Program-made: the position numbers and the translations under genes
Shown here: one piece after another, positions 1 to 41,505 of the stretch
Position numbering within the stretch: the stretch's first letter is position 1
How the letters are laid out: every line of letters starts with the position of its first letter
Assembly: GCA_016208765.1 (NCBI GenBank)
Contig: JACQXK010000069.1
Coordinates: 1-41,505, forward strand
Reading direction: 5' to 3'
DNA length: 41,505 nucleotides
Origin: Candidatus Omnitrophota bacterium
GTDB lineage: Bacteria; Omnitrophota; Gorgyraeia; Gygaellales; Profunditerraquicolaceae
The notes under the pieces: generated by a model
Told to the model about the DNA's origin: nothing
The model's database searches: none
The model's input: the letters and a program-made list of their open reading frames with translations, nothing else

Positions 1-159
1 GCAAGCTCTCTTTCTACTATGCCCCCGGAAGATACCCAAGAACTACTCTCCTGTATTGCAGATATCTTAAGAAAACAGGAAGAAGAGTGCTGCTCTACAG
101 ATCCTGCCTTAAAAGATATCCTTGTAGTATTAGAATCAGGAGTAAAGACAAACGGATAG
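1..159 (+). CDS. C-terminal end of an unknown protein (partial)
   Basis: An open frame runs in from the window edge and stops with TAG at 157-159, giving 52 residues that I do not recognise. It is acidic, with a glutamate-rich stretch followed by two adjacent cysteines (QEEECC). Another forward frame is also open here to about position 199, but its product would be strongly basic and tyrosine-rich and looks like a shadow. The gene converges on lpxB, with 53 bp between the two stops. No function can be proposed. Confidence 0.4.
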   Translation, partial: ASSLSTMPPEDTQELLSCIADILRKQEEECCSTDPALKDILVVLESGVKTNG

Positions 160-168
160 CATTTTTAG

Positions 169-198
169 ATCCTTCACTCGCTATTGCTCGTTCAGGAT
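169..198. repeat. REP-like imperfect hairpin between convergent genes
   Basis: ATCCTTCACTCGC (169-181) and GCTCGTTCAGGAT (186-198) form an imperfect stem with symmetric mismatches and a 4-nt loop. It sits between the stops of the upstream partial gene and lpxB. The wording (ATCCTTC...TCAGGATGAC) resembles small dispersed intergenic palindromes of many bacterial genomes. No second copy was found in the window, so its repeat status is inferred. Confidence 0.3.
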
Positions 199-212
199 GA
201 CGTGTAATGCAA

Positions 213-1349
213 TTATTTATTAATGAAGTCGGTGATTATTTTAGCGGCGCGAGAAGAGGCGCCTGGTTCGCCAAGAGAGGATTTGATTTGGCAAAGCGCA
301 TTTTTCATCTCTATCAATTGAGCGGAATTATTGAGAATGCGCACTGTTTCTGCAGCAATTTCTTTGGGTTTTGCCTTAAACTGGATAAATTCCGGGATTA
401 TTTTCTTTCCCGCCACAATATTTACCATACCTATATAAGGTAGCTTCACCTGTGGCCTATACAACAAATAATTCAATAAACTCATTTTATAAATTATCAC
501 AAACGGTTTTTGCATAATTGCGGTCTCTAAGGTAGCAGTGCCGGAGCAAACTAAGGCAAAGTCAGCGGCATTAAGGCAATCGTAGGTTTTTCCTTCAATA
601 ATTTTCAGGTTTAAATTTAAGTTTTTAATCAGGTTGTTATAAATTTCCCAGTCAACTTGGGTTGATTTTGCGATTACAAATTGAGCCTCGGGAAAAGTTT
701 TCATAATAAGCAAAGCGCTTTTAAGCATTACAGGCAGGATTTTTCTAATTTCCTGTTTACGCGAACCCGGCAAAAGAGCGATTGTAAGTTTTCCCTGAGC
801 CAACCCATTTTGCTTAAGAAATTCATTTTTTTCTTGGGATGGTTTGACAATATCTAAAAGCGGGTGTCCTGCAAAATCAACATTCACGCCAAATTTCTTA
901 TAAAAATCTCCTTCAAATTTAAAAAGCACAACCATTTTGCTGATAAATTTCTTAATGGTTTGGACCCTTCCTGCCCGGGATGCCCAGACTTGCGGGCTGA
1001 CATAATAAATTACTGGAATGATTCCATTGATCGCCTTAGCCAGCCTTAAATTAAAACCAGAGAAGTCCACAAGGATAATCGCGTCAGGTTTTTGCGCAGT
1101 AATTTTATCTAAAACTATTTTTTTTAACCCAAAAAAAGCAGGGAGTTTCTTGAGTACATCAAAGAAACCCATTACTGAGAGGCCTTTAATATCGTAAATT
1201 ATTTCTGCGTCTTCTTTGCGCAGAAAATCTCCACCCACACAGGAAAATCTTGTTTGCGGAGCAATTTGTTTAATTGCTTTAACAAGATTGGCCGCATTTA
1301 GATCCCCCGAAGCTTCCCCGCAAATTATGAAGAGATGTTTTTCTGCCAT
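213..1349 (-). CDS. lpxB: Lipid-A-disaccharide synthase LpxB
   Basis: This 378-residue glycosyltransferase (GT19 family) joins UDP-2,3-diacylglucosamine and lipid X into the tetraacyl disaccharide-1-phosphate core of lipid A, at the inner face of the cytoplasmic membrane. Visible family motifs are GEASGDLNAANL near the N terminus, SPQVWASRAGRV, GHPLLD, the LLPGSRKQEI nucleotide-sugar loop and CSGTATLETA near the C terminus. The length is normal for the family. Its start overlaps the end of the upstream oxidoreductase gene by 25 bp, so the two are cotranscribed and probably translationally coupled; no good Shine-Dalgarno precedes its ATG. It implies an outer membrane with lipid A. Confidence 0.95.
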   Translation of the reverse strand: MAEKHLFIICGEASGDLNAANLVKAIKQIAPQTRFSCVGGDFLRKEDAEIIYDIKGLSVMGFFDVLKKLPAFFGLKKIVLDKITAQKPDAIILVDFSGFNLRLAKAINGIIPVIYYVSPQVWASRAGRVQTIKKFISKMVVLFKFEGDFYKKFGVNVDFAGHPLLDIVKPSQEKNEFLKQNGLAQGKLTIALLPGSRKQEIRKILPVMLKSALLIMKTFPEAQFVIAKSTQVDWEIYNNLIKNLNLNLKIIEGKTYDCLNAADFALVCSGTATLETAIMQKPFVIIYKMSLLNYLLYRPQVKLPYIGMVNIVAGKKIIPEFIQFKAKPKEIAAETVRILNNSAQLIEMKNALCQIKSSLGEPGASSRAAKIITDFINK

Positions 1350-2254
1350 ATTTTGTTTTGGATTTCTATCGCCACTGCCAGCGCCTCGCGGGCGACCGGC
1401 CCGGAAACCAAGGGCTCGGTATGCGTGGCCACGCAGTGGATAAAAGACTCAAGCTCTTTTTGTAAGGGTTGTTCTTTTTCAATGGGCAGGTTTTCTTTGA
1501 CGATCTGATTGCCGACTTTCTTGTAGACGCTGGCTTTGGCGTCTTTATAGTCTAATGATATATAGGTATCTTCCTGAAAGATCCGTATCTTGCGCATTAC
1601 TTCGTCGGACACGCGGCTGGCGGTAAGATTTGCTACACAGCCATTGGCAAAGGTAATGCGGGAGTTTGCAATATCCTCAAATTTGGTCAGCACATTAACA
1701 CCCACAGATTCAATGCTCTTAATTTTTGACGGCACAAGCCCCAGAACTATGTCAATATCGTGAATCATGATATCAAGCACCGCGCCCACATCCAGCGACC
1801 GGTTAGGAAAAGGAGAGAGGCGATGGCATTCAATAAATTTTGGGTTGGAAATTAATTTTTTTGTGGCGCTAAAAGCAGAATTAAATCTTTCAATGTGCCC
1901 AACCTGCAGGATAAGCTTGTTTTTTTGCGCCTCCTCAATCATCGCGTCTGCTTCTGTCAGATTCATCGCGAATGGTTTCTCAACCAAGGCATGAATGTTG
2001 CGTTTGAGGAATTCGTGGGTAACTGCGTGATGGAGCTTGGTCGGCACAGCAATGCTTACACAGTCAACTTTATCAAAAAGTTCGCTAAAGTCAGAGAAGG
2101 CCGGCACTCCCAGGCTTTGGGAAGCCTCAATTAAATGCCCCTTATCTATATCGCAAACTCCTACCAGAGAGCAGGTTTGCATCTCTTTATAAATCTTGGC
2201 ATGAATACTTCCTAAATGCCCAACTCCTACAACACCTACCCGGATTTTTTTCAT
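1325..2254 (-). CDS. Gfo/Idh/MocA-family NAD(P)-dependent oxidoreductase
   Basis: The 309-residue protein has an N-terminal Rossmann fold (VGVVGVGHLGSIHA), the EKPFA motif around residue 92 that supplies the family's catalytic lysine, and a C-terminal Gfo/Idh substrate domain. Family members oxidise or epimerise sugars and nucleotide sugars. It is the first gene of a two-gene unit with lpxB. Gfo/Idh genes are commonly embedded in lpx clusters, and one studied member, GnnA, oxidises UDP-GlcNAc at C3 toward a 3-amino lipid A sugar. That role is a hypothesis here: the expected partner aminotransferase GnnB is not in the window. The ATG lies 6 nt after a predicted -10 box, implying a leaderless mRNA. 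Confidence 0.85.
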   Translation of the reverse strand: MKKIRVGVVGVGHLGSIHAKIYKEMQTCSLVGVCDIDKGHLIEASQSLGVPAFSDFSELFDKVDCVSIAVPTKLHHAVTHEFLKRNIHALVEKPFAMNLTEADAMIEEAQKNKLILQVGHIERFNSAFSATKKLISNPKFIECHRLSPFPNRSLDVGAVLDIMIHDIDIVLGLVPSKIKSIESVGVNVLTKFEDIANSRITFANGCVANLTASRVSDEVMRKIRIFQEDTYISLDYKDAKASVYKKVGNQIVKENLPIEKEQPLQKELESFIHCVATHTEPLVSGPVAREALAVAIEIQNKIWQKNISS

Positions 2255-2260
2255 AAAAAA

Positions 2261-2289
2261 ATCATACCAAACCCCTCGACAAAAGTCAA
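2261..2289 (-). promoter_or_regulatory. Promoter for the oxidoreductase-lpxB operon
   Basis: Read on the minus strand, TTGACT (2289-2284) is followed after exactly 17 nt by TATGAT (2266-2261). Only 6 nt separate the -10 box from the ATG at 2254, so transcription should start at or beside the start codon, and no Shine-Dalgarno lies within range. The element overlaps the opposite-facing msbA promoter. Confidence 0.65.
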
Positions 2290-2304
2290 TGCTTATGATA
2301 TATT
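2276..2304 (+). promoter_or_regulatory. Promoter for msbA
   Basis: TCGACA (2276-2281), a 17-nt spacer and TATATT (2299-2304) match the sigma70 pattern. The msbA ATG begins at 2314, nine nt after the -10 box, leaving room for a leader of only about 2-3 nt and no ribosome binding site. The element interleaves with the divergent promoter of the lpxB operon. Confidence 0.55.
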
Positions 2305-2313
2305 AACCAAACT

Positions 2314-4107
2314 ATGAAAGAATACCGAAAGCTATTTATTTTTGCTAAACCTTATTATGGCACCCTTGCACTCTCCGGAGTGTTTATGGGTATTGTTACA
2401 ATATTGGATGTTTTCCGTCTGAGCGCGATCGTGCCGGTAGTAGACAGGATTTTTACCAATAAGCAGATTGTTTTTACCAGCGGTAAATTTCCCCACTTTG
2501 TTGAAAATATCTTAACCAAACTAAACAGCTATTCTCCTATTAAGGTATTGCAGATTATTTTGATTATTATGCCCATTGCCCTTGTTATCCGGGCAATCTT
2601 TGAGTTTTGGCAGTCTTATTTGATGTCAGATGTCGGGCAGAAGGTTGTGCGTGACGTGCGCAATCAGGTTTATGACAAATTACAGATGCTCTCCCTGGAT
2701 TATTTTACCCAGAAAAGAAGCGGAGAGCTGGTTTCGCGCATTACTAACGATGTCAGGTTAATTGAAAATGCGGTTTCCTACGCCTTGACAGACCTGGTGT
2801 ATCAGGGATTTCAGGTGGTTTGTTTTTCTGTAATGATTTTTGTGATTAACTGGAAGCTGGCTTTTTCGGCGATCTTGATTTTGCCGTTGGTGGCTGTGCC
2901 TATGATAGTGGTAGGTAAAGTTCTGCGCAAGTTAAGTAAAAAATCTCAGGAGAAGATGGCGGATATCAATTCGGTCCTGGTTGAGACTTTTATCGGCGCA
3001 AGGATTGTGCGCGCGTTTTGTGCCGAGGCGCGGGAGCTTGATAAATTCAAAAAACAAAACCACGAATATTACCGCCTGGCAATGAAATCTATTAAACGTA
3101 TGTTGATTTTGGGGATTATTACAGAGCTTGTGGGTGTGGTGATGGCTCTTTTTATTATTTATTACAGCGGCAGGCAGGTAATTGGGGGCACGCTTTCTTT
3201 CGGCGCCTTTGCTTTGTTTATGGCATCGCTTCTTTCTCTGATCAAGCCTTTTAAGAAATTGAGCCAGGTAGGTTCCATTATGCAGCAGGCAATGGCAGCT
3301 TCCAGCCGTATTTATGAGGTGATAGACTCAAAACCAAGCGTTGTAGATAAGCCGGGCGCTGTGGAAATACAAGAGTTTAAAGAAAAAATTGTTTATGAAG
3401 ATGTTTATTCCAGCTACGGTGATGCGTTTATCTTAAAGAAAATAAATTTAGAAATAAAAAAAGGGATGATGCTGGCGGTTGTCGGGCCGAGTGGTTCCGG
3501 TAAAACTACCCTTTTAGACTTGATTCCCCGTTTTTACGATCCTAAAAAAGGCAGGGTGTTGATTGATGGAGCGGATACAAAGGATCTAAACTTAAAGTCT
3601 TTGCGGCATTTAATCGGTATTGTGACGCAGGAAACAATTCTGTTTAATGACACAATCAGGACAAATATCAGTTACGGCAATCCTGCAGCTTCTGAAAAAG
3701 AGATTGTTGATGCCGCAATCAAGGCTCACGCCCATGAATTTGTAAAAAACCTTCCTTTGGGCTATGATACTGTGATCGGCGACCGGGGTATGAAGCTTTC
3801 CGGAGGAGAAAGGCAAAGGATTGCTATTGCCCGCGCCCTTTTAAAGAATCCGCCTATTCTTATTTTAGATGAAGCTACTTCTCAGCTTGATTCGGAATCA
3901 GAAAGAGTCGTGCAGGTGGCATTGGATACCTTAATTCAGGGAAGGACGGTTTTTGTGATTGCCCACAGGCTTTCAACAGTGCGCAACGCGCATAAAATAA
4001 TTGTACTGGAAAGAGGGGAAATAATAGAACAAGGCACTCATCAGGAACTTGTTAATAAAAATGGCCTATATAAACGCCTTTATTCTATGCAGGAAATAGT
4101 AAGATAG
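2314..4107 (+). CDS. msbA: Lipid A flippase-type ABC transporter (MsbA-like)
   Basis: A 597-residue half-transporter with six predicted membrane helices in the first ~320 residues (ABC exporter type I) and a C-terminal ATPase. Visible are Walker A (GPSGSGKTT), the Q-loop (VTQETILFND), the LSGGERQR signature, Walker B (ILILDEATS) and the H-loop (VIAHRLSTV). MsbA-family dimers flip core lipid A across the inner membrane. The assignment to lipid export rests on homology type and on the divergent lpxB operon; other lipid or drug exporters share the architecture. No Shine-Dalgarno precedes the ATG. Confidence 0.85.
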   Translation: MKEYRKLFIFAKPYYGTLALSGVFMGIVTILDVFRLSAIVPVVDRIFTNKQIVFTSGKFPHFVENILTKLNSYSPIKVLQIILIIMPIALVIRAIFEFWQSYLMSDVGQKVVRDVRNQVYDKLQMLSLDYFTQKRSGELVSRITNDVRLIENAVSYALTDLVYQGFQVVCFSVMIFVINWKLAFSAILILPLVAVPMIVVGKVLRKLSKKSQEKMADINSVLVETFIGARIVRAFCAEARELDKFKKQNHEYYRLAMKSIKRMLILGIITELVGVVMALFIIYYSGRQVIGGTLSFGAFALFMASLLSLIKPFKKLSQVGSIMQQAMAASSRIYEVIDSKPSVVDKPGAVEIQEFKEKIVYEDVYSSYGDAFILKKINLEIKKGMMLAVVGPSGSGKTTLLDLIPRFYDPKKGRVLIDGADTKDLNLKSLRHLIGIVTQETILFNDTIRTNISYGNPAASEKEIVDAAIKAHAHEFVKNLPLGYDTVIGDRGMKLSGGERQRIAIARALLKNPPILILDEATSQLDSESERVVQVALDTLIQGRTVFVIAHRLSTVRNAHKIIVLERGEIIEQGTHQELVNKNGLYKRLYSMQEIVR

Positions 4108-4160
4108 ATTTCTCGCCAGAATATTTATTAATTTCCTGCAAAATTTACCATAAAAAACAT

Positions 4161-4188
4161 TTGCATATTAAAAAATTTGTGTTAAACT
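4161..4188 (+). promoter_or_regulatory. Likely promoter of the rpsB operon
   Basis: TTGCAT (4161-4166), a 16-nt spacer and TAAACT (4183-4188) lie in the 230-bp AT-rich gap between msbA and rpsB. A start near 4195 would give a leader of about 140 nt, long enough for regulation. The match is moderate. Confidence 0.4.
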
Positions 4189-4265
4189 CAATAAATTACC
4201 TTATTTTATAAGGGTGGTTGAGAGTAATTTTGTAAAAAAACGCCGTTAAAATGCAATATTCACTA

Positions 4266-4297
4266 AGACGCTGAGGATATTTTGCGCCTTAGCGTTT
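4266..4297 (+). promoter_or_regulatory. 11-bp hairpin in the rpsB leader (attenuator or S2 control site)
   Basis: AGACGCTGAGG (4266-4276) pairs along its whole length, with two G-U pairs, to CCTTAGCGTTT (4287-4297) around a 10-nt loop. The T-rich sequence after it (TTTATTTAT) makes it resemble an intrinsic terminator. It lies 41 nt before the preferred rpsB start and downstream of the proposed promoter, so it could attenuate the operon or serve as an S2 feedback site. It could also simply be an inefficient terminator of msbA. Confidence 0.45.
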
Positions 4298-4337
4298 ATT
4301 TATGCGATTTTGCGGTAAGAAAAGGGGGAATACAGAA

Positions 4338-5231
4338 GTGCCATCAGAATTAATTAAGCAGTTACTGGAAGCAGGAGTGCATTTTGGGCATCAGAAGAAA
4401 CGCTGGAACCCAAAAATGAAAAAGTATATCTTTGGAGACAGGAGCGGGATATACATTATTGACCTTGAGAAAACCGAGGAGTGTATTAATAAAGCACGTG
4501 ATTTTCTTTTGGAAATTGCCTCAAAAGGAGAGTCAGTGCTTTTTGTCGGGACAAAGAAGCAGGCACAGGAAGTAGTGCTTCAGGAAGCCCAGCGCAGTGG
4601 TATGTTTTATGTTACTGAGCGCTGGCCCGGCGGGTTGTTGACTAATTTTGCAACCATTAAAAAGAGCATCAATCGCCTTAAAGAGATTGAAAAGATGCGT
4701 GAAGACGGCACCTTTCTAAAACTTACCAAGAAAGAAGTCGCACGCCTTGAAAAAGAGCTGGCAAAGCTCAATAAGAATTTTTCAGGTATTGTGAAGATGG
4801 AACGTATGCCCAAGGCAGCTTTTATTGTGGATACCAAAAAAGAAGAGACTGCTGTTGCCGAAGCTAACAGGCTGGGAATACCGATAATAGCCTTGATTGA
4901 TACCAATTCCGATCCTGATCTGATCGCTTATCCTATTGCCGGTAATGACGACGCTACAAAATCTGTCCGCCTGATTACTTCTCTTATGGCTGATGCAATC
5001 ATTGAAGGAAGGAAGAGGTTCTTATCTTATCTTTCGCAGGAAGGCGTTGCTGCAAAAGAAGAAGTTGCGCAGGAGGAATTGCCGGTGGTGCTTCCCGAAG
5101 AAGAGATAAAAATCAAAGAGATTGAGGAAATTGTGGAAACTACTGAACCTGAATTGACCGGAGAAAAGTCTATTAAGAAAAGCCGCGTTAAGGCAGGCGT
5201 TGATGATAAAGGTAAGCCGAAGAAAAAGTAA
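4338..5231 (+). CDS. rpsB: 30S ribosomal protein S2
   Basis: S2 of 297 residues from the GTG at 4338. I prefer this start because AAAGGGGG lies 9 nt upstream and the protein then begins [19 protein letters not shown] as in the family; the in-frame ATG at 4302 would add a 12-residue tail without a ribosome site. Motifs include [30 protein letters not shown] and [12 protein letters not shown]. The C terminus carries a ~65-residue charged extension, glutamate-rich then lysine-rich, beyond the usual core of about 230 residues. It heads the translation operon rpsB-tsf-pyrH-frr. Confidence 0.97.
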
Positions 5232-5293
5232 AAATAGCTTACAAAAATAATTAATAAAGGTCAAATTCAGATAAAATCAATAGGAAGGCTAAA

Positions 5294-5818
5294 ATGGGAA
5301 TATCAGTTGAGACAATCAAGGAATTAAGGAGCATGACATGTGCCAGCATCGCTCATTGTAAAAAGGCGCTTGAGGAAGCTGAGGGTGATTTGAAAAAGGC
5401 TGCTGTGATCTTGCGCAAAAAAGGCCTTGAGATTGCCGCTAAGAAACAAGGTAAGGCTGCCAAAGAAGGCAGGGTTGAGGCTTATGTACACCTTGGGAAC
5501 AAAATCGGAGTTTTAGTTGAAGTTAATTGTGAAACTGATTTTGTTGCGCGTAATCCGGATTTCTGCCAGTTTACAAAAGACCTTGCCATGCAAATTGCAG
5601 CCTGCAGCCCGGAATATCTAAAGAAAGAAGATGTGCCGCAGGATGTCCTTGAACAGGAAAAAAATAAAGAAGAATTCATAAAGGCCCATTGCCTTTTGGA
5701 GCAACCCTTTGTAAAGGACCCTAGCATTACAATCAATGATTATTTGGGCACAATAGTTGCAAAACTCGGAGAAAATATTGTTATCCGCAGGTTTACACGT
5801 TTTAAAATTGGCGAATAA
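5294..5818 (+). CDS. tsf: Translation elongation factor Ts (short form)
   Basis: EF-Ts recycles EF-Tu by expelling GDP. At 174 residues this is the short type with an N-terminal UBA-like domain and one core, unlike the ~280-residue enterobacterial form. The core motif CETDFVARN is intact and mediates EF-Tu contact. The N-terminal signature, usually TGAG..DCKKAL, is [12 protein letters not shown] at residues 15-26, losing both glycines and the aspartate. AGGAAGG lies just before the ATG. The stop codon overlaps the pyrH start (TAATG). Confidence 0.93.
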
Positions 5819-6540
5819 TGTCTACGTCAGCTTACAAAAGAATTGTATTAAAGTTAAGCGGAGAGGCCCTCCAGGGTAAAAGCAGCCACGGTATTGACCA
5901 CGTAGTTCTTGTTTCTATTGCCCGCCAGGTTAAAGAAATCAAAGATCTTGCAGTAGATGTGGCAGTGGTTTTGGGTGGAGGAAATATTTTTCGCGGGCAG
6001 GAAAATACTGCTTCGCGCGGGCTTGATATGGATAGGTCGGTAGCAGACTATATGGGTATGCTTGCTACGGTAATTAACGGCCTTGCCCTGCAGAATTGTC
6101 TTGAAAAAATGGGTGTGCCTACCCGGGTAATGACTGCTATAGAGATGCAAAGGATTGCCGAACCCTATATTAGAAGAAGGGCGATCAGGCATTTGGAAAA
6201 AGGGCGTGTGGTAATATTTGTGGCAGGGACCGGAAATCCGTTTTTTACCACGGATACTGCCGCGGCTTTGCGCGCAGTAGAGGTGAATGCGGATGCGATA
6301 TTAAAAGCAACGCAGGTTGATGGCGTTTACTCTGCTGATCCTAAAAAAGTCAAGAATGCAAAGAGATTTGAGAATTTGAAATATATTGATGTGCTTAGAA
6401 AAGGGCTTAAGGTGATGGATGCTACTGCCATAAGCCTTTGCATGGATAATAAATTACCGATTGTAGTCTTTAACCTGCATAAAGAAGGAAATATCAAGCG
6501 TGCGGTCATGGGTGAGAAGATCGGCACAGTGGTAAAATAA
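5818..6540 (+). CDS. pyrH: UMP kinase
   Basis: A 240-residue amino acid kinase-family enzyme that phosphorylates UMP to UDP in the cytoplasm, as a hexamer in the family. Motifs are [10 protein letters not shown] at the N terminus, [10 protein letters not shown], the [15 protein letters not shown] stretch, [17 protein letters not shown] and the [13 protein letters not shown] nucleotide region. Length is normal. The ATG overlaps the tsf stop by one base, implying translational coupling. The order tsf-pyrH-frr is conserved across bacteria. Confidence 0.97.
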
Positions 6541-6572
6541 TCTTTTTTAGCAGGACTAAGGGAGGAACTAAT

Positions 6573-7133
6573 ATGACAGCCAAAGAAATTTTACACGCCA
6601 CCGAGGAGAAAATGAAAAAGGCGTTTGAGTCTGTGACGCGGGAATTTATGGAAATCAGGACCGGCCGCGCCAGCCCGCAGATGGTTGAGGGCCTGCATAT
6701 TGATTATTACGGAACTCCTACATTATTAAAGCAGCTGGCTTCTATTTCCGTACCGGATGCGCATTTAATTGCAATTCAGCCATGGGATCCTTCGGCAATT
6801 GTTGAAATTGAAAAGGCGATCAATAAATCAAGCCTTGGCATAACTCCTTCTAATGACGGCAAGGTGGTAAGGCTTTCTGTGCCGCAGCTATCCAAAGAAA
6901 GAAGGCAGGATCTGGTAAAAGTGGTGCATAAAATGACCGAGGACGGCAGGATCTCTTTACGTACTATCCGTCGGGACGCCAAGGAACACCTTGAAAAGCT
7001 TGAGAAAGATAAAATTATCTCTGAAGATGATAAATTTCGCGGTGTTGATGAATTGCAGAAAATTGTTGATAAGTATATCGCTAAGGTTGACGAGCTCTTA
7101 AAAAATAAAGAAAAAGAAATCTTGGAATTTTAG
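6573..7133 (+). CDS. frr: Ribosome recycling factor
   Basis: RRF (186 residues, standard length) splits post-termination ribosomes together with EF-G. Family landmarks are the EFMEIRTGRASPQMVEGLHIDYYG stretch (within residues 25-48), the central beta domain (SISVPDAHLIAIQPWD) and the conserved LTKERR-like element, here LSKERRQDLVK, which starts the long helix. A strong AGGGAGGA site precedes the ATG. It is the last protein gene before the tRNA cluster. Confidence 0.97.
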   Translation: MTAKEILHATEEKMKKAFESVTREFMEIRTGRASPQMVEGLHIDYYGTPTLLKQLASISVPDAHLIAIQPWDPSAIVEIEKAINKSSLGITPSNDGKVVRLSVPQLSKERRQDLVKVVHKMTEDGRISLRTIRRDAKEHLEKLEKDKIISEDDKFRGVDELQKIVDKYIAKVDELLKNKEKEILEF

Positions 7134-7164
7134 ATAGTTTTTTGTTCTTTAACAAGTAAATTTT

Positions 7165-7237
7165 GGGCCTCTAGCTCATCTGGTAGAGCACCACCCTTTT
7201 AAGGTGGGTGTGCCGCGTTCGAGCCGCGGGAGGCTCA
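7165..7237 (+). tRNA. tRNA-Lys (anticodon TTT)
   Basis: A complete 73-nt cloverleaf: acceptor GGGCCTC/GAGGCTC with one G-U pair, D stem GCTC/GAGC, anticodon stem CCACC/GGTGG around CTTTTAA (anticodon TTT), T stem CCGCG/CGCGG with loop TTCGAGC, and A as discriminator. CCA is not encoded. Confidence 0.95.
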
Positions 7238-7261
7238 TAAAATTGCATATTGCATGTCGCG

Positions 7262-7305
7262 TATCGCTTATCGCACGTCGTAAAAACGATTAGCGATTTG
7301 CGATA
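7262..7305. repeat. Inverted repeat of TATCGC words between tRNA genes
   Basis: TATCGCTTATCGC (7262-7274) pairs with GCGATTTGCGATA (7293-7305), leaving only two T-T mismatches. The whole tRNA-Lys/tRNA-Leu spacer is built from near-repeats of a short GCGATA/TATCGC word. It may be a processing signal or a by-product of slippage. Confidence 0.5.
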
Positions 7306-7323
7306 TGCCAAAAGCCAAGTTGC

Positions 7324-7405
7324 GGGCGGATGGCGAAATTGGCAGACGCGATAGCCTTAGGAGCTATTGGGGCAACCCTTGGAGGTTCAAGTCCTCTTCC
7401 GCCCA
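7324..7405 (+). tRNA. tRNA-Leu (anticodon TAG)
   Basis: A class II tRNA of 82 nt with acceptor GGGCGGA/TCCGCCC, D arm containing AATTGGCAGACGC, anticodon stem ATAGC/GCTAT around CTTAGGA (anticodon TAG), a long variable arm (GGGGCAACCCTT) and T arm GGAGG-TTCAAGT-CCTCT. The discriminator is A, as leucine tRNAs require. CCA is not encoded. Confidence 0.95.
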
Positions 7406-7419
7406 TTGTAGCTGGATCA

Positions 7420-7452
7420 GCTGAATTAGTTAATTAGCGTAACTAATTCAGC
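7420..7452. repeat. Perfect 13-bp hairpin in tRNA spacer
   Basis: GCTGAATTAGTTA (7420-7432) and TAACTAATTCAGC (7440-7452) are exact reverse complements around a 7-nt loop. The rest of the spacer to about 7480 continues with near-repeats of ATTCAACTA-like words. The spacer separates tRNA-Leu from tRNA-Gly and could guide precursor processing. Confidence 0.55.
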
Positions 7453-7488
7453 CAATTCAACTAGTTCAACTAATTAATTAAACGACAT

Positions 7489-7561
7489 GCGGGAGTGGCT
7501 CAGTTGGTAGAGCGTAACCTTGCCAAGGTTAATGTCGCGGGTTCGAACCCCGTCTCCCGCT
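7489..7561 (+). tRNA. tRNA-Gly (anticodon GCC)
   Basis: A 73-nt cloverleaf: acceptor GCGGGAG/CTCCCGC, D stem GCTC/GAGC, anticodon stem TAACC/GGTTA around TTGCCAA (anticodon GCC), T stem CGGGG-type arm with loop TTCGAAC, and T as discriminator. CCA is not encoded. Confidence 0.95.
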
Positions 7562-7563
7562 TA

Positions 7564-7588
7564 ATCTTTTTCCGGGAAAAAGGTTTTT
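7564..7588 (+). terminator. Intrinsic terminator after the tRNA cluster
   Basis: ATCTTTTT (7564-7571) pairs with AAAAAGGT (7577-7584) around CCGGG and is followed by a run of T to 7588. It begins three bases after the tRNA-Gly end and would close the rpsB-frr-tRNA unit. The stem is A/T-rich. Confidence 0.55.
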
Positions 7589-7649
7589 AATAAGCTTATA
7601 GAGACAGGGTGAAAAAGCGTAGATTTGTTATTTGAAAGGAGCAATATAA

Positions 7650-8120
7650 ATGCAGATAATGGATTTCTTGTCTAAAAAAGCAATTGTGATTGATTTAAAA
7701 TCCAGCAAAAAAGAAGACGTGATCAAGGAGCTTGTAGACGCCTTAATTGAAGCTGAAGAAATTGAGAAACGTAACCGCAATAAACTTATTGATGCTCTTA
7801 TGAGCAGGGAGTCTTTGGGCTCAACTGCTATCGGACAGGGCATCGCTATCCCCCACGCTAAGTCAGATTGTGTAAGCAAGCTTGTGGCAGCCTTCGGCCT
7901 CTCAAAGAAGGGTGTTGATTTTGATTCTCTTGACGGAGAGCCGGCCTACATATTCTTTCTTTTAGTCGCCCCGCAGGATTCTGCCGGGCCACACCTTAAA
8001 GCATTAGCCCGTATTTCGCGGCTGCTCAAAGATAAATATTTTCGCGACACCCTGCGTAACAGCACCGATGATAAATCGGTAATAAAGATCATTACTCAGG
8101 AAGACGAGAAGAAAGTCTAA
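7650..8120 (+). CDS. PTS EIIA domain protein (Ntr/fructose type)
   Basis: This 156-residue single-domain EIIA (PTS_EIIA_2 family) carries the phosphorylatable histidine at residue 69 in GIAIPHAK. Family members accept phosphate from HPr or NPr; stand-alone versions such as PtsN regulate metabolism and do not transport sugar. No EIIB or EIIC domain is fused or nearby, and the neighbours are a YvcK/CofD-like protein, HPr and enzyme I, so a regulatory role is likely. The ATG has a good GAAAGGAGC site. The next gene begins 34 bp downstream. Confidence 0.85.
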   Translation: MQIMDFLSKKAIVIDLKSSKKEDVIKELVDALIEAEEIEKRNRNKLIDALMSRESLGSTAIGQGIAIPHAKSDCVSKLVAAFGLSKKGVDFDSLDGEPAYIFFLLVAPQDSAGPHLKALARISRLLKDKYFRDTLRNSTDDKSVIKIITQEDEKKV

Positions 8121-8154
8121 CGGGCGTTTTCTGGAAGTTTAACAGAAAAATAGA

Positions 8155-9396
8155 ATGAAACCAAAATTAAATAATTTAGTTAAATGGCTATACCCGGGTA
8201 TAGGTGTCAAGCGCTGGGTGGGGCTGAGCGCATTAGGGGTAATTTTGCTGGTTATCGGGGAGCGCAATCTCCATTTGGAAGGATATTGGTTAATAAAGAT
8301 CTTAGATTCAATCGTAGTTATCTCCGGGATAATTATTCTGATTTTGGGAATTAAGATGATGCTGCGTTCTTTTATTGCAGCATTTAGCCCTTCTTCAAGA
8401 GATACGGAAATAGTTGATATTTTATATCAAAAAAAACACTTGAGCCGCGGGCCAAAGATTGTAACTATCGGAGGCGGCACGGGCTTGGCGGTTCTTTTAA
8501 GCGGGCTTAAGGAATATACTTCTAATATTACTGCGGTTGTTACTGTGGCAGATGATGGCGGATCTTCGGGGAGGTTGCGGCAGGAATTTGATATTTTGCC
8601 TCCGGGAGATATTCGTAATTGTCTGGTGGCGCTTGCCGACGCACCGGCTTTAATGCGCGATTTATTCCAGTTTCGTTTTGATACTAATTCAGAGTTGTCA
8701 GGGCATTCTTTCGGCAATCTTTTTATTACGGTAATGACACGTTTGACCGGAGATTTTGAGAAGGCAATTAAAGAAACCAGCAAAGTTTTAGCTTTAAAAG
8801 GAAGAGTGATCCCCGCGACTTTAAATAATGTAGTTTTAGAGGCCAGATACAAAGATGGTTCAGTGGTTACCGGGGAGAATATGATCCCCAAGACAAAACT
8901 GCCGATTGAAAAGGTTTCTTTAAAACCTGCTCAATCCCAGGCAACCCCTGATGCGGTAAAGGCAATCCAGGAAGCGCAGATCATTGTTTTAGGACCGGGC
9001 TCGCTTTACACCAGCGTTATCCCGAACCTTTTGATCAAGGAAATCAGCGATGCAGTTGTGGCATCAAGCGCTATAAAAGTATACGTTTGTAATGCTATGA
9101 CCCAGCCCGGAGAAACAGACGGCTATAGCGCCTCGGATCACATTAAGGCATTGGTTAACCACTCGCATCCGCGGGTTTTAGATTATTGTATTGTTAATAT
9201 CGGGGAGATACCTCAGGAGATATTGCAACGTTATGCCAGAGAGAATTCTTATCTGGTGATTAACGACAGGAAGAAAATAGAAAATTTTGGTTATCGGGTG
9301 ATTGAGGATGATTTTGCGGTGATTGAAAAGGAAGTGATCCGGCATGACCCCTCAAGGCTCGCCCGGATTATTTTAGGGCTCACAGAAGAGATATAA
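8155..9396 (+). CDS. yvcK: Membrane-anchored YvcK/CofD-like protein
   Basis: The C-terminal ~310 residues are the YvcK/CofD-like (UPF0052) domain with its glycine-rich nucleotide-binding start KIVTIGGGTGLAVLLSGL and the VTVADDGGSSGRLRQE motif. YvcK proteins bind UDP-sugars and are needed for growth on gluconeogenic carbon sources and for cell wall balance in Firmicutes. This version has an N-terminal region of about 95 residues with two hydrophobic segments (near 22-36 and 45-72), so the domain is probably held at the inner face of the membrane. YvcK next to HPr, as here, recalls the yvcJ-yvcK-crh locus of Bacillus. Confidence 0.88.
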   Translation: MKPKLNNLVKWLYPGIGVKRWVGLSALGVILLVIGERNLHLEGYWLIKILDSIVVISGIIILILGIKMMLRSFIAAFSPSSRDTEIVDILYQKKHLSRGPKIVTIGGGTGLAVLLSGLKEYTSNITAVVTVADDGGSSGRLRQEFDILPPGDIRNCLVALADAPALMRDLFQFRFDTNSELSGHSFGNLFITVMTRLTGDFEKAIKETSKVLALKGRVIPATLNNVVLEARYKDGSVVTGENMIPKTKLPIEKVSLKPAQSQATPDAVKAIQEAQIIVLGPGSLYTSVIPNLLIKEISDAVVASSAIKVYVCNAMTQPGETDGYSASDHIKALVNHSHPRVLDYCIVNIGEIPQEILQRYARENSYLVINDRKKIENFGYRVIEDDFAVIEKEVIRHDPSRLARIILGLTEEI

Positions 9397-9397
9397 T

Positions 9398-9661
9398 ATG
9401 CCGTTAGTTAAGAAAAAATTAATAATTAAAAATAAACAAGGCTTGCACGCGCGGCCGGCAGCTATGTTTGTGCAAATTGCCAATAAATTTGATTCTCATA
9501 TTCGGGTTAAGCGTGATCAAGAAGAGGTAAACGGAAAATCAATTATGGGTATTCTTATGCTTGGTGCTGAAATGGGCAGTACAATTATTATTGAAGCCGA
9601 AGGCATGGATGCAGAGCAAGCCATGGTTGAGTTGGAAAGGATCATTGAGAATGAGGAATAA
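9398..9661 (+). CDS. ptsH: Phosphocarrier protein HPr
   Basis: HPr (87 residues) carries phosphate from enzyme I to EIIA proteins. The active histidine is residue 17 (KQGLHARPA). The regulatory serine of Gram-positive and some Gram-negative HPr proteins is also present, at residue 48 in NGKSIMGIL, so control by an HPr kinase is possible, though no hprK is in the window. The gene starts one base after the preceding stop and ends two bases before ptsI, forming a tight operon. Confidence 0.94.
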   Translation: MPLVKKKLIIKNKQGLHARPAAMFVQIANKFDSHIRVKRDQEEVNGKSIMGILMLGAEMGSTIIIEAEGMDAEQAMVELERIIENEE

Positions 9662-9663
9662 TT

Positions 9664-11394
9664 ATGTTTAAGCTTAAAGGTATTGCTGCAGCTTCAGGGA
9701 TTTGCATAGGGCTGGCCTATAAGGTTGGCAGGGAGGAGCTTTCTATCCCCAAAGATGCGATACGCGAGCAGGATATACCTTTGCAGATTCAGATCTTTGA
9801 AGAGGCGTTGATCAAAACGCGCAGGGAAATCATTGAGCTGCAGAAGCGGATCAGTTCTGAAATGGGCCAGGAGGAAGCGCAGATTTTTGATGCCCATCTT
9901 TTAGTTTTAGAAGACCGTATGCTTATTGAAGAGGTGATCTCGCGGCTAAAAAAAGAACAGGTGAATGTCGCTTTTATCTTTTCTGAAGTCCTTAAAAAAT
10001 ATATTGATGTTTTTTCCAGGATTGAAGATGAATACCTGAAGGAGCGTATTTCTGATATTAATGATGTCGGCCGCAGGATACTGCGCCATCTTTTGGGGGC
10101 GGAACGCAAGTCATTAGCAGATCTAAAAGAACGGGTGATTGTGGTTGCTCATGATCTATCTCCGTCTGATACCGCGGCAATGCATAAGCAGAATGTGGCG
10201 GCTTTTGTAACTGATATCGGCGGAAAAACCTCGCATACAGCTATTATGGCAAAGTCCCTGGAGATACCGGCAGTTGTCGGCCTTGAAGAGGCGACATCCA
10301 GGATAAAGCCCGGGGATATACTTATTGTAGACGGGACTACCGGTGTTGTAATTGTCAGCCCGGATGAAGAAACTTTAAATAGTTATCGTCAGGAAGAGGT
10401 AAAATTAAAAGGTATTGGTGAACGGTTCTTAGCGGTCAAGGACCTGCCTGCTTCCACAAGCGATGGAAAATTAACCGAGATCTGGGCGAATATTGAATTT
10501 CCAGATGAAGTGTCTTCTGTAAAATTGCACGGAGCCGTTGGTATCGGCCTGTACAGGACAGAGTTTTTTTATATGAACCGTAAAGATTTGCCTCAGGAGG
10601 ACGAGCATTATGAGGCATATAAATATGTGGCAGAGCAGATGAATCCTTATCCGGTAACAATACGTACCATTGATTTGGGAGGCGATAAGTTTTTGTCGCA
10701 ATTTCAGATTCCTCGTGAGATGCAGCCATTTTTAGGCTGGAGGGCAATCAGGTTTTGTTTGGCACGCCCGGATATTTTTAAAGTGCAATTAAGGGCAATT
10801 TTAAGGGCATCAGTGCACGGAAATCTTAAAATGATGTATCCGATGATTTCCGGTGTTGAGGAATTGCGTCAGGCAAAGCAAGTCCTTAATGAAGCAAAAG
10901 AAGAGCTTAAGAGCAAGGGTATTCCTTTTAATGATGATATTCAGGTAGGGGCAATGATTGAAGTGCCTTCAGCTGCCATGACCGCTGATATCCTGGCGCA
11001 GGAAGCAGATTTTTTTAGTATCGGAACAAATGATTTAATTCAGTATTCTCTGGCTGTAGACAGGGTAAATGAAAAGGTCGCATATTTGTACGAGCCGGCA
11101 CACCCTGCGGTATTAAGATTGATTAAAAATGTTATTGATTCCGCACATAATGCTAATATAAAGGTGGGTATGTGCGGTGAAATGGCAGGAGAGCCCAACT
11201 TTGTGCTGATGCTTCTGGGGATGGGGCTGGATGCATTTAGTATGCCTCCGCAGGTGATACCGGAGATAAAATATATTATTCGCTCAGTTACATTTAAACA
11301 GGCGCATGCTGTTGCCATGGACGCGATGAAGCTTTCTACCGGCAAGGAAGTTGATGAATTCAGCCAGTTAAAACTGCGGGAAATTATAAAGTGA
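9664..11394 (+). CDS. ptsI: PTS enzyme I (PEP-protein phosphotransferase)
   Basis: A 576-residue enzyme I that autophosphorylates from PEP and passes phosphate to HPr. The phosphohistidine is residue 191 in GGKTSHTAIMAKSLEIP. The C-terminal PEP-binding barrel shows GIGLYRTEFFYMNR, TIRTIDLGGDKF, the GAMIEVPSAA segment and SIGTNDLIQYSLAVDR. The length matches standard enzyme I and there is no GAF domain as in PtsP. The stop overlaps the GTG start of the next gene by 4 bases. Confidence 0.96.
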   Translation: MFKLKGIAAASGICIGLAYKVGREELSIPKDAIREQDIPLQIQIFEEALIKTRREIIELQKRISSEMGQEEAQIFDAHLLVLEDRMLIEEVISRLKKEQVNVAFIFSEVLKKYIDVFSRIEDEYLKERISDINDVGRRILRHLLGAERKSLADLKERVIVVAHDLSPSDTAAMHKQNVAAFVTDIGGKTSHTAIMAKSLEIPAVVGLEEATSRIKPGDILIVDGTTGVVIVSPDEETLNSYRQEEVKLKGIGERFLAVKDLPASTSDGKLTEIWANIEFPDEVSSVKLHGAVGIGLYRTEFFYMNRKDLPQEDEHYEAYKYVAEQMNPYPVTIRTIDLGGDKFLSQFQIPREMQPFLGWRAIRFCLARPDIFKVQLRAILRASVHGNLKMMYPMISGVEELRQAKQVLNEAKEELKSKGIPFNDDIQVGAMIEVPSAAMTADILAQEADFFSIGTNDLIQYSLAVDRVNEKVAYLYEPAHPAVLRLIKNVIDSAHNANIKVGMCGEMAGEPNFVLMLLGMGLDAFSMPPQVIPEIKYIIRSVTFKQAHAVAMDAMKLSTGKEVDEFSQLKLREIIK

Positions 11395-12461
11395 GTCAGG
11401 GGAATTCTTATAATAATCTTCGTAAGATTGACAAGTCAAACATGCTGGATCTGCTTCTTGATTTTCCTGTGCATTTTACGGTAAGCCAAGAAATCGCAGA
11501 AAGAGCCGTTATTAAATTTAAAGAATGTTCTTTTGATAATATTTTATTTTTTGGCGTCGGTGGGTCTGCGATCGGGGCGGACGTGGTTAGGTCGTATCTT
11601 TATTCTGAAAGTGCTTTGCCTATCCAGGTTGTGCGCGAATATGACGTTCCGCAATATCTTGGTAAAAACAGCCTTGTCTTTTGTATCAGTTATTCCGGTA
11701 ACACCGAGGAGACGCTAAGCGCCTATGATCTGGCAAGGCAAAGAGGCGCAAAGATAATTGTCTTATCAAGCGGCGGAAAGTTAAAGGAACATGCCAATAG
11801 CGATGATGTAACTTTTATTGAGGTTCCGCAAAATCTTCCTCCCAGGTGCGCCATTGGATATTTGAGCATTATTTCTTTGTGCATTTTGTCGCGGATAGGG
11901 ATTGTAAAAGATGTTTTTCCTGCGATTACCGAGTCAAAGAGTGTTTTGGAGGAGCTGAAAAAAGAGAGCCTTTCTCCGGAAATCGGCTTAAAAGATAATC
12001 TTGCCAAGCATATCGCCTCAAAATTAGTGAATAAGCTGCCGGTGATTTATGCCGCTTCCTTTAATTTTGAAGTTTGCGCAACGCGTTTTCGCGGTGAACT
12101 AAACGAAAACTCTAAGACCATTGCATTAAGTAACGTTTTCCCGGAAATGAACCACAATGAAATCCTGGGTTGGCAGAATCCGCCTAAACTTTTGAAGAAC
12201 CTTGTGGTGGTTATGCTTAAAGATAAATTTGTGCATCGGCGTTTAAACAAAAGAATGGAGCTGGTTTGCTCTATGCTCAATAAACAAGGTGTGCGGATAT
12301 TAGAAATTAATTCCCGGGGCAATAGTTTACTGGCAAGGATATTCTCTCTGATTTACGCCGGAGATTTTGTTTCGTATTATCTTGCGGTTCTTTACGGAAT
12401 TGATCCTACTCCTGCGGAAAAAATTGATTACCTGAAAAAGGAACTGGCTGAATTTCGCTAA
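11391..12461 (+). CDS. Bifunctional phosphoglucose/phosphomannose isomerase
   Basis: This 356-residue SIS-fold isomerase belongs to the archaeal-type bifunctional PGI/PMI family, which interconverts fructose-6-phosphate with both glucose-6- and mannose-6-phosphate. Evidence is the tandem SIS layout with GVGGSAIGAD at 55-64, SYSGNTEET around 100, and the diagnostic RGELNENSKTIA and FPEMNHNEILGW segments near 235-255. It starts with GTG overlapping the ptsI stop (GTGA). Its place after the PTS genes and before a nucleotidyltransferase links it to hexose-phosphate distribution between glycolysis and sugar nucleotides. Confidence 0.88.
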   Translation: MSQGNSYNNLRKIDKSNMLDLLLDFPVHFTVSQEIAERAVIKFKECSFDNILFFGVGGSAIGADVVRSYLYSESALPIQVVREYDVPQYLGKNSLVFCISYSGNTEETLSAYDLARQRGAKIIVLSSGGKLKEHANSDDVTFIEVPQNLPPRCAIGYLSIISLCILSRIGIVKDVFPAITESKSVLEELKKESLSPEIGLKDNLAKHIASKLVNKLPVIYAASFNFEVCATRFRGELNENSKTIALSNVFPEMNHNEILGWQNPPKLLKNLVVVMLKDKFVHRRLNKRMELVCSMLNKQGVRILEINSRGNSLLARIFSLIYAGDFVSYYLAVLYGIDPTPAEKIDYLKKELAEFR

Positions 12462-12467
12462 TATTTA

Positions 12468-13205
12468 ATGAAGGCATTGATTCTTGCGGCAGGTTATGCT
12501 ACACGGTTATATCCACTAACCAAAAAATATCCTAAGCCACTGCTTTTGGTTAATGGCAGGCCGATCATTGATTATATTATTGAAAAGCTGCATGCTGTTG
12601 CTGAAATTGACGAAATTATTATTGTTACAAACAGCAAGTTTATTTCCAGATTTAAGCTTTGGCGAAAAACTTTAAAGACAACCAAGAAGATTACCTTGGT
12701 GAATGATCTTACCAAGAGTAATGATGACAGGCTTGGGGCAATTGGCGATTTGGATTTTGTAATCAGAAGTAAAAAATTGCGCGACGGCCTTTTAGTGGTC
12801 GGAGGCGACAATTTATTTGATGCCAAGCTAAATAAATTTGTTCTTTTTGCAAAGAAAAATAATCTTCCTGTAATCGGGGCCTATGATATTAAGGATAAGC
12901 ATAAGGCAGGTAAATACGGCGTAGTCAGGATAGACAAAAATAACAGGTTGATTGAGTTTCAGGAGAAGCCCAAAAAACCAAAATCAAGCCTTGTGGCGAT
13001 GTGCCTTTATTATTTTCCGGGGAACAAACTGGGGCTGGTAAGCGAGTACCAGAAGTCAAAAACCAGCAAAACTGATGCAACCGGTTTTTATATAGATTGG
13101 TTGAGCAAGAAAGTCGGCGTATCTTGTTTTGTGTTTAGCGGCAATTGGTTTGATATCGGGGATTTTAAGTTTTATGACAAAGCAAAAGAAACATTTAAAC
13201 AATAG
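12468..13205 (+). CDS. Sugar nucleotidyltransferase
   Basis: A 245-residue NTP_transferase-family protein that would join a sugar-1-phosphate to an NTP. The N terminus [18 protein letters not shown] is the nucleotide-binding loop, KYPKPLL supplies the conserved lysine, GGDNLFD carries the metal-binding aspartate, and EKPKKPKS and GNWFDIGD complete the core. It lacks the C-terminal beta-helix of bifunctional enzymes and is closest in style to glucose-1-phosphate thymidylyl- or uridylyltransferases. The exact sugar and nucleotide cannot be read from the sequence. It starts 6 bp after the PGI/PMI gene. Confidence 0.8.
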
Positions 13206-13216
13206 GAGGATGCAAA

Positions 13217-14386
13217 ATGGCAGCGCGTAAGCACTTTTTTACTTCTGAGTCAGTCGGCGAAGGGCACCCGGATAAAGTTTGCGATCAGATCTCTGACGGA
13301 GTTCTTGACGAAGTTTTGAAACAGGATCCATACGGAAGAGTTGCCTGTGAAACTTATGTTACTATGGGCCTTTTAATCGTAGGCGGCGAAATTACCACCA
13401 CCGGTTACGTTGATGTGAACAACCTTACCCGTAATATTTTAAAGGAGATAGGATATACACATCCTAAATACGGGTTTGATTACCATACTTGTGCCATTAT
13501 AAATACAATTCACAGCCAGTCTCCGGATATTGCTCAAGGAGTAAATACCGGCGGAGCAGGTGATCAGGGTTTTATGGTAGGTTTTGCCTGCCGCGAAACT
13601 CCGGAGTTGATGCCGCTTCCTTTGATGCTTTCGCACAAACTGGTAAAACGCACTGCAGATATCAGAAGACAGGGAATTTTGAAATACCTGGGCCCTGACT
13701 GCAAATCGCAGATTACCATTGAATATCATGACGGCCAGCCAAAAAGAGTGGATTCCTGTGTTCTGGCATGCCAGCACACTGAAGACATTCTTGATTCTAC
13801 CGGTGAGAAAATTACCAAGAAGGCGCGTCAGGAAATAATTGACGCAATCGCAAAACCAATATTAAAGGAATACCTGGATAAAGATACCAAGTATTATATT
13901 AATGAAACCGGAAAGTTTGTCATCGGCGGGCCTCAGTCTGACACGGGTATGACCGGAAGAAAGATCGTTGTTGATACTTATGGCGGAGTGGCAGCACCCG
14001 GCGGAGGGGCGTTTTCCGGGAAAGACCCGACCAAGGTTGACCGTTCAGCCGCATATATGGGTAGATATGTTGCTAAAAATATTGTTGCCGCAGGCCTTGC
14101 GGAAAAATGTTTGATTCACATTGCTTATGTTATCGGAAAAGCTGAACCTTTGGCAGTGATGGTAGATACTTTTGGCACAGGAAAACTTTCCGAGACAGCG
14201 TTAATTAAACTGATCAATGAAAACTTTGACCTTACTCCTCAGGGGATGATTAAAACTCTTGATTTATTGCGGCCGATTTACCGTAAGACTGCTTGTTACG
14301 GCCACTTTGGAAGGACTGAACCGGAGTTTAGCTGGGAGTCAACGGACAAGGCAGCGACGCTTAAGAAGCAGGGAGCAAAGTTATAA
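13217..14386 (+). CDS. metK: S-adenosylmethionine synthetase
   Basis: MetK (389 residues) makes SAM from methionine and ATP. Motifs are [20 protein letters not shown] at the N terminus, [19 protein letters not shown], the [20 protein letters not shown] stretch and the [16 protein letters not shown] loop. The ATG has an AGGAGGA site. No SAM riboswitch fits in the 11-bp gap upstream. Together with ahcY it forms part of the activated methyl cycle. Confidence 0.97.
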
Positions 14387-14414
14387 AAGGCCGTAGTTCG
14401 TAATTTGTAAATCG

Positions 14415-14477
14415 TCCCGACGCTTTATTTCATTTAGGTTGGGATCCCCCGACTGAGCCGTAGGTGAACGTCGGGAT
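14415..14477. repeat. Inverted-repeat cluster in the metK-ahcY gap
   Basis: TCCCGACG (14415-14422) is the exact reverse complement of CGTCGGGA (14469-14476). ATCCCCCGAC (14444-14453) can also pair with GTCGGGAT (14470-14477) after one bulge, so the two hairpins exclude each other. It lies just before the ahcY ribosome site. It may be a dispersed palindrome or a simple regulatory switch. Confidence 0.4.
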
Positions 14478-14503
14478 AACTGGTAATTTAGACAGGAGTA
14501 TAG

Positions 14504-15760
<1,257 letters not shown>

Positions 15761-15773
15761 TTTTTGGTGCAAT

Positions 15774-16739
15774 ATGGCGATTAAGAGAATAGCGGTACTT
15801 ACTACCGGAGGGGATGCTCCGGGAATGAATGCGGCGATCCGCGGCGTGGTGCGTTATGCCTTGAGCAATAAGCTTGAGGTGATGGGTGTTGTTCGCGGCT
15901 GGCACGGCCTGATAAATGAAGAATTAAGGGTGATGGATCATCGTTCGGTCTCCGGCATAATTGGCCAGGGAGGCACCATTCTTAAAACCGGAAGATGCCC
16001 TGAATTTAAAACCGAAGAAGCGCAAAAAAGGGCCTTTGATACGGTTAAGAAATTTAATATTGATGCTTTAGTGGTTATCGGCGGAAATGGCAGTTTTGCT
16101 GCGGCGAACAGTTTCTGCACTAAGTTTGGGATTCCCTGCGTCGGGATACCGGCTTCTATTGACAATGATATTAACGGAATAGATTTTACTATCGGTACAG
16201 ATACGGCAGTAAATACCGCGCTTGACGCCATTGATAAAATCCGCGACACTTCTACTTCCATGGAGAGGATATTTGTGGTTGAAGTGATGGGGAGGGATTC
16301 AGGGTTTATCGCCCTGATGGTGGCTCTTGCCGGCGGGTGTGAAGATGTAATTATTCCAGAGAGAAAAACAGATATGGTGGAAATTTGCCATGATATCGTT
16401 GAGGGTAATTTAAGAGGAAAATTAAGCTGGATCATTATAGTAGCCGAAGGAGCCGGTAAAGCAGTAGATATTTGTAAACAAATTACCGATATTACCGGGC
16501 TTGAAACCCGTCCGCTTGTTTTAGGGCATATTCAAAGAGGTGGGTCGCCTACGGCATTTAGCAGGGATTTGGCATTAAATTTAGGAAAGGCTGCTGTGGA
16601 TGTTTTATTAAGCCAAGAAACAAATAAAGCAGTCGGGTACTCCTGTGGAAAGAATATAATTGTAGATTTTAGTGTAGCAATCCAGAAAAAAGAATTAAAA
16701 GTAGATAAGATGTATAATCTTATTAAAATATTAACTTAG
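15774..16739 (+). CDS. pfkA: 6-phosphofructokinase (PfkA family)
   Basis: A 321-residue group A phosphofructokinase with TTGGDAPGMNAAIRG at the N terminus, the catalytic SIDNDI segment (Asp130) and VVEVMGRDSGFIAL. Two residues matter: the usual GGDGS ATP/Mg loop reads GGNGS (Asn105 in place of Asp), and the position that is glycine in ATP-dependent and lysine in pyrophosphate-dependent enzymes is Ala127. A small residue there favours ATP over pyrophosphate, but the Asn is unusual. It precedes an aldolase gene by 12 bp, forming a glycolytic pair. Its ATG has only a weak ribosome site. Confidence 0.9.
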   Translation: MAIKRIAVLTTGGDAPGMNAAIRGVVRYALSNKLEVMGVVRGWHGLINEELRVMDHRSVSGIIGQGGTILKTGRCPEFKTEEAQKRAFDTVKKFNIDALVVIGGNGSFAAANSFCTKFGIPCVGIPASIDNDINGIDFTIGTDTAVNTALDAIDKIRDTSTSMERIFVVEVMGRDSGFIALMVALAGGCEDVIIPERKTDMVEICHDIVEGNLRGKLSWIIIVAEGAGKAVDICKQITDITGLETRPLVLGHIQRGGSPTAFSRDLALNLGKAAVDVLLSQETNKAVGYSCGKNIIVDFSVAIQKKELKVDKMYNLIKILT

Positions 16740-16751
16740 GAAGGAGTATTT

Positions 16752-18077
16752 ATGGGAAGAAAGCCGTTAGATGTTGAAAAAATTGCAATGGATCTAATTA
16801 TGAGCGAAGATTCCGCCAAGAAGAAAGAATTGGCGAAAAAGATATTTGATATTGCCTATAAGAATGGGGTTTATCCAGCGAGTATCCATGATTTTTATAT
16901 TGCCCGCGCAAAAGATGGATTTAACGGTTTTACAGTTCCGGCAATTAATTTAAGGAGCATGACCCTTGACTTAGCCCGTGCAATATTCAGGGTGGCTAAG
17001 AAAAATAACAGCGGAGCTTTTATTTTTGAAATTGCTAAATCAGAGATGGGGTATACTGCGCAGCCTCCTATTGAATACTCTGCTGTAATTCTTGCGGCTG
17101 CTTTAAAGGAAAATTACAAAGGCCCGGTGTTTATTCAGGCAGACCATGTGCAGGCAAATGCCAAGAAATATCAGGAAAATCCTGAAAAAGAAATGCAAAC
17201 TCTAGAGGCCTTGATTGCCGATGCAATTAATGCTGGTTTTTACAATATTGATATTGATTCTTCAACCTTGGTTGATTTATCAAAGGCAGATATAAAGAAA
17301 CAGCAATATGCCAACTATGAAGTTTGCGCCAAGATTACCCAATTTATCCGCCGCATTGAACCAAAAGGGATTACAGTTTCCGTCGGAGGAGAAATTGGAG
17401 AGGTTGGGCATAAAAATTCAACGCCTGAAGATTTGCGCGCCTTTATGACCGGCTTTAGCGAGAGGTTGCGTAAGGGTTTAATTGGGATCAGCAAAATTTC
17501 TATCCAGACCGGAACTTCCCATGGAGGAGTGGTTTTGCCGGATGGTTCAATTGCACAGGTTAAACTTGATTTTGATACTTTAAAGAATTTGTCTGAGCTT
17601 GCCCGTAAGGAATTTGGCCTTGCAGGCGCAGTGCAGCATGGCGCTTCAACATTGCCGGCGGAGGCATTTCATAAATTTGCCGAATGCGATGCAGCAGAGG
17701 TGCATTTAGCCACTGAGTTTCAGAACATGATCTATGAGAGCAAGCATTTTCCTGCTGATTTAAAGAAGAGAATGTATGAATGGTTAAAGGTTAATGCTGC
17801 CAACGAAGCAAAGGCCGGAGAAACCGAGGAGCAATTTTATTACAAAACCCGCAAAAAAGCATTAGGCGCATTTAAGAAAGAAATTATGGGCTTGGCAAGC
17901 TCTGTGCGCGATGCAATTGCTGCTGAAGTTGAAGCGAAATTTGAGTTTTTGTTCAAACAGCTTAATGCGATAAATAATAAAGCATTAGTTGATAAATATG
18001 TTGTTTTAAAACGGGTAATTGTGCGTAAGCGCGATGATGCCAAAGAGGTTGTGCATGACGGAGAAGGGGCGGATTAA
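16752..18077 (+). CDS. Class II fructose-bisphosphate aldolase, long form
   Basis: A 441-residue protein with the zinc-dependent class II aldolase barrel. Recognisable are QADH with catalytic Asp131 and metal-ligand His132, VGGEIGEVG, IQTGTSHGG with a second histidine, and VQHGASTLP with a third. It is about 100 residues longer than typical FbaA, with a helical N-terminal extension of ~45 residues and a charged helical C terminus. Position right after pfkA supports fructose-1,6-bisphosphate cleavage; tagatose-bisphosphate or another ketose-bisphosphate remains possible. AGGAAGGAG precedes the ATG. Confidence 0.82.
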   Translation: MGRKPLDVEKIAMDLIMSEDSAKKKELAKKIFDIAYKNGVYPASIHDFYIARAKDGFNGFTVPAINLRSMTLDLARAIFRVAKKNNSGAFIFEIAKSEMGYTAQPPIEYSAVILAAALKENYKGPVFIQADHVQANAKKYQENPEKEMQTLEALIADAINAGFYNIDIDSSTLVDLSKADIKKQQYANYEVCAKITQFIRRIEPKGITVSVGGEIGEVGHKNSTPEDLRAFMTGFSERLRKGLIGISKISIQTGTSHGGVVLPDGSIAQVKLDFDTLKNLSELARKEFGLAGAVQHGASTLPAEAFHKFAECDAAEVHLATEFQNMIYESKHFPADLKKRMYEWLKVNAANEAKAGETEEQFYYKTRKKALGAFKKEIMGLASSVRDAIAAEVEAKFEFLFKQLNAINNKALVDKYVVLKRVIVRKRDDAKEVVHDGEGAD

Positions 18078-18107
18078 TTCAGAAGTACCCATTTATAGGA
18101 GAAAAAG

Positions 18108-19760
18108 ATGCGCTCAGATGAAATAAAGAAAGGTTTGGAGAGGGTGCCGCATAGGGCATTATTGCATGCCACAGGTTTATCCAGAAAGGACCTTAGCCGT
18201 CCATTTATCGGGGTGGCTACGTCTTCTACTGATTTAATCCCCGGGCATATCGGCATGAAAGACCTTGAGCGTTTCATTGAGCGCGGGATCTGCTTTGGCG
18301 GCGGTGTGCCATTTTTCTTTGGTATCCCGGGTATTTGCGACGGGATTGCCATGGGGCATTTGGGGATGTGTTATCCTTTGGCTCTTCGGGAAATTGTTGC
18401 CGATACCATTGAAACAGTTTGTAATGCCCATCAATTAGACGGCCTTGTCTGCCTGACAAATTGCGACAAGATTACTCCCGGTATGTTGATGGGGATAGCG
18501 CGTTTGAATATTCCGGCAATTGTGGTAACTGCCGGGCCAATGCTTTCAGGAAGGATTGGGAAGAAAAAATTAGCTTTTGTGCATGATACTTTTGAAGCGC
18601 TCGCCCGTGCAAAAAAAGGGGAAATTTCTGAAGAGGAGCTTTCTTGTTTAGAGATGAATGCTTGTCCGGGAGCGGGTTCTTGCCAGGGTTTGTATACCGC
18701 TAATACTATGGCATGTTTAACTGAGACCATGGGTATGTCTTTACCAGGGTGCGCAACGGCTTTGGCAGTTTCAGCTAAAAAGCGCCGCATTGCCCAGGCA
18801 AGCGGAGAGCGGATTGTGGAATTAGTAAAAAAAGATGTAACTCCTTCGCAGATTATTACTCGGGAATCGCTTGAAAATGCTATTGTGGTGGATATGGCTT
18901 TAGGCGGATCCAGTAACACGGTTTTACATTTGATGAGCATTGCTCATGAGGCAGGTGTAAATTTAGATTTAAAGACGTTTGACCGGATCAGTAAGAAGAC
19001 CCCTAATATTACAAAATTAGAGCCGGCAGGAATTCATTATATGGAAGATTTGGAATATGCCGGAGGTATTCCCGCAGTTTTAAAGCGGCTAAAAAGTTTA
19101 TTGACTAATACTTTAAATGTCAGCGGAGAAAAAACTTTTGCCATTGCCCAGAAAGCAGAAGTTCTTGACGAAGATGTGATCAGGCCTTCTGGCAGGGAAT
19201 ATGGCAAAGAAGGCGGGATTGCAACTTTGTTTGGCAATCTTGCTCCGCAAGGTGCAGTGGTTAAGCAGTCTGCAGTGAGCGCACAGATGATGCGTTTTAC
19301 CGGTAAAGCAAAAGTGTTTAACCGCGAGGAAACGGCAATGCAGGCAATTATGTCCGGTAAGATCAAATCCGGCGATGTCGTGGTTATTCGTTATGAAGGG
19401 CCTGCAGGCGGGCCGGGGATGCGCGAGATGCTTGCTCCTACGTCGGCAATTGTGGGTATGGGGCTTGCGGATTCAGTAGCGTTAATTACTGATGGAAGAT
19501 TTTCCGGAGGGACAAAAGGGCCTTGTATCGGGCATGTGTCTCCTGAGGCTGCCAGCAAAGGGCCGATTGCTATTTTAAGAGATGGTGATATAATTACAAT
19601 TGATATTCCAAATAGAAAATTAGAGGTTAAACTTACATCCGCAGAAATTGCCAAGAGGTTTAAGTCTTGGAAGGTGGTGGAGCCAAAGATTAAAACCGGG
19701 TATTTGGCAAGATATTCAAAATTAGTAAGCTCTGCGGATAAGGGAGCGATATTGCAATGA
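18108..19760 (+). CDS. ilvD: Dihydroxy-acid dehydratase
   Basis: IlvD (550 residues) dehydrates 2,3-dihydroxy acids to the 2-keto acids of valine and isoleucine using an Fe-S cluster. Cluster cysteines lie in NCDKITPGM and CPGAGSCQG; the C terminus has [11 protein letters not shown] and [16 protein letters not shown]. It opens the branched-chain operon, overlapping ilvB by 4 bases (ATGA). Neither a leader peptide nor a T-box fits in the 30-bp gap upstream, so control is probably not by attenuation here. Confidence 0.96.
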
Positions 19761-21421
19761 ATGGCGCACAAATTTTAATTGAGTGTTTAAAACGTGAAGG
19801 TGTAAGGGTAATCTTTGGTTATCCCGGCGGGCAGGTTCTGCCTTTGTTTGATAAGCTTTATGATGCGGATGTAAATTTTATCCTTGTGCGCCATGAGCAG
19901 GGGGCTGCGCATGCAGCTGATGGTTATGCCCGCGCAACCGGAAAGCCGGGGGTGTGCATTGCCACATCAGGCCCGGGGGCTACGAATTTAGTGACTGGAA
20001 TTGCCACTGCGTTTATGGATTCTATTCCTATGATTGCAATTACCGGTCAGGTGAAGACTTTTTTAATTGGTAATGATGCTTTTCAGGAAGCAGATGTGAC
20101 AGGTATTACCCGTCCGATCACCAAGCATAATTTTCTGGTAAAAGATGTAAAAGATTTGGCGCGGATTGTGCGTGAGGCATTTCATATAGCTTCAAGCGGC
20201 AGGCCGGGCCCAGTGTTAATTGATATTCCTTCTGATGTACAGTTGCAGGAAACAGAGTTTATCTGGCCGGAGGAAGTGGAGATTCGCAGTTATAAGCCTA
20301 CGTATTTTGGCCACCCCGGGCAGATCAAGAAAGCCGCTAAATTAATCAGTGCTGCAAAAAAGCCGATCATTTATGCAGGCGGCGGGATAATTATTTCCGG
20401 CGCGCACCACGAATTAAAGGCATTGGCAGAAAAGATCAATGCTCCTGTGACCTGGACCTTGATGGGCATAGGCGGTTTTCCTGGCGGACACAAGCTTTCT
20501 TTGGGAATGCTGGGAATGCACGGTACGGCATATGCCAACCATGCAATCATGGAGTCGGATCTTATTATCGCAGTGGGTGCTCGTTTTGACGACCGTGTGA
20601 CCGGAAGGCTTGATGCGTTTGCGCCTTATGCCAAGGTGATCCATATTGATATTGACCCTTCTTCAATCAGTAAGAATGTTAAAGTGGATGTGCCGGTAGT
20701 GGGTGATGCGAAAAATATTTTAGGGCAGCTTATTGAAGAAATAAAAACAACTCAGGATATTTCTGAGTGGCTTAAAACAGTTGAAGAATGGAAGAAAAAA
20801 TATCCTTTACGCTACGGAGATAAAGGTATTATAAAACCGCAGTATGTAATTGAGCAGATTTATGAAGCAACCAGCGGTGAAGCGATTATCACTACCGAGG
20901 TGGGCCAGAACCAAATGTGGGCAGCACAGTGGTACAAATACAATCAGCCGCGCACTTTTATTTCAAGCGGCGGATTAGGCACAATGGGCTTCGGGCTTCC
21001 TGCTGCAATGGGGGCAAAGATGGGTTGTCCTGACAAGGTAGTGTTTGATATTGCAGGTGACGGTTCAATCCAGATGAATATTCAGGAGTTGGCCACTTGT
21101 GTGTGCAATAAAATAAATGTTAAGGTGGCAATTTTAAATAACGGTTATTTGGGTATGGTGCGCCAATGGCAGGAACTTTTTTATAAGCGGCGCTATTCGC
21201 ATACTTGTTTGTATAACCCTGATTTTGTAAAGCTCGCCGATAGTTTTGGCGCGGTAGGGATTTTAATTACAAAAAAAGAGGATGTGCGCCCGGCAATTGA
21301 AAAAGCGCTTTCTATTGATAATGTGGTGGTTATGGATTTTCGCGTTGACCCTGAGGAAAATGTTTTTCCGATGGTGCCGGCAGGAGAGGCGATTAATAGA
21401 ATTATAGGTGGATTGGCATGA
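19757..21421 (+). CDS. ilvB: Acetolactate synthase large subunit
   Basis: The 554-residue ThDP enzyme condenses two pyruvates to acetolactate, or pyruvate and 2-ketobutyrate to acetohydroxybutyrate. It shows the catalytic glutamate in [18 protein letters not shown], the [11 protein letters not shown] segment, the FAD-site [11 protein letters not shown] region and the [15 protein letters not shown]...[11 protein letters not shown] diphosphate-binding motif near the C terminus. The biosynthetic identity is secured by the adjoining regulatory subunit gene, with which it overlaps by 4 bases. Confidence 0.97.
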
Positions 21422-21891
21422 AACATACTATATCAGTATTAGTTGAAAACAAATTTGGAGTATTGGCAAGAGTGGCGGGTTTATTCAGCGCACGCGGCTA
21501 CAATATTGCTTCTTTAGCTGTTTCTGAAACGCTTGACCCTCAGATTTCTTACATGACTATCGTTGTGCAGGCTGAGGACGAAAAGATCTTGGAACAGATT
21601 GAAAAACAGCTGAATAAACTTATTGATGTGATCTCTGTGACTGATTTCACCAAAAGAGAGCATGTGGAAAGAGAGCTGGTTTTGGCAAAAGTTAATTATT
21701 CCGCCAAACAAAAAACACAGCTTGAGAAATTACTAAATAAGTTTTTAGCAAAGGTGGTTCAGCGAAAAGAAGATACCGCAATTATTGAAGCAGTAGGAGA
21801 GCAGGAACAGATCAGGCAGTTATTGGAAGGCCTGGCTAAATTTGGGGTAAAGGAATTAGTGAGGACGGGGAAATTGGCAATTTCAGCGTGA
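21418..21891 (+). CDS. ilvN: Acetolactate synthase small (regulatory) subunit
   Basis: A 157-residue regulatory subunit with an N-terminal ACT domain ([29 protein letters not shown]) and the C-terminal ALS_ss_C domain ([14 protein letters not shown] onward). The family confers valine feedback inhibition on the large subunit. The length is that of IlvH/IlvN long forms. Its ATG overlaps the ilvB stop, which fits equal production of the two subunits. Confidence 0.96.
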
Positions 21892-21947
21892 AATAGTTTG
21901 CTGTTAATTTTACACTGTAAACTTTTTTGACCGAAGGGAGAAAAGAA

Positions 21948-22943
21948 ATGGCAAAGATTTATTATGACAACGACGCGGATTTGAATATTTTAAAAGACAA
22001 AACAATCGCAATTATTGGTTATGGCATTCAGGGCCGTGGCCAGTCTTTATGTTTGCGTGATTCCGGATGCAGGGTAATTGTTTCCGAGGTTGCCGGAACG
22101 CCTAATTATGAACAGGCAAAAAAAGACGGGTTTACTCCCGTAACTGCAGATGAGGCAGCCAAGGCCGCGGATATTATCCAGATTTTAACGCAGGATCATG
22201 TGCAGGCAAAAGTTTATAACGAGAGCATTAAGCCAAATTTGAAAAAAGGCAAGGCGCTTTGTTTCTCGCACGGGTTTAATATTCGTTTTAAGCAGATCAA
22301 GCCTTCTAAAAATATTGATGTTTTTATGGTAGCTCCAAAAGGCCCCGGCGCATTGGTGCGCAGGATGTATGAAGAGGGAAAGGGAGTGCCAAGCTTAATT
22401 GCTATTTATCAGGATGCAACCGGAGAAGCCAAGCAAATCGGCCTTGCATATGCAAAAGCAATCGGGGCAACTAAAGCAGGAGTAATTGAGACTACCTTTG
22501 AAGAGGAAACCGAAACAGATCTTTTTGGGGAACAGGCTGTTCTTTGCGGCGGAGTAAGCGAATTGATCAAGGCAGGTTTTGATACCTTGATTGATGCAGG
22601 TTATCAGCCGGAAATTGCTTATTTTGAAGTTTTGCATGAATTGAAACTGATCACTGATTTAATCCAGGAATATGGGATTACCGGGATGCGCCGCAGGGTT
22701 TCTAATACTGCCTGTTATGGCGATCTTACCCGCGGGCCGCGGATCATTAATGCTAAAACCCGTAAAGAGATGAACAAAATCTTAAAAGAGATTAAAAGCG
22801 GAAAGTTTGCCCGCGAGTGGATCAAAGAAAACGAAGACGGCAGGCCGAATTTTAATAAATTAATAAAAGAAGGCGAAGAGCATAGGATTGAGAAAGTCGG
22901 GCAGCAGTTAAGGGAAATGATGCCCTGGATGAAGAAAGCGTAA
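21948..22943 (+). CDS. ilvC: Ketol-acid reductoisomerase, class I
   Basis: I place the start at the ATG at 21948 (331 residues, class I length) because GAAGGGAG lies just upstream and [12 protein letters not shown] matches the family; an in-frame TTG at 21927 lacks support. Landmarks are the Rossmann loop [13 protein letters not shown], the catalytic SHGFNI histidine, [20 protein letters not shown] and SNTACYGD. The loop after the second strand reads [10 protein letters not shown] (residues 45-54), where NADPH-type enzymes usually have GLR..S.S; an acidic residue replaces the usual hydrophobic one and the arginine and last serine are missing, suggesting NADH preference. Confidence 0.95.
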
Positions 22944-22958
22944 AACGTAAAGCGAAAA

Positions 22959-24464
22959 ATGGAAAAGATAATTATATTTGATACAACATTACGCGACGGA
23001 GAACAGGCCCCGGGTGCCGCCTTAAACCAGAAAGAAAAGCTGGAAATTGCTCAGGTTTTGGCTGATCTTGGGGTTGATTTTATTGAGGCGGGTTTTCCTG
23101 TTTCTTCAAAAGGGGATTTTGAAGCAGTTAAGCTTGTGGCAAAATCTGTTAAGGGCCCGGGTATTTGCGGTTTGGCGCGCTCCATTAAAAAAGATATTGA
23201 TGCAAGCTTTGATGCTGTGAAATTTTCAAAGAGGCCGCGCATCCATGTATTTTTGGCTACTTCCAAGATCCACATGAAGTATAAATTAAGAAAGGCCGAG
23301 GATGAAATCTTGCGCTTGGCAGTGGATGCGGTAAAATATGCCCGCAGAAAATGCCCGGATATTGAATTTTCTCCTGAAGACGCTTCAAGAAGCGAAAGGG
23401 AATTTCTTTTTAGGGTGGTTGAGGAAGTGATTAAAGCAGGGGCGTCTACTGTAAATATTCCTGATACTGTCGGCTATAGCCAGCCTCAGGAGTATGGAAG
23501 CCTGATCAAAGCAATTAAAGAAAATGTTCCTAATATAAATAAGGCGATAATTTCTGTGCATTGTCATAATGATCTGGGGCTGGGGGTGGCGAATTCTCTT
23601 GAGGCGGTGAAGAATGGCGCTCGTCAGGTAGAGTGTACGGTTAACGGAATTGGCGAGCGCGCCGGTAACGCATCTCTTGAAGAAATTGTGATGGCGATCA
23701 CTACGCGTAATGATTTTTTTAGCAACCTGAAAGTAGATATTCGCCGTAGGGAAATTTATAAGGCCTCTCGTCTTGTGAGTAAGCTGACCGGTTTTGTTAT
23801 CGCTCCTAATAAAGCTATTGTGGGTGCAAATGCTTTTCGGCATGAATCAGGAATTCATCAGGACGGGGTTTTAAAGGAAAGATCCACTTATGAAATAATT
23901 CATCCTGAGGATGTGGGATTTACCGGAGTAGGGATTGTTTTAGGCAAGCATTCCGGAAGGCATGCCTTTGCTGAAAGACTAAAGGCGCTGGGATTCCATT
24001 TGAGCCAGCAGCAATTAGAACAGGCATTTGAGAGATTTAAGCAGATTGCCGATAAGAAGAAAGATATTTTTGATGATGACCTGCGCACAATCGTGGAAGA
24101 AGAATTCAGGGCAGCCAAGCCTTTGTGGCAGCTGGATAGCTTTGAGGTAAATTCCGGGACAAGAATTACCCCTGTGGCATGTGTGCGCTTAAAACATAAA
24201 GGAAAGATTGTTTCCGGGCAATCTGTTGGTGACGGCCCGGTGGATGCTTGTTTTAAAGCAATTGATAAGATTGTTGGCGTAAAAGTTAAATTAGATGATT
24301 ACCGTCTTGAAGCTGTAACTTCCGGCAAAGACGCTTTAGGAGAAGTGAGCCTGAGGCTTATCTGTGAGAATAAAACTTTTTCAGGGCGCGGCTCCAGCAC
24401 CGATATTATTGAATCTTCTCTTAGGGCTTACCTTGAAGCATTGAATAAAATCAAAGCTAAATGA
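22959..24464 (+). CDS. leuA: 2-isopropylmalate synthase
   Basis: LeuA (501 residues) condenses acetyl-CoA with 2-ketoisovalerate in the first step of leucine synthesis. The DRE-TIM barrel begins with FDTTLRDGEQAPGAALN, the metal site includes SVHCHNDLGLGVANSLEAV, and NGIGERAGNASLEE follows. The C-terminal ~120 residues form a LeuA dimer (regulatory) domain, so leucine feedback is likely. Citramalate synthases are related, but the placement directly after ilvC favours LeuA. The ribosome site is weak. leuB, leuC and leuD are not in the window. Confidence 0.93.
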   Translation: MEKIIIFDTTLRDGEQAPGAALNQKEKLEIAQVLADLGVDFIEAGFPVSSKGDFEAVKLVAKSVKGPGICGLARSIKKDIDASFDAVKFSKRPRIHVFLATSKIHMKYKLRKAEDEILRLAVDAVKYARRKCPDIEFSPEDASRSEREFLFRVVEEVIKAGASTVNIPDTVGYSQPQEYGSLIKAIKENVPNINKAIISVHCHNDLGLGVANSLEAVKNGARQVECTVNGIGERAGNASLEEIVMAITTRNDFFSNLKVDIRRREIYKASRLVSKLTGFVIAPNKAIVGANAFRHESGIHQDGVLKERSTYEIIHPEDVGFTGVGIVLGKHSGRHAFAERLKALGFHLSQQQLEQAFERFKQIADKKKDIFDDDLRTIVEEEFRAAKPLWQLDSFEVNSGTRITPVACVRLKHKGKIVSGQSVGDGPVDACFKAIDKIVGVKVKLDDYRLEAVTSGKDALGEVSLRLICENKTFSGRGSSTDIIESSLRAYLEALNKIKAK

Positions 24465-25297
24465 ACTCCCTCAAAACTTTTGGTTTAGTGGGTTATCCGG
24501 TTAAACACAGCCTCTCGCCAGCAATGCACAATGCCGCATTTAAATTCTTAAATATTAACGCCCAATATAAATTATTTGAATTAAGGCCCGAAGAATTAGG
24601 GCCTTTTTTTTGTACTTTTGAGGAAGATTACATTTACGGCGTAAATGTAACTATCCCCTACAAGGAATCCGTGATTCCTTTGATGGGTAAGCTTACAGAA
24701 GAGGCTTCTTTAATAGGCGCGGTAAATACTGTAAAAATTGAAGATGAGAAATTAGTCGGTCATAATACCGACGGAAATGGGTTCATCCAGGATTTATTGG
24801 GATTCTTTCCCCGAGGTATTTCCGGGATCAAGGTATCTATTATCGGAGCAGGAGGAGCTGCTAAGGCAGTGGGGATTTCTTTGGCCAAACATGGCGCGCA
24901 AAATATAATTTTTTATGATATTGATAGAAATAGGGCTCAAGGCTTGGCTGATAAGATAAGCCTTGAGTTAAAGCTCTGCCCTGCAGAGGCAGTTGATTCA
25001 ATTGAGGGGCTTTTTAGAGGTAAGACGGATTTATTAATTAATGCCAGTAACTCCGGAATGAAAGAAACTGACCCGGTATTAGTCAGTAAAGAGAGCCTTG
25101 CAAAAGTAACTTTTGTTTATGATTTGATTTATAATCCGGCTAAAACCAAACTTCTGCAATTGGCAGAAAGATCCGGTGTTAAATTTGCAAATGGGCTGGG
25201 TATGCTATTACATCAGGGAGCTTTGGCTTTTGAGTTTTGGACCGGTAAGGCCGCTCCGCTTGACCAAATGCGCAATGCGCTAAAGGAGGCAGTTTAA
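24461..25297 (+). CDS. aroE: Shikimate dehydrogenase
   Basis: AroE (278 residues) reduces 3-dehydroshikimate with NADPH. Motifs: GYPVKHSLSPAMHNAAF (substrate serines), VNVTIPYKES with the catalytic lysine, GHNTDGNGF with the catalytic aspartate, the IIGAGGAAKAVGISL nucleotide loop and GLGMLLHQGALAFEFW near the end. Its ATG overlaps the leuA stop (ATGA), and its stop overlaps the next ATG, so an aromatic-pathway gene is coupled into the branched-chain operon. Confidence 0.95.
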   Translation: MNSLKTFGLVGYPVKHSLSPAMHNAAFKFLNINAQYKLFELRPEELGPFFCTFEEDYIYGVNVTIPYKESVIPLMGKLTEEASLIGAVNTVKIEDEKLVGHNTDGNGFIQDLLGFFPRGISGIKVSIIGAGGAAKAVGISLAKHGAQNIIFYDIDRNRAQGLADKISLELKLCPAEAVDSIEGLFRGKTDLLINASNSGMKETDPVLVSKESLAKVTFVYDLIYNPAKTKLLQLAERSGVKFANGLGMLLHQGALAFEFWTGKAAPLDQMRNALKEAV

Positions 25298-26115
25298 TGT
25301 TAACAGGTGTGATTATGGCTTTTATTTTTGGCGCAATTATGGGAAGTTTTTTAAATGTCTGTATTTACCGTATGCCATTCGGAAAGTCGGTGGTCTGGCC
25401 GGGCTCGCACTGCCCATTATGCGAAAAAAGAATTCCCTGGTATGACAATATTCCTTTTATCAGCTATTCGCTGCTGGGGGGTAAATGCCGGTTTTGCCGG
25501 AAGAATATATCTGTGCGTTATATTATTGTGGAGCTGCTTACTGCCGTGCTTTTTGTCCTGCTTTATAACCGTTATGGCCTAAGCTACGATTTTTTTGTTT
25601 ACATGGTGATGGTTTGCGGTTTGATCATTGCTACTTTTATTGATATCCCGCATAGGATTATTCCTGATGAGGTTTCTGTGGGGGGGATGATCGTTGGTTT
25701 TATTTTAATTTCAATTAAAGGGCTTAGCTTAAGCCCGTTTTCCTTTAATTTTCAGCCCATGTTGAATTCTTTTCTGGGGATACTTGCCGGCGGAGGAATA
25801 ATATATTTAACCGGGAAACTGTTTGATATCGTTTATTTTAAACTGCTTAAGAAACCTGCAATCCAAGGTGAAACTGAATCCATGGGCGGAGGGGATGTAA
25901 AACTATTGGCTATGATCGGGGCTTTCCTGGGTTGGCAATTAGCGCTTCTGACTTTTTTTCTCGCTCCTTTATTTGGGGCGGTTATCGGCTTAATTAATTA
26001 CTGGGTGAAGAAGGATCACACAATCCCCTATGGCCCATTCTTGTCTTTGGCAGCAATTATTTGTTTGCTTTGGAGCCAGCAGATTTTAAGATTAATTTTC
26101 TTTGGTATCAGGTAA
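25297..26115 (+). CDS. pilD: Prepilin peptidase / N-methyltransferase
   Basis: A 272-residue polytopic membrane aspartyl protease that cleaves and N-methylates type IV prepilins or type II secretion pseudopilins. The cytoplasmic N-terminal domain has two CxxC pairs (CPLCEKRIPW and CRFCRKN) for zinc. The catalytic aspartates lie in IDIPHRIIPDEV and MGGGDVKLLAMIG. About seven to eight hydrophobic helices are visible. It starts on the aroE stop (TAATG). It implies pili or type II secretion encoded elsewhere. Confidence 0.94.
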   Translation: MLTGVIMAFIFGAIMGSFLNVCIYRMPFGKSVVWPGSHCPLCEKRIPWYDNIPFISYSLLGGKCRFCRKNISVRYIIVELLTAVLFVLLYNRYGLSYDFFVYMVMVCGLIIATFIDIPHRIIPDEVSVGGMIVGFILISIKGLSLSPFSFNFQPMLNSFLGILAGGGIIYLTGKLFDIVYFKLLKKPAIQGETESMGGGDVKLLAMIGAFLGWQLALLTFFLAPLFGAVIGLINYWVKKDHTIPYGPFLSLAAIICLLWSQQILRLIFFGIR

Positions 26116-26125
26116 TATTTTAACC

Positions 26126-27949
26126 ATGCCAGGACAAGATTTATTTACGCAGCTTCCACATACCGTTTCCGGTGATAAATGGCAAAACACAGGCCTGCTC
26201 AGGCGGGCAGGGATTTGCGTTCCGTTATTTTCAGTATTTTCAAAAAGAAGCATCGGCATTGCCGATTTCTCCGACCTAAAACTTCTTATTGATTTTGCCG
26301 CAGCAACAGGGCATTCCATTCTACAGCTTCTTCCAATGAACGATCTTGGTTCTGTTTTTTGCCCCTATGATTCTATTAGCTCTTTTGCTATTGAGCCTGC
26401 GTATTTATCTTTAGAGGAATTCTGTAAAGACAGATTAGTTGCAGGAAAAATAGAAGAATTGAGGAAAAAGTTTTTATTTCCAAGGCCGCACCTTGATTAT
26501 GAAATAAAAAAAGATAAAATTAGTATTCTTAAAGAAATATTCTTATTGGCCAAAGATACTGAGTCGGTATTTTTCCGTAATTTTAGGCATGAGAATGCTT
26601 ATTGGCTTAAAGATTATGCTCTTTTTAAAGTTTTAAAAGAACATTATCACGGACTTGCATGGTATGAATGGGAGAAGCCTTTTCGTGAACATGATTATCA
26701 GGCAATAGATAATTTTCTAAAGGAGCGCCAGAAAGAAGTTTATTTTCAGATGTGGCTGCAGTGGAAATGTTTTGAACAGTTCAGGTCAGGAAAGGAGTAC
26801 GCCTCATCAAAAATTGTTTTTTTAAAAGGAGATCTTCCGATTTTAGTTTCGCGTGACAGCGCGGATGTCTGGTCGCATACTGAATTTTTTAAATTAGAAC
26901 TTGCTGCCGGTGCGCCTCCTGATATGTATTGCTCCAAAGGGCAGCGCTGGGGTATGCCGACGTATAACTGGGAAAAGAAACAGGCTGATGAATATCGTTA
27001 CATTAAAGAGAGGTTGAAATACGCAGAGAATTTCTATAATATCCTGCGCATTGACCATGTAGTCGGGCTCTTCCGTATCTGGAGCATAAAATATAATGAT
27101 CCGGAAGAGAACCAGGGATTAAACGGTTTTTTTGATCCGGCTGATGAGGCAAAATGGGGCCAGCAGGGAAGAAAAATATTAGAAATAATTTTAAAGAATA
27201 CAAAGATGCTTTTATGCGCCGAGGATTTGGGAGTGATCCCCCGGGTTTGCACGGACACCCTGCGTGAATTTGGAATTCCCGGTAACGACGTGCAGCGTTG
27301 GGTAAAAGATTGGAACGTGAAGCATGATTTTTTAACTCCACAGGAGTACCGTTTTCTTGCAGTAGCCATGCTTTCTACGCATGATACAACTAACTGGAAT
27401 GCCTGGTGGGAAAATGAAGCCGGTACTGTGGATGAGCAGTTGTTTATTTGTAAATGCGAGCATAGGCTTGATTATAATCAGGTAAAAAATAAATTATTTA
27501 ATTTTAACCTTTCCGGTAACGGAAGGCTTCGCTGGTTAAATGATATTGATTCCGTTGACAAATTGGCAGCAGTGATGGCCAGAAGAAAAGAAGAGATTGG
27601 TGATTTTATTGATATGTATTTAAACACATATCATGAAAAAGAAAAACTTTGGGCCCAGATGGGGCTTGTTGGCCCGATGCGTGAAAAGGCTGATAGTCAG
27701 ATTCTTTCTGCAGCACTTAAAATAACTTATAACTCAAACGCTGTATTTTGTATCCAGTTAATTACAGATATCCTGGGCCTGACAGATATTTTGCAAGGCG
27801 ATTCTTATCAACAGCGTATTAATACCCCAGGGACAGTCAGCGATAAGAATTGGTCACTTGTGATGCCGATTCCGCTTGAAGAGTTGCTGCAGCATAAAGT
27901 CTGCGCCGAGATTAAGCAGATGGTGGTTGGGGCAAAGAGGATGTATTAA
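26126..27949 (+). CDS. malQ: 4-alpha-glucanotransferase (amylomaltase, GH77)
   Basis: The enzyme transfers maltooligosaccharide units between alpha-1,4-glucans. I take the ATG at 26126 (607 residues); an upstream in-frame TTG at 26102 overlaps pilD and has no support. The catalytic trio is visible: nucleophile Asp310 in LRIDHVVG, acid/base Glu366 in CAEDLGVIP and Asp420 in STHDTTNW. The GH77 start RRAGICVPLFSVFSKRSIGI is also clear. It may act on internal glycogen or imported maltodextrin. Only a weak AGGT-type ribosome site is seen. Confidence 0.95.
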   Translation: MPGQDLFTQLPHTVSGDKWQNTGLLRRAGICVPLFSVFSKRSIGIADFSDLKLLIDFAAATGHSILQLLPMNDLGSVFCPYDSISSFAIEPAYLSLEEFCKDRLVAGKIEELRKKFLFPRPHLDYEIKKDKISILKEIFLLAKDTESVFFRNFRHENAYWLKDYALFKVLKEHYHGLAWYEWEKPFREHDYQAIDNFLKERQKEVYFQMWLQWKCFEQFRSGKEYASSKIVFLKGDLPILVSRDSADVWSHTEFFKLELAAGAPPDMYCSKGQRWGMPTYNWEKKQADEYRYIKERLKYAENFYNILRIDHVVGLFRIWSIKYNDPEENQGLNGFFDPADEAKWGQQGRKILEIILKNTKMLLCAEDLGVIPRVCTDTLREFGIPGNDVQRWVKDWNVKHDFLTPQEYRFLAVAMLSTHDTTNWNAWWENEAGTVDEQLFICKCEHRLDYNQVKNKLFNFNLSGNGRLRWLNDIDSVDKLAAVMARRKEEIGDFIDMYLNTYHEKEKLWAQMGLVGPMREKADSQILSAALKITYNSNAVFCIQLITDILGLTDILQGDSYQQRINTPGTVSDKNWSLVMPIPLEELLQHKVCAEIKQMVVGAKRMY

Positions 27950-28049
27950 ATTTAAATGAATCTTCTGGATTGCTTAGGTTAATTCTCTTATATTTCTCCG
28001 GACACTTTAAGTATTCAGGTGCCAGGGCATATTTCTCGTAGCACCGCTT

Positions 28050-28366
28050 GATTTTCCCCGGTGTGGAAAATCTTCTCTCGGGCGAAAGCTCTTGCTCTCG
28101 CAGACTATGCAATAGCGGGCGAACCATGCCCGCAAGAGCTTTCTAACGTGCTGCTTAAAACATGCCTTGTCACCCAATTATCTAAAGCAAGAAAAGTTTC
28201 TGTGAGCACACAATCAGAGATTTTTTGGCACTGCGTTTTACTTAGAGTGTGCAAGGGATTACGGCGAACGAGAGTACGCAGGGTTTTGCGAAAGCCGTTA
28301 CGAGAGTGAGCCGTAAACCGAAGCACACGCCAAATTATCTCGTGTGCGAAGAGAAACTTTTATTGC
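28050..28366 (+). other. Nested inverted-repeat element, candidate structured RNA
   Basis: The 426-bp malQ-ttcA gap (27950-28375) holds no convincing gene but many helices. H1: GATTTTCC 28050-28057 with 28065-28072. H2: GAAAGCTCTTGC 28084-28095 with 28132-28143, with competing GCGGGC 28115-28120/28128-28133 inside. H3: 28187-28211 with 28342-28366, as 4 bp, a 1x1 loop, 10 bp, a 4x4 loop (GTGA/GAAG) and 6 bp. Inside H3: TTTGGC/GCCAAA (28224/28329), GTGTGC/GCACAC (28247/28323), TTACGGC/GCCGTAA (28259/28310) and CGCA/TGCG (28277/28287). G-A pairing in the 4x4 loop favours the plus strand. It ends 9 nt before ttcA. No known RNA family was recognised; a mobile palindrome is an alternative. Confidence 0.55.
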
Positions 28367-28375
28367 GATAAGAAC

Positions 28376-29095
28376 ATGCCAAATTTACACGGAACTGAAT
28401 TTTATATTTCAAAGCGGGTCGGTAAGGCGATTACGGATTATGGGATGATTGCCGATGGCGATAAGGTTGCCGTAGCTATCTCCGGAGGCAAGGACAGCCT
28501 GACGCTTTTACGCGTCTTGCAGGATCGCCAGGCATTTGTACCGATAAATTACGAAATTATTGCTGTTCATATTGATTTAGGATATCCTAAATCTTGTGCA
28601 AAACCGCTTGAGAAATATTTTAAGAAGCTTGGCGTTCGCTATCATATTGAAAAAGTTGACACCCTCATAAAAGGGCCAAAAAATAAAATAAATTGTTTTT
28701 GGTGTTCGTGGAACAGGCGTAAGGCCTTGTTTCAGGTTAGTGATAGGCTTGGTTGCAAGAAGGTTGCCCTTGGGCACCACACGGACGATATTGTAGAGAC
28801 TGTATTAATGAATCTTTTTTTTCATGGAGAGACTTCTGCGATGATGCCCAAGCAGGAGTTATTTAAGGGAAAGATTAATTTGATCCGCCCGCTCGCCTAT
28901 GTAGAAGAGCGGCTTATTAAGCGTTTTGTTAAAGATGAGAAAATACAAACTTTTGATTGCACCTGCCCTAATTCAATAACTTCTAATCGCAGCCGCATGA
29001 CACGCATTATCCGTGAGCTTGAAGAATTCTGCCCAGAGGTAAAAAAGAATATTTTTAACAGCGTAAAAAGGGTGAAAGAGGATTATTTGCTCTAA
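28376..29095 (+). CDS. ttcA: TtcA/TilS-family tRNA 2-thiolation protein
   Basis: A 239-residue PP-loop ATPase (SGGKDSL near residue 35) with a CxxC pair in CFWCSWNRRKALF, the GHHTDDIVET motif and a third cysteine region CTCPNS, all typical of the TtcA group, which thiolates C32 of tRNA using a [4Fe-4S] cluster. It is somewhat shorter than enterobacterial TtcA (about 310). Other TtcA-like proteins act on different sites, so the exact tRNA position is inferred. No Shine-Dalgarno is seen before the ATG, which follows a large structured region. Confidence 0.85.
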   Translation: MPNLHGTEFYISKRVGKAITDYGMIADGDKVAVAISGGKDSLTLLRVLQDRQAFVPINYEIIAVHIDLGYPKSCAKPLEKYFKKLGVRYHIEKVDTLIKGPKNKINCFWCSWNRRKALFQVSDRLGCKKVALGHHTDDIVETVLMNLFFHGETSAMMPKQELFKGKINLIRPLAYVEERLIKRFVKDEKIQTFDCTCPNSITSNRSRMTRIIRELEEFCPEVKKNIFNSVKRVKEDYLL

Positions 29096-29116
29096 AATTG
29101 GAACTTGTGATATACT
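29087..29116 (+). promoter_or_regulatory. Likely promoter of the rmuC operon
   Basis: TTGCTC (29087-29092), an 18-nt spacer and TATACT (29111-29116), with an extended -10 TGA directly before the -10 box. It overlaps the last codons of ttcA and would give a leader of about 40 nt before rmuC. Confidence 0.5.
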
Positions 29117-29162
29117 AAACATTAAGGAATAGTCAAATAGGGTAATTCTTCAGGAGTTAATT

Positions 29163-30128
29163 ATGGTTTTCTTAGTTGTGGGCATATTTATAGTTGGGAT
29201 GATCTTTGTGGTTATTTTTGTTATGAAAATTACCACGCAGGTAAATTTTCAGCTAAATGCCATGACCCAACAGGTAAATGAACGTTTGAGAGAAACTTCA
29301 AGCGCTTTACAGGAAGCGAATCGTAGCGTCGGGGAGCGCCTTGATTCGGCTAACCGCGTTTTTGGAGACGTACAGAAAAGCTTGGGCAGGCTTGAAGAAA
29401 CGCATAAATACATCCTTGATATCAGCAAGGACATAACCAGTTTACAGGATCTTTTGCGTGCCCCAAAATTCCGGGGAGAGATAGGTGAAACTCTTTTGGG
29501 CAGGTTATTGGAAGATATTTTGCCAAAAGAGAATATAAAACTGCAATACCGCTTTAAGGCAGGTGATGTGGTGGATGCTGCCATTGTCATCGGAGATAAT
29601 CTTGTTTCAATTGACGCAAAGTTTCCGTTGGAGAACTTCAGAAGATTCACCGAGTCAAAGAATGAAGAGGATAAAAAGGCTTCTTATCGTGTTTTCTCGC
29701 GTGACGTAAAAACAAGGATTGATGAAATTGCTTCTAAATATATCCTGCCGGGAGAGGGGACATTTGATTTTGCGCTTATGTATATCCCTGCTGAGGCAGT
29801 TTATTATGAGGCAAGCCGCGACGAGGAGTTATCAAATTATGCCAAAGCGAAAAAAGTTATTTTTGTTTCTCCCAATACTTTTTACGCCTATCTGCAGGCT
29901 ATTCTTTACGGCTTGCGCGGGGCAAGCGTCCAGCGTAATATCCAGAAAATTTTAGGTTATTTTGAAGGCCTGAAGGTTGACTTTAAGAAGTTTCAGGATG
30001 ATTTTGAGTTGATGGGCGCGCACCTGAATAATACTTGTAAAAAATTCAATGATTCAAGGGCGCGCGCGCAAAGTTTTAGTGAGAAATTGTCGGATAGCGG
30101 CAAAGAGGAGCAGATTGCCAAGGCATGA
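29163..30128 (+). CDS. rmuC: RmuC-family DNA recombination protein
   Basis: This 321-residue protein has an N-terminal membrane helix (residues 2-25), a coiled coil to about residue 85 and the RmuC domain with GEIGETLLGRLLEDILP, SIDAKFPLENFRR and the FALMYIPAEAVYYE segment. RmuC proteins limit inversions and are predicted to hold a restriction-endonuclease-like core. The conserved DAK motif is present. It is shorter than E. coli RmuC (about 475) but typical of short forms. TCAGGAG precedes the ATG. It overlaps the next gene by 4 bases. Confidence 0.9.
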   Translation: MVFLVVGIFIVGMIFVVIFVMKITTQVNFQLNAMTQQVNERLRETSSALQEANRSVGERLDSANRVFGDVQKSLGRLEETHKYILDISKDITSLQDLLRAPKFRGEIGETLLGRLLEDILPKENIKLQYRFKAGDVVDAAIVIGDNLVSIDAKFPLENFRRFTESKNEEDKKASYRVFSRDVKTRIDEIASKYILPGEGTFDFALMYIPAEAVYYEASRDEELSNYAKAKKVIFVSPNTFYAYLQAILYGLRGASVQRNIQKILGYFEGLKVDFKKFQDDFELMGAHLNNTCKKFNDSRARAQSFSEKLSDSGKEEQIAKA

Positions 30129-30367
30129 TTTTAAGTGTCCGCGTTGTTCCTAAATCAAGCCGGTTGATGGTAAAACAGGAGCATGAAGAGTTAAAAGCCT
30201 ATTTAACCAAGCCGGCAGAAGATAATTTAGCCAACGAGCAGTTAATTGTTTTACTGGCCGGCTATTTAAAGGTTAAGAAATACCAACTAAGAATTATTAA
30301 AGGGCAAAAGAGCAGAAATAAGCTTGTTGAATTTGATGAAAACATCAGAGATACTAAAAGAAAATAA
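30125..30367 (+). CDS. DUF167 / YggU family protein
   Basis: An 80-residue protein of the DUF167 (YggU) family: LSVRVVPKSSRLMVK at the start, LKAYLTKPAEDNLANEQLIVLLAGYLKV in the middle and the IIKGQKSRNKLVEF strand at the end, where the family usually has GxxSRxKxV. Function is unknown. The ATG overlaps the rmuC stop, and its 3' end overlaps pgeF by 32 bases in another frame. Confidence 0.85.
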   Translation: MILSVRVVPKSSRLMVKQEHEELKAYLTKPAEDNLANEQLIVLLAGYLKVKKYQLRIIKGQKSRNKLVEFDENIRDTKRK

Positions 30368-31088
30368 TTTGTTTCCTATTTTACCGCATACTGGCGTAGT
30401 GGTCGCTGGTTTTACCGGCCGCAGGCACGGGAATATGTCATTGTCATACGGTGATACGCGTTTTGCTTTGGAAAACCGCAGGGCTTTTCTGGATGAACTG
30501 GGTATTAAGCATGATGATTTAATTTGCGTAAAACAAGTTCATGGTTCCGAGGTTGCGGTAGTCACCGAAGAACACAGGGGAAAAGGGGCTTTTGACCATC
30601 ATTCAGCGATTAACGGCACCGATGCGTTTATAACAAACAAAAAAAACCTTGCGCTGGCAATTTTTAGCGCCGATTGCCTGTCAGTGTTCTTGCATGACCG
30701 AAAGAATAACGCTATTGGATTGGTGCACGCCGGCTGGAAAGGCAGCAAAGAAGGGATTTGTGCAAAGGCAGTCAGTGAAATGAAGAATAATTTTGGCACA
30801 TCTGCGCAAGATTTATATGCCGGTTTTGGCCCGGCTATCAGAAAGTGTTGTTATGAAGTAGGAGAAGAATTTCATCGGCATTTTCCCGGCAAGGTTGCTA
30901 AGAGGCTTGATAAGTTTTACCTGGATTTGGCCCAGGTAAATAAAGAGCAGCTTTTAAACTGCGATTTGAAAGAGGAAAATATTTTTGATTCAAAGATTTG
31001 CACGTCTTGCCGGATAAAAGATTTTTATTCCTACCGGCAGGAAGGCAGCTCCTGCGGCAGGATCATGTCAGTAGCAATGCTTAAATAA
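30336..31088 (+). CDS. pgeF: Peptidoglycan editing factor PgeF (YfiH/DUF152)
   Basis: A YfiH/CNF1-like fold enzyme, 250 residues from the ATG at 30336; an in-frame TTG at 30324 would add four residues. The conserved metal site is seen in QVHGSEV (His), FSADCLSV (Cys) and LVHAGWKGS (His), plus GPAIRKCCYEVG. In E. coli PgeF removes wrongly incorporated L-serine from peptidoglycan precursors; homologues have been called laccase or purine nucleosidase, so the true substrate is open. It overlaps the DUF167 gene. Confidence 0.9.
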   Translation: MKTSEILKENNLFPILPHTGVVVAGFTGRRHGNMSLSYGDTRFALENRRAFLDELGIKHDDLICVKQVHGSEVAVVTEEHRGKGAFDHHSAINGTDAFITNKKNLALAIFSADCLSVFLHDRKNNAIGLVHAGWKGSKEGICAKAVSEMKNNFGTSAQDLYAGFGPAIRKCCYEVGEEFHRHFPGKVAKRLDKFYLDLAQVNKEQLLNCDLKEENIFDSKICTSCRIKDFYSYRQEGSSCGRIMSVAMLK

Positions 31089-31096
31089 AAAACAGG

Positions 31097-31333
31097 ATGA
31101 CTAAATATTTCTTGGAGTTTATACTTAATACTTATAGCGCAGGAGCTGAGGCTATAAGGAATGCTGTTTCTGAGTTTGGCGAGTCGGCACAGGTAAGCCC
31201 TGTAGAGTCAGGCACAACCGAGCTAAGCAGCTTTGCAGTTTCCATAAATACTCAAGATCCCACTGTGGTTTTTGATATCTGCGCGCAATTTGGCAGGATC
31301 AAATCAGTTAAGGTTAATGAAATAAAACAATAA
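31097..31333 (+). CDS. Small unrecognised protein
   Basis: A 78-residue protein that I do not recognise. It has an alternating strand-helix pattern (YFLEFILNTYSAGAEAIRNAV, a polar middle, then SSFAVSIN and FGRIKSVKVNEI), which suggests one small alpha/beta domain, perhaps ferredoxin-like or ACT-like. No catalytic motif, signal peptide or cysteine pair is visible. It sits 8 bp after pgeF and 13 bp before cutA, in line with the operon. The gap gives only a weak AGGA ribosome site. Confidence 0.7.
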   Translation: MTKYFLEFILNTYSAGAEAIRNAVSEFGESAQVSPVESGTTELSSFAVSINTQDPTVVFDICAQFGRIKSVKVNEIKQ

Positions 31334-31346
31334 AAGGAAATTTAAG

Positions 31347-31658
31347 ATGTATATGATAGTTTTTATTACCTGCTCAAGTGAAAAAGAAGGCAGGAAAATT
31401 GCGCAGGAGCTTTTAAAGAAGAAATTAGCTGCCTGTGTAAATATTGTAAAGAATATTGAGTCATTTTTCTGGTGGAAAGCCAGGATAGATCAGACTAAAG
31501 AGGTTTTACTTGTTATAAAATCAAAGAAAAATAAGTTTACTCAAATTATTAAAGCCGTTAAGTTTTTGCACAGTTACACAGTGCCGGAAATTATTGCCTT
31601 GCCGATTATCGGCGGGAACAAAGATTATCTAAGGTGGATTGATGATTCTGTCAGGTAA
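31347..31658 (+). CDS. cutA: CutA1-type protein (divalent-cation tolerance)
   Basis: A 103-residue CutA1 homologue with the family's beta-alpha-beta trimer fold: VFITCSSEKEGRKIAQELL, KLAACVNIVKNIESFFWW, KEVLLVIKSKK and HSYTVPEIIALPI. CutA was linked to copper tolerance in E. coli, though its general role is uncertain. The 3' end overlaps ccdA by 17 bases. Its proximity to ccdA and a thioredoxin lipoprotein recalls the E. coli cutA-dsbD neighbourhood. Confidence 0.92.
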   Translation: MYMIVFITCSSEKEGRKIAQELLKKKLAACVNIVKNIESFFWWKARIDQTKEVLLVIKSKKNKFTQIIKAVKFLHSYTVPEIIALPIIGGNKDYLRWIDDSVR

Positions 31659-32307
31659 CCCTATTGATTACGTTTTGGCATTTACAGGAGGCGTAGCAGT
31701 TAGTTTCACTCCCTGCGTTTATCCGCTTATCCCGATTACCCTGGGTTTTATCGGCGCCAGCGCATCCGGCTCAAGAAAGAAAGGTTTTTTTCTGAGCCTT
31801 ACTTATGTTACCGGTATTGCAATTATGTATTCTTTATTAGGGTTATTTGCTTCTTTATCAGGCACGCTCTTCGGTAAATTTAGTACCTATCCTTTGACTT
31901 ATATTCTCGTCGGGTTATTTGTAACTTTTTTCGGGTTATCTATGTTTGATTTATTCCAGATTCCCCTGCCAATGTTTAAAGTGCGCCAGCAAAAGAAACA
32001 AGGATATCTTTCAAGTTTTGTTTTAGGGGTAAGTTCAGGTTTTATCATAGGCCCCTGCCTCACGCCTGTATTAGGATCAATCTTAGCGTATTTGGCGGCT
32101 AAAAATAATGTTTATTATGGGGCCAGCCTTTTGTTTGTTTTTGCTTATGGAATGGGTCTGGTATTGATTTTAGCCGGGACATTTGGATCAACTCTTGTCA
32201 ACCTCCCAAAATCCGGGAAGTGGATGGTTTATATAAAAAGGGCCTGCGCAATAATCTTAATTATTGCCGGGGCATATTTTATTTATAACGGGATAAGGAG
32301 ATTTTAA
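31642..32307 (+). CDS. ccdA: CcdA/DsbD-type transmembrane electron transporter
   Basis: A polytopic membrane protein of 221 residues with about six helices that carries electrons from cytoplasmic thioredoxin outward. The redox cysteines lie in SFTPCVYPLIP and IIGPCLTPVLG, the CcdA/DsbD-beta signature. I choose the ATG at 31642, preceded by AAGGTGG, over the adjacent in-frame TTG. It lacks the periplasmic domains of full DsbD, and the next gene encodes a likely acceptor. Confidence 0.92.
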   Translation: MILSGNPIDYVLAFTGGVAVSFTPCVYPLIPITLGFIGASASGSRKKGFFLSLTYVTGIAIMYSLLGLFASLSGTLFGKFSTYPLTYILVGLFVTFFGLSMFDLFQIPLPMFKVRQQKKQGYLSSFVLGVSSGFIIGPCLTPVLGSILAYLAAKNNVYYGASLLFVFAYGMGLVLILAGTFGSTLVNLPKSGKWMVYIKRACAIILIIAGAYFIYNGIRRF

Positions 32308-32850
32308 ATGAGGAAGAATCTGTTGATTTCCTGCGGGATGGCGTTGGTGGTATTTTTATCTGTTTCGTGCAAAGAGAAAAAAGAAATAAGCTCCCCGGAG
32401 CAAGGCGTAAAAGAAGAAAAACTTGAGGCAGATAAAGATTTTGCTTTTGATTTTACTTTGCAAAATCTGAATGGAGAGTCATTTACACTTAGCAACTACA
32501 GAAATAAGAATCCCGTGATCCTGTTTTTCTGGACCACTACCTGCCCTTTTTGCCGTCCGGAATTAAAAAACCTCAACGATCTTTTGCCCTCTTTAAAAAA
32601 GCGCGGCTGGGAGGTTTTTGCCATAGCTGTGGGTGAGCCGCAGTACAGGGTGCATAATTTTATGCAAAGAAACGCATATTTATTGACTATTCTTTTGGAC
32701 GAAGATGCATCCGTGGCAGACGGGTATAGATTATTGGGTGTGCCTACATTTGTGGTGATTAACAAAGAAGGAAGAGTTGTTTTTAAGGATAACGTTTTGC
32801 CTTTGGAAAAGATAGAGGAGCTTTCTGTCCCAAACTCCGGAGTTAAATAA
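32308..32850 (+). CDS. TlpA/ResA-like thioredoxin lipoprotein
   Basis: A 180-residue thiol-disulfide oxidoreductase. The N terminus is a lipoprotein signal with lipobox LSVSC, cysteine 21 being the expected lipid anchor. A thioredoxin fold follows (FDFTLQNLNGESFTLSNY) with active site CPFC at 79-82 in a TTTCPFC context, and the cis-proline loop GVPTFVVI. It starts immediately after the ccdA stop with AAGGAG upstream. It likely receives electrons from CcdA on the periplasmic side and reduces cytochrome apoproteins or other disulfides. Confidence 0.9.
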   Translation: MRKNLLISCGMALVVFLSVSCKEKKEISSPEQGVKEEKLEADKDFAFDFTLQNLNGESFTLSNYRNKNPVILFFWTTTCPFCRPELKNLNDLLPSLKKRGWEVFAIAVGEPQYRVHNFMQRNAYLLTILLDEDASVADGYRLLGVPTFVVINKEGRVVFKDNVLPLEKIEELSVPNSGVK

Positions 32851-32859
32851 AACTGGTTA

Positions 32860-34218
32860 ATGGATAAGAGTTTGCTGCTTGATTTATATGAACTGACCAT
32901 GGCGCAGGCTTATTTTGTTTATAAGCCACAAGCACGCGCAACTTTTGATTTGTTTGTCCGCCGGCTTCCAAAGAACCGTTCGTTTTTGGTGGCCTGCGGC
33001 CTGGAAGACATTTTACAATACATAAAAAACTGGAAACTTTCAGCTTCAAGCCTTGATTATTTAAGGTCGCTTGGAACCTTTTCTGAAGAATTTCTCGAAT
33101 ACCTCTGTGGTTTTAAATTTAGCGGTGATGTGTTTGCCATGCCTGAGGGAGAGATTTTTTTTGCAGATGAGCCGGTTATCCGCGTAACTGCCCCGATCAT
33201 TGAAGCGCAAATCCTGGAAAGTTTTCTTTTAAATACTATTAACCTTCAGTCAGCAATTGCCTCAAAGGCTGTTCGTGTAGTTTTATCAGCAAATAAAAGA
33301 GTCGTGTTTGATTTTTCTCTCAGGCGCACGCACGGGTTTGATGCAGCGCTTCATGCAGCGCGCTCTTCTTATATCGCAGGCTGTTACGGAACATCTAATT
33401 GTCTTGCGGGTAAATTATACGGCATTCCGATTGCAGGAACTATGGCACATTCTTTTGTGCTTGCGTTTAAAAATGAACTGGATAGCTTTCTTGCTTACGC
33501 AGAAACATTCCCCAAAAGAAGTGTCTTATTGGTAGATACTTATGATACAAAAAATGGCATCAAGAATGCCATTACCATCGGGCTATACTTAAAGGAAAAG
33601 AAATATAACCTTTCAGGCATTCGCCTTGACAGCGGTGACATAGTTTCACTTTCAAAATATGCCAGGGTAATGCTTGATAAGGCAGGGTTAAAATATGTTA
33701 AAATATTTGCAAGCGGCAACCTTGATGAATTTAAGATCAGGGATCTTTTGCGCCGTGGTGCTTGTGTGGATAACTTTGGTGTCGGCACAAATATGGGCAC
33801 AAGCATTGACGCCCCGAGCCTGGATGTGATCTATAAAATAAGCGAGGTTACTGATGCAAGCGGCAAGTTTATTCCGGCAATGAAATTAAGCAAGGCCAAA
33901 GTTACCTATCCGGGGAGAAAACAGGTTTTTCGCGTACAAAACAATTCTGGAAAGTTTACCAGAGATATCCTGGGCATTGCTGGAGAGGGCTTACCCGGTA
34001 AGCAATTGCTTAAAAAGGTGATTGGCCGCGGCAGGATAATTTATAAATCCCCGGGCGTTAAGAAAATCAGGGAATTTACGCACTCTAACCTGGATAAATT
34101 CCCGTCTTCATTAAAAAATATTTCGGGGAAATATAAATACCCTGTTCTTATCAGCCCAAAGTTGAGAAGCTTAAGGTCGGTTTTATCGCAGCAGTTAAGA
34201 AATAATAAAATAAATTGA
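32860..34218 (+). CDS. pncB: Nicotinate phosphoribosyltransferase
   Basis: PncB (452 residues) makes nicotinate mononucleotide from nicotinate and PRPP for NAD salvage. Family segments include LLLDLYELTMAQAYF at the start, FSLRRTHGFDAALHAARSSY, the GTMAHSFV histidine that is phosphorylated in the family, IRLDSGDIVSLSKYAR and FGVGTNMGTS. The length fits the long bacterial type. It follows the thioredoxin gene by 9 bp with a weak ribosome site. Confidence 0.94.
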   Translation: MDKSLLLDLYELTMAQAYFVYKPQARATFDLFVRRLPKNRSFLVACGLEDILQYIKNWKLSASSLDYLRSLGTFSEEFLEYLCGFKFSGDVFAMPEGEIFFADEPVIRVTAPIIEAQILESFLLNTINLQSAIASKAVRVVLSANKRVVFDFSLRRTHGFDAALHAARSSYIAGCYGTSNCLAGKLYGIPIAGTMAHSFVLAFKNELDSFLAYAETFPKRSVLLVDTYDTKNGIKNAITIGLYLKEKKYNLSGIRLDSGDIVSLSKYARVMLDKAGLKYVKIFASGNLDEFKIRDLLRRGACVDNFGVGTNMGTSIDAPSLDVIYKISEVTDASGKFIPAMKLSKAKVTYPGRKQVFRVQNNSGKFTRDILGIAGEGLPGKQLLKKVIGRGRIIYKSPGVKKIREFTHSNLDKFPSSLKNISGKYKYPVLISPKLRSLRSVLSQQLRNNKIN

Positions 34219-34248
34219 TGAAGCAGTTTATCAAGGAAAGGAAATAAA

Positions 34249-34545
34249 ATGTTTGATAAGATGAAGGCGTTTATGGATATGCAGAAAAAGATGCAGGAAT
34301 TAAAACGGGAGCTGGAAAATAATGTTTTTGATGCGGTAAGTTCCGACGGAATTGTAAAAGTGACCATGAACGGAGCGCAGGAGGTCAAAGAGATCAAGAT
34401 CCAGAAAGAGCTATCTGATATGGATAAGGCAAGCCTTGAAAAAGCTGTAAAAGATGCCTATAATAAAGCGCTTAAGCGTTCGCATGAATTGGCCAGCCAG
34501 AAAATGCGTGAAATTACCGGGTTCAATTTACCGGGAGTAACATGA
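34249..34545 (+). CDS. YbaB/EbfC-family nucleoid-associated protein
   Basis: A 98-residue YbaB/EbfC protein with an N-terminal helix (MQKKMQELKRELEN), central strands (VKVTMNGAQEVKEIKI) and a C-terminal helix (VKDAYNKALKRSHELASQKM). The family binds DNA as a dimer. It usually sits between dnaX and recR; here it lies between pncB and a PNPOx-fold gene, so the common context is lost. AAGGAAA precedes the ATG and the stop overlaps the next gene by 4 bases. Confidence 0.92.
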   Translation: MFDKMKAFMDMQKKMQELKRELENNVFDAVSSDGIVKVTMNGAQEVKEIKIQKELSDMDKASLEKAVKDAYNKALKRSHELASQKMREITGFNLPGVT

Positions 34546-35006
34546 TTGCAAAAAAAGTTGTTGAGCTTTTAAAGGATCGCGAATTTATTAGTGTTGCCAC
34601 CTGTGATTTTAAAGCAAGGCCGAATGCTGCGCCGAAATTTATCCTTAAGATTGAGGATAATTTAATCTACTTGGTGGATTATACTATCGGTAACACTTGG
34701 GAAAATCTACGTATTAATCCACGCACCTCGCTTTCCTTTATGGATACAGACACGTTACATGGTTATCAAATCAACGGCCTGGCAGAGCTAATGGAAAGCG
34801 GCGCAGAATACGATAAGATTATGAAAGAGGTTTTACAGAGGCAAGTGGATCTTTCTACAAAAAGGATTATTGAAGGGGTTACAAAAGGCAAGGTTCATGA
34901 GAACTTTGAGCTGGCTATTCCCAAAAAATTTGTGGTTTTTAAGATCAAGATTGAAGAGTGCGTGGAAATCGGCACAAGCGGAGGTTTAAAACGAGAGAAA
35001 TTATGA
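34542..35006 (+). CDS. Pyridoxamine 5'-phosphate oxidase-fold flavoprotein
   Basis: A 154-residue split-barrel protein of the PNPOx-like superfamily: FISVATCDFKARPNAAPKF at the start, IYLVDYTIGNTWENLRINPRTSLSFMD in the middle (the first strand pair that holds FMN in relatives). Members bind FMN, heme or F420 and reduce diverse substrates; which applies cannot be read here. It is too divergent to call PdxH. It overlaps both neighbours by 4 bases. Confidence 0.75.
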   Translation: MIAKKVVELLKDREFISVATCDFKARPNAAPKFILKIEDNLIYLVDYTIGNTWENLRINPRTSLSFMDTDTLHGYQINGLAELMESGAEYDKIMKEVLQRQVDLSTKRIIEGVTKGKVHENFELAIPKKFVVFKIKIEECVEIGTSGGLKREKL

Positions 35007-36040
35007 AAGATTTCAGCGGTTTAGCGACGGGAATCGGCAGCCTTCCGCATAAAGATGCGGATAGCGCCCTTGATTTAATTTTTAAATATGTCCCTGAAAT
35101 ACCTTTTTGGCCGCAGCTTCCAAAGCGCGATCATCGTGAAGGAATGGTGCAGCAGTTTAGTGAGCACATGCCTTTTTTACGCTTAAAAGGCAGTGATGTT
35201 GCCTATCTAACCAAAGGTATCCCTGAAGGCGAATTGGAAACTTTTTATGAGCGCATCATTGAGGCAGATACTGATTATTTTCAGATAAGCGAAGATTATT
35301 CTAAGGGAATAAGAGCCTTTATCCAGAGATTAGAGAAGGCGGATCTTTCAAAAATCAGTTTTTTAAAATGTAATATTACCGGCCCCTTTACATTTGCCGC
35401 CAGTTTTAAGGACGAAAAGGGGGTTTCCCTTTTGCACGATGCGGTTTTTCTGCAGGCGTGCCTAAAAGGCTTGGCAATGAAAGCCATTTGGCAAATTAAG
35501 CTGTTGCGTAGATTCGCAAAGAAACTAATTGTTTTTATTGATGAGCCGTATTTGGGCTGTTTTGGTTCTGCTTATACTCCGCTAAATCGCCCGGAAGTTA
35601 TCGCAGGGTTAAGCGAAATGGCCTCTGACATAAAAGCCGGCGATGTTTTGCTGGGTGTGCATTGCTGCGGAAACACTGATTGGTCTATTTTTACTGATAC
35701 GCCGGGAATTGATATTATTAATTTTGATGCCTATGGATATCTGGATAAGGTCGTGCTTTATGCTGATAATCTTAAAGGTTTCTTAAAACGCGGCGGTATT
35801 CTTTGCTGGGGAGTGGCGCCTACAGACGCTTTTGACGGTTCGCAAACCCCTGAAATGCTGGTTGCAAAAATAAGCGAGGGGATAAATATCCTTGCTAAAA
35901 AAGGTATAGACAGGGATTTGTTGTCGGAGAACCTTTTGATCAGCCCTGCCTGCGGTTTGGGAAGCCTGGATTTAGAAAAAGCAGAGGGGATACTCAGGCT
36001 TCTTTCAGAAACTTCATTCCTGCTGCGGAAAATAAGTTAA
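35003..36040 (+). CDS. Core MetE-like (cobalamin-independent methionine synthase C-domain) protein
   Basis: A 345-residue UROD/MetE-like barrel. Start at ATG 35003, overlapping the previous stop. GIGSLPH at residues 10-16 resembles the start of the MetE catalytic domain (IGSFP). The zinc ligands of MetE have clear matches: HxC at 220-222 (HCCG) and the late cysteine at 317 in SPACGLGSL; the middle glutamate is replaced, with Asp242 (INFDAYGY) the nearest candidate. The N-terminal folate-binding half of MetE is absent, as in core methionine synthases that take methyl groups from corrinoid proteins. Methionine synthesis is thus plausible but not proven. Confidence 0.75.
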   Translation: MKDFSGLATGIGSLPHKDADSALDLIFKYVPEIPFWPQLPKRDHREGMVQQFSEHMPFLRLKGSDVAYLTKGIPEGELETFYERIIEADTDYFQISEDYSKGIRAFIQRLEKADLSKISFLKCNITGPFTFAASFKDEKGVSLLHDAVFLQACLKGLAMKAIWQIKLLRRFAKKLIVFIDEPYLGCFGSAYTPLNRPEVIAGLSEMASDIKAGDVLLGVHCCGNTDWSIFTDTPGIDIINFDAYGYLDKVVLYADNLKGFLKRGGILCWGVAPTDAFDGSQTPEMLVAKISEGINILAKKGIDRDLLSENLLISPACGLGSLDLEKAEGILRLLSETSFLLRKIS

Positions 36041-36052
36041 AAAATAAATTGT

Positions 36053-36081
36053 TTGACAAATATTGTGAATAGTTATATAAT
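36053..36081 (+). promoter_or_regulatory. Consensus sigma70 promoter of the por operon
   Basis: TTGACA (36053-36058), a 17-nt spacer and TATAAT (36076-36081) match the ideal promoter exactly. Transcription would start near 36088, with a leader of about 23 nt holding GAGGAG before the porG ATG. It predicts high expression. Confidence 0.85.
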
Positions 36082-36110
36082 CCCTGAGTTTCGTTAAATA
36101 GAGGAGCAAG

Positions 36111-36656
36111 ATGAAAGAGATACGTATTCATGCCCGCGCCGGACAAGGCGCAATTACAACTGCGTCATTATTAGGTTACGCCTATTTTCTAAAAGGGGCA
36201 TATCCTTATGCTTTCCCAAGTTTTGGAGCCGCAAGAATGGGCGCTCCGATGAACGCCTTTATGCGCGTTGATTCAAAACCAGTGCGCCTGAGAAGCCAGA
36301 TTTATGAACCTGATTATGTCTTGATTATGGATGCTACTTTAATGCGTGGTTTTAATTGTTTTGCTGGTTTAAAAGAGGCTGGAATTGCTATAATTAACGC
36401 AAAAGAAGACATTGAAATACCCAAGGTAAATGCCCGGCAGAGAGCGATTGCCCTGCCGGCAAACGAAATTGCTATGAAGGCATTTGGACGGCCCTTAGGA
36501 AATACCGCTTTGTTAGGTGCTTATGTTGCAGCAACAGGCGAGTTTGATTTAGACACTCTTTATAAAGCAATTAAGCACAGGTTTAGCGGTAAAGCAGCAG
36601 AGGGTAATATTGAAGCAGCAAAGCAAGGTTATGAGTTTGTCAAGAAACTCAAGTAA
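36111..36656 (+). CDS. porG: 2-oxoacid:ferredoxin oxidoreductase gamma subunit
   Basis: The gamma subunit (181 residues) of a four-subunit 2-oxoacid:ferredoxin oxidoreductase, most likely for pyruvate. It opens with IRIHARAGQGAITTASLLGYA and contains the SFGAARMGAPMNAFMRV segment typical of the family. It is first in a G-D-A-B operon with a strong promoter. A GAGGAG site precedes the ATG. Confidence 0.94.
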   Translation: MKEIRIHARAGQGAITTASLLGYAYFLKGAYPYAFPSFGAARMGAPMNAFMRVDSKPVRLRSQIYEPDYVLIMDATLMRGFNCFAGLKEAGIAIINAKEDIEIPKVNARQRAIALPANEIAMKAFGRPLGNTALLGAYVAATGEFDLDTLYKAIKHRFSGKAAEGNIEAAKQGYEFVKKLK

Positions 36657-36671
36657 TATATAGGAGAGAAA

Positions 36672-36935
36672 ATGTTTGGCCCGTTAATTTCCAAGCCCGG
36701 AACAAGCAAAAGGAATAAAACCGGTTCCTGGCGCACCGAATCAAAACCAAAGTTCCTGCATAAAAATTGTATTGCCTGTAAGATGTGCGTTACTGTCTGC
36801 CCGGAGGCATGTATTACCGGTGACCAGAAAAATACTTTTATTTGTGATTATTCTTATTGCAAGGGCTGTGGCATGTGCGCAGTGATTTGTCCTAAACAAG
36901 ATATTGTAATGATCCCTGAGGATTCAAAGGAATAG
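36672..36935 (+). CDS. porD: 2-oxoacid:ferredoxin oxidoreductase delta subunit (2[4Fe-4S])
   Basis: An 87-residue ferredoxin-like subunit. Two cluster motifs are seen: CIACKMCVTVCPEAC and CKGCGMCAVICP, with another cysteine in ICDYSYC. It carries electrons from the diphosphate-cofactor subunit to soluble ferredoxin. It lies between porG and porA with spacings of 15 and 2 bp. Confidence 0.93.
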   Translation: MFGPLISKPGTSKRNKTGSWRTESKPKFLHKNCIACKMCVTVCPEACITGDQKNTFICDYSYCKGCGMCAVICPKQDIVMIPEDSKE

Positions 36936-36937
36936 TT

Positions 36938-38119
36938 ATGAAAGAATTTTTAGAAGGTTCTTTAGCAGTTGCAGAAATTGTAAAACGTTGTAAACCCGGA
37001 GTAATTTCCGCCTATCCAATCACTCCCCAAACTCACATTGTAGAAGAGTTGGCTAATTTTGTGGCTAATGGAGAATTAGGCTCGCAGGTAGTAAATGTTG
37101 AATCAGAGCATTCTGCTGCTTCAGTTGTGTTGGGTGCATCTGCTACAGGTGTGCGCGCATACACAGCGACCAGCTCACAGGGTCTGTTTTATATGCAAGA
37201 GGTTGTTTTTAATATTGCCGGGATGCGCCTTCCGGTGGTAATGACCTGCGCAAACCGCGCGATTTCAGCGCCGATTAATATCTGGAATGACCAGCAGGAT
37301 TCAGTCTCGTTGCGAGACAGCGGGTGGATGCAGTTGTTTGCCGAAGACCTGCAGGAAACAGTGGATCTGCATTTAATGGCGTTTCGCCTTGCTGAAGATA
37401 AATCAATGATGGTTCCGGTGATGGTATGTATGGACGGATTTTCTTTGACCCACGGCATTGAAACTGTGGATATACCTACGCAGGAACAAGTAGATAAATT
37501 TCTCCCTGCTTACAAACCTTTATATAAACTTGATGTTGAAAATCCTATGACTTTGGGGCCGTTGGTTGATCCTGAGTATTACATGGAGGCCCGTTATGCC
37601 TTGCAGCAAACGCTTAACAGCGCTCTTAATTTAATTCCAAAGGTTACCGGAGAGTTTGCAAAGGTTACCGGCCGCAAATACAACGGTTTAGTTGAAGGTT
37701 ATCATTTAGACGACGCGGAAAAAGTAATTGTTGCAATGGGTTCTGTTTGCGGCACAGCCAAAGAAGTAATTGATGAATTTCGCGCCAAGGGCAAAAAGAT
37801 AGGTTTGTTAAAAGTTGTTTCTTACAGGCCGTTTCCTGTGCAGCAGATTTATGAGGCATTAAAAGATGTTCCTAAAGTTGCGGTATTAGACAGGGCATTG
37901 TCTTTGGGCTCTTATGCTCCGCTTGCGTCTGAAATCAAGGCAGTGTTTTTTGGTAAGAAAAAACAACCTAAGGTAATCAGCAGTTTTATCGTCGGCTTAG
38001 GCGGGCGCGATATTACAAAAGGTTCTATCAGGGAGATGCTGCGTTTGTTGACAACAAAAGAGTTAAATTGCGAATTTATTGATTTAAAACCAGAACTGGT
38101 AAAGGAACAATATGAGTAA
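36938..38119 (+). CDS. porA: 2-oxoacid:ferredoxin oxidoreductase alpha subunit
   Basis: The alpha subunit (393 residues) has the pyrimidine-binding domain (SAYPITPQTHIVEELANF, ESEHSAASVVLGASATG, ATSSQGLFYMQE) followed by the transketolase C-like domain (KVIVAMGSVCGTAKEVID, VSYRPFP). The YPITPQT segment is typical of pyruvate and ketoisovalerate types. Its 3' end overlaps porB by 8 bases. Confidence 0.95.
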   Translation: MKEFLEGSLAVAEIVKRCKPGVISAYPITPQTHIVEELANFVANGELGSQVVNVESEHSAASVVLGASATGVRAYTATSSQGLFYMQEVVFNIAGMRLPVVMTCANRAISAPINIWNDQQDSVSLRDSGWMQLFAEDLQETVDLHLMAFRLAEDKSMMVPVMVCMDGFSLTHGIETVDIPTQEQVDKFLPAYKPLYKLDVENPMTLGPLVDPEYYMEARYALQQTLNSALNLIPKVTGEFAKVTGRKYNGLVEGYHLDDAEKVIVAMGSVCGTAKEVIDEFRAKGKKIGLLKVVSYRPFPVQQIYEALKDVPKVAVLDRALSLGSYAPLASEIKAVFFGKKKQPKVISSFIVGLGGRDITKGSIREMLRLLTTKELNCEFIDLKPELVKEQYE

Positions 38120-38999
38120 ACATTTATTTACTAGCGGGCATACAGCTTGTTCAGGATGCGGGCAGTCTATGGCGGCGCGTTTGGTGATTGATACCGCCGG
38201 GCCGAATACAATAGTTGCAAATAATACAGGTTGCCTTGAAGTTTTTTCAACCAAATATCCTGAATCATGCTGGGAAGTCCCTTTTGTCCATTCCTTATTT
38301 GAGAATTGTGCGGCTGTTGCCTCGGGTGTTGAGGCGGCATTAAAATATTTGGGAACAAAAGATAAAATTAACGTGATTGCGCAAGGAGGCGACGGAGGCA
38401 CTGCTGATATCGGCTTGCAGGCTCTTTCCGGGATGCTTGAACGCGGGCACGACATACTCTATGTGTGTTATGATAATGAAGCATATATGAATACCGGAGT
38501 GCAGAGAAGCGGGTTGACTCCGTTTGATACCAACACTTCCACTACTCCTGTTGGAGCAAGATCTACTGGAAACATCCGTCCTAAAAAACTTTTGCCTGAG
38601 ATTGCTAATGCGCATGCCATAGCTTATGTGGCTACTGCTTCAGTGGCTTTTCCGATGGATGTCCAAAGAAAAGTTAAGAAAGCTATTTCTTTAAAAGGAG
38701 CAAAATATATTCAGATACATGTGCCTTGCCCATTAGGCTGGAGGCACGAACCGCATCTGACTGTTGAAGTTGCAAAGATTGCCGTAGAAACAGGATTATA
38801 TCCTTTGTTTGAATACGAAAACGGCATATTAGTTGCCAAAAGGCAAATAAAGCCACGCCCGGTTGAGGAATACCTTAAAGTCCAGGGCAGGTTTAAACAT
38901 CTGCTTAATAATCCTGAAGAAATTCAGAAGATCCAGGAAATTGCAGATGCGAATATAAAGAAATACGGCCTTAAGCAAGAAGTTGTAGCGGCAAGTTAA
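38112..38999 (+). CDS. porB: 2-oxoacid:ferredoxin oxidoreductase beta subunit
   Basis: The beta subunit (295 residues) holds thiamine diphosphate (GDGGTADIGLQALSG and the following YDNEAYMNTG) and a [4Fe-4S] cluster from HTACSGCGQ plus later cysteines (NNTGCLE, VPCPLGW). The QRSGLTPF and TTPVGA segments match pyruvate oxidoreductases. It would produce acetyl-CoA, CO2 and reduced ferredoxin in the cytoplasm. Substrate specificity for pyruvate over other 2-oxoacids is inferred. Confidence 0.94.
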   Translation: MSKHLFTSGHTACSGCGQSMAARLVIDTAGPNTIVANNTGCLEVFSTKYPESCWEVPFVHSLFENCAAVASGVEAALKYLGTKDKINVIAQGGDGGTADIGLQALSGMLERGHDILYVCYDNEAYMNTGVQRSGLTPFDTNTSTTPVGARSTGNIRPKKLLPEIANAHAIAYVATASVAFPMDVQRKVKKAISLKGAKYIQIHVPCPLGWRHEPHLTVEVAKIAVETGLYPLFEYENGILVAKRQIKPRPVEEYLKVQGRFKHLLNNPEEIQKIQEIADANIKKYGLKQEVVAAS

Positions 39000-39013
39000 G
39001 AGGAGGTGTTGTT

Positions 39014-39493
39014 ATGGGAAAACAGGCAAGGGCAATTGTGGATCTAAGCTTAAAAGAACTGGTAAGGGATTTGAATAAGGCATACGCTGATGAATGGCTG
39101 GCATATTATTTGTATTGGTATATGGCTCAGATGGTTTCCGGAAGAGCATATGAAGATATCAAAGAAATGTTAGAGAAGATTGCAAAGGATGAGTTGGAAC
39201 ACGCCACTGAGTTAGCTGACTTAATTGTAAAATTAGGAGATGCGCCTCTGGCTAATCCGATGGAGCTGGAAAAGAATGCCAACAACGCATATTTGATGCC
39301 GCCGAAAAATACTGCCGATATCAACAGGATCATCAGGATTGTGGCAGAAGCAGAGGCAGGGGCAATTGAGGTGTACAGCAAGCTTGCCAAGAAAACATTT
39401 GGTAAGGATCATGTTACCTATCAGTTGGTAACGCATATTCTTTCCGAAGAGGTTGATCACGAAGAGATATTTGAGAATTTGTTAGAAAGATAA
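39014..39493 (+). CDS. Ferritin-like diiron protein
   Basis: A 159-residue four-helix protein with a complete diiron set: Glu27 (ADEW), the first ExxH at 60-63 (ELEH), a third-helix glutamate in VAEAEAGAIEVY and a second ExxH in EEVDHEE. It resembles the bacterioferritin/Dps-like ferritin group; no heme-ligand methionine was identified. It could store iron or remove peroxide. It follows porB by 14 bp with AGGAGG upstream, so it is probably cotranscribed with the oxygen-sensitive oxidoreductase. Confidence 0.82.
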   Translation: MGKQARAIVDLSLKELVRDLNKAYADEWLAYYLYWYMAQMVSGRAYEDIKEMLEKIAKDELEHATELADLIVKLGDAPLANPMELEKNANNAYLMPPKNTADINRIIRIVAEAEAGAIEVYSKLAKKTFGKDHVTYQLVTHILSEEVDHEEIFENLLER

Positions 39494-39522
39494 TTAGAAC
39501 AATTTTTTATGGAGGATAGCAA

Positions 39523-39705
39523 ATGTCAAAGGTAACAGTTGATGCTGCAACATGCGTAGGATGCGGTTTATGTGAACAGGCTTGCCCGGAAGTTTTTGAA
39601 ATTCAGGGCGATGGTATTGCCCATGTAAAAGCCCAGGTTTGTGCGACTTGTAATCTGCAGGAAGTTGCCGAGCAGTGCCCGGTAAATGCAATTAAAGTAA
39701 GTTAA
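39523..39705 (+). CDS. Ferredoxin, single [4Fe-4S] type
   Basis: A 60-residue ferredoxin of the Thermotoga type. Cys11, Cys14 and Cys17 plus Cys55 (EQCPVNAI) would bind one [4Fe-4S] cluster. Cys21 and a cysteine of the CATC pair (43, 46) sit where the relatives form a disulfide. It is probably the soluble electron acceptor of the upstream oxidoreductase. GGAGGAT precedes the ATG and a strong terminator follows. Confidence 0.93.
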   Translation: MSKVTVDAATCVGCGLCEQACPEVFEIQGDGIAHVKAQVCATCNLQEVAEQCPVNAIKVS

Positions 39706-39717
39706 TTAATAAAAAAT

Positions 39718-39753
39718 AAGAGCCGTTTCTATTTATTAGAAACGGCTCTTTTA
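39718..39753 (+). terminator. Strong, likely bidirectional terminator
   Basis: A perfect 14-bp stem (39718-39731 with 39737-39750) around a 5-nt loop is followed by TTTTAT on the plus strand and, read the other way, by a T-rich stretch from the AATAAAAAATAA side. It ends the por operon and may also stop the converging minus-strand gene. Confidence 0.9.
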
Positions 39754-39789
39754 TGTAACCCGAAATCAATATTTGCAAATTCCGGGTTT

Positions 39790-39827
39790 AAGCGCAAATT
39801 GCTTAACGCATTTGCGCTTTTTGTTTT
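39790..39827 (+). terminator. Back-up terminator overlapping the opposing gene's stop
   Basis: AAGCGCAAAT (39790-39799) pairs perfectly with ATTTGCGCTT (39810-39819) around a 10-nt loop, followed by TTTGTTTT. It lies across the stop codon and last codons of the minus-strand foldase gene. A third imperfect stem, AACCCGAAAT with ATTCCGGGTT, lies just before it, near 39757-39788. Confidence 0.6.
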
Positions 39828-41218
39828 AATTCTGCGGTAAATTTTACAAAACTCTCTTGTTGTTTTTGGGCAAGGATCTTTTTGCCAAATTCAGTTTTTT
39901 CGCTCGCGAACTTCTTTTCATCAATCGGGGTTTTGGATTTTGTTTTGATAATATAATATCCGGAAGGCATGCTGATTACGGGGCTGAATTCATTTTCCTT
40001 AAGTTTCTGCGCAGCAGCCCAGAAATTATCCGAAGCGCCGATCCCTTCTATATAGCTTCCGAATTTAAAGGGGCTTGTAGAGTCGGTTTTTAAAGAAAAT
40101 TCTTTGGCAAGTTTTGTAAAATCAATTGTTTTGGGGTTTATTTTAAAATCAGACTGCATTTTTGTAAGGCAAGCTTCAATTTTCTCTTTGGCAATCTTTG
40201 CCGACTCTGTTTTTATCATGGCTTCTTTTACTTTATCTTTCGCCTGGGCAAACTCGGGAATGTAGGGTTCTCTTCTTTCTATAAGGCCCACGATATAGAA
40301 TTTCTTGTCAATATTTAACGGCTCAGAAAACTGCCCGGGTTTTAGTTTTGTCATTATTAATTCAAGGATCTCCGGCGACCAGCCAATCCCGGGTATGGGG
40401 TCAGACTGAGCGAATAAACCGGTTTTGTTAAAGTCTGCCCCTGTATCTTTTGCAGCAAGCTCAAGCTTCTTTTTTTTGGGCAATAGATTAGCAGCTTCCT
40501 TAATTTTAGCTTCAGAATCGGAGACGGCATATTCAAGGTTAAAAGACAATGGTTGTTTAAATTGCACAGAATTATTCTCAAAATATTCCCTCATTTCTTT
40601 TTCTTGCGGGTATATTCCTTTGGTAAAATCCGCAGGCAAGGCTGCAAGATAGGTGAGGCTGATCTCTTCGTTTAGTTTCTGGTACTCTTTTCTTATATCT
40701 TCATCTGTTACTTTTATATTTTCTGTGATTTGGTTGTAGAGCTTGGAGATGGTAATGTTCTGACGGATTTGTTCTTCAAATGCTCTTGGTTGCATGCGTA
40801 AAAAATAACGCAGGGTTTCTGAATAAAAACGGTTGTCAAAACGGCCCTTCTTTTGGAATATCGGCACGCTGCGAATAAGCTCAATTACCTCTTTGTCGCT
40901 CACTTTTATTTTTCTACGCTTGGCTTCGTAAAGAAGCACTAATCTGTCCCAGGCCAGGTTTTCTAAATCAAGGTACTGGCGCAGTTCTGAGAAATTATCC
41001 CCAAACTGCAGTTGTGCCTGTGCCCTGACAGCATTGTAAGCGTCGCGGTATTCAAGAAGAGAGACGTTTTTGCCAAATATTTTACCTGCTGTGCCCATTT
41101 CCTTTTTATCGCGGACAAGGCTTCCTGCGCCCCAGAAGACAAATGCCGGAACAATGAGTAAAGCCAGGACAATCCATACTTTTCTTGCGGTTTTTTTGTT
41201 GCGTAAGATTTTTAACAT
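39803..41218 (-). CDS. SurA/PpiD-like periplasmic peptidyl-prolyl isomerase
   Basis: A 471-residue protein with one N-terminal membrane helix (residues 14-33, after a basic start MLKILRNKKTARK), a SurA_N-like helical chaperone domain (to about residue 190) and two parvulin-type regions, one near 195-320 and one near 365-435 with KFGSYIEGIGASDNFW and SMPSGYYIIKTKSK. The arrangement matches inner-membrane-anchored PpiD/SurA-type folding factors of outer-membrane proteins. AGGAGA precedes the ATG. It is transcribed against the por operon. Confidence 0.82.
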   Translation of the reverse strand: MLKILRNKKTARKVWIVLALLIVPAFVFWGAGSLVRDKKEMGTAGKIFGKNVSLLEYRDAYNAVRAQAQLQFGDNFSELRQYLDLENLAWDRLVLLYEAKRRKIKVSDKEVIELIRSVPIFQKKGRFDNRFYSETLRYFLRMQPRAFEEQIRQNITISKLYNQITENIKVTDEDIRKEYQKLNEEISLTYLAALPADFTKGIYPQEKEMREYFENNSVQFKQPLSFNLEYAVSDSEAKIKEAANLLPKKKKLELAAKDTGADFNKTGLFAQSDPIPGIGWSPEILELIMTKLKPGQFSEPLNIDKKFYIVGLIERREPYIPEFAQAKDKVKEAMIKTESAKIAKEKIEACLTKMQSDFKINPKTIDFTKLAKEFSLKTDSTSPFKFGSYIEGIGASDNFWAAAQKLKENEFSPVISMPSGYYIIKTKSKTPIDEKKFASEKTEFGKKILAQKQQESFVKFTAELKQKAQMR

Positions 41219-41260
41219 AACATTTTCTCCTGTCTGAGGTTTTGTTTTTATTAATAGCTT

Positions 41261-41288
41261 ATTATAGATTAAATTAGCAATAATTCAA
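41261..41288 (-). promoter_or_regulatory. Promoter of the SurA/PpiD-like gene
   Basis: On the minus strand TTGAAT (41288-41283), a 16-nt spacer and TATAAT (41266-41261). The predicted start near 41254 leaves a leader of about 36 nt with AGGAGA before the ATG. Confidence 0.6.
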
Positions 41289-41323
41289 TTACAAAAATCA
41301 GCAGAAAAATAGGGCCTGTAACC

Positions 41324-41351
41324 TTGAAATTGAGTATAAATATGTTATACT
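41324..41351 (+). promoter_or_regulatory. Extended -10 promoter for a predicted small RNA
   Basis: TTGAAA (41324-41329), a 16-nt spacer and TATACT (41346-41351) preceded by TGT (extended -10). The predicted start lies near 41358. It faces away from the divergent foldase promoter about 60 bp to the left. Confidence 0.6.
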
Positions 41352-41357
41352 TTTAAA

Positions 41358-41454
41358 GTTATTCATATTAATGGGCTCTGGTTATGGAGGTAGCCGGAGC
41401 AGCTTAAGAATTTCTAAGCCGGATTGACTTTAATTGGTCAGCTCGGCTTTTTTT
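41358..41454 (+). ncRNA. Predicted small structured RNA of about 95 nt
   Basis: Between an extended -10 promoter and a T-rich terminator lie three hairpins. First, GCTCTGG/CCGGAGC (41375-41381, 41394-41400) with a 12-nt loop that exposes GGAGG. Second, GCTTA/TAAGC (41402-41406, 41415-41419). Third, the terminator AAGCCG/CGGCTT (41416-41421, 41444-41449) with an inner stem and TTTTTTT. The second and third stems share bases, so they exclude each other. It may be a trans-acting RNA or a riboswitch-like leader of a gene beyond the window. No known family recognised. Confidence 0.5.
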
Positions 41455-41460
41455 ATTTAT

Positions 41461-41495
41461 AGGGACGGTTCTGATTTGCGCTTAAAAGTGTCCCT
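41461..41495. repeat. REP-like hairpin (RAYT/IS200-associated type)
   Basis: AGGGAC (41461-41466) is the reverse complement of GTCCCT (41490-41495). The text GGGACGGTTCT and AAGTGTCCC resembles the small palindromes that accompany REP-associated tyrosine transposases in many bacteria. Only one copy is in view and no transposase gene is present in the window. Confidence 0.4.
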
Positions 41496-41505
41496 TACTA
41501 TTTAA

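Follow-up and report, generated by a model that had tools for sequence, protein, structure and literature searches.

A two-module hairpin repeat scattered through the Omnitrophota, probably a non-autonomous mobile DNA element

The segment between malQ and ttcA in the window (the whole stretch of 41,505 nt of a Candidatus Omnitrophota contig analyzed here) is very probably a copy of a palindromic mobile element that is non-autonomous, resembles MITEs and REPINs, is about 350-370 bp long, and would be mobilized in trans. It appears to represent a previously undescribed, gene-less hairpin element that is scattered through Omnitrophota; a literature search, with subscription journals outside its scope, found no earlier paper on such repeats in this phylum. 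A sequence-only reading had offered a cis-regulatory leader, an independent RNA, or a nested mobile palindrome as explanations, and it is the last that the evidence upholds: copies are dispersed, their two modules keep the same order in several genera, orthologous sites are filled in some genomes and empty in others, and a whole 368-bp unit has been duplicated recently. Since a tested feature of each kind is lacking (target-site duplication for MITEs, a linked Y1 transposase for REPINs), we place the segment with palindromic non-autonomous mobile DNA and not with new RNAs.

The 317 bp singled out at first (28050-28366) make up most of a composite repeat of about 350 bp, at window positions ~28018-28370, which consists of two halves, modules A and B. 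The helices described there were all recovered, with limits that proved slightly short: copies and covariance models put the left end at ~28018 and the right end at ~28366-28370. The outer helix 28187-28211/28342-28366 is built as described (4 bp, 1x1, 10 bp, 4x4 GTGA/GAAG, 6 bp), and helices 28217-28229/28329-28341 and 28242-28265/28310-28333 nest inside it. The two upstream hairpins, 28050-28072 and 28084-28095/28132-28143 (12/12 complementarity), likewise exist, but not as stand-alone hairpins; they are arms of a closed module A (28018-28177) that has its own terminal helix. The segment ends 9 nt before ttcA (28376), as had been stated. Folding of 28040-28372 yields -117.3 kcal/mol, as compared with -91.7 +/- 5.7 in dinucleotide shuffles (z -4.5), and none of 100 shuffles folded as well. 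The parts of the element are as follows.

27987-28017, + strand: segment U, a conserved flank upstream of module A, seen at several copies of the same genome
28018-28177, + strand: module A, branched and palindromic, ~159 nt, one of 16 copies in the genome (covariance model R1, 168 bits, positions 1-159)
28018-28037, + strand: 5' arm of the module A terminal helix, GGTGCCAGGGCATATTTCTC, paired with 28157-28175; compensatory changes at several pairs
28157-28175, + strand: 3' arm of the module A terminal helix (..ACATGCCTTGTCACCC)
28038-28044, + strand: inner closing helix of module A, GTAGCAC, paired with GTGCTGC at 28148-28154
28050-28072, + strand: arm P1 of module A, GATTTTCC-CCGGTGT-GGAAAATC
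28084-28143, + strand: arm P2 of module A (28084-28095/28132-28143)
28105-28108/28112-28115 and 28117-28120/28128-28131, + strand: small helices within arm P2
28182-28370, + strand: module B, an unbranched hairpin, ~187 nt, one of 18 matches in the genome (covariance model R2, 210.8 bits; alignment)
28187-28211, + strand: 5' arm of the module B outer helix (the outer helix of the sequence-only reading), paired with 28342-28366
28342-28366, + strand: 3' arm of the module B outer helix
28217-28229, + strand: 5' arm of the second helix of module B, paired with 28329-28341
28231-28326, + strand: inner part of module B, with the apical loop and the greater part of helix 28242-28265/28310-28333

The terminal helix of A can be written as GGTGCCAGGGCAT.../...ATGCCTTGTCACC. 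In arm P1, double changes occur at 7/8 pairs across copies, and the loop is conserved (consensus CCCRGCGTGG). Segment U is kept at loci L011, L013, L014, and L018, partly at L009, and is absent at L010; it either belongs to the unit, in this genus, or is a common flank that existed beforehand. The inner ~96 nt of B are missing from some copies (L011, L014, L018, and L021) and, because they lie between GGCA direct repeats, were probably lost by slippage inside the palindrome. The earlier view that no coding frame explains the region holds: the 82-aa and 73-aa frames overlie covarying arms, on which ground the coding reading was dropped, and by inspection they are without a conserved protein. 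The element has no gene or ORF of its own. An Rfam search of the segment, a check that the sequence-only reading had itself proposed, returned no known family, either at the gathering threshold or at E<=10.

A second proposed check, for copies in the host genome, did reveal them. BLAST with 28040-28380 against the 2.4-Mb genome produced 27 matches, one of which is a full copy (84% identity), while many others are partial and have their break points in common; the covariance models, R1 built from A and R2 from B, matched 16 and 18 times, respectively. Three contigs of this assembly (C109 at its end, C121 and C35 at their starts) break off inside A or B copies, and the repeats are thus the probable cause of these assembly breaks. 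At the level of the GTDB family, searches with R1 found A in 83 of 108 genomes, representing 46 of 60 genera (0-27 copies per genome, with a median of 5 among carriers); the corresponding figures are 90 of 128 for the order and 118 of 285 for a sample of genomes from across the phylum. Module B was matched by R2 in 63 of the 108 family genomes, a count to be read with some caution, since R2 was made from a small set of sequences and long hairpins of any kind might match it; B copies of other genera were for this reason aligned directly, and they share a sequence core, GCGTGCAATTAGAAATTTTTCGGCA...GTGTGCAAGGCTTTACGGCGAG...CGAGCCGTAAACCGTAGCACACGGCGAAAAATTTCGCACGC, around which the outer stem differs and is still paired. 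The copy numbers of A and B are correlated (rho 0.44). The family also occurs in JAQTUD010000039.1, a record named Candidatus Omnitrophota, and a scan of viral contigs with an exact pattern gave no match.

Nearly all copies are intergenic, and some lie 12-20 nt downstream of stop codons. They have no preferred orientation to neighboring genes (54 versus 55 on the 5' side), and no gene recurs among 202 neighbor proteins, orthologues aside, two observations that speak against the cis-regulatory leader suggested at first. The malQ-ttcA spacer itself contains A and B in the genome studied here (G000) and in G001, an inverted A pair in G011, and a reversed A in G010 and G077; in G012, G020, and G022, ttcA has no A upstream of it. 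Module A being absent or reversed near ttcA in relatives, we rejected the idea of a ttcA leader; the element between malQ and ttcA is a passenger. Some sites, such as this spacer and the neighbors of ruvB in several genera, look old and vertically inherited. Elsewhere in the window, 7165-7561 hold an ordinary cluster of three tRNA genes.

Movement of the element is most directly seen in genome G114, where contigs C36 and C28 carry 368-bp A+B units that start at the left end of A and reach to the right end of B, are 99.2% identical, and have unrelated flanks. The sister species G096 has no insertion at the C28 site, and the genes that flank the C36 site abut (3-16 nt) in G111, G112, G115, G110, and G012. 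At a third site, G114 and G109 carry A, and G100 and G110 do not. In several genera, B follows A on the same strand after a gap of 10-25 nt; elsewhere, A is found alone or as an inverted pair, with pairs 30-90 nt apart in G009, G011, G001, G084, and G074 and many copies single or joined to B. No target-site duplication was detected over 112 A copies (flank match of 3.92, versus 3.86 in mispaired controls), and none is evident at the G114 sites. At some A copies, the flanks are complementary for 11-15 bp beyond the ends (L017:126-284, L056:1701-1860, and L073); this is a slight excess, 3.6% versus 0.1% expected by chance at a higher cut-off, and a few copies have 14-15 matched bases.

Several insertions have features of their own. 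At the right end of B in the G114 C36 copy (L233), the unit has taken the place of the upstream gene's stop codon, and the frame of this gene now ends at a TGA in the element end (TTGATATTTCGC). The equivalent site in G113 (L289, contig C4, 2083-2331) holds a different palindromic insertion of ~250 bp, which suggests another hairpin-repeat family and a common insertion spot. In contig C10 of G114 (L134, 404-1171), a spacer that is empty in G100 contains A together with the start of a pilin-like gene (MKRGFTLIELIV), and relatives of this pilin-like DNA are numerous in sister genomes. In contig C4 of G051 (L087, 4246-5874), an inverted A pair surrounds a trypsin-like protease gene, and the adjoining gene resembles DUF3800 proteins by eye.

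Compensatory changes, the third check proposed at the outset, are found in the stems of both modules and support a conserved fold. In 112 copies of A, 93.4% of cells are paired as compared with 69.9% when shuffled, the covariation score is 0.609 (0.184 shuffled, ~0.1 for slid structures), and double changes occur at 29/33 pairs; in 38 copies of B, two-sided changes occur at 41/56 pairs. Taken alone, covariation of this strength would suggest an RNA; the kind of change points otherwise. In a separate alignment, made of 105 A copies, ~2% of the standard pairs are G-U, G-U and A-C are nearly equal (94:88), and one-sided changes are far outnumbered by two-sided ones (70:955). Module B resembles A (G-U:A-C 48:36; one-sided:two-sided 44:339). 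By contrast, 30 RNase P RNAs from the same GTDB family, treated identically, display the RNA-type pattern that A lacks, tolerant of G-U and strand asymmetric, with 10.5% G-U, a G-U:A-C count of 275:97 (2.8:1), and a one-sided:two-sided count of 201:412. G-U exceeds A-C (92:31) in a model-fitted alignment of A, which is fitted to the + strand and in which one poorly supported helix supplies many of the G-U pairs. The - strand of A folds 8 kcal/mol better, with a nearly equal excess over shuffles (-16.2 versus -17.7 kcal/mol); after this correction for composition neither strand is clearly better, and we dropped the notion of a preferred RNA strand. Because double changes are nearly all Watson-Crick and G-U is about as frequent as A-C, unlike in RNase P RNA, the constraint, judged from these alignments, looks DNA-level rather than RNA-level and is best placed on cruciforms, on hairpins of single-stranded DNA, or on mutual correction of the arms during replication. 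Replication errors of the arm-correcting kind could give rise to double changes in the absence of selection, and some copies may be transcribed and act as RNA.

How would such an element move? We propose that the unit, in the fixed order of A (branched, ~159 nt), a short spacer, and B (unbranched hairpin, ~187 nt), is spread by an enzyme supplied in trans, which would recognize both the hairpins, whether extruded as cruciforms or formed in single-stranded DNA, and the conserved bases of their loops and bulges. This scheme does not assume recognition by a fixed terminal sequence; we infer recognition of hairpin shape because the terminal stems vary widely between copies, even within one genome, yet stay paired. 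In its boldest form, which we advance tentatively, the repeats would constitute a phylum-wide class of mobile DNA whose identity resides in covarying DNA secondary structure instead of terminal sequence and whose enzyme belongs to a class new to such repeats. If an enzyme does act on folded single strands, the copies are its natural substrates, with varied stems and fixed loops, from which the recognition rule could be read directly. No transposase gene was seen inside or beside the copies, and the genes between spaced A and B modules in G095 and G074 are ordinary, with no autonomous parent there.

Among enzymes already known, a tyrosine (Y1/HUH) transposase of the REP-associated type, with single-stranded hairpins as its substrates, would suit an intergenic element whose stems covary in a strictly Watson-Crick manner, whose A modules form inverted pairs 30-90 nt apart in several genomes, and whose insertions leave no target duplication; Y1 genes are, moreover, present in 90 of the 108 family genomes. 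Against this, A copy number shows no relation to the Y1 count (rho 0.02, p 0.80), no Y1 was detected in 15 genomes that together carry 86 copies of A, and of 32 Y1 loci none has A at its flanks and only one has B nearby. Lacking both correlation and linkage, a Y1 partner was set aside, and a REPIN-like origin is doubtful. A classical MITE, moved by a DDE transposase that recognizes terminal inverted repeats, would account for a small, ORF-less sequence in many intergenic copies and for the inverted ends GCGGGT...ACCCGC of many A modules. The absence of target-site duplications argues against an ordinary DDE transposase, the terminal stems are many covarying sequences and not one, also within single genomes, and no autonomous parent with A or B ends was found among the neighbors and A-B intervals; we regard this explanation as unlikely.

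Two alternatives remain. The repeats could be old, vertically inherited intergenic palindromes, now immobile, that are kept paired by arm-correcting errors and shuffled by recombination, which would fit the sites common to several genera (malQ-ttcA and ruvB), the strand-symmetric double changes, and the loss of inner B between GGCA repeats; this is quite improbable in light of the two 99.2% identical units at unrelated sites of one genome, one of them empty in a sister species, and of loops and bulges that are conserved besides the paired arms. The independent RNA suggested at first, taken here as a multi-copy structured RNA (a trans-acting sRNA or guide-like) whose fold is kept for RNA function, can claim the very strong covariation, conserved loops, full-length matches across the phylum, and copies just downstream of stop codons, and is nonetheless the least probable reading given the substitution pattern, the even folding of the two strands, the empty Rfam search, the random orientation, and an A+B unit that moves as DNA.

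A mobile palindrome remains our preferred reading, and of the systems already known, small repeats without genes resemble it most. REPINs and REP sequences are gene-less intergenic palindromes present in many copies, with inverted doublets and hairpins formed in single-stranded DNA (PMC3116915; PMC3733652); the Omnitrophota repeats share these traits, including inverted A doublets, but A and B are much larger and A is branched, the listed A flanks, viewed by eye, have no apparent common GTAG or CGTC tag, and copies are neither tied to Y1 number nor found flanking Y1 genes, as REPIN/RAYT systems would have it. Bacterial MITEs such as ERIC, RUP, Correia, and Nezha are short, gene-less, highly base-paired intergenic elements with terminal inverted repeats (PMC10969869; PMC3049150). 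Our element, too, is short, transposase-less, and dispersed in many copies, and the terminal helices of A and B amount to terminal inverted repeats; the sequence of these ends, however, covaries from copy to copy instead of being conserved, no target-site duplication was detected, and no related IS was found among the neighbor genes and A-B intervals. The pneumococcal BOX element, too, is a composite repeat in which distinct modules follow a set order and an internal part varies (PMC3049150); A and B differ from it in comprising two modules only with no tandem boxB-like array, in extending across a phylum instead of a few species, and in showing no target duplication. With these repeats, an uncultured phylum gains a mobile-element family that is abundant and old, has been active recently, and would account for some assembly breaks. 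Finally, the branched fold, strong covariation, and conserved loops recall the structured RNAs of Rfam, from which the repeats are set apart by the lack of a match and by changes that are Watson-Crick only and strand symmetric. Strong covariation, commonly accepted as proving that an RNA is functional, can also be a property of palindromic mobile DNA, and near-absent G-U together with equality of G-U and A-C offers a simple test to tell the two apart.
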